Source of the DNA: Hypomyces perniciosus
Lineage: Eukaryota; Ascomycota; Sordariomycetes; Hypocreales; Hypocreaceae
Direction: 5' to 3'
Length of the DNA: 64,000 nt
NCBI GenBank assembly: GCA_008477525.1
Contig: SPDT01000007.1
Span: 4,960,001-5,024,000, forward strand
Positions 1 through 64,000 of this stretch are shown here, piece by piece. The notes under the pieces are model-generated. The model searched no databases. It had not been told where the DNA came from and worked only from the letters and a program-made list of their open reading frames with translations. Position numbers and translations under genes: made by a program. Position 1 is the first letter of the stretch; each line of letters opens with the position of its first letter.

Positions 1-996
1 TCTGCGAAGCGTAAAGCAGACAGTGGAGCCGTTGCCGGCTCCTCACGACGCCACAAGCAGGCAAAAGCCAAACCGGGTGGCGACAGCATGGACACCAACA
101 ACTCCGTCGCCTTTTGCAATCTTCCCTGTGAAGTGCACCGGCTCATATTTAATCACGTCGAAGCAATCGAAGACATCCTTTGCCTCGGACTTGCGAATCA
201 GTACCTCTGGGTCATCGGTCGAGAGCGCATGCACGAGTACTACATGCAGTTCCTCGGGCGATGGGCCAACAAGAGCATCGTCTGTGTGGGGGAAGATGTC
301 GAACCGGACGACTGCCCTCCCGGCCTATTCTCGACCAAAGAGCTAGATGCTTTGCGTCAAAAGACGATCGACATACCCTACGACTTCGACTATCCCGACC
401 CGGTAGCGTTTCCTGATGTGCCGTTCACGCTTCACCACTTCACTTTCCCCAGCGTTTCCGGCATGGAAGAAGAAGTTCATCTATTCAACGAGTCACTCAG
501 TGTAGTTGGTCACTTGTCCACGCTGAGCACCCGCAAGGACGCCCTGTTTGCCTCCGTACGCCCGGAGATGAGGGTCAGAGAGGAGACCTACTTCCCTAAA
601 GACCAGCGGTGGATTCTTCGAAACTTGACGACAAAGCAGTTCGTCCGCTCGGAAGCCATCGCCCTGAAAGCTGAATTCATCCACGGCCCTTACATTAACG
701 TGTTGGGCTTTGGTGAAGTCGTCATGACGCGCATCTGCTGATCAACATCTTCATGTGTTAGTATGGAAGACACGACCAATATCTCGAGGGGGGTATGGGC
801 AGGACACTGCTTTGATATCACAACGCTAGCGAGGCACGAAGATGAGACCAGCGGGGTGGGGTGGAGCGATGTGAGTGATGAAGTCGCAAGGGAGATTGCG
901 GGTATATGGGAGAGTGAATACGGCGCCAATTGGCGTGAGACCATCTGCAATCGTTGGTATCAGACCTACGGCCATCGTCAAGTCCCGATTTATTAG
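1..996 (+). pseudogene. F-box-type protein gene, 5' cut by window edge, in-frame TGA at 739-741
   Basis: The frame is open from base 1 and passes through an ATG at 88, so the gene may begin left of the window. Residues after this ATG (FCNLPCEVHRLIFNHVEAIEDILCLGL) look like a short F-box-like helix pair; F-box proteins recruit substrates to SCF ubiquitin ligases. The frame meets TGA at 739-741, yet the same frame continues to TAG at 994-996 and encodes a convincing C-terminal part (RGVWAGH.FDITTLARHEDE, then a Trp-rich end). From memory, related fungal proteins have RICWS where this one reads RIC-stop-S, so a TGG to TGA change is the simplest reading. An in-frame intron at 713-769 (donor GTGAAG, acceptor GGAAG, a CTGAT branch-like site) could instead remove the stop. 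No function beyond F-box-like is claimed. Confidence 0.5.
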
Positions 997-1785
997 TTGG
1001 AATCATCAGCGGGTCTCTGGTATCGGTGTCTTTATTAACGGATGTGCTTAGTGTGACATCTGCTAACACAACGGCACGAATATTCGGAGCTAGAGCTGCA
1101 AAGGGAACATAATGTACGGAGTAGCAGAGCAATTATCACAAAGGAACCGTTTGAGACTAGATAAGGAGGGGACTTTGCGGACCTCGAAATCCGACCGCAT
1201 GCTTGGACCAGTGAAGCTATTCCTGCGGTCGACACCGAGCTCCCCATGATGTACTCCTCCGACTCCAAAAATGGCACTTTTCCAACGCGCACGTTATTTC
1301 CGATGAATTGATAGTCAAATCCCGATATGCAGGTAACCCACGCGCCTACATGGTGTAGAGGAATTACGTGAACTTGCTTTCGCATGCATGGGCATGTCTC
1401 GGAAATTGCTGCAACAGCCCGTACCTTGTAGTACAGTTGCCTATTCATTGAGCGTCAATAGGAAGATCAAGTATCAGTACGTCAATACATTGTTGCTATC
1501 GCTGGAAATCCTGCTGCAGTCAGCTCTGCAAGTGTAACTGGTTCTGTAAGAGGTATTACTAGATGATTTCGCGATGAGGTGCTTCATGCATGTTGAACCA
1601 ATAAGACATGACAGCGATTTCTGAGGAAATATTGATGTAACCTTGGAGATCCTTGCGGCATGGCATGTAGGTCTCAGAAATGGTCGTATCAGAATCAACC
1701 AATTCCCCAAACGAAGTACTTTGGAATCTCAATCTCAGACTGTGTTGACACCATGTCCGACATACATAGAAGCATACTCCGACTA
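997..1785. other. AT-rich intergenic stretch
   Basis: I see no coding gene here. Reverse-strand frames of 100-137 codons exist but match nothing I recognise and look compositional. A TACGGAGTA word lies at 1115-1123. The stretch ends at the TA target site of the transposon relic. Confidence 0.6.
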
Positions 1786-1808
1786 CAGTGAACCCTGGTT
1801 ATAACGAT
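1786..1808 (+). repeat. Left terminal inverted repeat
   Basis: It starts CAGTGAACCCTGG and pairs with the reverse complement of 2491-2513 with three mismatches (positions 5, 13 and 14 of the repeat). Confidence 0.8.
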
Positions 1809-1817
1809 TACTACATG

Positions 1818-1842
1818 TAACGATAACCTTTCTATACCGATA
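1818..1842 (+). repeat. Subterminal direct repeat, copy 1
   Basis: A 25-bp word containing TAACGATAACCTTT and TATACCGATA recurs in the same orientation at 2446-2470 with a single C/A difference. Subterminal repeats in DNA transposons often bind transposase; that role is inference here. Confidence 0.7.
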
Positions 1843-2065
1843 AAACTGCTGTACACACGGGGTTTTCCCACCAAAAGGGTCAAAAACCTCGATACTCGCG
1901 ATATCGTTAGGATCCTGCTTAGTAATACATACAAATATCGAAAATATCGTTACAGCCGCCTTCCTAGGCACGCTAATTTCGCTAGCTTCAACTCCATTTT
2001 CCACCTTTCACATCACAACAGCAGCATCATAACAACAATAAAGACGCGTTTTCATCGATTTTACG

Positions 2066-2377
2066 ATGACTCCGACAGAAAGGCAACGCCGTGTTGCTAT
2101 TTCGCAGAAGCAACGGCAATTATTACGCAGAAAACGCCGCGAATTCCCAGGTTAGAACCAAAAACAGCTCGCAGAATGGGCCTCTTTAGAATTCAAACAC
2201 AAATTCTCTCAATCAACGATTTCCGAGTCATTGTCTGATAAGTGGGCATTCCTTGATAAAGGGAATACCGACCTACGAGATGTTAAGAGGATTCGGCAAG
2301 CTCATTTTCCTGACCTTAAAGATGCCTTTGAAGAAATACTGCTCCGAAAAAGCAGGATTCTATTCAAAAGTATCTAG
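2066..2377 (+). pseudogene. Transposase N-terminal fragment (CENP-B/pogo-type HTH), interrupted
   Basis: From ATG 2066 the frame encodes 29 residues, hits TAG at 2153-2155, then runs on in the same frame to TAG at 2375-2377. The second part reads QKQLAEWASLEFKHKFSQST followed by ISESLSDKW, the helix-turn-helix of pogo/Fot5-type transposases. The DDE catalytic region is absent. The last 20 residues drift from the family pattern, so a frameshift near the deletion join is likely. No functional protein is expected. Confidence 0.75.
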
Positions 2378-2445
2378 TAACAGATTTAGGTGCAAATTGA
2401 GTGTAGATTTATTAGTGTAGTACATTACCCACAAAAACCTGGTTC

Positions 2446-2470
2446 TAACGATAACCTTTATATACCGATA
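2446..2470 (+). repeat. Subterminal direct repeat, copy 2
   Basis: It matches 1818-1842 at 24 of 25 positions in the same orientation, about 20 bp from the right terminal repeat. Confidence 0.7.
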
Positions 2471-2490
2471 GCGCCAGTGCAACCGTGAGT

Positions 2491-2513
2491 ATCGTTATAG
2501 ACAGGGTTTACTG
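2491..2513 (-). repeat. Right terminal inverted repeat
   Basis: Its reverse complement begins CAGTAAACCCTGTCTATAAC and aligns with 1786-1808. It is followed at once by TA (2514-2515). Confidence 0.8.
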
Positions 2514-3573
2514 TACTGTACTCTGGAGTGCTAGTTGAGGAAGTATACCCCAAACGGTTTAGAGTCCGATCTCGGGCCGTTCCATATGGCACCGCTGTAC
2601 TTACCCCACGGAGTATATTAAGCGAAGCGGTAATATGGTATTGCGACTCCTATATCCATACACATAAGGTACTTTGTACTCCGTAAATAAGTGAGCAAAC
2701 CATAATTCAGTCCGAAATGGTTTGATACATAGCCAGCTATGTAGAACCCCAACGGGTACTTCATAGGAAACAGCATTGGCGACGGTGGTGGTAACCTAAG
2801 CGCGCACGTACATATGTGATAATGCCTATCTCGTACATCATACTACACACTCTGCAGGTGATGTTGCACTTTGTTCCATTAGGTATATTTACAGTTGGAG
2901 CCCAATCAGTCCCATATTACTACTCCTGAATATTACGAGTCGCCTCACTTATGACAGGCCAATCATAGACCCAAGCGCCATACAACCAGGCTTATCTGCA
3001 GGGGACGGGTCGGTTACACTGCCGGAATCCACACAAGGCAATTCGTCCTGACCAACGAGTTCGCGATAATGGCTCTTGGCGTAGCCACATGGGCAACACA
3101 TATTACATACTCGTATTCTGGCCATGTGAGATGTATTGGTATGTACTGATGAGATGACTGTGCCTGGATTAAGGTGATTGGACGCTGAAAAGGTCGTCTT
3201 ATCGTAGGAGTAACACGTCAGTTCTGTGTTCAACTTGGCAGGGACTTGTCATATTTCCCAGTCGCCCCATTGTCTACTGAAGCTTCCCCTATGTTTCTCA
3301 ATGCCCCCGCAAGAGGTGTTTCATTGTCTGCTCACTTCTCTGCCCATTGCTATTGGCGATCAGTGTCATTCTTAAGCAACACGGATTCAGCTCTCATTGC
3401 CGCCCAAGACCAACAGAAGCCAGACGCTGAAGTTGAACCTGGATATAAGACACCCGATTTCGTGGACAAAACACACTTCAAGCACACTGACTCCAACGAT
3501 TTGTTCTTCGGAGGAGTTGCAAACTTCTCGTTCTAAGTCCATCATCTCCCAGTCAACGTCGGCACGTTCTGCG
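2514..3573. other. Intergenic DNA upstream of the NACHT-WD40 gene
   Basis: No independent gene is seen. Variants of the TACGGAGTA word occur at 2608-2615 (8 of 9) and 2677-2685 (exact). The right end (about 3376-3573) is open in the frame of the next gene and probably holds its true N-terminus or 5' leader. Confidence 0.55.
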
Positions 3574-6500
3574 ATGGAGCAGGAACGACTATGGGACGAG
3601 GCATACAACAGCCTAAAGGACGATGACCCAAAATTGGTGGCACAGTACGAAGCTATCCTATCTCTAGAAATTGAGAAGGAGACTTCGATTCCAGGTGCCC
3701 CGGGGGTTGTTGGAAACGCCATCAGCCAGGACGACCCGAAAGCCAGATGGCTTCAGATGCGTTCCATTATGGATAAGTGGTTGGACAGTGCGGACAACGC
3801 CTATTCTGGCCAGTTCCCAGAACCATTGAAAGATGCTGTGCAAAAGTCGGTGCAAACTGCACCAGCAGCTGTACTAGCTTGGACTTGTATGTATCGCGCT
3901 TCACAGGTGAGACAAGAAAGTCACTACGTTGAACGAATGAGGATTGCTAACCGGACATCAGGTGCTCTTGAACCCACGTCTCAATGAGAAAGCCGCTTGC
4001 TCTGGAGTCATCCATATTATCAGCAAGATGGATTGGTACACCCGTCTGCCAAGGCTTTTGATTCGGGACGGTGTAAATGGTCCTCCGGAAGAGGAGCATT
4101 TTCTGAGAGGACGAGTCGTCGACCTATACAAGGCTATTTTCTCGTACGGAATGAAAGCCATATGCTTCCACGCGGACAACTTGTCTCCTGGCGTGCTCAA
4201 TGAGAATTCCATAGTCAAGGACTGGGATGCATGCACAGAGCCATTGACCGAAGCAGAGTACAATCTCTCGCTGTTCAACGGACATCTCGTCAAAAAGCAA
4301 CTCGATGAGATGATGAACATCCCCCGTTTGAAGGCTTGTCAGGGGGCTCACCTGACCAGTGATCTCTATCGATGGGCCCTTTCGAAAAAAGAGTACACGA
4401 AGACGATCAATTGGGCTGAAGAAGGCAGTCAAGTCCTCATGATCAGTGGAGTTCCAGGCAGCGGCAAGACATTACTTCTGGAAGAAATCGTGCGGCAACT
4501 CGCAGTCCAACCAAATCCAGAAGGCAGGGGGGTTTCTTGGTCGCTGGCCTCTTCGTTCTGTGGCCGGAATAACGATGAAGTATACAACTCTACGACAGTG
4601 CTGCGAAGCTTGGTAAAAACGCTTTTCGTACAACAGCCGAGACTAAAGTATCATTGGCGAGAAGCCCGGCGGTCCACCAAAAGGAGTGACTTCAACAACA
4701 CAGCCGATTTCTTTGCTCTGTCAACCATTTTCTTCAAGATGTTGAAAGACGAGTGTTTCGTGAGAACATACCTTGTGATAGATGGTATCGACGAATGCGA
4801 TACGGGCGATGATAGGAGAGACCTCGACGATTTATTGCTCTTGATCAAGAACGCAGTAAAAGTATCATCAAAGCTCAGGTGTATTGTGTCCACAACTCTT
4901 AATGCGCGCATCAAACAGGAGCTGGAGCAAGAGGAGAAATACTACCATTTGAGCCTCGATTCTGACTCCGCAGACCAGCTCGCAACAGCCGTTCGTAACA
5001 TCATCACCTACAGGGTTTCTGATCTGGCCAAGCAAAAGGGGAAAAAGCTGGAAACTGAAATTGCAGATGTCATCCTCGAAAAGTCGCGAGGCAACTTCTC
5101 ATGGGCAACTATGGCCTGTGACGCTCTGCTCAAGGAAGAAAAACGGTATCCCCTTGAGGCGCTCAATGAGATGCCAGAAGGATTGGACCAGCTGTACAGC
5201 CATGCGTGGAACTGTGCCACAACTGCGACACTTCCCCGTCGAGATCAAGAATACAGTTACAGGTTCCTTTCAACCACAGCTATTGTCTACAGTCCGCTTC
5301 ATGTATCAGAGTTGGCAAATCTTGCCGGACTACCACCAAGGGTCGACCCGACGGCGATAGTCAAGAAGTGCTATCCGTTTCTCGAAGTTCGAAACGACAT
5401 GGTTTATTTTGTCAATCGGCAAGCTAAACTGTATGTGAGAAAGCACTTGAGCGAATCGCTTTCACAGTTACACTCTGATCTTACTCTGCACATGCTTTCC
5501 ATGGTTTTGAAGGAAAGCACCGACAGGAGTGGGCAAGTTGCTCCTGTTAGTTATGCGACCCTTCACTGGATGAATCACCTTGCTGAGGTGAATAATATCG
5601 ATGATGATACAGAAGCATCAGAATCTATCATCTCTTTTCTCGATGGATCCCTGATGCAGTGGCTGGCTTTCGTACACTCTGCTGGCCTTCTATCGGATGC
5701 AGCGAACCGGATGCGCAACCTCAAGGCTTTGTTGATTGTAAGCAACCTAAAGTGGATAATAGAGGCGACGCATGGGTTACTTACTGACTTGACTTTTAGA
5801 CAAAGTTGGATGCCAACAGTCTTCTATCACATATTCAAGACGCAGAGCGAATTCTTCATCTATACATATCCGCGAACGGCGAATACATCCACCCTCTGTT
5901 CTTCCCGAAGGAAAGCTCGATGAACAGAAAGTGGAGAGAGGCTCATCCTTGGTTAATAACACCACCGACGATCCCAGAACGTTGTGATCGTGACTTCCAG
6001 GTTATCAGGGGCCACGATGGTCTCATTCGAGCCATAGCGTTCTCTCCAGATGGCAGATTTTTGGCGTCAGGATCTGATGACAGTACTATCTGCATCTGGG
6101 ATGTCGAAACGGCAACGATACAGCGGACTTTTAATGACCACGATAGACATATATATGACTTGGCCTGGTCCTGCGATGGTCTACTGGCTTCGGCGTCAAG
6201 TGACGAAACTGTCAAAATCTGGGACTGCACCACGGGCTGTTTGCGCGAGACAATTCCAAATCAAAAGTTGACAGCAAGAGCAATAAGTTTCTCGCCAGAT
6301 AGCAAGAAATTGGCGGTCTGCACAGACGAGACACTGCGAGTCTGGGATCTTTCCAACCTTGAGGCTGCAAATGTGCAAGAGTTCTGTGGACACAAAGACT
6401 CTGTCTATTCTGTCGATTTCTCGCCAGATGGAATGAGGATAGTCTCTGCAGGAGATGACCATAAAATAATCATCTGGAATGCAGACACCAGCGAGCCAAT

Positions 6501-7878
6501 TCAAACACTCGTGGGTCATGAGGGCCCCGTCAACTCCGTAGCCTTTTCGCCAGACGGGCTGCGCATTGCTTCAGGTTCCGATGACGAGACCGTCCGGATT
6601 TGGTCCGCAGAAACCGGAGAGAGTCTGAAAATCTTGGGCAAGGCCATCGACCGCGTTTTCAGCGTCGCATTCTCGTCGGATGGATCACACCTGGCCTCGG
6701 GATCCGGAGATGAGGCTGTCAGGGTCTGGGGCATGGCTACTGGAGAGCTGAAAAGCGTGCTAAAGGGACATGAGTCTTGTGTTAGGGAGGTTGCCTTCTC
6801 ACCTCGAGGAAATTGTCTGGCATCAGTATCCGATGACCGCACCATCCGATTCTGGGACATCGCAAGCAGCGTGGCTGAAGATAGCAACATCACAGGAATA
6901 CCCATTCAAAACCGTCGTGTCTACTTCGTGGCCATGTCATCTGACGGACGACATGTTGCGTCAGCCTCTTATAACACAATCTGCCTCTGGGATGGAATGA
7001 CGGGTAAACCAGCGGAGCATCACATGCTCTCCGGCCACAGTGGTTTTGTGAACTCCGTTATGTTCTCGCCCGACGGGGAACGTCTCGTTTCGACTGCGGC
7101 TGACCAATCTGTACGACTCTGGGACACAGCCAGCGGGGCCATGCTTCGCTGCTTTGAGGGTCACAGCGAGTGGGTTGGGTTCGCAGTGTTCTCGCCTGAT
7201 GGACAGTACGTGGCCTCGGCATCCCACGACGAGACTGTTCGGATCTGGGACTGCAAAGAGAACGGTGAGGAGGAGAAGACGGTGAGGATTCTAGAGGCCC
7301 ACGATTATGTCCAAGCTGTCACGTTCTCTCCCGATGGGAAGCTTCTGGCTTCAGGGGGTGATGATTCCACGGTGCGAGTATGGGACACTACGTCGTGGGA
7401 ACTGAAGTATGAGATACAAGCTCACGCCACAGGTGTCAGGCGAGTAGTTTTCTCACCAGACTCCGCCCGAATAGTATCACGTTCACAAGACCAAATAGTG
7501 TGGGTTTGCGACGCCCAGACGGGAGCCACCGTGCAGGGGCCTATCGAGACAGATAAAGCGTTCCGCGTCGTGGCCTTCGATTCGAGATGGCCCGAATATA
7601 TGCTGACCGAGTTTGGGATCGACTCGCGCAGCTCGTTCTATTCTTCTTCCTTTTTCAGCCGCGAGTCTTTGAGGCAGAACCATTACGGCATATCGGCCGA
7701 CAATCGCTGGATCACCTGGAATGACAGAAATGTAATTCCTATACTGGATAGATACCAAGCCACTGCATCGTGGGTGCAAGGACACGAGGTGGTTATTGGG
7801 ACTGAGCTTGGTGAGGTTCTGCTGTTTCGATTTTCGAAGGAAGTTGAACTACCTACCCAGAATGGTGGTGGCCTTTAG
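3574..7878 (+). CDS. NLR-like receptor: NACHT_N domain, NACHT NTPase, 12 WD40 repeats
   Basis: Exons are 3574-3906, 3962-5737 and 5800-7878 (1395 aa from this ATG). Intron 1 has the branch GCTAAC and intron 2 ends CTTGACTTTTAG. Residues 1-160 (LWDEAYNSLK, LLNPRLNEKA, SKMDWY) match the N-terminal helical domain of fungal NACHT proteins. The P-loop GVPGSGKT is at about 273-280 and the Walker B-like VIDGIDECD at about 385. Twelve WD40 units fill about 770-1320, most ending in IWD or VWD. Proteins of this class are STAND NTPases acting in non-self recognition and heterokaryon incompatibility, where ligand binding to the repeats opens the NTPase. The WD40 units are clearly diverged from each other, unlike the near-identical repeats of HET-E/HNWD proteins. 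The start is uncertain: the frame is open upstream to 3376, so an upstream first exon is possible. The ligand is unknown. Confidence 0.88.
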
Positions 7879-8195
7879 GTCGGAGTTGGTAAAGGAGATA
7901 AATGCAGCTGAGCAAGAAACACTGAAAAATCGGTTGAGAGAAAATAAGAAAGGACTTTGCGGACATGTTTGCATATGACAGCGGTAATCGCCATCGCTAA
8001 TAACTTGCCATCCAATTTTGAGGCGTTTTTCCAGGAATCAGTCATGGCCATGTTCATGTACATGTAATGCCATCCATCCATCCAAATCATAGAAAAGGGT
8101 TATACAATGTCCTCGAAATCACCTTACTCCCTTCCCTGTCCCTCCTATACAACCAAAACCATGGCATTTGTCCTCGTAATAGATTTGACGAACAC
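7879..8195. other. Convergent 3' region between the NLR gene and YPK1
   Basis: This 317-bp stretch should hold both 3' UTRs. I see no further gene. Confidence 0.6.
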
Positions 8196-10363
8196 TCATC
8201 TTCGCCCTCTTTCCTCAGAGGGGTCCATGAAGGAAGGATCCTTAATGCTGCCTCCAGCGTCGTCTAATCCGGCAACAGGTCGGTTATAACTGAAACCCGC
8301 AAACTGATCTTGCATCGTCTGCGAAAGAACGGTGCCGCCTACGAAGGAATCTTGGGGGGCTTCGGCGGTGAACACCGGATCAAAGTTGCCGGTATCGAGA
8401 GCGTTTGCCTGTGTATATGTCAGTCACACAGTTACGAGAGATCATCAAGGGAGAAGGAGCAGATAACATACCACACTGGGCTTGAATGCTGGTTCATATT
8501 TTCGTTGCAACAGCTTCTTCCAGTCAATGCCGTGGAAGAACGGGTGAGACCTGATTTCCGTAGAGCCATTAACTCCTAGTCGCTTCTTCGGGTCGCGTTC
8601 GAGTAGCTTAGTCAAGAGATCCCGGGCAGCCGGGGGCACAATATCGTACCCTGGGAAATTCAGGGGTGCGGACAAAATCTTGCGATACATATCGTTGGTG
8701 TTTTCGTCATAGAAGGGCGGTAGGCCTGTGAGCATTTCATACAACAACACACCAAGCGTCCACCAATCCACAGCCTTGTTGTAGCTCTCTCCCTTTAAGA
8801 GCTCAGGCGCTAGGTACTCGGGAGTTCCCACAAAGGTATTTGTTGAATCTTCATCCTTCATTTCGAGCTTGCAGAGACCAAAATCGCATAGAGCGATGTG
8901 GCCTTGATAGTCGATGAGAATGTTTTCAGGCTTAAGATCCCGGTAGATGACGTTGAATCCGTGCAGACACTCAAGTGCACATAGCAGCTCGGCAGTATAG
9001 AAGCGGGAACGGTTGATATCGAATCGACCCTCCTTGGACAGATGATAGAACAACTCTCCGCCGTTCACAAAGGCTAGAACGAAGTAGAGTTTCTCTGGGG
9101 ACTGGAAGCTGAACTTGAGGGGTACAATAAAGGGGTTGTTGATCTGTGCAAGAACAGATCGTTCGGCAAGTGTATGTGTCACCTCTGAGCGAGAGATGAT
9201 CTTGGCCTTTTGTATCGTCTTGATGGCATAGATTCGGCCAGTGTCCTTTTTCCGGACTTGCATCACTTTTCCGAAACTGCCCCTTCCAACGAGCTTCAAC
9301 AAATCAAAGTCTTGGATGCTGAGTTTTCCTACCCGATTCTCAACAAACTCGACGCCAATCTGGATCTTGCCCGTTCCATGCTGCAATTCGAACCAACCCG
9401 TTCCACTGAAGCCCTGGGATGGCTGTTCCTGGGTCTTCTTGCCTGACGCCGCATCAGATGGGGTCGAAGCCTCAAACCGCGGATTAATGCGAACGGCCCC
9501 CAGCAAGACGTCCTCAGTTCTGCCAGAGCCAGATGGAACGCTTGGATTTCTCATAAAAAGATGGACTGTCAGCTCCCCAGCTCGCGACACGTCAAATTTG
9601 TATTGGGTGTTTGAACCAGCCCAGACAGGGTTCTCAGGGTTGCCGTCAACCGAGTTAATGAAGATTTGGTTCTTGTCAAAGTCCACCAACGCATAGGGCA
9701 CATATTTTCCCGACACGCGACCATGGTTAGTCGGGATCCCCTTGAAACCGGATCCCGACGAAGTTTGTGGCCGATCTCCACTGCCAGAAAACGCGGACGG
9801 GTTTCGAGTCGAAGAGCCCGGACGGGTGGAAGTGCTCATGTTGAGCGCATGACCGGTCGAGTGGGCATTGCTAGAATGCTGGGCTGACAAGGCGTTTTGA
9901 TATTGTTCGGGTAGCGAAAGGCCGCGGGCTTCGTACAGCGTAAGGACGAGGATACCAGGTTTCGCAGGTTTGACTACGGGAGCCTGAGTGAGGGCTTCGG
10001 CCGAGGCAGCTACAAAACGGGGTCAGAAGTGTGTTTACGAACTGGGGCACCGACGGCTCGGGACCATACAGGAACCATTGGCATCTGAGGCAATGTCACT
10101 TTCCGATGCGGTCGGCACGTCGCCCTTGAACTTCTCCACAAGAGAAGGGGTAGAGGGGGTTCTTGAGAAGCCCGAATGGGTCTCTTTCAGTTCTAGAGAA
10201 GGTCATGTCAGACATCTTGTCGATCGATAGATGGAGTTGACGGCGGTAACGACGCCGCACGCGGGCAGACGGCGACGATCCGTCTCGTGCCTGAAGAATC
10301 CTACAGGTCAGAGACACAGAGAGGAAAGACAGACGACCTACTCTTGGTCAACTTCCAGGACAT
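8196..10363 (-). CDS. YPK1: AGC-family Ser/Thr kinase, Ypk1/Gad8 (SGK-like, TORC2 effector)
   Basis: Exons read 10363-10342, 10192-10070, 10009-8472 and 8408-8196 (631 aa). The first exon encodes only MSWKLTK plus one base, the typical start of fungal Ypk1 homologues. The N-terminal regulatory region includes YVPYALVDFDKNQIF at about 151. The kinase domain spans about 283-540: glycine loop GRGSFGKV, ATP-binding Lys312, catalytic Asp406 in YRDLKPEN, Asp424 of DFG, and activation-loop Thr440 in TFVGTPEYLAPE (the Pdk1/Ksg1 site by family knowledge). The C-terminal exon carries the turn motif FDPVFT (to Thr575) and hydrophobic motif FAGFSY (597-602), targets of TORC2 in yeasts. The enzyme controls sphingolipid synthesis, plasma-membrane stress responses and growth. 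Sch9 is excluded by the N-terminus. Intron 2 could use a nearby donor six bases earlier in the same phase. Confidence 0.93.
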
Positions 10364-11339
10364 ATTTTGCACCAGCGGAATAAGGCTGAAAACGCCAGCT
10401 TCGGTGTTTGTGCTGCTGGCGGGCGGCTCTTGAGTCGAAAGGAGTCCAGGTTCGGCAAGGCCAGATTTGGCTGACGACGTGACGGTGTGCGGGGATAGCG
10501 GCAGGGAAACACCCCTGTTAGGCCTCGTGTGGCGATCCATGGCAATGGCACAGGATCCACTGGCAACGGCTGTGCATGGCAGTCGAAGAGGCGTTGATAG
10601 GCGTTCTGATAGGTACCTAAGAAGGCGAGCGAGATATTTCCCGATTGGAGAAGCAACAATGCCGAGTAATCGCAGGTGGACTTTTTGCAAGTTTGGGGGA
10701 AAGGGAAAATGGACAGTCAAGAAAGAGGTTGTTTTCCGTCTGGTCTCTCAGTGGGAGTTCCTAGAATAAATAGTGAGAATTGTGTGACGCTGAGCAGTCC
10801 CAGCAATGAACGGGCCTTGTCTGCCTTGTGTTCGCCCAGTGCTCAGCTCCTCATCAGATAATAGAGCATAGAGAGAGATAGAGGTCGATGATGAGGAAGA
10901 AGTGAGGTTTGGGATTTCATGACCTCATTGATCCATTCCAGAGCCCAGAGCACTTAGCTTAGTGCTTCCAGGTCGTCTTCTTCAGGGTCCCCTCAGGGTC
11001 TCCAGTGCATTCCAAGCCCTGCAACAGTGCAACTCCCGCTGTCAGCGCCGTAGCCCCACTCAAGCTTTGGAATCTAGATAACTATTTAAAATACTTCGAT
11101 GTTGCAGCACTGCCCCTCACTAAAAAGAGTCCCGTAGGTATTTGTCATGTCTGGATATTACACCATCACGTCACGATCTGGCCCAGACATTTCGGTCTTC
11201 TAGCCCCTCACCTCTTACTATATAGATAGACAGCATCTCTCCTCATCGCTCGTTTGCAATCTCAACCTCAAGTGTCCCTCTCACCTCCGTAGAAACTATT
11301 AACCCCTCCCCCTCATCACATCACATTGAATCGCCCATC
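10364..11339. other. Divergent promoter region of YPK1 and the MsrA gene
   Basis: These 976 bp hold the 5' leaders of two divergent genes. Pyrimidine-rich DNA (11240-11320) lies just before the MsrA start, as is common at fungal promoters. I see no additional gene. Confidence 0.5.
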
Positions 11340-12024
11340 ATGGTCCTCAACTTCCTCTCGCGGCTCGCCCGCCCCTTCACCCAAGCCTCACGCCTCTCTA
11401 TCGCTCCTGAGTCAGCCACTGGCGCCTCTTCTGCCATCCCCGAAAACGCCCAGAGATGCACCGTCGCCGCCGGCTGCTTCTGGGGCACTGAGCATCTCTA
11501 CCGCAGGCACTTCGCCGGCAAGGGCCTCATCGATGCCAAAGTCGGTTATATTGGCGGCGACCTGACCAACCCTTCCTACCGCGCCGTCTGTGGCGGCAAG
11601 ACAGGTCGTACGTTCCCCTCCAAGTAAGAGTAATAAATGGGGGATGGTTTGCTAATGCTTTTCCCTGTGAAAAGACGCCGAGGCTGCTGAAATCATCTTC
11701 GACCCTGAAAAGGTCACCTATCGCCAGCTCCTCGAGTTCTTCTACCGTATGCACGACCCTACTACGCTGAACCAACAGGGCCCGGATACTGGCCCACAGT
11801 ACCGATCTGCCATCTACTTCCACGACGCCGAGCAGGAGGAGATTGCGCGCGAAGTCACCCGCCAGGCCAACGAGCAGTGGTGGAAGGGCGGCATTGTCAC
11901 CGAGATTGCTCCCGCTGGGCAGTGGTGGTCCGCGGAGGAGTATCATCAGCTCTATCTTGACAGGAACCCTTCTGGATATGAGTGCCCGAGCCACTTCCTG
12001 CGACCCTTTAAGCCCTTGGAGTAA
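11340..12024 (+). CDS. MXR1: Peptide methionine (S)-S-oxide reductase MsrA
   Basis: Exons 11340-11607 and 11675-12024 give 205 aa. The intron has donor GTACGTTC and branch GCTAAT; splicing restores the conserved TGHAEA, which settled the donor. The catalytic motif GCFWG is at 45-49, with Cys46 the sulfenic-acid-forming residue. Other family signatures are GYIGG, FFYRMHDPTTLNQQGPD and QYRSAIY. A late Cys (YECPSH) may act as resolving Cys. The enzyme reduces methionine S-sulfoxide in proteins with thioredoxin as reductant. The first 20 residues (MVLNFLSRLARPFTQASRLS) are basic and free of acidic residues, so mitochondrial import is plausible. The length fits the family. Confidence 0.95.
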
Positions 12025-12358
12025 TGTATTTAATGTAGTAATTGGATAGAACACAATTGGTCCTGAGAAAGGTCTTCTTTTATGACATGTTGGATAGTTA
12101 AACACTGAGTGCAAATTGACAGCAACTAAGCAGTATAACTTGAGATGTGATTTTCATATTGTTTTTCTAATGTTTTTACTTCAGTTCAATTCCTAAGATA
12201 CAATATCGGTGCACATTCCACCTGTGTCAATGGTAATAGTCCATTGTCCATCCATTGAGGGGAGTTTGCAAACCTCTCAAACAGAAATCCGGTTTAGTCT
12301 TGTACAAACCCAGGAAAAAAGAAATATTCCCCAACACCGTTTCAAATCCCATTTCCGC
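12025..12358. other. Convergent 3' region
   Basis: A 334-bp AT-rich stretch between the stop codons of the MsrA gene and the Bax-inhibitor-like gene. No gene is seen. Confidence 0.6.
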
Positions 12359-13444
12359 TTACTTCCTCCGGTTCTGGTTCAGCATCAGAATCTGGACCAT
12401 CCGGATGAAAATGTTCAAGAAGTCGAGCTCCAAGGAAATACTTTCATTGACAGGGTCTCGCTTAATCACGCCGGCCTGAGCAAGACGGGCGTGGTGTAGA
12501 ACCTTCTGGACGTCGTAGAGGGTGAAACCGCCAAAGACTGCCAGACCACCGTACAACCAGATGTTCTGAGTGAAAGCGAGCGTTCGGGCAGCGGTGGCAG
12601 GAATGACAAGAGGGGCAAGTCCGGAAGCGGCGACAATGGCGGCACCGGCCAAGAGAGGGCCACCAATATAGAGGTACTTCTCCTGCTTAGCAGTGGCACC
12701 GACGACGGACAGAGCTCCCATCATCGCGACAGTGTAAAGACCGGCACGAGCAAGTAGAGGGCCGGGGACAAAAGCGAGGAGAGGGGCGACGAACGCAGCT
12801 TGAGTGACGTTGAAGGCGGTCCAGAGAGCGTACTTGGGAACGTAGCTGCTTCAATGTTAGCACATGGCGCCTAGTTTTATCTTCCAGGACTCCTGTCCAA
12901 CTTACTTGTCAGGGCTGATAGATCGAGTTCCAATCATGGTTGCAAAGCTCAGTGCAAGGCCACCAATTCCAACAACCCACGGGTTCGTCACCATCAACCG
13001 GTACACAAAACCCGTCTGCACCATTTGCCGCGCCGTCAAACCAATGATACCAACACCAAGACCAGTATGCAAGAAGGTGTTGTTCAGGTACTCGCGCTCA
13101 AACAGCGGCATGCCGCCATCCTCCCTCGTCTCCCGGTTGAAGACCGCATTAATCGCCACCAGAGTGCCGCCGAAGATGGCGCCGCCGATCAACAGCCTGC
13201 GCACTCCTGTTCCAGAAGCCGCCTGCTGCTGGCCCGCAGCCTCCTGGTAGTACGATCGTGCGCTGCTGCGAGCAAAAGCATTGCGAGTCGTGGCCGATGA
13301 GATGCGTGATGTGAAGAAGGTTGCGCTCGGTTTTGACACACGGTGGAAGCTGCGCGCGGGTGCTCGGAATGCAGATTTCGAAAGCTCAGGTAACCGCTGC
13401 GCCAGGCGCGCAGGGCCCTGCCGAATACTAAGTGTAAACGACAT
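12359..13444 (-). CDS. Mitochondrial Bax-inhibitor-1 family protein (GHITM/MICS1-like)
   Basis: Exons 13444-12906 and 12845-12359 give 341 aa; the intron has donor GTAAGT. The first 65 residues are rich in Arg, Ser and Ala with no acidic cluster, a mitochondrial targeting pattern, followed by SYYQEAAG. About seven hydrophobic segments follow, including RRLLIGGAIFGGTLVAINAV, LALSFATMIGT and YIGGPLLAGAAIVAA. The C-terminal part, IWLYGGLAVFGGFTLYDVQK then DPVNESISLELDFLNIFIRM, is the BI-1/TMBIM signature with its conserved Asp. The animal homologue GHITM/MICS1 (TMBIM5) sits in the inner mitochondrial membrane and affects cristae and cation/proton exchange; transferring that role to this fungal protein is inference. 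Confidence 0.88.
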
Positions 13445-14174
13445 GATCAGCCGTAGTTGTCGTCGATTGATTGTGTTGCGGATGCAAAGGAATCAGAGGG
13501 AGAGGTTGTGCGGGGAGGTACATGCCCGAGGACATTTAATACCTACTGGGGCAGTCTGAGTAAGATGCCGAAAAGCTGGATAAAAGCCGTTGCATGACGT
13601 ACCTAAGTCTGGGTCACGTGTTGGAAGCTCCTGGAAGTGCTCCTGGTTGGGTTTACTAATAATACGGCAACTTCGGAATTAGCATGCAGAACCCCTATCA
13701 CCGTACGAGTACGAAATACTTTGTAGTACTCCGTACTATGAAACAGTTTGTTAGCTGGAACACTATTAATGGTATTCTGCTGGCGGTTCCAGCTTGTTCC
13801 AGATTGTTCATTAAATCATGCACAACACTAATGTTGTAAAGACTGAGATTATACTGCTAGATAATGTCCGCAGCATACACATGAAATTACATCTGTTATC
13901 TGTGATCCGTTATAATGTGTTCATTCATATCCATTAATCATCGCGGAGAGCGTCATTAATACATAATTTCAATGGACAAAGAGGGTATCGTCAGATCAAT
14001 CCTATATCCAGCCCACTTCTACCACCTTCATCGGCGCGAGCGCTGAGACGATTCAAATACCAACAACCCAAGCCCCCCTTTCCCCTCCCCGAATGTATAT
14101 GTGCATAAATATCCAGAACAGTCATATCCAAGTTCCAAGTGCATCATGTGCCTAGTGAATGTTCATCCCATCTA
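13445..14174. other. Promoter of the GHITM-like gene and 3' flank of the next gene
   Basis: No gene is seen. The middle is AT-rich and contains an exact TACTCCGTA at 13727-13735 inside a longer run of related words (ATACTTTGTAGTACTCCGTAC). Confidence 0.55.
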
Positions 14175-17147
14175 TCATCTCAATCCGTCAACTCCCTTTT
14201 CAATAATAAACTTAACAGGCTGTCTTGCCCTCCTGCCCAAAATCCCAACACCAGATAATGGAAAGAATTTCGGCGTCGTAAGCATTGCCACGCTCATCGT
14301 CTTTGGTGCTGGCATTTCCCTTAGACCATTGTCGAAAGTTGCCGTCTGCCAACTGTTGCTCGAAACATCAGGCTTCTTCTTTCGGCTATCAAACCCCCAT
14401 TTTACAATGTTGCCGGCACGGAGCCATCCCTGTAGGTTACGACACTGACTCACGTCTACCCAGTTGAGTCGCCCACAACCTCTCAGGATGTATTCAAGGC
14501 CCTTCCCTGTGACACGGACACACCCACGAACACTGAGACCTTCGAGCTCATTAAGGTGAAGGGCCACGCTCTCCAGGCTACCGTCACTAACAGCGCTTCC
14601 ACAAAATGCCAACCTTAGTTCTCGTAGTTTCGGAAGACCCAAAGCAACAACTTCAGTTGCTGTATCAGAAAGGGCGCAGCAGAATGACAAGTCCAAGCTG
14701 ATGAGGTTTTTCGCTGCATTCACAAGGGCCACGATGGCATTATCGGACAAATAAGTACAATCTGCTAGGCAAAGGTGCGTCAACTTCTCGAATTTGTACT
14801 GAGCCCATGATTGAAATCCTGCATCTGTAATGGAGGTGCAGCGAGTTAGAGAAAGAGACTGCAGACGATTTGAGGCGTGAGCAGCGAGGTGGGCCATCGA
14901 GCGATCCGTAATGTGCTTGCAGTACGAGAGGTTCAACGAGTTCAGTTTCGGACATCCGATGACGGTACCGGGTGCTGGCATATTCTGAGCAGCTTGTTGA
15001 GCTTTCTCTCTAGCTTTCGCTGAGGAGGTTGATATGACAACTTTGGTATGTGTTGGCGGAGGCTCTGGAACGACCCATCCAACAACCCGGCCCAGCAAAT
15101 TATCGCCAACTTTCCGGCAATTGCTCCAGTCCACCTCTTGCAGTCCCTTGGCGTTTTCGCTCATCTCAAGGATCTGGTTTGCCGATACGTCCCAAAGGGA
15201 ACGCATCTTCCATCTTTGCACATTCTTGCCGCAAGTGCGCCACAACACAGAAAACCCTTCATCGGTAATGTGGAAGCAATTGTTCAAATCAATAATCACG
15301 GCGCGGGTTCCAATGAAAGGCGCAAGAGTTTGGAGGACTTGGTCGGTAACTTTGCGGTTGTAATAGGAGAGATCAACATAATTGCAAACTTTGGGGGATG
15401 TGGTTAAGAGTCGACGCCAATGACCATTAACAAGGCGCAGTTTGAGGAGCTCTCCTAAGTCAGCATACTGAAATATGCGTATTAATATATCATCTGAGAG
15501 TAGTACCTTTTGTAGAGCGTGTGGTCGGCAAGGAAGTATCTTCGCTCGTTTAGCAGGTACATCGAATTCGAAGTCCGTGATGGAAAACGTAACAGGAGGT
15601 ACATCTGCCAATGGAGACCGAAGTCCGCTCCATCGAGTAGATGTTGAACTTTCAACTGGAGTAGTTGGCGCCGTCGGCGTAGTTGGCGTAGTTGGTGGTG
15701 CTATCGATTGGCGCCGTCGATTTCTCAAGTTTTCCATATCCACGCTCAAGAACGGATCAGGGTCCTTTGGCTCCATGACTTCTGAGTCGTCCTTGTTTGG
15801 AGAGGTCGCTTTTGACGGGGTTGTAAAGGGTATGTTTGGTAAAACCAGTCTGGCAGGGGTTGGAGGGTCTGATTTGCTGGTCCGCTCTCTCTGATCTGCA
15901 TCAGCCATATCAACGTCGTCCTCCCGGCTAGTGTAGCGATTCCATGCCGTCTGCTCCACCTGAGATTTAATATCTGTAGGACATCGCGCCCACAGTTCAT
16001 CCATGGTCTTTCCAGGGATCATCAAACATTCGACCGTGGTGATTGATCTCACTGTGGCAGTTCGACCAGGAGATAAGCCTAAACTTGCTACCTCGCCAAA
16101 ATATTGGCCAGCTTTCAACCGTGGCCTTTTTTGCATAGATTTAGTCAAGTTCTGAGCATTCTCCTCGGTATTGGGCTGCTGGTGGATAACTTCAGCTTCC
16201 CCCCGTACAATGAAGAAAATTTCATTGCCAGGACTGCCCTGCCGAATGATGTCGTTGAACGGGGGGTAAGTCTTTGGCTGTACGCTCAAGCCCAGAAAGT
16301 GCAGGATATCAGGGTGCAGTGTAGAGAAGAGAGGTAGCTCCTTGAGGGTCTGTCGTATATTGACAAAACCGCTGCCCAAGGCACTACCTGCGGCAGGGTC
16401 CTCAATGATACCAGGACTAGGCGATTTGCGCTTCTTAGAGTTTATCACCGTACCATCTTTAATGGCACCGCATTCCCCTGTCGATACTTCTCCTGGTGTA
16501 GCCGTCCGGGTAACAAATTCGCACTTAGGGGATTTCAGGGTTGCGCCACTTTCTTGTCGTTTCTTCTTGAGCAAGTTGAGTCTCTCCTGTGCTTCATGTC
16601 GGATCGCCTTCTCCATATCCGGAAACCTTGGCATGACCGTCTGCAGGTCTTCTTTCTTCAAGACAAGCAGGAGGCATTTCGTTCGAGCTACAATGGTAGC
16701 AGTCCGTGGCATGTCCATGAGAACACCAATCTCTCCAAAGAATGCGCCAGCTTTCAGTTCGGCGTAAACAGCCTCGCCGTCACGGGATGTGACGGCCACT
16801 ACTCCTCGCACCAGCCAGTACATGGCCTTTGCGTCATCTCCTTCAGTGATGATGTGGTCGTTAGGTCCGTGTACCTGCGGCTTCAGGTGGTTCCCAATGG
16901 CCACCAAAAACTCCTCTGAAGCTGATAGAAACAGGGGAAATGTCCTTATACGATCGACCAAGTCCAACGGCATGTCCCTAATCGTTGAGGCCGTAAGCGG
17001 GGACGGTCGCATGGGCCGCGTCGGGTTGGTTTCCACATTGAAGGAGCGGATGAGCGAGATGGGGTCAGATCCGGTAGAATTGGCTTGTTGGTGGTGTGCC
17101 AGCGCCCGATAGTGCGAGGGCGCACTCGGAGATCGATTGCGTCTCAT
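14175..17147 (-). CDS. Two cyclic-nucleotide-binding domains + F-box + leucine-rich repeats
   Basis: A single exon of 990 aa. The frame is open six codons further upstream, but the first ATG is at 17147. Cyclic nucleotide-binding domain 1 spans about 70-180 with the phosphate-binding cassette FGEIGVL..PRTAT (137-151). Domain 2 spans about 270-395 with FGEVASL....GRTAT (350-365). Both cassettes keep the Glu and Arg that contact cyclic phosphate and ribose in PKA and CAP, so both could bind ligand. A basic stretch SKKRKSP (about 237) may be a nuclear signal. A Pro/Thr-rich linker leads to an F-box at about 548-590 (LLSDDILIRIFQYADLGELL) and AMN1/Skp2-type leucine-rich repeats to about 930 (repeated LNLSYC, LSLTRC, LDLSFC). 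By its parts it is an SCF substrate receptor sensing cAMP or cGMP; that is inference. There is no kinase or PKA inhibitor site. Confidence 0.9.
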   Translation of the reverse strand: MRRNRSPSAPSHYRALAHHQQANSTGSDPISLIRSFNVETNPTRPMRPSPLTASTIRDMPLDLVDRIRTFPLFLSASEEFLVAIGNHLKPQVHGPNDHIITEGDDAKAMYWLVRGVVAVTSRDGEAVYAELKAGAFFGEIGVLMDMPRTATIVARTKCLLLVLKKEDLQTVMPRFPDMEKAIRHEAQERLNLLKKKRQESGATLKSPKCEFVTRTATPGEVSTGECGAIKDGTVINSKKRKSPSPGIIEDPAAGSALGSGFVNIRQTLKELPLFSTLHPDILHFLGLSVQPKTYPPFNDIIRQGSPGNEIFFIVRGEAEVIHQQPNTEENAQNLTKSMQKRPRLKAGQYFGEVASLGLSPGRTATVRSITTVECLMIPGKTMDELWARCPTDIKSQVEQTAWNRYTSREDDVDMADADQRERTSKSDPPTPARLVLPNIPFTTPSKATSPNKDDSEVMEPKDPDPFLSVDMENLRNRRRQSIAPPTTPTTPTAPTTPVESSTSTRWSGLRSPLADVPPVTFSITDFEFDVPAKRAKILPCRPHALQKVLLSDDILIRIFQYADLGELLKLRLVNGHWRRLLTTSPKVCNYVDLSYYNRKVTDQVLQTLAPFIGTRAVIIDLNNCFHITDEGFSVLWRTCGKNVQRWKMRSLWDVSANQILEMSENAKGLQEVDWSNCRKVGDNLLGRVVGWVVPEPPPTHTKVVISTSSAKAREKAQQAAQNMPAPGTVIGCPKLNSLNLSYCKHITDRSMAHLAAHASNRLQSLSLTRCTSITDAGFQSWAQYKFEKLTHLCLADCTYLSDNAIVALVNAAKNLISLDLSFCCALSDTATEVVALGLPKLRELRLAFCGSAVSDGSLESVALHLNELEGLSVRGCVRVTGKGLEYILRGCGRLNWVDVSQCRNLQGWLRAGNIVKWGFDSRKKKPDVSSNSWQTATFDNGLREMPAPKTMSVAMLTTPKFFPLSGVGILGRRARQPVKFIIEKGVDGLR

Positions 17148-17617
17148 AGCGGCGAGGTTGGCCAAGGATTAATGGGCTATATAAGCCCCCGCAGAACCCT
17201 AGAGCTGCTGACCGCAGCACGTCCCAACGGCCACAACTAGAGTCCCTTCAGCGCAAGCGATCCCTCCTCTTTTTGGCCTATTTGTTTTCCTTTGCAATGA
17301 ATCCAGGAGGTGGTGTTTTTGCTGGCAGGCCCAATGAAGGCTGGGCAAGACCCTTTCATGCTCTGCAAAAGAAGGCCCAGCGAGTAACCAGCAATAGACA
17401 ACAGGCCAGAGCGGATTGCGATGGGTATGGCGGGTTTTTTTTTGGCTCGTAGCAGCGATTTCAACCTATTGTACACGCTTGGACAACGGACAGGCGATCT
17501 CGGGGCAGAAGATGGAGCAGCGACAATGGCGGTCTTAGGTTGTAGCCAATACCGTCTTCCTGCGAGATACGGTTCGGGGTCTCGTCAGCCGATTCGGCTC
17601 CGAGGTTCGAGAGAGGA

Positions 17618-17638
17618 TCACGAATGCTGGCGCATCAT
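17618..17638 (-). promoter_or_regulatory. Candidate upstream ORF (MMRQHS) in the 5' leader
   Basis: On the minus strand a six-codon frame starts with two consecutive ATGs and ends in TGA, about 470 bp before the cNMP/F-box start codon. If the leader is transcribed from above 17775 it could reduce translation of the main frame. Short uORFs arise easily by chance. Confidence 0.25.
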
Positions 17639-17710
17639 ATGCCGTGTTGTCAATGCGTGCCGGATCCCAACGTTGCTCGTCGACGAAGCGGTCGCGTGCT
17701 AACAGTCGGC

Positions 17711-17775
17711 CTAGAATGGTGAATGGTGATTAGTGATGACGGCAGGAGATCCAGAAAGAGGGCTGGGAAACTCAC
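17711..17775 (-). other. Candidate 5'-UTR intron of the cNMP/F-box gene
   Basis: Read on the minus strand this 65-nt stretch begins GTGAGT, has CACTAATC 18-25 nt before its end, and ends TTCTAG. These are strong fungal donor, branch and acceptor signals in the right order and spacing, though no coding frame surrounds them. Confidence 0.45.
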
Positions 17776-18600
17776 AGGATAACGGATAGGTAGATATGTT
17801 GAGTAAAGATCAGGGTCAAGGGAGAGGCGACAGGTCAATGTTGGTGAAGCTTGCCAGGTCGAAGAAGGAGAGAGGGTCTAAGGGCGCCAGAGGGTCTTCG
17901 CGCAAAGAGCACACACATCAGACAGACACACACCACACAGTACAACAAGTCACAGCCTGACGTTGCGTTGGCGTGGGGTAGCTCAGTGGGGAGGTACATC
18001 GGGACGCCGGGCAAATCACGCCGTGATGAGCGGCGACTCCGGGCCCACGCAGTTTTTGTAGAAAAATGGTACGGAGTACAAGAGGGAGCAAAAGCAGGGT
18101 TTATGTGTGCTCGCATGCGCGATAAAATTTTATTATTAGACATGCGGGTGATGCAGCACGAAGCCATGAACGAGGATTCGTGACATGAGAGAGACAGAGA
18201 CAGACTATTCCAGGTCTGAGAGTCTCGCCTAGCTTTCAGAAGCTAAAGAGCATGCTATCCGCACCAGCGCCCGGCCTAGGAATAATCAGCTGTCTCCGAC
18301 GTCTGTCTACAAAGTGCCCAAAAGCAAATTCCAACAGGTGGAGGCTCAGAAGAATACTGAAGTAATTTTCCTCCGAAAACGGTATGGCATAATACCGAAA
18401 ACGTTGCGCCAACAGGCTGGTCAACACAACTGGCAATCGTGGTGTCGTCGGTAGCTCACACTCCTTGCTGTTGACCCTGGGCCTTGCTGATTTCCAAGGA
18501 CGAGGATCATGCTTATTAGCCTCCTCCAATCCTTCCAAGTGGGGGGGGGGGGGAACAAAAGACCATAAAAGATATGTCCCCTGAAAACAACTACGTGAAG

Positions 18601-19076
18601 GGTGTGAAAATTTCCACAAAAAGGGCCTTCCGGACAATAAGGTAGATGATAACTTTGGTTATTTCCGATTGCCATCTTTGATTTAGCTGAAACAGCTTAA
18701 TACTTACAGCACTCTTCGCAAGCAAAATCTTCCTTTGGCGTTTTCGCTTCATCTCCTCCCCCACTTGCCTTAGGATCTCACTGATTTCCAGTGCATCTCC
18801 GGGAGGCCCCTAGCTCCAAAGCCGATGGACAGGGCGCACGGAGCAGTCCCTGGCCCGCGCTACGGGATGGCACAGCCTGAGGTGCGCAAAGACCAGGGGG
18901 TCCCCAGCCAGAGAACCTTCGCAGAACACTGCTGGAAGCATCTTATTTACCGGCTGCGTATCGGGGAACTCTTTTGTGCAGAACCATATCTTGGCAAATA
19001 AATGCCTTGTTTCGTCGCTTGCTCCTTGTACTCGTGGATTCTCACATGTTAAAATCGAGGCATCTGTGGGCAGCAC
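18601..19076 (-). pseudogene. Possible decayed gene fragment
   Basis: On the minus strand one frame runs from 19076 to a TAG at 18810-18812 (88 codons) and continues in the same frame for about 70 more codons. The second part (GDALEISEILRQVGEEMKRK) has a protein-like amphipathic pattern. The first part contains HLFAKIWFCTKEFPDTQPVNK. I do not recognise the family. The internal stop and lack of a clean start suggest a relic, but it may be chance. Confidence 0.25.
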
Positions 19077-19871
19077 ACAACCATACTCATAAACGCTTAA
19101 TAAAAGTGCTCCCGTATTGTAATTCGTATGGAGTGCTACTCCATTTTGTCGTCAAAGCGCTAAAAAGAGCCCATCGTTTTCTGCTCTCTCAACACCAAAC
19201 ACAATTGATGACATACATACCTAAGCGCTTACGGGTCGGATATAGGTGTCAAGTCACAAACATCTCCGCATCACAAAACGACGCAACTCCTCTCATTGTT
19301 TCGATAAGGGGTACACGGTACTAGTAGTGCTTCGTAGATGCGCATTTTACGAAAAGAAAGAAAAGGGGAAGAACCAAACTTGATCATTCGTGTTCGTCAT
19401 CCTGTGTCCAGCTATTTGACCCAACCCCGGTTGCCGTGAACATATTCAAGGTTCTTCAACGGCCCCCATCATGGCGCCATTTTGCTGTTTCAGCTCAGAC
19501 CTGTTTCAGGCTGTCGCTTGTTTGCCATCGGCATACCATCCTGTTCGCCTCGCCTGGAACTTTTTTTTTTCCTAATTGCTCTCTCCTCTGTACTTCGTGG
19601 TGTTGAATGTCAGCCATACAAAACCGTGGCCAATATTTTGTTGGACGAGTAATACTACTAATCTAGTAGGTAGTACTTCGTAGTGCCTCAAGATTATGTG
19701 TACACATCGCCGAAGATACCCGACTGTATCCTGGGTAACATGGCCTTATAAGCCTACCAATATCATCTATGCATGCATCGTTCAATTTCTTTCCCCCATC
19801 TCCAAAATGCTTGGGGAAAGATCTCTTGAAACTCACAACCCAACGCCGCGGGAATAGTCCCATAACTCCCG
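19077..19871. other. Intergenic region 3' of ILV1
   Basis: No gene is seen. It contains the words GTACTTCGTAG and TGTACTTCGTGG, related to the repeated 9-mer of this window, and a T-run near 19561. Confidence 0.5.
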
Positions 19872-21678
19872 TTATACACTTCCCAAAAACATCTTGAAAA
19901 CATTGGAATTCGTGACCTCCTCAACAGGATATCCAAGCTCCCGCAACCACCGCTCCAGCTCCGCCGTTTCTTCTGGGGGGCACTGGACGCCCGCCAGCAC
20001 CTTGGCCACATCGCCGCCGTAGCTACGGTACTGGAACAAGCTGATATTGAGCTTGGGCCTTAGCGTTTTGAGGAACTTCTCTAGAGCACCCGGCCGCTCG
20101 GGGAAGCTGAACATGAATACCCGCTCGTCGGTTATGCCTGAGCGACCACCAATGAGGTAGCGGATATGGCTCTTGGCGAGCTCATCGTTTGACAGGTCGG
20201 TGACGTCCATGCCTTCGGATTTGATGAGCTCAATGAGTGATTTTACTTCGTCGGCTCTCTGAGCAGCCGGCACCGTGATGGAGAGACCGATCAGGACATT
20301 AGCAACATCGCCACCGGCATAGCGATAGCAGAATTCGGTGACGGGGCGGGGCATGATGGTGTCGACAAGCTTCGCGAACGATCCGGGGTTTTCGGGCATG
20401 GTGGCGGCCATCAGGACCTCCTTACCTTCGCCCAATGCTGCACGCTCGGCCACAAACCTCAGTCGGTCAAAGTTCATGTTGGCTCCCGAAGCCACGGCAA
20501 TGAGAGTCCGTTTGGGATCCCGGGATGGCATCTGCGCAACGTACTTCTTCAGTCCAGCAATACTCAAAGCACCTGCAGGCTCCAGACCAGATCTGGTGTC
20601 ATCATACATGTCCTTGATGGCAGCACAGATCTCATCTGTCGTCACCTCAATGACCTCGTCAACAACCTCACGGCAGATACGGAATGTCTCTTCGCCGGGG
20701 ATCTTGACAGCGGCACCGTCAGCAAACAGACCGACGTCTTTGAGTAAAACCCTCTCGCCTTTCCTCAAGGACTGGGCCATTGCGTTTGCGTCGTATGCCT
20801 CAACACCAATGATCTTGACATGCGGCGCCATCCTCTTGACGAAAAGACCAATGCCCGCAATGAGACCGCCACCTCCCACGCCACAGAAGATGGCCTCGAC
20901 CTTGTTCATGTTTACCTGGCCGAAAAGCTCATTGCCAATAGTCCCTTGCCCCGCAATGACATACGGATCATCGAACGGTGGGATGTTGATGAGCCCGTCT
21001 AGCTTCGCCCGCCTTGCGCACTCCTCTTTGGCCGCATCGAAGTCTGGACCATGCAAGACGACGTGGCCGCCCAACCGCGCGACATTCAGATGTTTGATAC
21101 TAGGGGTTCCTTCCGGCATGATAATCGTCGCCGGGATCTTGAGCTTTCGGGCGGAATAGGCCACACCTTGGGCATGGTTGCCGGCTGAGCAACACACAAC
21201 GCCTTTCCAGCTCTTGGAGGGGTCTAGATGTGCCATTTTATTGTATGCTCCGCGGAGCTTGAAGCTGAATACTGGCTGTAGATCTTCGCGCTTGAGTAGG
21301 ACATTGCATTCGAGTCTGTTACTCAGGTTGATGGCCGGGGTCAGAGGGGTCGTTTTGCAAGCCTCGTAGACTCGAGAAGTGGCACTCGCAATCATGCGCA
21401 GGTACTGCTCGTGAGAGGTCGTTTAGCCCATATCACCCATCTTGGGAGCTGCGCTTCGGCATGTCACCTACATCTGGGTGTCCGTCTGGAAGCTGGAATT
21501 CTTCAGGCACAAGCGACTTGTTGCAGACCCTCTCTGACGGTGGGGTTGGATTGACGCTGTACTCTGTCAAGGCCATGGTGCCTCTTGTAGGCGTCCCCGG
21601 CCTGGAGACGCCGTTAACATCATCCGCGACGCCATTCATCGTTAATAACGTCTCCAGCGAGCCATTGAGCTCCGGCAT
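19872..21678 (-). CDS. ILV1: Threonine dehydratase (threonine ammonia-lyase), biosynthetic
   Basis: Exons 21678-21472 and 21404-19872 give 579 aa, close to yeast Ilv1. The intron (donor GTAGGT, branch GGCTAAAC) joins PDGHPD to [14 protein letters not shown]. The enzyme deaminates L-threonine to 2-oxobutanoate, the first step of isoleucine synthesis. The PLP lysine is Lys118 in [10 protein letters not shown]. The glycine loop [10 protein letters not shown] and the SAGNHAQG motif complete the fold-type II PLP site. The C-terminal 170 residues hold two ACT-like regulatory domains, including [16 protein letters not shown] and [18 protein letters not shown], where isoleucine and valine bind in the family. 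The N-terminus is acidic and polar, not an obvious mitochondrial presequence, although Ilv1 is mitochondrial in yeast. A TGACTCA lies 415 bp upstream. Confidence 0.96.
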
Positions 21679-22092
21679 CTTGAATTTATGGTGTTTGTTG
21701 CGTTGCGGTGTAGCGGAGTAAGGTAGGTCGGGATTGGGGAGGAAAAAAGCAATGACACCTCCGAAAGACGGAATGTTTTCTCAAGTGGCTGCGGGATTAC
21801 TCCGTAAGGTTTGCCAATGTCTCAGCGGGATGGTCTTTTGACACAAGCCACCAGCTTCTTGGGTCAGGAGGAATTGGCCAGCGCTGATTGTCCGAAATAT
21901 TTTCTTTAGCGCTTTATAAGAAATGGCGTGAACCCCGGGAGTTTTTTTGACGCAGGCTGTCAGCGAGACAATATATTACCACTATAGTACGGAGTACTAT
22001 GGAGTACTTCGTACTCTGTAGTAGTAGTAGTAGGATGTACTACCTAGTACTCATGCTACTACTAATAATCTGTCCACGACTTCTCATAGCGC

Positions 22093-22099
22093 TGACTCA
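22093..22099. promoter_or_regulatory. Candidate CPC1/Gcn4 binding site upstream of ILV1
   Basis: TGACTCA is the consensus of the bZIP regulator of general amino-acid control (CPC1/CpcA/Gcn4), which activates isoleucine-valine genes in fungi. It lies 415 bp before the ILV1 ATG. The word also occurs in two unrelated intergenic places here (45685 and 54790), so the match alone is weak. Confidence 0.4.
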
Positions 22100-22343
22100 A
22101 ACCCTCCCGGCCGCCCATCGGCCTTGGTGGGGCATTTCATGTCTTGGAAGTTGCTTGAAGATGCAACTCGATTGATCAGGACATTTTTAGTTTATTACGA
22201 GCTCATCGACGTTGCATCAGGATTTACCGGTACATTGTTTTTCCACCTTGTTCAGACTTTTGCGGCCGCTGAGTCTCACGACTGTCCAAACATGTGAACA
22301 AGTGTTCAGATTGGCAAAAACAAACGCAATCCTACAAACTATT

Positions 22344-22378
22344 ACTACTGCTGCTGCTACTGCTGCTACTACTACTAA
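22344..22378. repeat. CTG/CTA triplet microsatellite
   Basis: Imperfect CTG and CTA units run for about 35 bp between two minus-strand genes. Confidence 0.7.
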
Positions 22379-22458
22379 TAACTGCAGTCAGCCCCAAACG
22401 TCCCAAATTAATAATACCACATGCAAAGGTAAGCATTAACCGCCTTCCTTCAGGCTCC

Positions 22459-23010
22459 TTATCGGACCTTATCATTGACCGTGGTTCGACTGCTAGTCCC
22501 CACAACCTGCTCATATGCAGGCGGTTCATCAAGCGGTAAGCTGACCTGGCTCACTGTACCCCGTACTTCTCCCGGACCAGCAGCATTGTATACATCGCGA
22601 TGATCCTCCCCAGACTGCGGGTAGTAGTATTGATGAGCGGCTCCCTGGGCCGCTAGTGGATGCACCCGCCTCTCATCGCCATCTTTGGAGTAAGGTGCAA
22701 CATTCGCGGGAGGAGGATTAGCGAATGCAAGGCCCCTCCGTTCCGCGATACGTTCCGCGTGGCAGGCCATTCTATCGGCTCGGCGGGCCATGCGTTCGGC
22801 CTTGCGTGTCTTCCTCTCCATTCGGCGGACACCACGACGTCCACAGCATTGTTTTGAGCCATAATAGGGCTCACTCGGGTAGTGTGTTGATGGATTATAA
22901 GCCGTGTTATTGTTGTTATAAGATTGGCCGTTGTGGTGTTGGTCTTGGGGATCGGCGTTGTTGCGGATAGCCTTTACGGCCATACTCAACAGACCAAAGA
23001 GAATAGCCAT
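22459..23010 (-). CDS. Small basic protein with PPxY motif, unknown function
   Basis: A single exon of 183 aa from ATG 23010; the frame is open further upstream, but MAILFGLLSMAVKAI is a natural start. After this short hydrophobic N-terminus comes an Asn/His/Tyr-rich linker, then CCGRRG and an unusual run of Arg/Met/Ala heptad-like units (RMERKTRKAERMARRADRMA). Near the C-terminus is PPAY (163-166) in an acidic context (DEPPAYEQVV). PPxY binds WW domains, such as those of Rsp5/NEDD4 ubiquitin ligases and their adaptors. I do not recognise the family. The composition suggests a disordered adaptor-like protein, perhaps held at a membrane by its first 15 residues. Confidence 0.65.
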   Translation of the reverse strand: MAILFGLLSMAVKAIRNNADPQDQHHNGQSYNNNNTAYNPSTHYPSEPYYGSKQCCGRRGVRRMERKTRKAERMARRADRMACHAERIAERRGLAFANPPPANVAPYSKDGDERRVHPLAAQGAAHQYYYPQSGEDHRDVYNAAGPGEVRGTVSQVSLPLDEPPAYEQVVGTSSRTTVNDKVR

Positions 23011-23894
23011 GACTTGTTGGCAAATCGAGTAGTGGCAGTATGTAATCAGTGAGAAGTTGATCAAAGGACTGAATGTTTCTTGGCTCTCGACGTGTAAGCT
23101 GACAGGATCTAGACTGGGTAGGATGTAATAGAATAGAGGAAGATGGCGATGGGGTGATTGTTTGAACTGATGATGAAAGGGTGTACTACTCTCCTCGACC
23201 AGACGGCATTCAACTCCAGTTTATATCTTCAGCAGCATGGCTGCCTCCCTCACCCAACCCAACGGCATTCAGAATCAGGCGAGAGCGAGAGCGAACGCTG
23301 AGCCTCACTGCGCAGCCCCATGATGGTACGTGCGTCAGAATCGAAGCTCGAATCAAAGCCTCGATAGAGTTTAGTGCAGCCACCTACCTCTCCAGAGCCC
23401 AGGAGGGCTTACGACTCAACTTCTTACTTCTTTCAGTCCGGATATTGCCATACACTCTAAATAGGTACCTAGAAAATTCAAGTTTGAATGCCCTGTCGCC
23501 TCGCATTTCAACAGCAAATAAAGAAATTCCACCATGCTATAAAAATGTAGTTATGCTCCGCTCCGTTCATAAATAAAGAATCCATACCCGATGGGCCGAT
23601 ACAGAGGCGTGGGTCTCCACAGGTTGGCGCCGGGCCGGCGTATCGGAGCAGTGCTCCACCCAATCGTCCGATTCCAGTCCCCAAGCCGCCAAGCCACGAT
23701 GTATGCATCGGCGGCTGAAGGCGATCTGCCACATCATAAATAGTATGTAGGTTTGACAAAGGCAGATTTTGTTGGATAGGTACCTGAGTGCTACTTTAGC
23801 GTGAGCTTGGCTGGGCCTTGTGTCGTAGTAGTACTTGTCATTCCCGGAGCATATACGAAGTACCGAACATCCCTTTTTCTCGTCAAGAAAACAG
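23011..23894. other. Intergenic region
   Basis: The promoter of the PPxY gene and the 3' flank of the next minus-strand gene. Short frames here do not look coding. Confidence 0.5.
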
Positions 23895-24869
23895 CTACCA
23901 GTTAAGCCCTCCCGTGTAATGATAAGTATATCCCCCCATCCCATTCGGCACCCTATACCCCGGCGTCAACGCGTCCATCGTCATGTCATGCCTAAACGTC
24001 TGCATCTGCATCGCCATCTGCCACCCGCCCCCGTCCATCCCCATCCCCTGCTGCCCTGCCATGCCCATTCCTCCCCCTATCCCCTGCCCGCCGAACCGGT
24101 TCCTATATTCCTCCCCCCACGCTGCCTGCCTCTGCTTGTACAACGTTTGCGTTTCCACGTCTCCTGTCGCTGGAACGCTAGGCGGCATCAACGACTCGGT
24201 CCCGATGGGGACTGCGGGGAACGCCGCTCCCTGAGCCGAAAGTCTGCTGCGGTGACGTGCAACGAGGGCCGAGTGCGCTTTTGCTTGGCCTGGAGGGTAA
24301 ATCAACCCATCACGCACCATCATGGCCTGGAAGCCTTGCCTGGTGAGGCCCGGTACTGTTGCACCAGTCGTATTCGTTGTGGTCGTGTACTCTAGCTGAA
24401 AGGCGCGCCAGGCCATCTGCATGCCCTCATTGACTCTCGCATGCGGATTGCTCTCGCCCAACCGCTGAGCTTGGGTCAGGAGGAGGAACGGCAGGTTGTC
24501 CTGCTGGGGGTACCCGAGCTCATCGTACACGGCGGCCAGGCGGGTCGGGGTCAGGATGTCGGCAGCATTGGACGTGTCGGCGGCCAGGGCGAGGGTAAAG
24601 ATGGCGTTGAGGAGACTCGTAAAGAGGGGCGAAGGAGTGACCTTGTCAGGAAGAATGAGAAGGCCCCATGATGTCGGAGCAAGGTGGGGTTGCGGGCCGT
24701 ATCCGTAGTAGGGGTTCATGTTGTAACCAGGGTCTCGTGCTTGGGGACTGTTGTAGAGATTTTGCTGCTGTTGCTGGAGCAGAACTTGATGCTCCTGATA
24801 TCGCTGTACACCGTCTGTAACCGAATTTCGGACCTGGCGACTGACCTCATGAAGTGTTCTGAACACCAT
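23895..24869 (-). CDS. Uncharacterised protein with a DUF7514-like domain
   Basis: A single exon of 324 aa. The N-terminus contains a glutamine run (about 31-36). Residues about 65-205 (TSWGLLILPDKVTPSPLFTS, then ILTPTRLAAVYDELGY and VPGLTRQGFQAMM) resemble the fungal DUF7514 pattern: a WG start, a TP.KLAA.Y helix and a late LT..GF helix. That match is from memory and is moderate. The C-terminal third is Gly/Met/Gln-rich (GIGGGMGMAGQQGMGM) and ends in Tyr/Gly-rich, probably disordered sequence. There is no signal peptide or membrane segment. Function is unknown. Confidence 0.7.
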   Translation of the reverse strand: MVFRTLHEVSRQVRNSVTDGVQRYQEHQVLLQQQQQNLYNSPQARDPGYNMNPYYGYGPQPHLAPTSWGLLILPDKVTPSPLFTSLLNAIFTLALAADTSNAADILTPTRLAAVYDELGYPQQDNLPFLLLTQAQRLGESNPHARVNEGMQMAWRAFQLEYTTTTNTTGATVPGLTRQGFQAMMVRDGLIYPPGQAKAHSALVARHRSRLSAQGAAFPAVPIGTESLMPPSVPATGDVETQTLYKQRQAAWGEEYRNRFGGQGIGGGMGMAGQQGMGMDGGGWQMAMQMQTFRHDMTMDALTPGYRVPNGMGGYTYHYTGGLNW

Positions 24870-25198
24870 GAGGAGGAAGGGGGAAAGAAAGACTAACAGC
24901 CATGTTATAGGGATATGGAGGCCTAATCCACAGACGCAGCGAGGCTTCTTATCTTGTTGATGACCAAGTCAGGCCAAAATAGTATTGGTATCTAACTAGG
25001 CTTGGCGGACATCTACCTGGAATGTCGTTGGTTGAGAGCATGCGGGCTGGTGAAGGCGCAGAGAACTGAGCGGAAAATTCCATAGTTCTATCCTCTCCTC
25101 CCTCAGCTGCCCTACGCCACAGGCCATTAACAAGTGTATGTATTACCAAACACGAGACACCCATCAAGCCACCGGCTTAAACTTGACAGAAATTGTCA
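24870..25198. other. Intergenic region between two minus-strand genes
   Basis: 329 bp holding the 5' leader of the DUF7514-like gene and the 3' UTR of the GH76 gene. No other feature is seen. Confidence 0.55.
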
Positions 25199-27059
25199 TC
25201 AGGCCAACGACCTGGCTATCTCCCAGTAAGCCCGGAGCACTGCTACTCCCCCAACCTGTGTTTCTACTGTCCGTCCTCGACCACGATCATTGAGATCACC
25301 TCGTGACCCGCCTGAATTCCGCCTTGCCATCTCCTCCAAAGTCACCTGTCTGTCCGAACTTGATGGCATGTAGGACTCTTGGCTCATGACCCTCCCACCT
25401 CTGGTTCCGGGTAGCCATCTGTCATTTTGACCCCAGATTCTGTCTTTAGGAGTACCATAGTTGCGATAATCGGTGGTGTTCACGGCTGTATGATCAATGC
25501 CGTCTCGCTCTTGTGAAACAGAACCATCGCCAAATACTGCTCCCCACCACATACCAAACCGTCCCCTATCGTCCCGGGTTCTCAACGCTGCCAGGGCATT
25601 GTGCTTGATCCAGCCAAGATATGCCCGGCAAGCCGTTGCATGCGTCGTTTTGACTTGTTCGAAGTCTCCCAGATCAGGAGCAAACCCTTCTTCAATGTCG
25701 TTTAGGTCCAGTGGTCGGCAAAAGGCCGTAAGATGATGAAAGTAGATTCCCTTGAACGTCTGACTGTCCTGGGAACAAGTGGCACTGGCATCGCACTTCT
25801 CCTCAAGGATACCACCCCGGCCGAGGCCTCTCCACGGTGGCAGCTTTCGGGGCTTGTTCAGCTTGTCTATTGGAGTGTCCGTTTCCAGACTCCAGCCCGT
25901 TGCTTTAATGACCGACCGAATGAGCTCATGTCCATCATCAAGATATGAGGGGCTGCCCGTCACGGACCACAGCTCCCGTTGACCAGTTAGTACAACACCT
26001 TGGTTGTATGTGTATACCATTTCATCGCGAACATCACATTCCACATTTCCGGCTTTCCTCTTGTCAATGTGAAAGCCATCAGTGAATAGGCCTTGACTAT
26101 TGGTCATGTTGCTGTTAATGAGCCATTTGTAACCCTCAATTGCAGCTTGCAAGTACACTGGATCCTTGGTCCGATAGCTGACGTTTCCTAAATATTGATA
26201 CATCGAAATTGAAGCAGAGATGTAAAGCTCATTGGTAATGGCATTCTTGTAAGTCTCAAGTCGGGGATTCCAGTTCATGCCTCCATGGCAGAGAGTGGTG
26301 TCCCAGCCCTGAGCCCCAAGATTCCAGAAGCTTCGTGCTCTGCTGTTAAATGCGGGAAGCCAAAACCGACCACGCCAAGGCAGCGATTCTAGAGCAGTAT
26401 CAATGTCGAGAGGAAAGTCTTTCTTTGCATTCCGGGCCTCTGGGAAATGCAGTTCCTCGTGTGCCATAACAAAATTTGTGGTTTCAATCCAGCCAAGGAC
26501 TACCCATAGGATGTCATCAAAAGCCTAAAGCAATTATCAGCACTTGGCGAAGGAATGGATAGACTCTTATTGGGATGCTCTGGCTTTTTACCTGGTCCGC
26601 GATAGCAAGAGTATCTTGTCCAAAATAGTAGCTAACGATTTGATCGTAGAAGGAAGAGACAAGATTTTCTTTTGCCTTTCGGGCAGTAGAATCACCTGGG
26701 ACCACATAATCCAACGAACTGGTCAAAGTCCTCAACATTCCGGATACGACCGTTTCGATCACAGCAGCGGTCCAGTCAATGGAGCTCGGCCATGTGTTCC
26801 GCCCCGCTTCGAAATACTCATTCTGAAGGACAGAAAGAGCGGAAAAGGCATCTTCTAAGAACCGAACATCTTTTCTTAAGGAAACAGGAGTCCTTGCGCC
26901 GATGTGTGGGATTTCTCTAGGGAATGGAAGATCGTTTTTCGGTTCGTTGCCGGAAGAGATCGAGCAATGCGCCGGTCCGTCGCCGGTCTTGGAGCTACAA
27001 GCTGAGAAATGCAGCGTAGCAAAGGTATATATGCTGGTAATAAGCGATTGAAAAATCAT
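25199..27059 (-). CDS. Secreted glycoside hydrolase family 76 (alpha-1,6-mannanase type)
   Basis: Exons 27059-26592 and 26524-25199 give 597 aa. The frame is open further upstream, but ATG 27059 starts a clear signal peptide (MIFQSLITSIYTFATLHFSA), which decided the start. The 67-nt intron joins LAIADQ to AFDDILWVVLGWIE. The adjacent Asp pair 159-160 lies where GH76 enzymes carry their catalytic Asp-Asp; that assignment is by family knowledge. Further family patterns are GGMNWNP....YKNAITNELYI and TYNQGVVLTG. GH76 enzymes cleave or transfer alpha-1,6-mannan backbones; the fungal DFG5/DCW1 branch links GPI proteins to the wall. No C-terminal GPI signal is present (it ends YWEIARSLA), so a freely secreted enzyme is more likely than a Dfg5 orthologue. 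Confidence 0.88.
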
Positions 27060-28668
27060 GTTCAAGGTCGAGTCCAAATCTGCGGAGGGAGCTAAGCATA
27101 GCATCAGGAACCTGAGAGAGCAGAGCTGGAATAGGTGGAGAGCTTGGGGAAACCTCACTCTCCAGATACTCTCTCAGCAATAAGAGTGTTTTTTCTTCTT
27201 CAGACCACGGAGGATGTAGTAGGTAGACCCAGTTTGATGGTTTCTCAGAATGGCAAGTATAAGACTTTGTCTCAAAATCATGGGTGAGGCAGACGAGAGA
27301 GCAGGAGCCAGATCTAATTGTTAATCAACGGTCTTTCCGACTTCCGCTTGACACGCAAGCATAAATCTGAAACGCAAGACTTGAGCTTCAAGTTTTGCGT
27401 CGTGTAAGAGTGTGGAGTATTCCTCAGTCTGAAGAAATCGACTTCATTGACCTATTTAGAAACCTCAACGGGCCACACCTGAGCATACCCGGGAGTCATA
27501 CGCTTTTGTCCGGGGGTCGGTAGTCTTGCTAATAAACACCGATAAGCTCAAAACAAGCTACTGTAACATAGAAAATCTAGGCAGCATGTGAATAGATTAG
27601 ACCGAGTTGAGGGATATTCAAGCAACTCGGCGTTCTGTTCAGGGGGAGACGGAAATAAATGCGTCTTCATTCATCTGGGAATACGTGGCGCCAAAGGCGA
27701 CGGCACCAGCTAGTCGCCAAGCATGTACAAGAAGCATCTCCGTCCAGTTGCATCGTTACACTGATCTGAACGAATGAAGATGAATGCTAGTCAAATGACC
27801 TAGAAAATGGATGGACGTTGGTCGCAGATAGTAAGAAGTAGTAAGGGGATTGGCGCGTATTGTGGCGCGGGGAACTGGTCATGGGAATTGGACTTGGGAG
27901 CCATGCCTAAAAGGAGGAATTCAGGTGACCTCCAAAAGCGCTTGAAGACCGTTTCTCGGAAAATATAGGCAGGATTATACTACATAGATGGAAAGATTTC
28001 CCCATTAATCTGAGATGCGGGCTGTAAACCCGGAAGCAAGATGCCCTCCCAATCAATATTCGAGTTTCCGGGTATTGTAATACACTGATTCAGGGGTTTA
28101 ACAACCTGTATATTTAAAAGCCTCTAGCGAGAATATAGATTCTTGCACAAACTGATAATAAAAGTTGATACTTCTGTATCGAGTTTCCTTGCAGTAGTAG
28201 TATTAATAGTATTTATTACCCTTTTGTCTTGACCAGTCGTTGACAGGTGGATCGGTTTATGCTGGTTCGCGCAGGCCGGAGTAACTGCGGATTAACTCCA
28301 CATGCTGTGGCGTCGGAGGGAACCTGTGGCGCCCCGCTCGCCAAATTGGGGTTTGTTTACTTCCACTCAAAACAATCCCTGGTTCTTCTGTACGTACCTG
28401 TCTCGCTTCCAACTTCAACTTCCCAAAACACGGTCTCGATGCCCACGGACTTGCCTCACGCTTGAGCTTTGCGTCAAACCACTATCGAAACGCGTCCTCA
28501 ACATTATAGCTCTTGCCATTGGCCTCATTACTATCCGCCCGGCGAAGAAGCCCTTATCCGAATTCCATACGCGACGCATCAGCATTTGCTTACCGCAATT
28601 CACCAACTTTTACTTCTACCATCGTCGACTCCTCGGCTCCAGCATCGCGTCCGACGCGTGGCAGAGCA
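27060..28668. other. Long divergent intergenic region (1.6 kb)
   Basis: It lies between the start codons of the GH76 gene and the spindle-pole gene. I see no gene, RNA or transposon end. Positions 28230-28668 are GC-richer and open in the downstream frame, and probably form the 5' leader of the plus-strand gene. Confidence 0.5.
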
Positions 28669-31600
28669 ATGGAGCCCGACACCGCTACCCGGTATCGTTC
28701 GCGCATACTTAGAGAAATGAACACCAATCGCGAAAATCCCTTCAATTCTCCACCCTCCTCTACTGGCTCTCACGGCACCGCCAGCCCGACTTTGTCCTCC
28801 GTCTTCTCCGACCCGGAAGGGGAGTCGACTCGCAAGCTTAACGAAGATATTGCTCGAGTTACCGCCTCTAGAAAGCTGCCTGTCAACTGGGAAGCTGCGA
28901 ATCGCAAATGGCCCGAGTTTTTTTCCATACCCCGGAAGAGCGACGTGCCCATTTTCGACGATAACACCGACACGAGACCTCTGGGCGCACATCCCAAGGA
29001 GAATAAACCACTGGCACCAGTGTCAATTCCCGTGATCGCCAAGTACGTTGACGATACGACCCAGGACGTGTGGAACGGTTCCAACAGAACGCGCGCCGAG
29101 ATGCAGCCTCGCGTTGACGACGGGTCTGATCTGTCATCGATCCTCGCCAAGTCTCCAGCGAGGGGCTTTTCCGGCTATGGCATCCCTAAAAACACTCATA
29201 ACCCAAGCCCCCTCTCCAAAACCCACACTCGCGAGCCTTCAGAACACGAGCATCGCTCGGAGCGGCGTCCTTCCATCTCCGATGCACTTGATCGACTCCG
29301 TAAGGCGTCCACTAGCCCTAATAATAGGGACCAGATGATGCTGGCTCATGACCAAAGCTCGCCGAATATGTCATCCGCAAAATCCAGTCTGACGGCTGTG
29401 CCCCCTTCGCCTGCCTCAATGACCAGTCCCGGACACAATGCATCGCATGCTCGATCCTTTTTCATGCCAGACGTGTCACACCTTGGTGACTTCGTTACGG
29501 GTACGCTTCGATTCAGTGGATCGGTAAAGAATGGTGTCCCCATTCTTGTCAAGCATGGCAAGGTGCATGACCAAAAGGTAAAGCCGTTTGGTGCACGCCA
29601 TGCCGAAGTTGATGCGATTGAGATCCCAGAGGAAGAAGAGAAGATCTTTGTATCCATGGATATGATCCGTGAAGAGATTGTCTCCCTTCAGGAGCACCAC
29701 GACAAGATTCAAGAATATGCCGGAAATCTTCAGGACGAAGTGGAGAGACTGGAATCTCAACTCAAGTCCCGCAAGTCTTTGGATGATGCATTCAGCATGA
29801 ACGAGCAGGTGCTTGCTCAAAAGAAGCGTAAGTGAATATCCTCACAATGTGCACAATGTGTACAATTGCTTGATACTAACTGTACCAGAACTGGAGGCCG
29901 AGGTTGCATCTCTGCAGGCACGACTGGATCAGGCGACACGCAGAATTAGCACCAATGAAATCGAGAACGACACGCTGGCTCAGGAGCGCGATCGTGTCGT
30001 CAGTCGTCTGCAGGAGGCCTGCGATGACATCAACAAGCTCACTCGTAAACTGGGTGTCAAGGAGAAGGAGCTGGAGACTACCCACAAGCAGCTGGGATCA
30101 TCAGAGCAAGTGCGTCAAGACAACGACACTCTGCGTCGGGACCTAGTTGTCCTCAAACACGGTCGTGACACCCTGGAGCTTGACAACACATCACTTCGGA
30201 CAGACAATGAAGCTCTACGCCGAGAACAGAAGCAACTGCGGGAAGAGTCAGAGTCGCTGCGATCCGACAACAACAGTCTCCGACAGGATCACCAATCCCT
30301 TCTCAGCGAGAACCGATCTCTACGGACCAACAACAAGGCCCTGATGGACGAGAATGACGATCTGCGAGAGAATCTTGACGGAGTTCAACACGAACTCGAT
30401 GCTGCCCGTGAGGAAATTGAGACTCTGCGGCAGGAGATTCAAACCATTACGCAGGAAAAGTCGACTCTCCGGGACGACAACGACAGTCTGGTGCGGCACA
30501 ACGAAAAATATTTCAGCGAAAACAAGATTCTCCGTCGCGAGAACACGGGCTTTGAACGCAGCATTCATGACTTGCACGATGACAACCTGAAATTGAAGGA
30601 AGAAATCGAGTTCTTGAAGCAGCAACTGGACCACTGTCGTCCAATCCCTAAGGAGGACCTGTCTGTTCGATTAGACGATGAGACAGAAGACAACATGACT
30701 TCTGCTTTCTTCGTGCCGGACATTACAGTGAAGAGCAACGTGTCCGAGCCAGCCGAGAATACCGAGACTAGGGATATGCCTATGTTGCCGGAGCTCACAT
30801 CGCAGACCAACAATCTAACTAACGGTGGTAATGAGACTCAGCAAGAGACTCGAAACACGACAAAGCGCGATGCTACGATGCAGAGCGAGAAATCTGAAGT
30901 CCGACCGAAGTCCAAGAGTAAAAACAAGATCGTGCTGTCAAAGGGTGCTGGTAACGGCCAAAAAGTTGCATTTGCCGTACCTGAGAGAACATCTCAAAGT
31001 GTCAAGAGTCAGTCTACTGTGGCAAACCAGGGCAGCAAACGTCGAAGCGCGTCTCGAGCGTCGGTCACTGATCTGGACCCTTTCGGTGAGAATGACGACA
31101 CCACCACAGGATTCTTATCTGTGGATAACACCACTACCCAGGATATTGCTGTTTCTTTGAATTTGACCACCAAGAGCAACAAAGAGAGCAATACTAAAGA
31201 GGTGAAGCCGGTACGAACTCAGGATATCACGAAACAATCACAGACCTCCCAGCATGCACCAACAAAATCCCAAACCCCCAACAAAAAAGTCATCATGACC
31301 GATGCTGCTCTGGAAGCCGTCAAGTCCGTTGACAAAGACACATGTCCCACACTTTCGAATAATGCCCGTCGTGTTCTGGACAGTCTTTGCGGGCACAGCT
31401 GCGACAACTGCATAGTTTGCAGTCGTATCACATCTCACCACGGTGTTATTACCTCCGCTGACCTGGCTGCTGGGAAGAAGCGTGTGACAGTTCCTCGACC
31501 TGTCCCTGTGACTGATCGTGAATGCCGTGGCGAAGATCCCACTGTACGACCGCTCCAATCTCCCGGCCATGCCTTGGCCTTAGTTATCAAGGGGCTAGAG

Positions 31601-31906
31601 GACGAATCGCAGCACCTTCAGCTAGAGCTGACACGTCTGCAAGCACAGTACAATGGCAGTGACAAGTCCTTGGGTCGCCGTGATCGGCTTGCCATGGCGG
31701 AGGGTATTCGTATGTTGCTGAAGCGACTTGAGGCGAAGAACGACCAGATTTACAGCCTCTATGATGTTCTTGAAGGGCAGAAGGCTGCTGGTCAAGCCAT
31801 GACCGAAGAGGAAGTAGAGATGACGGTCTTGAACATCACAGGCATGACAGTCCGAGATGTCACAAGTCAGAGTGAGCTTACTTGGGAGGGAATAATCGAC
31901 CCTTAG
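28669..31906 (+). CDS. PPC89: Coiled-coil spindle pole body protein, Ppc89/Cep57-type
   Basis: Exons 28669-29827 and 29889-31906 give 1058 aa. The frame is open 52 codons upstream, but ATG 28669 (MEPDTATRYRSRILREMN) is the natural start. The intron has branch ATACTAACT and ends GTACCAG. Residues 1-330 are Ser/Pro-rich and probably disordered. A long coiled coil runs from about 340 to 630, with tandem seven-residue units of the form SLRxDNx in its middle. The C-terminal part holds a Cys cluster CGHSCDNCIVCSRI and a helical end (ALALVIKGLEDESQHLQLEL) like the microtubule-binding region of Cep57/Ppc89. S. pombe Ppc89 is a structural spindle-pole-body core protein. The assignment rests on domain order and the C-terminal helix from memory; another coiled-coil centrosomal family is possible. 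Confidence 0.68.
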
Positions 31907-32303
31907 GAGAAGAACCCTGGAAAGAAACAGCCTTAGTTGAGAAGGAGGCTTTGGGGTTGGTAAAATTGCTAGGGTGTGAAGAATATTGGCATCAATCATG
32001 GATTTTGGCGTTGGGGATTTGGTTGTGTTGGATTATTATGGTCTCCCTGCCTATGACCAGGCGTTGTGTATTTTCACAAGGAGTTTGCAAAGGCGCGAGA
32101 GCGTGTGCGTACAAACTCTGTAATTGTCAGTAGACGCCATGGGCGGCATGAGAAATGATGGATTTCAGTTTTTAAGCTGCAGAACACCAAGTGAAAAAAA
32201 AAACCGGTATGCTGGTGAAATCAAAACCGTAGGTATCCTTGTTTTCCTGACTTTAATACTAATCCTAATACTAATCCTCATTGCAAACAATAGTATATAC
32301 ATT
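31907..32303. other. Convergent 3' region
   Basis: 397 bp between two stop codons. It contains a 12-bp tandem unit TAATACTAATCC, twice, near 32254-32278. No gene is seen. Confidence 0.6.
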
Positions 32304-34655
32304 CTACTCATCGTCTTTTTCCTCTTCCTCGTCTTCATTATCATCCTCTTCGTCATCATCCTCTCCCAGCTCACCCTCCATATCTACATCATCATCACTA
32401 TCCTCCATATCGTCTCCCCCCAGAGCTGCCTTCTCGTCTTCCTTTCTCTTTTCCTCATCCTCCTTCCTCGCCTCCTCTAGAATCTTGGCACGCTCTGCCC
32501 TTGCCTTGCGCTGGCCCACGACGTAGGCGCCCAGGGGCGTCTTCGCCACATCGAAGTCCTTGAGGAAAGCGTCGACCTGGCCGCGGTCCTTGGGAGCAAA
32601 GTCAACCTTTGCGCGCTTCTCCTCGATGAATTTGGCGTTGGCCTCGAGTTTCTGTACGAGGAGCACGAGCTGAGAGACCAGCTTGGCGTTCTTGTTGCCC
32701 TGAGATTTGGAGCGGGCTTGTTTGAGCCAGCGCTTGAGTTGGATGATGACAGGGAGGGCGAGCTCGGGGAAGGCAATGGAGGTGGCCCAAAGGAGCATGA
32801 ATTCGCTCATGAGCTCGACGACCTGTTCGCCGACGCCGTCTTGGTAGACGCGCGTGCGGAGGTACGCCTTGGGGGCCTTGTACGAGACAGAGAAGTCGAA
32901 TGCCTTTTGCGTTGTTGCCTTGGGAGGCTTCTTCATCTCAGCAGAGGTCAGGACCTCGAGTAAGGGAGAGGCGAGAGGGATGTAAGTGCCGGTGGCGCGG
33001 GACGTCCGCAGCAATGATCGGACCAGGTGGAAACGGAGGGGGAAGTATAATGATGTAGGGATGAGGCGCATGGCGCCGAGAGTGACCTGTACGAGGGGGT
33101 AGATGAGCAATCTCAGTTGGCTCTCCTTTCCGGCTTCAGCCTCCTTAATGGGGCTGCAGTGCTCTGCGAGGACGCATGACCAAAAGTCCAGCGAATGTGT
33201 GAACTGCCAATTATACACCATACGGAACGAGTCGTTCTTGTTGTGCACGATGCTGTTACGGAGATGAATAGCAAGCTGGCGGATAAAGGTGAAAGCCGTG
33301 GTGTAGCCAACAGTTGGGTCAATGCCCCAGAGCTCGGCTGCTGAGTTCTTCATAAGGTTGATGCCCTGAATGGTGTTGTGGTTGGTAACGCGGCAGCCTT
33401 GCACAAGGCCTTGGTAAACAGCCTTGAGGACTGTTTCCCGGATACCCTTGTCACCGATGACGACAAGTTTTCGGAGGACGAGGAAAGCCGTGATGCGTGT
33501 CGTCTCGGAGCTGGCAGGCTGGGCCCAGAAATTGACAATGGACTTGGCCAAGGCCTTGATGAGCTTCTTGAACGACAGCAAGTAGGGCAGGATGGGTGTG
33601 ATGGATGACAGAGTCAGTTTGAGAGTCTTGTCATCAGAGAGGGTGCTCAGGAGGTGCATGATTGAGGATGTGTACGACTTCAAGAGCAGCGACAGGGTCT
33701 TGAACTTCTTCGTTTCTGTTTGCACGTACACCCTGCCCGCTGCCGACTCCTTGACAGGAAGGTGATGGTTCATAACCGTGGGGATTTCCTTCAGTGCCAA
33801 GACCAGAATATCGTTGAAGACATCCGGGCTATTGATGGCCCAGCGTTGTTGTGTCTCACCATCCTCATCGGCCTCGTTCAGGTGAGCGGCGCTTCGGAAC
33901 GCAAGCACCACTTGCCTGGCTGCTCGAAGAGACTGCTTCTCTGTCATAGCTTTCCTCCAGGTAGCAACCGTCTCGCGAGTTAGCTCTTTGCCTTGCGCTG
34001 GTTCTTCTTCGGCCTCCTTGCTCTTCTTCCTCTTTTTCTTGGGTTGCTCTTGTTCTGAATCTTCCTCGCCGGCACTGAGCTCATCCACCTCTGCCAGGTC
34101 AGCATCATCGTCAAAATCCAAGGCCTCTGGGTCGTTCTCTTTTAAGAATTTGTAAAACTCCGGGTCCTTCTCAGCCAAGCCGTCCATAGCCTTCTTGCTC
34201 ATGCCGGGGTGGTCATCGTCATCGTCGCCGTCGTCACTGCCATCGTCATCGCTGTCGCTTGCAACGGGCTGCACGCCAATTGAGACATCCGAATCGCTCT
34301 CTTCGTTAGCATCGTTGCCGTTCTTGGGCTCGTCCCGCTTTCTTTTGCCGAGTTTGCCAGCCGTCTTTCCCTTGGACTCGATGATGTCCTCGAAGCCGCC
34401 TTGGAAGAAATCGTCGACACTCATTTCATTAACCTTCTTCGCCTTGGACCAACTGGGCTTCTTCGCATCGCCATCTTGGCCATCGCTAGGGCCTTTGAGG
34501 AAGTCGGCATCTGTGGCTCGTCTTGCCTTTTTCTTGTCTTTGATTTGCATGCGCTGCTTGATCTTCGCGCCTGTTTTTCTCTTCTCCAAGACACCCTTCA
34601 GATGGGTTTTCTCGAACTTCTTCGTCGCCTTGAGGTTCTTCTTGCTGGCCCCCAT
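32304..34655 (-). CDS. NOC2: Nucleolar complex protein 2 (60S ribosome assembly)
   Basis: A single exon of 783 aa, near the length of yeast Noc2. The N-terminus is strongly basic (MGASKKNLKATKKFEKTHLK), followed by acidic blocks and a KKKRKKSK nucleolar-type signal. The Noc2 core (about 300-690) is a helical repeat, with AELWGIDPTVGYTTAFTFIR and FWSCVLAEH as family marks. The C-terminus is an acidic tail of Asp/Glu. Noc2 forms a heterodimer with Noc1 (nucleolus) and then Noc3 (nucleoplasm) and carries 66S pre-ribosomes to the nuclear pore. It is divergent from VPS28 across 317 bp with an AAAATTTTT element, like the RRPE of ribosome-biogenesis promoters. Confidence 0.95.
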   Translation of the reverse strand: MGASKKNLKATKKFEKTHLKGVLEKRKTGAKIKQRMQIKDKKKARRATDADFLKGPSDGQDGDAKKPSWSKAKKVNEMSVDDFFQGGFEDIIESKGKTAGKLGKRKRDEPKNGNDANEESDSDVSIGVQPVASDSDDDGSDDGDDDDDHPGMSKKAMDGLAEKDPEFYKFLKENDPEALDFDDDADLAEVDELSAGEEDSEQEQPKKKRKKSKEAEEEPAQGKELTRETVATWRKAMTEKQSLRAARQVVLAFRSAAHLNEADEDGETQQRWAINSPDVFNDILVLALKEIPTVMNHHLPVKESAAGRVYVQTETKKFKTLSLLLKSYTSSIMHLLSTLSDDKTLKLTLSSITPILPYLLSFKKLIKALAKSIVNFWAQPASSETTRITAFLVLRKLVVIGDKGIRETVLKAVYQGLVQGCRVTNHNTIQGINLMKNSAAELWGIDPTVGYTTAFTFIRQLAIHLRNSIVHNKNDSFRMVYNWQFTHSLDFWSCVLAEHCSPIKEAEAGKESQLRLLIYPLVQVTLGAMRLIPTSLYFPLRFHLVRSLLRTSRATGTYIPLASPLLEVLTSAEMKKPPKATTQKAFDFSVSYKAPKAYLRTRVYQDGVGEQVVELMSEFMLLWATSIAFPELALPVIIQLKRWLKQARSKSQGNKNAKLVSQLVLLVQKLEANAKFIEEKRAKVDFAPKDRGQVDAFLKDFDVAKTPLGAYVVGQRKARAERAKILEEARKEDEEKRKEDEKAALGGDDMEDSDDDVDMEGELGEDDDEEDDNEDEEEEKDDE

Positions 34656-34972
34656 GGTGGGCAGATCTTCACCACTGCTGGTGGCTGCGAATTGGGATTT
34701 GGAAAAGAATGGTGGAGGTGGAAGTTTGGGACAGAAGCATCACGCCGTGCAGAAGCTGGTGCCAATCCTAACACCAAAATTTTTCGGCGATCAATGTTAT
34801 CGATAACAGACTCCACAACTTGGATGCGGGCGGTGAGAGAATTCTGCCGCTCGCGGCACCATTACGCAACACCTCCCACTATGCATCTCCAGACAGCTCG
34901 TGAGCTTCATTCAACATTGCTGGGCTTGACACTTGTCTCGTCTTGCCCAATGCCTTGTCTCGATCCACCACC
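34656..34972. promoter_or_regulatory. Shared divergent promoter of NOC2 and VPS28
   Basis: The two start codons are 317 bp apart. AAAATTTTT at 34776-34784 resembles the yeast rRNA-processing element (RRPE). A perfect 12-bp palindrome GTTATCGATAAC lies at 34796-34807. Factor assignments are inference. Confidence 0.45.
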
Positions 34973-35804
34973 ATGAACTCTCGCCAAAGCTATGCGCCGA
35001 CCCCCCATAGCTATGTTCCCAACACCAGTCTCTCCGCTGCAATTAACCTCGATGAGGTGCGCTCGAACGAGTTCCCCCCACTATTGCGCTCAAGAATCAC
35101 TAACACGCCGCTCATCCCATAGGAGGTAAAGCTCACCAACACACGCGCCGAACGCGATTTGCAAGACTCCCTAGGCGAACTTTTCAGCATCATCGTCACT
35201 CTCGACGAGCTAGAAAAAGCGTTTCTGAAAGATGCGATTCCGGAGGCGGACTACACAGATATCTGTGAGCGTTCGCTGAGACAATACAAGGCGCTATTGG
35301 CAGACGAGACTATCGCCAACGAGTTCAAGGGTCTAGAAGAGTTCAAGGCTAAATGGGAGGTATGTTTCGATACGTTCTTTAGGGTGTCGTCTTACTGACA
35401 GCTCCCAGCTCGACGTCCCTCGTGCCACGGAGCGCCTCCGTGTCGGAATGCCCTCCACCACCATTACTACATCCTCATCCTCCGCGGCTCCGGCGCCTCC
35501 TACAGCTGCCAACAACACCAGCGGCATATTGATCCTCGAGGCCACTCAAGAGTTCATCACATTCCTCGACGCTGTCAAGCTAGGACTGCTATCCAAGGAC
35601 CAGCTGCACCCACTACTTTCAGATGTGATTCAGTCCGTCAACCGGGTCACTGACAAGGATTTTGATAACAGGGGGAAGATTGTCCAGTGGCTCATTACAC
35701 TGAACCAAATGAAGGCGATGGAAGTGCTCAGCGAGCCACAGGCCAGAGAACTAGAGTTGGATATTCAGCAAGCATACCAGGGATTTAGGCGGACTTTGAC
35801 ATGA
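34973..35804 (+). CDS. VPS28: ESCRT-I subunit Vps28
   Basis: Exons 34973-35056, 35123-35359 and 35409-35804 give 238 aa. All three exons are in phase 0; introns are 66 and 49 nt, and the second contains CTTACTGACAG. The N-terminal region (about 28-110, EVKLTNTRAERDLQDSLGEL and AFLKDAIPEADYTDICERSL) is the Vps28 headpiece that binds Vps23 and Vps37. An Ala/Ser/Thr linker follows, then the C-terminal four-helix bundle (about 145-235, LLSDVIQSVNRVT, GKIVQWLITLNQMKA), which contacts ESCRT-II and Vps20. The complex sorts ubiquitinated membrane proteins into multivesicular bodies; in fungi it also takes part in the PacC/Rim pH-signalling pathway. The stop is 100 bp from that of MDM12, in convergent orientation. 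Confidence 0.95.
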
Positions 35805-35903
35805 CATGACATGCCTGTATAATATGATTCATTGACACCTAACAATCCCGTCCTATTATGACAAATACACCCACTGGCATTTTCTAAGCAAAGCCCATAG
35901 TCA

Positions 35904-37130
35904 TCATACGAGAAAAGTCCAGAAACTCGGGTATACAAATTCCTCCTCAAATATCCTCCTTACTTGTTCCAGCACAAACCTCTCCACCTTGCCCACGTTC
36001 TTCAAACTCTGCTTTCCGCTCTCCTGCTCACCAATCTCACTCTCGACTTTGATCTCCTGCAGCAGCCCGGCAAATCTTCCGTTATTCTTCTTGTCAGAGC
36101 CCTGCTCTCCTTCCTTGCCGTCTTCTGGGATATCCGGTCCAACCGCTGCGAGAGCATCATCCGGACCGAGGAAACAGAAATGAACTCTCTTTCGAATATG
36201 TGCCAGCACGCCAACGCCGTCAAAGGTCAAGCCCGTGATATTGAGCTTTAGCGGAATGCCCACGAAGCTTGGCATCGGGTAATCGAGCAAAATCTCCGCC
36301 GTAAGATTCAGCCTAACATCGCCCGAATACCGTATCCGAAACACCGCTTGCACATCCTCAACCCGCGGTTCTCTCCGAGGGGATTCGCGACCCTGAGGTG
36401 GCGGTTCATCCTCGTCGTCCGCAATGGCAGATCCAGTTAGATGGTGAGCATGGCTCGTAGACGGCCTCGACGGCGGGCCCAACGTCGAGACGTCTGACTT
36501 CTCGCTCAGAGGGGCATGTGGCGGCGGCTCGAGCGAGCCCGTGAAGTTGTCGATGGAGATATTTCCCTGCGACGGGTTCCGACTATGGCTCGGCGTAGGC
36601 AGCTGTGATCCAAAGGCAGATCCCATCCAGCTGGTGCCGATATGTGCGCCCGCAACAGCAGCAAGCGGCGTGTGCGTGCCCGTCCCCAGATGAGCCTGAA
36701 AGTAATTGCGCCCAGGTCCGCCCAATATACCCGGCGTTGACGTCCCTAAGAACGCCCTCCCAAGATCATGGCCACTCATCTCGCTTCTCAGCGCCTCTCT
36801 CAAGCCATTCTCTCGTTTCCTCTCCCCAGGACCGCCCGCTGTGCCTGGTCTCTCCCTCTCAGACACGCTCGGCGCATCTTCCTCGCTGTCTTCCTCCTCG
36901 TCGTCCTCCAGCTCCTGCTCGTAAAAGTCCGGCAGCGGATCCGTTATGTCCTTCAGCTCCAGCTCTGGCGGAACCGTCCCAAAGTCGAAGCCATGGACGT
37001 TGACAGACCTGATGAAACGTGGCAGCGGGACCGTTTGGAATTTGCTGTGGATGAAGGTCCTAATGCGCTCCGCTAAGGCCTCGCCGTCGGGGCCACTTGT
37101 CAGTGTCTCCCAGTTGAGATCGATTGACAT
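35904..37130 (-). CDS. MDM12: ERMES subunit Mdm12 (ER-mitochondria lipid transfer)
   Basis: A single exon of 408 aa. The start [20 protein letters not shown] is typical of Mdm12. The protein is one SMP (synaptotagmin-like mitochondrial lipid-binding) domain, with conserved parts at 1-70 ([20 protein letters not shown]), about 255-310 ([20 protein letters not shown]) and the end ([20 protein letters not shown]). Between them lie an acidic insert (about 75-90) and a Ser/Pro/Gly-rich insert (about 100-250), the latter common in filamentous fungi. Mdm12 bridges Mmm1 (ER) and Mdm34 (mitochondria) and carries phospholipids between membranes; loss alters mitochondrial shape. Confidence 0.96.
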
Positions 37131-37581
37131 TGAAGAGTATGAACTCTAGTATTACGATTATGAAAGAAAGGGTGGATATGGAGAAGTGGTATGGCGTTTC
37201 TTCTGGTTTGGTTATTGTGTGGAAAATGTTGTCGTTGCGGTATGACGTTCATTTAGTGGGGGGTTCGAGAGCCTTGTAGTGTAAGGTTCATTTTTCACGA
37301 TTTCCTGGTCAAGCACAGCTGAGAATATGGCAATCAAACACGGATCGTATTTAGGGTATCTCGCTATTCGTTCTTGACATGATATCCCACGCGATACAAT
37401 ACAGAAAGAATGACACCATTCAAAGCATTCCTGCGCCGTAATGCCCTTCCAATAAACCAATCCCGCCCTGTGGAAAATGAAGTGAGAACGCCGAAAGACA
37501 TACTTGTTTCCGAACCATCGCAACGGCTTCTTTGCCGTATTTGCCTTTCCATTCTATTTTCCTTATCTATATCGACCTCGT
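37131..37581. other. MDM12 promoter and 3' flank of FAB1
   Basis: 451 bp with no coding gene. Short frames are not convincing. Confidence 0.55.
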
Positions 37582-40500
37582 TCAAGCCGCAGCTTCGGGC
37601 TCTTCAAATCTAGCTCGACCATAGTACATCGGAGACTGAGGGTTGTTGAATAAATGCCAACAGTTGGGAGCTTGCAAAATATATCTGCGACTGTCAGCAA
37701 ACAAGAATGGGAGTATGTGATGGATTCTTTGAAAAGGCGTACCTTGCCATGGCCTCTCTAAAACGAGATTTGTACTCCTTCGGGCTTGTCACCGTGGGCC
37801 TGTTCCGGCCACCACCTGCAAAGCCACGATCTTTGATCCAGCTTTCGAGCTTCTTATCCCACGTATAGGTCCTAATGCAGTCAATGATGCCCACCACCAA
37901 CTCTTTTTTCGACTCATCAACCGCTATCATGAGAGAGTAATCCATCACGTTTTGCCGCGCCAAGAACAGAGTGTCATTCCAGACCGACGCTCTAAGAAGC
38001 TTCTTGGAGTGTTCACGAGCGAACAGAGGGGACTCGTAGATATATTCCACCATATTTTCGTCTAGAAGCACCTCGTTCTGCTCACCGGTGGACTGGATTT
38101 TGCGGTTGCGCATAGAACCCTTCAGATCAAAAATCCTCGTCGCAGATCGGTCATAGAAGAGGTTCTCTGTCACCAGCAAGTCCAATTTTATATCCGTCCC
38201 TGTCACTGGGTTCTTGATCAGGACTTGGAAGAAGCCGAGCATCTTTGCAATGACAGATGGTAGATCATGGAAGAGAGCTTCAGCCATAATGCTGAAATAC
38301 CCTGGTGCAAATCGCAGAAACGCAGATGTCTCAACGGGTGACAGCGACTGCACAATCCATCATTAACAAATCAGGGTGCTGTGATATTTAACGGATAATC
38401 TTACCTTCAACACGAGTCGGTCATCAAGCGTCTTCAAGAAGACCGACTTCGTCTTGCCGCCTTTCGAATCCCACTTAAGACACCGCGACAAGGATTCAAC
38501 AATCCGCTCCGCAACACCGCATTTCCTTCTCAGTGCGTCAAACTGCTCAGCGTAGAAAATCTTGCACGTCATGATTGCCGCACCCTCCTTGAATTGATAC
38601 TTGAGGTGCGTGCCAGTGACCCGCAGCAAACTCCTCTCCAAATCTGTTTCATCAACCGCCACGTCGGCGCTGTCGGGAACCAGAGGTGGCTTCAGCTCTG
38701 TCTCAGCACCACCCTCAACCTCTCGCAACATCCCTTCTTGTGTGCCTCGTCTGATGTTGGCTAGCTTGCCCTTGTAATCATCGCTGTTGAGAGCCAGGGC
38801 GATGACAGAACTAGGCTCATCCTCTCGTACAATGATGTCCGAGTCAACAAAAATATGATCCGTCGCGTTGACAGGATACTCCAGTGGCGGCCACCCGCTA
38901 GCTGATCTTTCGGCCCAAAAATTGGTGAGATATTTCATGAGACTCATCTTCTGGTGCTTTGGGAGTTCCAGCGGGATCTCAGTGCTTGAGTCAGCGATTT
39001 CTTTGATGTCTGGCAGGAATTCGTCAGAGACCGAGGGTTCGGCGTCACTGGCACCGCCCTCATCATCCGACATGCCTTGGGTTGTGTTAACGTTAGTCGT
39101 ATCGTCGTCCCAACGTTGCTGATCATCTGTCCGCGACGCAGATTCGAGGGGGGTTGGTGGTTCTGTCTGGGATTCCGTTTTCACTGTCTCCTCTTGCGAC
39201 TCTTGTGATGTTTCTTGTGTATTTGGTGTGGCATTTGTAGGCTGTTGCTCAGCATCTCGTTCCAGGCCCTGATCGTTTGCCACGGCTGACTCGATTGCTG
39301 GCTCATCAAATGCTTCATTGACATCGTCATACACCTGTACAATTGCTTGGGTTGATGTCTTAGGGAGCATCGGACGAGGTTGACGTAAGCTTGCGGCCCT
39401 CTTCTTACGATCCCGCAGGCGCTCCCTTTCGAATTCTCTACTGAGCTGCTCGAAATGCCGAGCTAGAGTTGAAACCTTGGACTCCTTCTTCTTATGTACG
39501 AATCTGGGAATGCTTGAACCCGCAATCTTCCCGCGATTTTTCAAGACAGTCAGGCCGAGGCGATCAGAGAGTTTCCTATCCACCTTGATGGTGCCCTCCA
39601 ACTGTTGATCCGTGCCACCAGAGTCTAGGGATCTCATGGTTAGATCTGCCATGCCGATCGGCTTTCCAAATGAAGGTTGTGCCCTAGGCAGCGATCGTGC
39701 AGGATGAGATACAGCTCGAAGCATTGGGGGTGACATGGTAATGCCAGATTTGCGACCGAGCTGCTTAAGTCCTCCGTCTTCTGGTGCCTCGTCTGTCTCT
39801 CCCGACTGACTCGATTGCACCGCTTGCTCACGACGCATTTGATCAACTTTCTCCAGCAAGGATTGTCCAGATAGCGACGAATCAGTGGGACTTCGACCGG
39901 TTCCTGTTGGGGATAGAGGCGGTCGCGGCAGCGCTGTATTTGCTGGATTTGAGGGCTTCGAGACCACCTCGCTGGCTGTCACGGGAGGTGGATCTTTGAC
40001 GACAGTGGGAGTGGCAGCCAAATCCAAAGGCTGAACACGCTCAAGGGCTCCTTCTGCAGGAATATGCACTTTGCCATCCTCATCAACCAGTGGTTTCTCC
40101 TCGATGGGCCTAGACGACTCAGTACTAGATTCCATGCTGTTCTCAGTGTAATCGGTTGGCTGTGTACTCTTCTCGTCCGTCTCGGAGAAGGTTTGGGATG
40201 GTCGCTCATCACTGTCAGCCACACTACCTGTTCCTTCATTTGATGCGAGAGATTCCTTAGACTCATTGTCCGTAAACATCTTTTTCAGTTGTATCATGGT
40301 GAGTTGTCGCATATCCTTGTCTCCCAAGAAATCAGCTTCAAATGTGGTAAAAATCTGATCCCATTCGCTGACCCTCTCAAGCATCTCTCGGACGATGCTA
40401 TTGAACGGAACGACCTCATAGTACTTAGAATTGACATAAATATCCTGCAGCCTGCGGATCATTACGACTTGATCATCTTGAGCTTTCTTGGATAGTCGGT

Positions 40501-43500
40501 CTAGCTCTGTTTTGCATAATTCTGCTTTTTCAGGCAAGACACTGTCAATCCTGATACTCTTGAGTCGGTCCTTGACGGTTGCCATGAACTTGACCCAGCG
40601 GTCTTCCATTTTGACGAAAATGTCGTTCTTCAACTTCAAATCATTGACAACTTTCCAGGTGATCCTTGCGCGGGGAACGACAATTTCAAGAAGATCAACT
40701 GGATCCCAGTGAATTCGAATGCGGGAATCATGTAGGCTGAAATAGCGAACATGGTCCCTTTGGTGATCATGCGGGCAGTCCAGGTCGTCCCTCATCCGCA
40801 ATCCACGACCCCAGTAAAGAAGTTCCAGGTACTTTCCAAACGAATATTTGAAGGTGGTTTCCGACATCGGCGTTTCCTCCGAATCTTTCTTGCAGATTTT
40901 GCAGTATGTCCACATCGTGATGCCTTCACCTAGTTCTGGTCGCCTGGGAGGAGCATTGGCAAAATGCTCTACGAAAACTGTAATCCGCGAGTGGTCGTGG
41001 ACGAAGGTCCGATGGTGCTGCATCATTTTGCGATCACAGCCATTGGAGTAACACACTTCGTCTTTGCTGGATGTCAAGTACTCAATGTATTGTCCCAGAG
41101 TACAATCTGGATCCATACCAGTATCCACGCGCTGTTCGTCATAGAAGTTGATAGCAACCAAGCTCGGCTCAGTACATGGGATTTTTGTTTCCGTGCAAAT
41201 AACGGAATACAAAACAACGATATTCTGATGGGAATATGGATCAAAAAGATCCAGATTGCCCTGAATATACGTCTCCCACTGACGGGTCTGAGTTTGATAA
41301 TTATAAAGTGCTTTATCATACTCTGCATCGTGAACAGCATGAAGGATCTCCATGATTTGCCTCGGTGCTTTTTGCCCCAGTTCATCAACCATCTCTGGCT
41401 TGATGAGTTGAAACTTTTGGCGGTCGGCTTTTTCGGAATCTTCCTGTTCCTCCACAGTATCCTGGTCCCTCAGGCTCCGAAGATAAAGGAGACGCCTCTC
41501 TTGTTCTCGAGCTTTCATTAGGAGGTAGGGCTGCGTGAACCTCACGTATGGCGATGCGGACAGGAGCTTAGTCTCATATTTGGCCACCATGTCACTGTAG
41601 AACGTTGGCATCGGTGCGTCATCAGGAACCTGACTCTCTGGGGATGTATGTGTATGAGATTCGTGCAACGAGACCAGTTTAGGATGCTCAGATATCAATT
41701 GGTCAGACGGATAGAGCGATGAAGCTTCATCAGTTCCTGCTAGGCTGGAGGTATCCACAGTAACCTGTGACGGTGGTTCACTCTCGCTAGATGGCTGGTT
41801 GATTATAACCGTGGGGCCATTCTGGCCTCCATCGACGACGCTGCCTGAGCTCAACGATCTTACGCTGTCGTTCAAAGCCTGGCATGAATTTGTCATTGAG
41901 TTCTCGCCCCCTTCCGGAGGTTCAACAGACTCATCTCTCAGAAGACTCGATTCAAGCTTAAGATTATAGACCACATAGACCATAAAGTCGGTGATGTACT
42001 TCATCTTTGCGAGTAGTGCATTGCTAGCCCCTCGAAGAGAAATGGTGCAGCCAAGATCTGGCCTACAACCGGAAATGAAAATATAAGACTTCTTTCGGCC
42101 GGGGTAGTCATTGTTGACGAATGTTCTGACTTCGAACATTGAGCATCTCCCAGTCTGGGCTTCCAACATGTCAAGAGACTCGATGATTTTTGTCTCAGTA
42201 CAACGGGCTACCGCCGCGATGACTGAGCGCTTGACATTGTAAGCCACAGAAATGTTTGCTTCTGAAAGATATTGCAGAGCCACGCCGGAGATACTCTTCT
42301 CGGCCAGCAGAACCTGGGGTCGAAGATTTGTGATCCTCTGAACCACAACTCTAAGGAATTCCTTCTCCTGTTCGATAACCGGCTGCAAGCTCATAAATTG
42401 CTGCTGGTGTCGCTGGTACTCAATCGGAAACCCGACAAGCAGGATACGAGGATTGGTTATCTTGCGGGGCATACTTTTCAGAGCAAGGTTCTTGGTGAAG
42501 ACAACACCTGAGACGTAAGAAGTATCCCCAGGTTTACCCCCAGGAACCCTCTTCAGTTTCACATAATTTCTTATGTCCATAGACTCGCCATTCGCAACAT
42601 CCGGCGCCACATCATCTGTGGCCTGAAGAAGAATGGGGACAAGAGCTTTTTGCCAGGCCTCGGGGTTGGGAATTTTGGCATCCACTAAGAGTTGGTGAAG
42701 CAGTTTGTCAACATGCTTCAAGCTGGATTCATTCAGCTCAGTCTTAGCAGCCCTTTGTTTCCGTAAAGAATCACTCCGGGTCAACTGGGTCCCGCTTTGT
42801 GGTGGAATATCCATCGAGAAGAAAATCTCGGAAGAAGCCGAGGGTCCTTTGTAGACAGCAGATTTAGGCCGCGGAGACAGGTGATGGACACTGCCGCTCA
42901 CATTACTGAGGTTGCGACGCCGGTTTGATTTGCGGTGACTGGCAAAGCCGACCGGTCCATTGAGATCGTCAAATCCACTTCGACTGAAATGGCTCATACC
43001 ACTGACGCTTTTCTCGCCTCCCCTATGGCGATGCTTCCTTGTGGCGCTCATGAGTGATGCAAGATGGGACTTGTCATTTTCGAAACTTGTTGGAGGGAGA
43101 TCAGATGAGGCCATGGTCGCGAATATGCTGCTGACCTGCTCATCCCCGCTTGAATCATCAGACATGTAGTCAGCCAACTCTGGGTCGATGATGTTGTCGT
43201 CATGGAAAGCTGGAAATTTTGGTTTATTGGCATTCTCTTCCTGAATACCTTTGCGGAAAGGTGCCTGGTCTTGAGGAGCAACCACCTTGAATCTTCCTAG
43301 CAGTCCATGTTTTGAGTGGTGACGTTTGTGACCTGCAGACGAGTGAGGCCGGCCAGATGTTAACGACTTGAGTGAACGAGAAGAACTCGGTCGGCTTAAT
43401 TGCGGTGCGTCGATTTCTAGGACAGAAGAGCTGTTATGCGATTCCCTGAGTCGGCGGGTAGCCGGAATCGCCATCATCGGTGTTGAGACTGGTCGCGAGT

Positions 43501-45121
43501 CCTCCGAGCCCTCTGATACCATTACTGGATCATGTTCCCTTAGGTGTTGTTGACTCATAATAACCGTCTTTCTGGGATCTTCTGTGCCGAATATTCTAGG
43601 CATGAAGGAATGCTCATCCCCAGAGTCTTCCGAAGCACTGGTGTCAAACCGTCGAGTGATAGAATCGAAGCAGCGCTTACAAACTCTAAGAGAGCCACTC
43701 AGACCGAACTTCTCTCCAGAAATGATTGTGGTGCATTTAGAATCGAAGATGAAGCCGCATGTTCGACAGTGATGCTTTCGGCGGAATGCGGTAAATGGAG
43801 CTTGACAAAGAAAGCACTCCTTTACCGTTTCATCTTTCATCCAGAACTCTTTACTCAGTACTTGTCTCCGCATTCTGTCCAGCTGGGCGTTCATCTGGTC
43901 AGAGGCACCTTGGTGACTGGTTGTCGTCCCCGGAATACGCGCATCGCCAGACCGCAGATGTTGGGTATTAGAATCCTGTGAGAAAGAATCGTGACGCACC
44001 GAATTATGGGCGGATGTACTAATGGCGCTGGCTTCAGCTGTCCCACGGTCAACGGATGAGTCCCTAGAAGCCGGGTATCGCGGAGACTTTGGGTGGCTAA
44101 TGCGGTCGATGACGGCCGGTTTCCTTCGAATGTCATCCGGAGATAGCATAGAAGATCCCACAGAGGGACTTCTAGAATGAAGCGTTTGTAGTGGAGATAC
44201 CAAAGGGGCTTTCCCTTTTATGGGGCTCATGGGCGCGTCCACACTCCCGTCAATACTGGAGCTATCATCTCCCTTTGATCTTGGGGGCAGTCTGCCTTCC
44301 CTTGCATCGTACAGATTCTGCGGGTCAACGGGAGAAAGAGGTGCAAGATGCACTTGTAGATCTGCCCTGCTAGTGCTCCTTCGACGATCCTGGGTTCCGC
44401 TCTCCTCGGTATGGACAGAACTGCGGCTAGCATCTCGGACCCTCGCCGAGGGAGCAGCGATGGTAGGACCGGCAGTGACTGTGCTTGTGGCGTTTGTTGG
44501 GAGACTTTGTCGGCTAGATGGGTGAGACTTTTGCCCGCCCATCAAGCTGATGCTTGTGGGCTTGGAAGCCTGAGGCTGCTGAGGCCGACCATCTGCAGGC
44601 CCCATGGAAGCCGTCGAAGAGGCATCAATCACTGGCCCCGGCTGAGAAGACGCAGTAGGCGTGGTCACGGTCGTATCCGCACGATTCAGCGACGAAATGG
44701 ATGGCTTTGAGGAATGCGCCTCTGCGACCGACACTCTTTTGGACAAAGCTTCCAAATGCTCGACATCTTCCTCCTTCTGTGTATTCCTGCTCGAACTGCC
44801 TGCGCCAACCGCCTCTCGGAATCGACTGTAGAGCCCGCTCAGCCCTTGGTGAACTAAGTCCCCAGCCGTTCCCCGGCTCTCGGAGGCAGGAACAGCCACT
44901 GGAGGAGGAGCAAAGTCATTGAACGTCGTCAACGAATCAGTCCGGCTAGCCGAGGTATGTATCTTGTCGAGGGTATAAGCCAGCTGCTCTTTGTCGACAG
45001 CCGAACCGACAGAGACGGAGTTTATAGAGTCGCGACGATGTCGGGAGCCGGTGGGCGAGGCCAAAGGGGCAGTTATTGGGGAGCCGTCGGGCGGCCTGGA
45101 AGTCGCGGAGCCGCTCGCCAT
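37582..45121 (-). CDS. FAB1: Phosphatidylinositol-3-phosphate 5-kinase Fab1/PIKfyve
   Basis: Exons 45121-38405, 38347-37743 and 37684-37582 give 2474 aa. The last acceptor is set by the conserved end AMARYILQAPNCWHLF; a nearer AG would break it. The FYVE zinc finger lies at about 425-490 (RKHHCRTCG and paired Cys), binding PI3P on endosomes and vacuoles. A CCT/chaperonin-like domain at about 805-1065 (LLVGFPIEYQRHQQQFMSLQ region) binds Vac14 and Fig4 in the family. A Cys-rich region at about 1270-1520 follows (CYSNGCDRKM, TYCKICKK). The PIP kinase domain covers about 2060-2470, with SDIIVREDEPSSVIALAL and, in exon 2, IFDLKGSMRNRK and MDYSLMIAVD. The product, PI(3,5)P2, controls vacuole size and acidification. 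The first 420 residues and the 1600-2050 linker are Ser/Pro-rich. Confidence 0.96.
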
Positions 45122-46041
45122 CGCCACAACTGACTCCACGAACGGACAGGCGAGCTGTGTAGTATCTGGACTCTCGATGGGAAGGACATGAGTGTAGATG
45201 CTATGAACCCGCTGCCCAAAACTAGAGGAGCGAGATACAAGGCGATCGAAACGGTAGGATCATGATGGAAAGAAGGAAAACGGGCTTGGCTTCGATCACC
45301 AAGACGGAGGGGTCGACGTCAACAGCAGTTGATATGTCAAGAAGCTCGTAGACGCCGTACGTAATGTCACCAGTAGGAGCTGATGGTGCTATGCAGGAAG
45401 CAGGCTGCAGGAAAGATGCGAGACAAAGTGACGACAGAGGCTCAAGGCGAGGTGTGGTGTGTCAGTATGAAGGAAGATGGAATGCAGCTTCGGCAAGCCA
45501 AGCTAATATCCAAAGACCCTGGGATCACGTTGCGAGGGGCTCGCTGCCAGCTCCCTGACGTCGTCAGGGCCTTATCAGTGATTGGGAGATGCCCAAAGCC
45601 CGATGTGCGTGGCAGAGTACTATCGGTCGGGTATCATGTTCTGGGTACTTCGGAGACTATTAGCAATCGTAGTCTTGACTACTGTGACTCACGGGCCATG
45701 AAGGTACCGAGTTACATGATACGCACGAACCAAGAACAACGCCTCTCCAACGACCCCACCAACCAGCAGAACGCGATCTGCTCTCGATGCCAACTTTTCA
45801 GGCGGAGCGCGTCGCACGAACATCCTGCATAGTACCAATTGCTGCAGACATCGAATCATGCGACCAACAGCGCTACCCGCAGCGCCCAACGACTCATTTT
45901 AACCACCTAATCATTCCTAATCATTCCATCGCCCTTTGAATACGTACTCGGTGCTCCTGTCCGCGACGTCAGGGTTGCGCCAATGCGCCGCCATTGCGAG
46001 GAGGGGAGCCGGAGACGTCAAATCGAGCCGCCTACATCACA
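45122..46041. other. Divergent promoter region of FAB1 and the poly-Q gene
   Basis: 920 bp with no gene seen. A TGACTCA word is at 45685-45691. Confidence 0.5.
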
Positions 46042-48036
46042 ATGTCTAAAGACGTCGCCGATCTGTTGCGACGACGGAACATCACCAACATACCCAAAGA
46101 CCAGCACGCGCTGTTGGAAAGGGAAGATTCGTGGGCTGTGAACCTCGAGGACACACCTCATGTTTTGGCCAACGTCCCTGGACATGTTCTGCAGAGTGTA
46201 AAGGACGCGTACATTCGTCGCAAAGCCAGGAGCGAAAAGCAGAAGCAGCCATTTAAGAGCCCTAGTCCTCCCGTTTCGGCGAGCAACCACAGCGAGCAAG
46301 ATGAAAATGCTCGAACTTCCACACCTACAGGGCCGAGCACCGTACCTTCATCGTCTCCAGTGAGGCAGATCCCTTGGTCGCCTTCTCCGGCCAGATCCCA
46401 ACTGAGACGTGCACCTCTCGCCGAGTCACCTATCGTGCGCGAAACGCCCAAGATTCGACCCAAAGTCCCACTGAAGGTCCCGATCGATGTGCCGCCAATG
46501 GCGCCTCCTCCGCGACCAGCACCACAACCTCGGCCGGCACCCAGCTTTGACTTTGTTTCAAGTTGCGGCGAAGAGGAGGACCTTGAGATGGAGCTTCCTC
46601 AAGCTCAAGCAAGGCGCGATATGCCGGTCAACCGTGTAGCTTCCCGTGTATTAATATCATCAGCCCATCGGGAAATCACGAGTACCGCGACGACGACGAT
46701 AAATACACCACCATGTGCGCAGCCGGACGGGCCAGTCATACCTGGTACGTTACAGGAGAGCAGCAAGCCAGTATCAGTCACCCAAAGTGAAGTGCCGCGT
46801 CGACGACGGATGAAGCCTATTGTATTCAGTGATGAGAGCCCCGTCAAACCATCTACCGCTGTTACCCGAATGCCAACGACCAAAACGTTCACTGAGACAG
46901 AGAATTGGAACTCTACATCTTCAAGCTCTATCATCCCAGCAACTTATCACGATTGTTCGACTCAAAGCAGCAACCCAGTCTCATATGCAGCCACTCCAAC
47001 ATACCCAGCCAGTAGTCCAGCTGATACCAGTGAGATGATTCGTACATATTACCCAGATAAAGCCCCCTACGAAGAATGGGCTCGCCCTTCTGAACCCCAG
47101 GCGTCGATGATCCAACGACAGCAGCAACAGCAGCAACAGCAACAGCAACAACAGAAACATCAGCAGCAGCAACAGCAGCAGATACCACAAGTAGCCACTG
47201 TAGCTACAAATGGGCACATGAGTCCGTACACGGCTTTCATAACCACATATCCCGACTACGTAACAGGTCACGCAGGCAGTCAGTGGTATTTTGTGAAAGC
47301 CTGCGTATGTCTCCATATCCTCCAAGAAGAGCGACAGTTGCGAGAATACCTGTACGATGACTTCATTCGAGCCTTTTCGGGCGGGTTCGTGAAGTATGTG
47401 CGCAGTGCCGGCCCGGGCCAAGAGCCACTGCCTGCCATTGAGTGGTTTAATATGCTCAATGGCCCTATTCTCTTCAATCGCATGTGTGTAACCAAGACGA
47501 GCCTGGAACAGATCCTCAGCTCATATCCAGAGGAGGTCGCAAGAGCCAGAGCCATTATCAAAACAGGCGACGAAACAAAAAAGCAGCCAAGCAAAGAACC
47601 ACCAGCCAGAGTTGGCATGGACGGCGCAATGGATTTGGATAATGCAGCAGAAGAGAGGCCAAGCCAACAAGTGCAGGTCCCCGCGAAATCATGGACCTCT
47701 GAGGCGCGCGGTCCTCCTGGCCCTTCCGCAAAGTTACAGATGCTGCCGCCGCCTCCTCCGCCGCCACTCCGACAACCCTCACCAGAGCTCGGAAGTGAGT
47801 CCGTTGCTCCTCCTCCTCCTCCTCCTCCTCCTCAATCATCAGCACTTCTTATTCCGACATCTACATCAAAAGCCCCTCGGTCATCTCCATACTTGGGACG
47901 ACTAGCTTCAAGCAGTCGATCGGTGCCTGGCTCGAGAAAGAGATCAGCAGAAGAACAGGAGCGGCTACGAGAGCACTTTCGAAAGCGGAGGCCGAATTTC
48001 TCAAGAGACGTCATCAGCAGCAGCAGAGCGGAATAG
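46042..48036 (+). CDS. Uncharacterised poly-Q/poly-P nuclear-type protein
   Basis: A single exon of 664 aa from ATG 46042 (MSKDVADLLRRRNITNIPKD). I do not recognise the family. Two parts look folded: the N-terminal 60 residues (HVLANVPGHVLQSVKDAYIR) and a helical region at about 393-510 (PYTAFITTYPDYVTGHAGSQ, then LREYLYDDFIRAF and AIEWFNMLN). Between them lie Pro-rich sequence and a glutamine tract (12 Q, KH, 7 Q) at 47119-47190, encoded by mixed CAG and CAA codons. Two runs of seven to eight Pro follow at about 47740-47835. The C-terminus carries a basic cluster SRKRSAEEQERLREHFRKRR, a probable nuclear signal. A role in chromatin or transcription is only a guess from composition. Confidence 0.8.
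   Translation: MSKDVADLLRRRNITNIPKDQHALLEREDSWAVNLEDTPHVLANVPGHVLQSVKDAYIRRKARSEKQKQPFKSPSPPVSASNHSEQDENARTSTPTGPSTVPSSSPVRQIPWSPSPARSQLRRAPLAESPIVRETPKIRPKVPLKVPIDVPPMAPPPRPAPQPRPAPSFDFVSSCGEEEDLEMELPQAQARRDMPVNRVASRVLISSAHREITSTATTTINTPPCAQPDGPVIPGTLQESSKPVSVTQSEVPRRRRMKPIVFSDESPVKPSTAVTRMPTTKTFTETENWNSTSSSSIIPATYHDCSTQSSNPVSYAATPTYPASSPADTSEMIRTYYPDKAPYEEWARPSEPQASMIQRQQQQQQQQQQQQKHQQQQQQQIPQVATVATNGHMSPYTAFITTYPDYVTGHAGSQWYFVKACVCLHILQEERQLREYLYDDFIRAFSGGFVKYVRSAGPGQEPLPAIEWFNMLNGPILFNRMCVTKTSLEQILSSYPEEVARARAIIKTGDETKKQPSKEPPARVGMDGAMDLDNAAEERPSQQVQVPAKSWTSEARGPPGPSAKLQMLPPPPPPPLRQPSPELGSESVAPPPPPPPPQSSALLIPTSTSKAPRSSPYLGRLASSSRSVPGSRKRSAEEQERLREHFRKRRPNFSRDVISSSRAE
47119..47190 (+). repeat. 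CAG/CAA repeat encoding poly-glutamine
   Basis: About 19 glutamine codons, split by one Lys-His pair. The mixture of CAG and CAA should limit slippage. Confidence 0.85.
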
Positions 48037-48588
48037 TACTGATACACTATATCTGGCGCATTGGGGGGAACATCAAGGCGTTTTTTTACCAACGGTTCGG
48101 GGGCATGGGAGCGGGTGAATGACAAGTACGTTGGCGTTTTCGATTTCCTTGATTGATTGAACTCTGTGATACCCCTTGATATATTGACTCTGGTACTACG
48201 TGAAATGGGGAACGGGGGAGGATCGATTGCGTTGCATATTTGAGTGAACAACTTGTCTATTCTGTGCGCGGGCAACCTGTTTTTTAACTAGACCGACTTT
48301 TTTTTGCTTGCTTGATTGCTTGCTTGCTAAGATAATACCTGGTCAAATCACCATTGCCTCCTTGAGGAGTAGTTACCATCTAATCCGCCCTCGACCTGGA
48401 GGGGGTTGTGAAAAAACTTTGAACACCCTTTTAAAAACAAAAAAATAACAGGAAACTGGCGAAAGGCCCTGTGTTTCTTCATGTTCGACAAGAACAGAAT
48501 AGAAAAGAGAACAAAAATAGTGTCTCATGCATCATATAGTCATCATAATAGTCGAGAGCCGACCTTGCGGGATGAAGAGGGCGGGGAC
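48037..48588. other. Convergent 3' region
   Basis: 552 bp between two stop codons. It contains T-runs and TTGC/TTGA tetranucleotide repeats at about 48304-48330. No gene is seen. Confidence 0.55.
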
Positions 48589-49152
48589 TCAAATCTCCTT
48601 GGACTGGTGGTGTTCCCTAGCTGCCGCCTCGGCTTCCTTTTCGGCCTCTCTCTGCTTCTGGCGCTCTTCCTTGGCCTCGGCCTTGGCTGCTGCTTCGGCT
48701 TCCTTCTTTTGTTTCTGGCGTTCTTCTTCTTCTGGGGTCAGGGTTCTGAGCTGGAGGGCGTGAATGCCGTTTTCCTGGGCCATTTCTTCGCGGAGGAGGG
48801 CGTACACCATTCTGTGTCGTGCGGGTTGCATCTTGGATGCGAAGGCCTCCGAGGTTATAACGAGTCTGCAAGAGCCATGTTAGCAACCCCGTAAACGATG
48901 GCTGTATCAATTGAGGGCAGGAGTAGTACCTGAAGTGCGTCTCCTTGGAGACGCTGCCCGCCATGGCCTTGTGGTGGGCATGGAGGTGCGAATCGTTGTA
49001 GATCTCCAGCGTTAGCGGATTCAGAGCGGCCGTAAGCTATCGAGAAGGTGTTAATGACATGTCATATGATGCAATTGATCGCAAAGATCGTGGAGTAGTG
49101 TCGCATGTACCTTGGCGCGGATAACATCTTCCAAAGGCGTACTAGAACCCAT
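48589..49152 (-). CDS. BOL1: BolA-family protein (iron-sulfur cluster assembly)
   Basis: Exons 49152-49111, 49036-48930 and 48865-48589 give 141 aa. Introns are 74 and 64 nt. The BolA fold covers about 1-95: LTAALNPLTLEIYNDSHLHA, then SVSKETHFRLVITSEAF and the conserved RHRMVYALL, whose His can ligand an Fe-S cluster shared with a monothiol glutaredoxin. The pattern is closest to the BOLA1/Uvi31 type. The last 45 residues form a charged Glu/Lys/Ala helix that is not part of the bacterial fold. No clear mitochondrial presequence precedes the domain, although BOLA1-type proteins are often mitochondrial. Confidence 0.92.
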
Positions 49153-50854
49153 GGTGGAGATTTGTCGTCCGACGGCTGAGAAACCGAGAGCGTATCGTCG
49201 CAACATCCGGGGCGAAGAAAAAAAGGGTTTGAATTGGGAGGATTTGCGAGCTTGGATTGTAGGGGGAATTGATCACACGATGACCCGACACGACGTCCTT
49301 TGCTGCGGTTCTGCCCCTCTACACCAGCAAAAAAAATTCGTTTCAGGGGGGCGTTCTATGTATGTACGGTGTGTCGTCGTTTTCGTTCGCCCGGTGTCGA
49401 TGGTCTTAAAGACTTGGGGGGGATATGGGAGAGAGTGTGCGAGAGCGACAGGAGCAGTGTTTGAGACTGAGGAATGGCGGAGGAAGAGACGGAGAGAAAT
49501 GCAGAGACTCTGTTGAGCCGCTGCTGAAGGGAAAGACCACACAGCCTACTAATAATTATGTGCCTGTCGCAAACAAAACGTATTGGTTCGGTGAAGTCGG
49601 TGAGAGCAAATGCGCCATGCATGACTCTTCTGAGTGGTGGCGACCCAATGGCAAGCCGGCCCTGCGAGCCAGAGAGCGGTGACGAGGGAAAAGAGGCGGC
49701 GGTTCCTGGATCGTCGACTAAAAAGTTGCGGGCTCGTCAAGGCTGCACCAACCAAAAGTTTTTGCACGGGTTCTGCTGCTGGTTATTCTGGCATATTGCA
49801 TCCATACGTACGTACATACATACTCGGCACACGCCCCTGGCTGCTGCAGCAGCAGCAGCAGCAGCGACAGCGACAGCAAGGCCGGCTGCAGAACTGGACA
49901 CGCGCAGATCACAGGCACAGGCCGCACGGCACGCATAAAGGCGGCGGCGGTGGCCCATGGAGGCGAGTAAGTGAGCGAGATGCTACGGAGTACGGTACGA
50001 GTACGGATTGGGACGATGGCCAAGTTTGTCACAGCTAAGGGAGGGTGAGTGTGTCGTCGAAGCGAGAGGAGAGGAAAGGAGGGGATCCATGGACGGGACG
50101 GAATTGACACTCCCCCTCCTCCAGGACTCCTCCAGGGGCAACAGGGCTGGTGTTGGCGCATCCAGTCTGTGGTGCTTCCGATCCATGGATACTACTACTA
50201 ATACTACATACATATGTGTGTCCGTCCGGCAATTGGGCCGTCCAGTGCATGCCTACGCACTATCCACCATCCAGCAGCTCGGGATGGGAGACCGCCCTTT
50301 TTAGCTCGTTTCCAGGCGTGATGATGTATGTGGGCAGTAAGGAGAGAGAGGGGAGATGCAGTGCAACCACTTTACAGGAGCAAACATTCTCTCACACACT
50401 CCCTCTCTCACCCTCTCTCTCACGGCTTGTCTGTCTCTCTTTTCCACAACTTGAAAAGTTTGCAAAAGTCTAAAACATACAGACGGAGGCCTGCACGCTC
50501 TGCTGTCGATGGAATAGTATAGGGCGGCGTGAAGAACCATCTCCAACCTGCTTTGGTCCTAAAAAGGTTCAATTCTTCTCAGTGACCGCCCTTCTCCAAG
50601 TGGCGGCCCCGCTTCTGGAAGCAAAAGACGGCTGGACACCACCACACACACGCTCCGCCATCTCCACCGCAATATCATTCCATGCGCAGGTCAAAGATGC
50701 GGCCGCAGCATTTATTTGCCGCCCCTGACGCCGGGATCCGGAGCCCATCGCCTCTGCTGTCCTCGGCCGCCGCTCGCCGCGCCTCTTCCACTAATAATAT
50801 CCCCCAACCTGTTGCATCCATCTGCTCAGTGCCGCCCTCTGTGCTGTGCCTCAG
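49153..50854. other. Divergent promoter region (1.7 kb) of BOL1 and the acyl-CoA synthetase
   Basis: No gene is seen. It holds a CTG/CAG repeat at about 49841-49870, TACGGAGTA at 49984-49992, and a CT-rich block at about 50391-50445. Frames of 100-150 codons here are low-complexity and not supported. Confidence 0.5.
49841..49870. repeat. CTG/CAG triplet repeat, self-complementary
   Basis: CTGCTGCAG followed by six or seven GCA units, then GACAGC units. The CTG to CAG switch makes a potential hairpin. Confidence 0.65.
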
Positions 50855-52869
50855 ATGCTTTTACGCTCAGTAGCCTCACCAGCCCTCCGGCGTCTGTCCC
50901 GCTCCCGCTCCCCCTTCTCCTTCTCCTTCTCCTTCTCCTTCTCCTCCGCGGCGGTCAGAATGGCTTCTACCGCCCTGCCTCGTCTCCCCATCTTCGAGGC
51001 CGTCGCACGGCACGATCCCGAGTCTACCGCTGTGGTCCACTCAGCGTCCGGCCGGGCTTTTACCTACGGCCAGTTGCTGGGGGATGTGTGTCGTGCCAGG
51101 GACCGGCTGCGGGAGGCTAAGGGCGCCGGCCGCCAGGATCTGGACGGGGAGAGGATCGCGTTTCTGGTAGAGAATAGCTACGACTACGTAGGTGAGCGAT
51201 ACTTTGACTATCCTCGTTCCATCTCAGTCCCTCTGTGTGTGTGATATCTCCGAAATGATGGGCCGCTGATTGGTGTTTGTGTGCCTCGTCGAATTTCAGT
51301 CACCCTCCTGGCCGTCTTAGCTGTGCGTTCTATCGCAGTTCCTTTGTCTCCAGCCTTTCCTGCTCCGGAGCTGCAGTATATCCTGAACCACAGCGAGGCG
51401 TCGTTGCTTGTCTCTTCATCCAAATTCGCATCCAAGGCCCGGGAGGTGTTGGCTACAGACTTGAATTCCAAGCCAGCACATCTTGAGCTGGCCAAGCACC
51501 TCGGTGGCCATGTGTCACAGGAAGAAGCCATTTTGGAGAACCCCAACCCTGGAGCCGCAGGTTTGATGCTCTACACATCTGGCACGACAAACAAGCCGGT
51601 ACGAAGCAGAGATGTCTTCTTCTTCCTTACACCGTTTATGCTAACAGCCATTCCCAGAAAGGCGTCTTGATTCCCCAAGCTGTTCTAACCGCCCAGGCTC
51701 GCTCTCTCCATGAAGCTTGGAACTACTCCCCCTCAGATCACCTCCTCCATGTCCTCCCCCTTCATCATATCCACGGCGTTGTAAATGCCATCATCACCCC
51801 CCTCTTCGCCGGCTCTTCCATCGAATTCATGTTCCCCTTCAATGCCGACGCCGTCTGGAACCGTCTCGCCGCCCCCTTCCTCCCCTCCTCTCCCCTTACC
51901 AACGGCGATAAACCTATCACATCCCTTCCTAAGCCCAAAGTCACATTCTTCACCGTCGTGCCAACCGTCTACAGCCGCCTTCTCTCAACTCACAAGTCCC
52001 TTTCCCCCGAAGTCCAAGAAGCCACCCGCCAGGCCATCTCCCCTTCCACCATGCGCCTCAACATCTCCGGCTCCGCCGCCCTCCCCACCCCCATCAAAGC
52101 CGCCTGGACAGACCTCAGCCAAGGCAACGTCCTTCTCGAGCGCTACGGCATGACCGAAGTCGGCATGGCTCTCAGCTGCGGCCTGTCCTTCGCCGACCGC
52201 ATCGACGCCAGCGTCGGCTGGCCCTTACCCTCCGTGCAAGTCCGGCTCGTCGACGTCGACTCTGGCGAAGTCATCAAACCAGGCCAAGAATTCGACTCCA
52301 ACGGCCGCGAGCGCTCAGGAGAGATCCAACTGCGCGGCCCCACCATCTTCAAAGAATACTGGCGCAATCCCGAAGCCACCGCCAGCGAATTCGTCCACGA
52401 CCCCGACGACAACCAAGGCCCCTGGTTCAAAACCGGCGACGTTGCCATCCGCCGCCCCGTCCCCTCCGCAGGCCACTCGCAGCAAGCCTGGGCCCAGGGT
52501 CCCATGTACTTCATCCAAGGCCGTAAAAGCGCCGACATCATCAAAACCGGCGGCGAAAAAGTCAGCGCCCTCGAAGTCGAGCGTGAACTCCTCTCCCTGC
52601 CACAAGTCTCCGAGGCCGCCGTCGTCGCTGTGCCCAGCGGCAAATGGGGCCAAAAAGTCGGCGTCGTCGTCGTGCTGAATCAAGAAAACGTCCAAAAATG
52701 GAGTCCCCTTGATATGCGCCGTGCGCTAAAGGACCGCCTTGCCAGTTACAAGATTCCACAGGTAATGAAGGTTGTTGACACCATCCCGCGCAATGCCATG
52801 GGCAAGATCAATAAGAAGCAGCTCGTACGTACCATCTTTGCTGAGGAATTCAGCGGTGATGAGATGTAA
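50855..52869 (+). CDS. Mitochondrial acyl-CoA synthetase, ACSF3-like (malonyl-CoA synthetase)
   Basis: Exons 50855-51191, 51300-51598 and 51658-52869 give 615 aa. The N-terminus (MLLRSVASPALRRLSRSRSP) is a good mitochondrial presequence, followed by a Phe-Ser repeat. A second in-frame Met at residue 36 (50960) begins just before the conserved domain. The AMP-binding motif LMLYTSGTTNKPKGVL is split exactly by intron 2 after NKP. Further ANL-superfamily motifs are YGMTEVGMAL, GPWFKTGDVA and the hinge and catalytic region GRKSADIIKTGGEKVSALEV, then IPRNAMGKINKKQL with the catalytic Lys. The sequence fits the ACSF3 branch, which activates malonate and methylmalonate for mitochondrial fatty-acid synthesis in animals. 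Substrate is by homology only. There is no C-terminal peroxisomal tripeptide (it ends GDEM). Confidence 0.9.
50912..50947 (+). repeat. TTCTCC hexanucleotide repeat inside the presequence
   Basis: Five tandem copies of TTCTCC encode alternating Phe and Ser at residues 21-30 of the acyl-CoA synthetase. Confidence 0.9.
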
Positions 52870-53363
52870 GATGTCAGGCGAGAGAATAAAGTGTATATAT
52901 GAAGATGTCTTCTTGTATTTATTGTAGCATGGATATACGAATACGAGCATGACAGACAGGTGGGTGGCTTGGTTATTTGTTCATACAGATGACACCAAAG
53001 ATAGAACAAGCCGATTTTTACCTAAGCATCAAACATCTATTTTGGGGGGCCCCGTCGGCCACATCTGCTACCTCGTGTGGCGTCCCGACAACAAAACGAG
53101 GGCTCCTTTGCAACGCCGTCATGAAATATGAGAAAGATGTAGTCGTCCCAGAGTCATTAGCTGCCCGAGAAAGCCTTGCCTTGTGCGAACCCCAACCCGA
53201 AACCAAACAAAGAAAAAAGAGCTCTCTAAGTGCATCCCCCACGCCACTTCCCAACCAGGACGTTTCGAAACGACACAATAGGAAGAGATGTATCAGAGTA
53301 TGTTATGGATATCGGATGGTAGTCAATGCCATCCCTTCCCTTTGACCACAACAATCTTCTTCA
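52870..53363. other. Convergent 3' region
   Basis: 494 bp between the acyl-CoA synthetase and eIF4E stop codons. No gene is seen. Confidence 0.6.
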
Positions 53364-54258
53364 TTAAACCGTATACTTGGCCTTGGCCCTGGTGCTGCCG
53401 GCGTGTGCGCTGTCCGTGTGGCCAGAGAACTCCACCTGTTCGTTGGCAGGGAGCTCCAAGATCTCCTTGAACCGCCGGCCAATGGTCATGAGAATGTCCT
53501 TGCCCTTCTCGCTGCTGCGGCCCTTTCCACCAGGGACATCACCGTCACCACGTCCGGGGATGCTCTTTCCAATAGTGCCAGTCCAGGCACCAATACGGTA
53601 GAAGCCCTTGCGAACGTTGACAACCACGCCCATGACCTCGCCATCATCTTCTTCCTCAAGGGTCTCACCGATGGCTCCCATCATGACCTGGAGCCACAAA
53701 CGATCGACATCGACGTTGCGCTTGTCCTTGTATTGGTAGGACCACTTGCCACCGTGCTTGTTTTGGGGGTCCTCCCACTCAGGGCGAACGCCAGCCTTGA
53801 AGAGGTGATAGTCAGACTTGAGGGCCAGTTCTGAGACGGGGGCAACATTGTTCTAGAATATGTAAGAAACCGGAGGAAGCTGAGGTTGAGGCTACTGGAG
53901 AAAGGACTCACATAGACACCCCAGAACTCCTCAACGGAGTCAAAGGTGATGACTTCCTTGAGCAGGTCATTCCAGTTATCGCCCTAGTGGGTTGTTAGCA
54001 TGCTTCATGCGTAACGGGATGTAACAGCTCTGCAAAGGTATATACCTTTCCGCTCGGGGGCTTAGTGAACCAAAGAGTCCACTTGTTCTGAAGAGGGTGC
54101 TTGACGTTGAAGTTGTCCTTGTCATGGAAGACGGTGACAGGCTTGTTGTCGTCCTTGGCCTCGCTCCCGTTCTCGTTGTTGCCGTCTGGGGAGATGGGGA
54201 TGGTGGAGAGATCGACCTGCTGGTCCATATTCGGCGCTTCTGTCGCTGGGGCGGCCAT
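53364..54258 (-). CDS. eIF4E: Translation initiation factor eIF4E (mRNA cap-binding)
   Basis: Exons 54258-54046, 53983-53912 and 53852-53364 give 257 aa; all exons are in phase 0 and exon 2 is only 24 codons. Family marks are HPLQNKWTLWF (54-64), the two cap-stacking tryptophans Trp75 (GDNWNDLL) and Trp121 (RPEWEDP, with Glu122 contacting the guanine), and Trp90 (DSVEEFWGVY), which binds eIF4G and 4E-BPs. The C-terminal region (about 210-257) is longer than in yeast and ends in a basic Ala/Ser/Thr tail. The protein binds the 5' cap in the cytoplasm and, with eIF4G, recruits ribosomes. Confidence 0.97.
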
Positions 54259-55333
54259 TTTTATCTTCGTTTTCGGGTGCTGTTATCGTTCAGAGCTCGT
54301 CAAACGCCGTGATGCAAACAAGAGGACGTGGAAATTGGGTCGAAGGCGAGAGAGATCGCGGGGCAGCTGTGGGATGGAAGAGACAAGTTGTGCGACTTGA
54401 TGGGCAGCGGCGGGCGAGGAGGAAGAAATAGGTCGACTATCTCTTTCTCGTTCGGAAAATTAAGGTCCGACTTTGCGCCAGGCAAATATGTCGGATATCG
54501 TTTGTCAGGAGCGATGGCAGAAGACAGGAGAAAGTTACTGAGACGATATTGCAAATGCGCCGCTGGCCAAAGCTGCAAAAAATGTCATATTTGGGTGCGC
54601 TTGCCCGACGATATTGGTGCCTTGGATGTAGGGCACCAACGTCTAACGACATATTATTCGTGTGTAGGTTAATGCTTGCATTTGTGACAGCCAAAATAAT
54701 CGGCCACAATAATACGGCCACTTACCCGTTGAAGCAAGTCAATTTAATATTAGGATTTGTCCAGCAACCATTTTGCTATCCTGATTAATTGAGTCAGTTA
54801 ACTACATGAATGGTGTCGTTGAGTGTTCTTTTAGGTCACTACCTAGATATCTAGAGCTTTTTACGTGTTTCAACCTTGACCATGCACCACCATACCCTGT
54901 GCAAAGAATCTATGTTTAGATAAAGGACCCTTTCTTCCAACAATGCTTTCTACGGCGCAGTGTGATCCAAATAAAGGACAATCGATTTCCTTCGACTTTC
55001 GCTTATTTTCTTGCTGCTTTGTCTCTCCCAAACTGACACTACCAAGTCTATCTCTATATCAGGGTATTCATCATCAAAAGATGTAGAAAATTGGCTTTGC
55101 TCACCTCAAAGCTGAAAGAGTCAAAGGACCGTTGTCAAGTGATGCGAGTGTTGACAATTTGACAAAGCCAACACCTTCAAGCAGGTATCATGGCTTCCAT
55201 CCATTACAAGATAAGAAGAGGCCAGGACGGCCCTCTCGAAGATAGCATCCTCAAGTTCCAACACATTTGATACACCGGATTATTGGCACCTATTCGGAGG
55301 TCCAAGCGATCAACCTAATCGAATTCCCCCAAG
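54259..55333. other. Intergenic region, divergent
   Basis: 1075 bp between the start codons of eIF4E and the 417-aa protein. The right part is AT-rich. A TGAGTCA word is at 54790-54796. No gene is seen. Confidence 0.5.
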
Positions 55334-56645
55334 ATGCCGAACAGCACGAGACCAGTAAATAAGAGAAAATGGAGGGAGAATATGCGCCAAAAGATGAAAA
55401 CCCTCCTCCCAAGACAACGTACCCTATACTTCACGGAATTGCAGAAGGAGCAATCAGACCAATTTTTTGAGCTGCACTTCTCAAAACTCTTTCTTGAAAT
55501 CCGCAAGTTTGTCTTGGATGTATTTGGAACAGATGACCTGGAAAATGCAGTGTTGATTTGTTATCAAGACTTTCCGGACGAATTTCTGAATCTTGTCAAG
55601 AAGATCGCTCGACCAGGTTCTGATGCACATCAATGGGAACCTTTGCTGAGGAAGGGTACGCTGCGAACCGCTCTCATCCAGGGTGTTATTATGATGCTCC
55701 TGGATGTCAACGTTTTTTCCAGTCTATTGTTTGGCGCAGCGCGGGATCACAAGAAACTCCTGGATATAGAGGATACTACAATGGTGGATTTTGATGGTAC
55801 GAGCGGCGACAACCCTCTTAAACGATAGATATACATATACTAACTGATTCACAGGGTTTGGTCGCACTAGTCTTCGGGCTGAGACTAACAATGTATATCT
55901 TCATTCAAGATCGAGATGTGGACTTCCACCTTTGTTCTGGGGTGAGGTGGACAGAGTCACCACACAAATTATGCACATGCTAATACATGTGTACACCAAT
56001 ATCGGCGAGGACATTGTCGCTGATGTAACCAATGCATTCTTCATGCATCAGAAGATGCACGATATAGTTGCATATGCTGGATGGCTGAATGTCGCGATCC
56101 GGCTCTCTCACAAGATCGTGGCGTTTGAATGGGCCACTCCAGGCCAAGTTCATCGTGACCCCGAGACCTGCATTGCAGAGGAGAACCCGAAGTTGAATGG
56201 CGACCAGCAACGCTCACGGCCACGCGTCATGATATCTGTTGCGCCAAAGATCACGCGATATGACCGAGAAACTCCCGGCTTTCTCAGAGGCAAGAAAACA
56301 TACACCGTCATGCGGCCACAGGTGGCTTGCTATTCTGGGAGATGGCTGGATTGGGAGGATGAGGATGCCATGGTGCCATTGGAGTTGTACATTCACGGCG
56401 GCAAGACTCCCTTGGCAGGCCGCCGTCCACCGTCCCATTCGACTTTTCTGCTTGCTGGCTTTGTCGTCATTGGCATCATATTACTATGCGTAATGTGGAT
56501 GATTGGCCTGTTGAAACTAGAAATCAACCGTCAGTCGGGAGCTCTCGATCATTTCATCACTTTGATTTTACCACAATTGGCGAAGCGCATCGTGGGAAAT
56601 TATGCGATTACAAGAATCAATGTACTGCTCAGACTCGTGATTTGA
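55334..56645 (+). CDS. Unrecognised 417-aa protein with one C-terminal membrane helix
   Basis: Exons 55334-55796 and 55855-56645, joined by a 58-nt intron with donor GTACGA, branch ATACTAACT and acceptor TTCACAG. The N-terminus is basic (MPNSTRPVNKRKWRENMRQK). The middle is helical and carries Trp, Tyr and Phe at intervals (LFWGEVDRVTTQIMHMLIHV). A single strong hydrophobic helix lies at about 351-375 (STFLLAGFVVIGIILLCVMW), leaving a 40-residue tail. There is no signal peptide. I recognise no family; the sequence may be restricted to a narrow group of fungi. The composition is more AT-rich than the conserved genes around it. The splice signals and long open frames argue that it is a real gene. 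Confidence 0.65.
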
Positions 56646-56811
56646 ATGCCTTGGTATCAATGCTGCTATGATTTTATGAATACAGGGGAAATCGTGGAGT
56701 TCCATATTTGCACAATTGGTAATAATAGACTACTCCATACATCCATGCGGCCATCGGTGATATGCAATGTTTCGGGGGCGGCAGAACATCGGCCAAGGCC
56801 AAACGTTGGGG

Positions 56812-56911
56812 GCTTCCGTAGCTCAGTTGGTTAGAGCTTCGTACTAATACTTCAGCTTCGGCGCAAGTCTTGGTGATGCGAAGGTCGCAGGTTCAAGCCC
56901 TGCCGGGAGCA
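56812..56911 (+). tRNA. tRNA-Ile(AAT): tRNA-Ile (anticodon AAT) with a 26-nt intron
   Basis: The acceptor stem GCTTCCG pairs with CGGGAGC (one G-T pair). The D arm is GCTC-AGTTGGTTA-GAGC. The anticodon stem TCGTA/TGCGA encloses the loop CTAATA-A with anticodon AAT at 56846-56848. The intron 56850-56875 sits at the canonical place, one base 3' of the anticodon. The T arm is GCAGG-TTCAAGC-CCTGC and the discriminator base is A at 56911. The A-box and B-box promoter elements are internal. Confidence 0.93.
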
Positions 56912-58266
56912 GTTCTCTCTGATGCCATCCATACGTCCTTTTTTTTTTTTGGTGATTGTGGTTGATGCACGTCGTTCTTTTTTGTACCCGTTGGTTGTTG
57001 GTTGGTTGGTCTTAGAATATCACTAGTACATTATATTATATAGTAGGGAGTGTACGGAGTAGGAAGTAGAAAATTTCTTCCCCATCCGTGGCATCGTTGA
57101 GGTGGTTGGAGATCCTCCTGAGTATTACTACAGATTCTGCTCTTGTCCCGATACATTATTAGTACATGGCATGGCGGTGGCTGGTGTGCGAGAGAAGCAA
57201 GTGACAGGATGGCAGACAAGCGACGCCGTTGTGGGACTATTTTTTTTCTCGGCCCAGCCCGCCGTGCCTCCGTTTAATGGTGAATGGGTCCGTATTGTAA
57301 CAAAAAAGTGACGAGTTTTATGTAGAGGTACTTGTCCGCACGAGCTGAGGAGAGAGAGAGGAGGTACTTTGCACCCCGAGCTATAGCTAATTCCAATTCA
57401 CATTGATATCTACCAATTCAATGGCCATTGAACAACTACAACAGCCTTTCATCTCTCACTCCTTACCATTGCTTCATCTGCGCTCCTCCCCCAGCCGCAT
57501 CGTAAATGCATTCATTGTGAGGCTTCCGACCCGGTGCCTTGCATCTTACCGCTGCCCACATCGCCTGGTGGCTCGACTCCAGCCACCCATATTCTCGCGA
57601 AGCAGCTCTGCGCCTCCACCTCGAAGCTGCAGCTCCCGACCGCCTCTTCATCAATTCGCAGGCTTCTGACACTTTTTTGTTTCCCCGTCCCACAGTTGGT
57701 TTCATCCGACTCCAATAAGCCCTCGGCGTCAGCTTGCTTGCTGCTGCTGGGCATCTGGTTACTCGAGCCACTCACAACCCTGGTCCATGCACGGGTCTGC
57801 AGCTTCTGCTAACAAACCACCGGAACACTCACCTTTTTTTTTTTTTTTTTTTTTCTGAGTCGATGCCCAGTCAGAGAAAGTACAACGGCATCCATCCGCC
57901 TGCATCTCGTGGCCGCGTGTGTCTGCACAGCATAGCTATACATATTATATCTGTACGGCATGGTGCATGGCCCCGGAGGCTGAACAAGGAGAAGAGACCC
58001 ATATTACGTTCCTACAATATTAGTTCATGCTCCGTCCTCAAAACGGCCCCGTACTGTCGGAGCCCTGCTTCTCTTCCAACACACCCTCTATTGTCCTACT
58101 CCGTATTACTAGTATCTGTCTTCACGGAGGCGTACAAACACGCTCACATAATACGAACCGAGTACGTACAGGCCAACCCATGTTGCTAAATTGCTAGTTG
58201 CCTCGCCCTCGCCCTCGTCTTGCCCAACCCCTCCAACCCTCGTCCGCCTCGATCCCACCTGTGGCC
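56912..58266. other. Intergenic region and probable 5' leader of the PhoD-like gene
   Basis: No gene is seen. It has TACGGAGTA/TACTCCGTA words at 57053-57061 and 58097-58105 and a 21-T run at 57834-57854. The frame of the next gene is open back to about 58198, without an ATG. Confidence 0.5.
56939..56950 (+). terminator. RNA polymerase III terminator of tRNA-Ile
   Basis: A run of 12 T begins 28 bp after the tRNA 3' end. Confidence 0.8.
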
Positions 58267-61200
58267 ATGTCGGCGCCATACTGGGGTGAGCTGCCCCAAC
58301 CCAAGGGGTTCCATGAACAACGCTTGTCCGAGGACTACTCGTACGAATACCCGCAGCCGGACCAGAGACAGTCGCTAGATATCCAACCTCCGCGCAAGGC
58401 GAACCGCGCCTCAGTCCAGACTACTTACACTGAGGCTCCCACTGAAACCACATTCAGTCCTCTCTCACCAACTGGATCGACCGTTGGCACCCAAGGTCTA
58501 GCTCCTAGGCCTCCGTCAGATCATCGAGGTATTGCTCACGACCAAGCTTTCGAAGGATATGATAGGAAGACTCGTCACTCGAACCGAATAGCTGACAACC
58601 GCGACGATCCTTCGACAGCTCCCCCAGTTGCCCCAGACACACGAGGGCCTCCTTTGAGCTATCGCGATCCTTACACCAACGAAGGATATCTATGCGCCTA
58701 TCCTTCGCCTACATCTGCCAGACCACAACAGCCCGGAGCACAAGCAGAAGCCATGGGTGCCAATGAATATTTCCCGCCACAGCGGTATGATGGCCAATCG
58801 GGCTCATCACAACGCCCAATTGAAGATGTAGCGGCACGGAGAGATAGTGCTCTAGCAACATACCCACCTAGGGCATCTAGTGGATCGTATGAACGACGAA
58901 AAAAGTTCGCAGCCGACCGATCACCCCTCCAGAAGCTTGAGCTGACGCTCGATAGCATGACCAAGGAGGAGAAGCGAGCTCGAGTGGAGGCTGCGGAACA
59001 AAGAGCTAGACAGAGAGCCGCAATGAGGGTCGCCAGCAGTCAGTCCCCCAACGATCAAATACAAGCCCGTGATCGACAACCTGCTCCTGCCCCTGTTCCT
59101 GCTCCTACTTCCACCTCCACTTCTACGCGGGAAAGGCAGCCCGCGTCAACACTTGAGCCAGCCGCCCCCATAGCTCCCAAAACGACATTACCGCGAGAAC
59201 CAGTTACCCCCAGAGAATTACCAGTGCAAAAGCCACAACCTCCGCAACATGTGAAAGTAGAACAGCCTCACTATTACGGACATGATGTTCAGGCTCAGCA
59301 TGTACAACAGGAACAACGACCCCATTATGGACACGAAGCTCCGGTTCAGCATGCACAACAAGAACGCCGCCCCCAATATGGACATGAAGTGCCGGCTCAG
59401 CATGTACAACAGGAACAACGCCATTATGGACATGATGTGCCGGTTCAACATGTACTACAGCAACAACGCCCCAATCATGGACATGAAATTCCGGTTCAGC
59501 ATGTACAACAGGAACAACGCCATTATAGGCATGAGGTGCCGGCTCAACATGTACAACAGGAACAACGCCCCAATTATCGACATGAAGCCCCTCCACCTCT
59601 GAGAATGGCCGTCGATCAGCAACAAGCTGTACCAGAGTCGGGTATTCCCAAACGAAACTTGAGTTTCCGTGAGCGTGCTGTTCAGGATGACATGAGGCTT
59701 CCCAAAACAGAGACGAGTACGCCACCGGACCAGTCAGAGAAGCCTGTGAGTGGCGGCTTTTCTTTGACCCGTAACGGAAGTAACAAGTTGAGAAAAGAGC
59801 CGCCAGCAGATTCTTGGCATCGTATACGAATGGATGCAGAGAGGAGGTTCCAACCTGGACCAAACTCCGGCCCATTCAATGATGTCGAGCCAATCCCTCA
59901 AGGTTCTGCACAAATGCCTCCCAAGGCCATGCCTCAAAACGTGCAGGAGAGGCGGCTGCCCCCCTTGCCTATCGCCACAACTGATCAAATAGCCACTCCT
60001 CCTGTAAGGGCGGAAAGGGTTCCAGAGCCTGCCACAAGTGAGGATATTCAGGGGATACGACGACGCGCCACGGAACCAATTTATAGTCGTGAGTATGGTT
60101 CTGGTGACATGTATGCAGTCCCTGGCGGCAGACTGCTCAGCCAAATAAGCCAAAATTCTCGGCAAGTTGCCCCAGAACCGACCGTTATAGAGAGGAGACC
60201 GGAACAACAACATCAGCAGCAGCAACAACATCAGCAACAACATCAACAAGCCATGCAGGATTCCCCAGACAGCTCACATCAACGTATTTCAGGCATGGTA
60301 TTCCGAAACAGAGAGGAGATGCAACCCGGAGATGGTTTGTATCAGTCACCTGAGTGGTTAGATGAATGGAAGAAAGGCACTGTCGGCACCCTATCTGGCG
60401 CACTCCTCGATCTCAGCAGTGATCAGTCAGGAGCAGCTGAAAAGAATAGCCCATGGTGGGAACGGGAGGGAGGCCACCGGAGACAGCAAAGCGTTGCGTC
60501 TCGACCACGCAAGGCTGAAGCATTCGACGGTGAGTACGATGACACGACTGGCGGTAAGTTGATTTTCATTGCCTCTCAAGGAGTCAAACTGATGTCGCTT
60601 CAGCACCTACTCGATTTAAGCCACCTCTGTACTTGAAATGCGGTCCCCTTCTAAGATACTGCGGCGTGCGTCGTGAAAAAGTTCCAACTAGACCTCGGGG
60701 CACCAGTGTCATAGTGGAGCGGGAGATATGGAGAGGCAGCGTCATGATTGTCACCAACGACTCAGCTTCATCATATGAGATTGCTCCTATGCTGCGACTC
60801 TTTGTTCAGGGCATTGAATTGCTGCCTCCTCCCCCACATCATGTCAATGGTGATTTGCCACCGGAATACGTCGACCCCATTGCTGGGCATCCAAAGTTGG
60901 GTCGCCGTGGCGAGACTCTCTACGTGCGACCCGTGGAACATCTTGAGGAGGGCAAGGACCACTCTATAGATGAATCTGATCAGGGGCTCTTCGAGAGGAA
61001 AAGGAGTCCGCCAGATGATCCACTACCAAATGGCCTTACTGATCTCCCCGGGTCATATACCAGCCGCAGGAGGCGAGTAGACATTGATGGCGAGAAGATG
61101 CAAAAGTACAAGGATGTGAGAGGTTTCCGTCTTCATGCTGAGCAAGGCTGCACCTTTTGGCGATTTAACATCGAGGTTGAACTTCGTGAGGAGCAACAAC

Positions 61201-63514
61201 GAATTGCGTATCGCATTAACCGTGGCCCAGCAATGGCATTCTGGGTCCCGGCACGTGAGCAGGCGATGAATGTCATGTTTCACAGTTGCAATGGCTTTGG
61301 TGTCGGTGTCAGGCAGGATGAGCTTAGCGGCCCGGATCCCATGTGGCGTGATGTGCTGAATTCGCACCAGTCGCAGCCATTCCACGTCATGATTGGTGGT
61401 GGTAACCAGATTTTTAACGACTGTGTTGCCGAACAGAGTGCACTTTTTGATGAATGGCTTGACATCCGAGACCCAGAGGACAAACACAGCGCAGCATTTA
61501 CACCTGACATGCAAAGTGAGCTGGAGCAATTCTACCTGGAACGGTATTGCAACTGGTTCTCACAAGGCCTGTTTGGATTGGCGAACTCTCAGATTCCCAT
61601 GGTCAACATGTACGACGATCATGACGTATTTGATGGATTTGGCTCGTACCCTCACGATGACATGGAATCGCCTGTGTTTTCTGGTCTCGGGGCCGTGGCG
61701 TTCAAGTACTACATGCTTTTCCAGCATCAGAGCATAGTGACAGAGACTGAGAACTCTGAGCCAAGCTGGATCCTTGGCGAGCAACCCGGTCCGTACATTC
61801 ACGAGCTTAGTCGCAGCCTCTACATGCCAATGGGTGGGAAGGTTGCCTTGCTTGCGGTTGATGGTCGCACAGAGAGGACCGAGAAAACCGTACTAAATGA
61901 AAAGACGTGGGAAAAGATCATGAACAGGTTGTATGCGGAGGTCAAGCGTGGGCAAATTGAGCATCTGCTTGTGCTGATGAGTGTGCCAATCGCCTATCAC
62001 CGGCTTGAGTGGCTGGAGAACTTGTGAGTGATGAATCAATGAATCAATTGGTGTGATGAATGTTACTAACAAGCTCAGGTTGACGTCGAAGCTCATGGGC
62101 CCCGTTAAGATACTTGGCAAGACTGGTTTGCTTGGCAAAACCCTTCACCATCTTAACGATGGTGCTGAGCTTCTTGATGACCTAAACGATCACTGGACTG
62201 GCAAAAATCACAAGCAGGAGCGAACTATTATCCTTGAAGATTTGCAGGACTTGGCGATTGACAAGTCACTCCGAATTACGATCTTGAGGTAAGCTACCCC
62301 TTGTCTTGATGTAACGGAAACATCTCTTGCTCACAAGTATCAGCGGTGATGTTAATATGGCTGCCATTGGTCAATTTCACTCGAATGCCAAGGTTGGTCT
62401 TGCGAAGCACAAGGACCCGAGGTATATGCCGAATATCATATCTTCGGCCGTTGTGAACAGTCCGCCTCTCGAGAGGGTGGCCGATATGCTCCACAGGCGA
62501 AGCAAAGTCCACCATTTCGACAAGCAAACAGACGAGAGCATGATTCCCATATTCCAACACGGAGTTGATGGCAAGCCAAGGAAGAACAAGACTCTCATGT
62601 CCCATCGCAACTGGTGCTCGATCCGCGTGTGGGCACCAGGTAGCACACCACCTCCAACGCCTCCGACATCTGATGATGGTAGGAGTCAAAGTCCACCATC
62701 GAGCGGAGGCGGAAGTATTTTCCGGAGACTGTCCTCTAGGGGGAGGTCTTCTTCAAAGATTTTTGACACATCACGAGAGTCGGTACGAGGGCCTCGACCT
62801 CCTGTTTCCGGTGGTGGTGGCGGTTTCTTCCGAAGCCTGTCGCGACGACGGAATTCAGTTGACACACAACAGCGTCCTGGTCTCTTGACTCGAACGATGT
62901 CGCTGGGCCGTGGTGAGGCTCAGCAAAAGGCTGGCATGACGCGCTTTAGCGGGCCAGGCAGCCAGAGTAGACAAGATGCCATGAACGGACAGTGGAGCGA
63001 TGGGTATGATGAGGATGAGTTCCTGGACGCTAGGGCCGCTGGCCAACCTCGCCCATCGGGTCTGCGTGGAGGTGCCGCGTTTGACGAGTTCTCCGAGGGA
63101 GACGAATCACTTTTTACTGCCCAAGGCCCACGGAGAGCCCACACCATGAGCAATCAAACGATTGGAATGGAAGATCCGGCTATCCGTCCCTTCCACCGGA
63201 CTCCCACCGGTTTATCTACAAAGAAGATGCGGCAAGCTGAGAAGCATGCGGTTGATTTGGAAGGTGGATTGGATATTTGCCTCAACGTTGAGGTGAACCC
63301 CAAGGACCCGACGGGTATTACGATGCCATACCGGCTCCTGGTCCCTAAGTTGTGGTATGAATATACCCCCGAGGACGATTTGCTCCAGGCGGGGCCAAGC
63401 GGCATCAAGAAATTCCTGAGTTTCAGGAAGAAGCCCCAACCGAAACCAGAACCTCCCGCGGCAGAGGAAGAATATGATGAAAGTGAAGATAGTGTTAAAT
63501 ACCAGGGACAATAA
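58267..63514 (+). CDS. Large PhoD-like phosphatase with disordered N-terminal half
   Basis: Exons 58267-60553, 60604-62023, 62079-62288 and 62344-63514 give 1695 aa. The start MSAPYWGELPQPKGFHEQRL is the first ATG in the frame. Residues 1-760 are Pro/Gln/Arg-rich and probably disordered, with a 16-17-residue repeat at about 333-443. From about 765 comes a PhoD-like metallophosphatase domain: LKCGPLLRYCG, GGGNQIFND (about 1027), the metal-binding MYDDHDVFDGFGSY (about 1097), DGRTERT, and SGDVNMAAIGQF (about 1306), which is assembled across intron 3. The C-terminal 250 residues are Ser/Gly/Arg-rich and include SIFRRLSSRGRSSS. PhoD enzymes hydrolyse phosphodiesters using metal ions; this fungal branch (PhoD_2 type) is intracellular, with no signal peptide here, and its substrate is unknown. 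Confidence 0.9.
59265..59595 (+). repeat. Coding minisatellite, 48-51 bp units, about 6-7 copies
   Basis: Units encode variants of HYGHEVPAQHVQQEQR(P). Unit length alternates between 16 and 17 residues because the final Pro is sometimes missing. Confidence 0.9.
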
Positions 63515-63926
63515 ATGGGAGGGGAGGGGACTTGAACTTTGGAAAGGGAAACCGATATTGCTTTTAATCTTTTTTTCTGCATTTGCTTGCATATATTTGT
63601 TCTTTTTCATTGGGCTTGGCTTGGAATCGAAAGCCTTTTTGCTGCATTTGGCAATGACTTTAGCGTGTTATGGATGGATAGCATGGCATTAGACATGTGG
63701 ATTTTGGGGGAACAGGACTGGCTGAGGTAAAAAGGCAGAGATGGTCTATTGCTTGGCTAAGGTCACGGCAGTTATGACCTCAATGGAAGATATTTTGCGA
63801 TATGGACTTGATAATGACGCACTTTGCTTCATCAACAATGAACGAAACATTAAAAATGGAAACACGAGTCAAAAGAGACAAAAAGTTTTGGTATTGAAAG
63901 TTGCGAGAAGCTGCAAAAAATGAAAC
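63515..63926. other. 3' region of the PhoD-like gene
   Basis: 412 bp with no gene seen before the minus-strand tRNA. Confidence 0.55.
63915..63920 (-). terminator. RNA polymerase III terminator of tRNA-Thr
   Basis: Six T on the minus strand, six bases after the tRNA 3' end. Confidence 0.7.
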
Positions 63927-64000
63927 TGCCCACTATCAGAGTCGAACTGATCACCTTGTCATGTCCAGGATTTACTAGTGACACGCTATACCGCTTAGCC
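63927..64000 (-). tRNA. tRNA-Thr(AGT): tRNA-Thr (anticodon AGT) with short intron, 5' end beyond the window
   Basis: Read on the minus strand the D arm is GCTA-AGCGGTA-TAGC in outline. The anticodon stem TGTCA/TGACA encloses CTAGTA, an insertion of about 10 nt (AATCCTGGAC), and A, giving anticodon AGT. The T arm is ATCAG-TTCGACT-CTGAT and the 3' acceptor half is AGTGGGC with discriminator A at 63927. The first seven or eight bases lie to the right of the window. Confidence 0.85.

What the first reader, a model, noticed from the sequence alone, without database searches (positions are those of the whole stretch)
14175..17147. Two cyclic-nucleotide-binding domains fused to an F-box and LRRs: a possible cNMP-gated SCF receptor
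Both cassettes keep the Glu and Arg needed for cyclic phosphate binding (FGEIGVL..PRTAT and FGEVASL....GRTAT), and the same chain carries an F-box and Skp2/AMN1-type LRRs. Classical cAMP signalling in fungi runs through PKA. This architecture would let a cyclic nucleotide alter substrate choice of a ubiquitin ligase directly. Family knowledge supports each part; the linkage is inference. The architecture may be known as a database domain combination, but I recall no functional study.
Basis: partly seen in the sequence, partly recalled or inferred. Interest (0 to 1): 0.78.

Follow-up and report, generated by a model that had tools for sequence, protein, structure and literature searches.

The report
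Fungal cAMP-sensor-fused ubiquitin ligase receptor
This fungal gene encodes a protein that joins two cyclic-AMP-type sensor domains to the part of a ubiquitin ligase that picks proteins for destruction; the combination was catalogued in 2007 but we found no study of what it does, and its key binding residues are unchanged in distant fungi, so it is a good candidate for a second kind of fungal cAMP receptor.

The parts
14175..17147 (-). whole ORF, 990 aa, intronless: CNB-A, CNB-B, linker (cNMPbd_u2), F-box, LRR
16563..16967 (-). CNB-A, residues 61-195
16695..16739 (-). CNB-A phosphate-binding cassette, residues 137-151 FGEIGVLMDMPRTAT (E139, R148)
   Evidence: E and R kept in 224/224 full-length homologues and in 40/40 of the 120 partial homologues that cover it
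16410..16436 (-). basic KKRKSPSPG, residues 238-246, between the CNBs; nuclear-localisation-like (label by inference)
   Evidence: a basic KRK-type motif in the inter-CNB stretch of 186/187 close and mid-distance homologues and 3/37 distant ones
15933..16364 (-). CNB-B, residues 262-405
16053..16100 (-). CNB-B phosphate-binding cassette, residues 350-365 FGEVASLGLSPGRTAT (E352, R362)
   Evidence: E 224/224, R 223/224 (the exception is a gap in one model); 54/54 of the 120 partial homologues that cover it
15534..15971 (-). linker, residues 393-538 = Pfam cNMPbd_u2
   Evidence: 50/50 members of A1
15705..15719 (-). PKA-type RRxS motif, residues 477-481 RRRQS; the only RRxS/T in the window protein
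   Evidence: RRxS/T in the linker of 221/224 homologues against 14-21% of shuffled linkers; only one in the window protein
15393..15500 (-). F-box, residues 550-585
   Evidence: PF00646 22.1 bits; 49/50 homologues at E <= 1e-3; model of 546-989 matches Skp1-bound FBXL2/FBXL17
14433..15377 (-). leucine-rich repeats, residues 591-905, interrupted by a low-confidence stretch at about 699-720
   Evidence: (FBXL2 85.5 bits)
14178..14432 (-). C-terminal tail, residues 906-990, poorly conserved apart from its end
   Evidence: conservation by block: 0.39 for 931-960, 0.62 for 901-930 and 961-990

Best explanation
A substrate receptor of an SCF ubiquitin ligase (F-box to Skp1-Cul1, LRRs to substrate) that carries its own tandem cyclic-nucleotide sensor. 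Shown by sequence and predicted fold: the four modules and an intact phosphate-binding cassette in both CNBs. Inferred: cAMP binds CNB-A and, in most lineages, CNB-B; this changes the position of the CNB pair relative to the F-box/LRR or the linker, so that substrate access or Skp1 engagement depends on cAMP. The conserved RRxS motif in the linker may let PKA add a phosphate there, so that direct cAMP binding and PKA output meet on one ligase subunit. The direction (activation or inhibition) and the substrates are unknown.
Against: No binding or ligase data were found. Sequence-canonical cassettes do not prove cAMP binding. At the position of PKA-R Gly169, which Kannan et al. link to the cassette Arg in allosteric coupling (PMC2246266, passages), CNB-A has Ala in 211/224, so coupling in CNB-A may differ from PKA-R. 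CNB-B is longer between cassette Glu and Arg in 13 of 37 distant homologues, and in Lachancea it reads VRFADV, so CNB-B may not be needed everywhere. The F-box blocks are less conserved (0.61 and 0.72) than the CNB-A cassette block (0.96), though similar to two CNB-B blocks (0.72, 0.73). The relative placement of CNBs and F-box is not modelled (full-length mean pLDDT 58.8, linker mostly under 50), and the two CNBs of the pair model do not superpose together on known tandem CNBs (rmsd 14.6 to Bcy1; TM-scores 0.27-0.46, except lower values against much longer chains). The homologues are related, so 224 is not a count of independent events.
Confidence: 0.55

Rival explanations
1. An SCF receptor whose CNB pair binds a different small ligand (for example a purine nucleoside), so it is ligand-gated but not cAMP-gated.
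For: Trypanosome PKA-R, with solved structures bound to guanosine or inosine by their titles, are among the fold matches. Kannan et al. describe CNB domains that bind other ligands (PMC2246266 passages).
Against: In the cases those passages describe, another ligand goes with a changed cassette; here Glu and Arg are kept in 223-224 of 224. The T. brucei entry title names a T318R mutant, which suggests that its Arg is natively missing, unlike here.
Confidence: 0.15
2. A PKA-R-like partner of the PKA catalytic subunit: the linker RRxS docks in the kinase active site and the CNB pair makes the docking cAMP-dependent, bringing PKA to an SCF complex or PKA-C to degradation.
For: Tandem CNBs as in PKA-R; a kept RRxS motif; the PKA-R-like locus of this genome has an RRTS motif; best Foldseek matches are tandem PKG and PKA-R CNBs.
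Against: In PKA-R the inhibitor motif lies N-terminal to CNB-A (recalled; so placed in the ORFs); here RRxS lies C-terminal to CNB-B and none lies before CNB-A in the window protein, 16/224 in homologues. No dimerisation/docking domain was found. RRxS is just as well explained as an ordinary PKA substrate site.
Confidence: 0.1
3. The CNB pair is a structural or protein-binding module that no longer responds to ligand; the protein is a constitutive FBXL-type receptor.
For: The Gly169 position is Ala in CNB-A; CNB-B is altered in some yeasts.
Against: A structural role would not be expected to hold Gly, Glu, Arg, Thr and Ala of the CNB-A cassette at 224/224 while the linker varies. Recalled: E. 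coli CRP also has Ala in the matching place and binds cAMP.
Confidence: 0.15

Closest known systems
CNB family 8 'LR_CC' of Kannan et al. 2007 (PMC2246266, Table 1; passages seen)
   Same: Tandem CNBs, C-terminal F-box and leucine-rich domain, fungi (and metazoans); cassette consensus GEIGVLLDPPRTATVRA close to CNB-A here.
   Different: In the passages I saw the paper gives classification only.
Pfam PF16643 cNMPbd_u2
   Same: The linker after CNB-B matches at 106.7 bits.
   Different: Pfam calls it unstructured; its best-kept core here is DPDP..RR.S..P.
FBXL2 / FBXL17 (SCF F-box/LRR receptors)
   Same: F-box plus LRR fold of Skp1-bound structures; sequence match to FBXL2 85.5 bits.
   Different: No CNB domains (recalled); substrates not implied.
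PKA regulatory subunit / Bcy1
   Same: Tandem CNBs with canonical cassettes.
   Different: No docking domain or N-terminal inhibitor site found here; F-box and LRR instead; Thr rather than Ala after the cassette Arg.
Sensor-fused F-box proteins FBXL5 (hemerythrin), ZTL/FKF1 (LOV) and TIR1 (auxin) (recalled; only the TIR1 adenylate cyclase link was seen, PMC11394779 passages)
   Same: A sensor domain or ligand sets the activity of an SCF receptor.
   Different: Different sensor folds and ligands; analogy only.

Membership tests
LR_CC CNB family (Kannan 2007) | tandem CNB domains | tested here: met
   PF00027, two stretches; both modelled
LR_CC CNB family (Kannan 2007) | C-terminal F-box and leucine-rich domain | tested here: met
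LR_CC CNB family (Kannan 2007) | canonical cassette GEIGVL..PRTAT | tested here: met
   window residues 138-151; G, E, R, T, A of CNB-A each 224/224
SCF F-box/LRR receptor | F-box above curated cut-off | tested here: met
   PF00646 22.1 bits against 20.5, narrow; PF12937 below its cut-off; 49/50 homologues at E <= 1e-3; precomputed F-box in 106 of 120 (my count)
SCF F-box/LRR receptor | F-box/LRR fold of Skp1-bound receptors | tested here: met
SCF F-box/LRR receptor | binds Skp1 and ubiquitylates substrate | not testable with these tools
   needs bench work
cAMP receptor | cassette Gly-Glu and Arg | tested here: met
cAMP receptor | Gly at the PKA-R Gly169 position (beta2-beta3 loop) | tested here: inconclusive
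   CNB-B Gly in 222/224; CNB-A Ala in 211/224, Gly in 2/224; position matched by eye
cAMP receptor | measured cAMP binding | not testable with these tools
   needs calorimetry
PKA regulatory subunit | N-terminal docking domain and inhibitor site before CNB-A | tested here: not met
   no docking-domain match in Pfam at E <= 1; no RRxS/T before CNB-A in the window protein

The most novel reading that the evidence does not exclude
An ascomycete-wide second class of direct cAMP effector: a ubiquitin ligase receptor gated by cAMP through its own tandem CNBs and also phosphorylated by PKA at a kept RRxS between the CNBs and the F-box, so that one subunit reads both the messenger and its kinase and turns cAMP into protein destruction.
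Probability: 0.35. Interest if true: 0.8.

Novelty: new member of a known kind. Interest (0 to 1): 0.45.

Why it matters
Fungal cAMP work mostly reads cAMP effects as PKA effects (recalled). If this protein binds cAMP, effects that remain in PKA mutants have a receptor to test, and cAMP would act directly on protein turnover. The question can be tested in tractable fungi: this is the only CNB plus F-box locus among the seven CNB matches of this genome, and homologues occur in Yarrowia, Sordaria and Trichoderma.

Tried and rejected
COS111 (S. cerevisiae YBR203W) as the baker's-yeast counterpart: recalled as an F-box protein and listed as one in PMC2198940 and PMC6026702 (passages), but the only sequence to hand, a 40-residue peptide of a Candida albicans 'F-box protein COS111' in PMC5156812, scored only slightly above shuffles (48 at most in any protein held, 46 for P0303; shuffled maximum 40 over six yeast proteins). 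Inconclusive; not used.

'F-box protein PpaB' (a name given to some homologues): one search listed nine papers with both words, all on other subjects by title.

CNB loss: the F-box/LRR piece was searched alone, so that only proteins of about 0.55 to 1.75 times 450 aa could be found. Of the 120 listed (of 287), 68 have no CNB coverage. Read, 60 of these 68 lie on contigs under 10 kb; of the other eight, seven keep the cNMPbd_u2 linker (for example P0123 on a 7.4-Mb contig) and one, P0125 (Verticillium longisporum, 246-kb contig), has neither. I read them as fragments or truncated models, but true CNB loss in single species is not excluded. Of the same 120, 80 do not cover the CNB-A cassette and 66 do not cover the CNB-B cassette; these are outside the 40/40 and 54/54 counts.

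Limits: each protein search lists the best 120 of 1321, 287 and 154 hits, and only about 8000 candidates were scored in each, so homologues that lost the cassette could lie below the lists. Whether the family occurs in Basidiomycota or metazoans was not tested; Kannan et al. say metazoans. The full-length model is poor in the CNBs, so they were modelled again alone. No placement of CNBs against the F-box was obtained. In one search most of the 50 rows match CNB-A; CNB-B rests on 3cl1, 6m63 and the Bcy1 row. NCBIfam gave only matches below their cut-offs, CRP first. Repeats around the gene were unremarkable. The shuffles keep composition only (50 per linker).

Papers: ten searches. PMC11394779, PMC4392396, PMC3482391, PMC8147800, PMC6026702, PMC5156812 and PMC2198940 were seen as passages, and those passages hold no study of this fusion; PMC2246266 was seen as passages and one section; all other papers only as search listings. 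Subscription journals are mostly not in that library, so an unseen functional study is possible.

Full report
What is there. The ORF at 14175-17147 (-) runs from ATG to stop without an intron and gives 990 aa. Pfam finds two cNMP_binding stretches, cNMPbd_u2, an F-box just over its cut-off, and LRRs. The genome is 44.0 Mb in 23 contigs and has seven CNB matches at four loci: this gene (two), a PKA-R-like locus (two), an Nte1-like protein (two) and a transporter-like protein (one); the three identities are my reading of the ORFs. The nearest named homologues are Trichoderma, Cladobotryum and Escovopsis, and the four group together with support 0.996, so the organism is probably in Hypocreaceae.

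Is it more than chance. The search returned 1321 proteins; the best 120 all carry PF00027 and PF16643, and 106 of them a precomputed F-box by my count. Two further searches brought homologues from other classes of Pezizomycotina (for example Aspergillus, Blastomyces, Lentithecium, Brigantiaea) and from yeasts (Yarrowia, Nadsonia, Yamadazyma, Millerozyma, Candida jaroonii, Lachancea); class names are recalled. A tree of 37 chosen sequences on 772 columns, rooted by me on the yeasts, broadly follows taxonomy: the 22 Pezizomycotina together with support 1.0, the four Eurotiomycetes with 1.0, a group of eight with Yamadazyma, Millerozyma and Lachancea with 1.0; four inner branches are weak (0.13-0.55), among them the one that joins the window protein to Cladobotryum and Escovopsis. 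So the fusion probably predates the split of Pezizomycotina and Saccharomycotina and was inherited.

A new feature. The linker varies in sequence and length, yet carries RRxS/T in 178/178 close, 9/9 mid and 34/37 distant homologues, against 14%, 21% and 16% of linkers shuffled in composition. In close and mid homologues it sits at one aligned place (R478, R479 and S481 each 187/187): RRRxS in 178, and RSRR.S or KSRR.S in the nine mid ones. In the distant homologues a looser pattern lies within 30 residues of the F-box in 36/37. In the window protein it is the only RRxS/T. RRxS as a PKA-type site is recalled knowledge; whether PKA uses it is inference, and related sequences are not independent events.

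How it probably works. cAMP binding to the CNB pair alters the linker and so the exposure of the F-box or the LRR surface; PKA phosphorylation of the linker may add to or oppose this. Ligand: cAMP is more likely than cGMP because the genome shows one cyclase-domain match, which I take to be the adenylate cyclase; the Thr after the cassette Arg fits either nucleotide (recalled).

What is known. Kannan et al. 2007 list this very combination as family LR_CC in their Table 1, and Pfam has a family for the linker. I found no functional study in ten paper searches (named under Tried and rejected). Hence: new member of a known kind, apparently unexplored in function, with a testable mechanism.

Noticed in passing
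14216-13418 (-) between this gene and the Bax1-I gene at 12359-13444 (-): 12 of the 120 homologues listed are annotated with the Bax1-I domain PF01027 in the same protein; three looked at (P0006, P0021, P0030) run from this protein into the Bax-inhibitor-like one. By eye the window has a matching GT and CAG in frame, 799 bases apart. Probably a recurring gene-prediction artefact of kept gene order; read-through splicing was not tested.
   Followed up: partly
3944-7878 (+): NACHT NTPase ORF (3944-5923) followed, in another frame and overlapping, by a WD40-repeat ORF (5806-7878): looks like a fungal NLR-like (STAND) gene split by an intron or frame change.
   Followed up: no
L009 1281-2921 (+): A transporter-like (SulP/STAS-type by eye) ORF ending in a CNB domain whose cassette keeps GE and RTAT; a further possible cyclic-nucleotide sensor in this genome.
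   Followed up: no
CNB-B of P0265, P0269, P0272, P0273, P0276, P0280, P0281, P0298, P0303, P0306, P0334, P0339, P0340: Thirteen distant homologues, the named ones yeasts, with a longer stretch between the cassette Glu and Arg of CNB-B, while the CNB-A cassette stays unchanged.
   Followed up: partly
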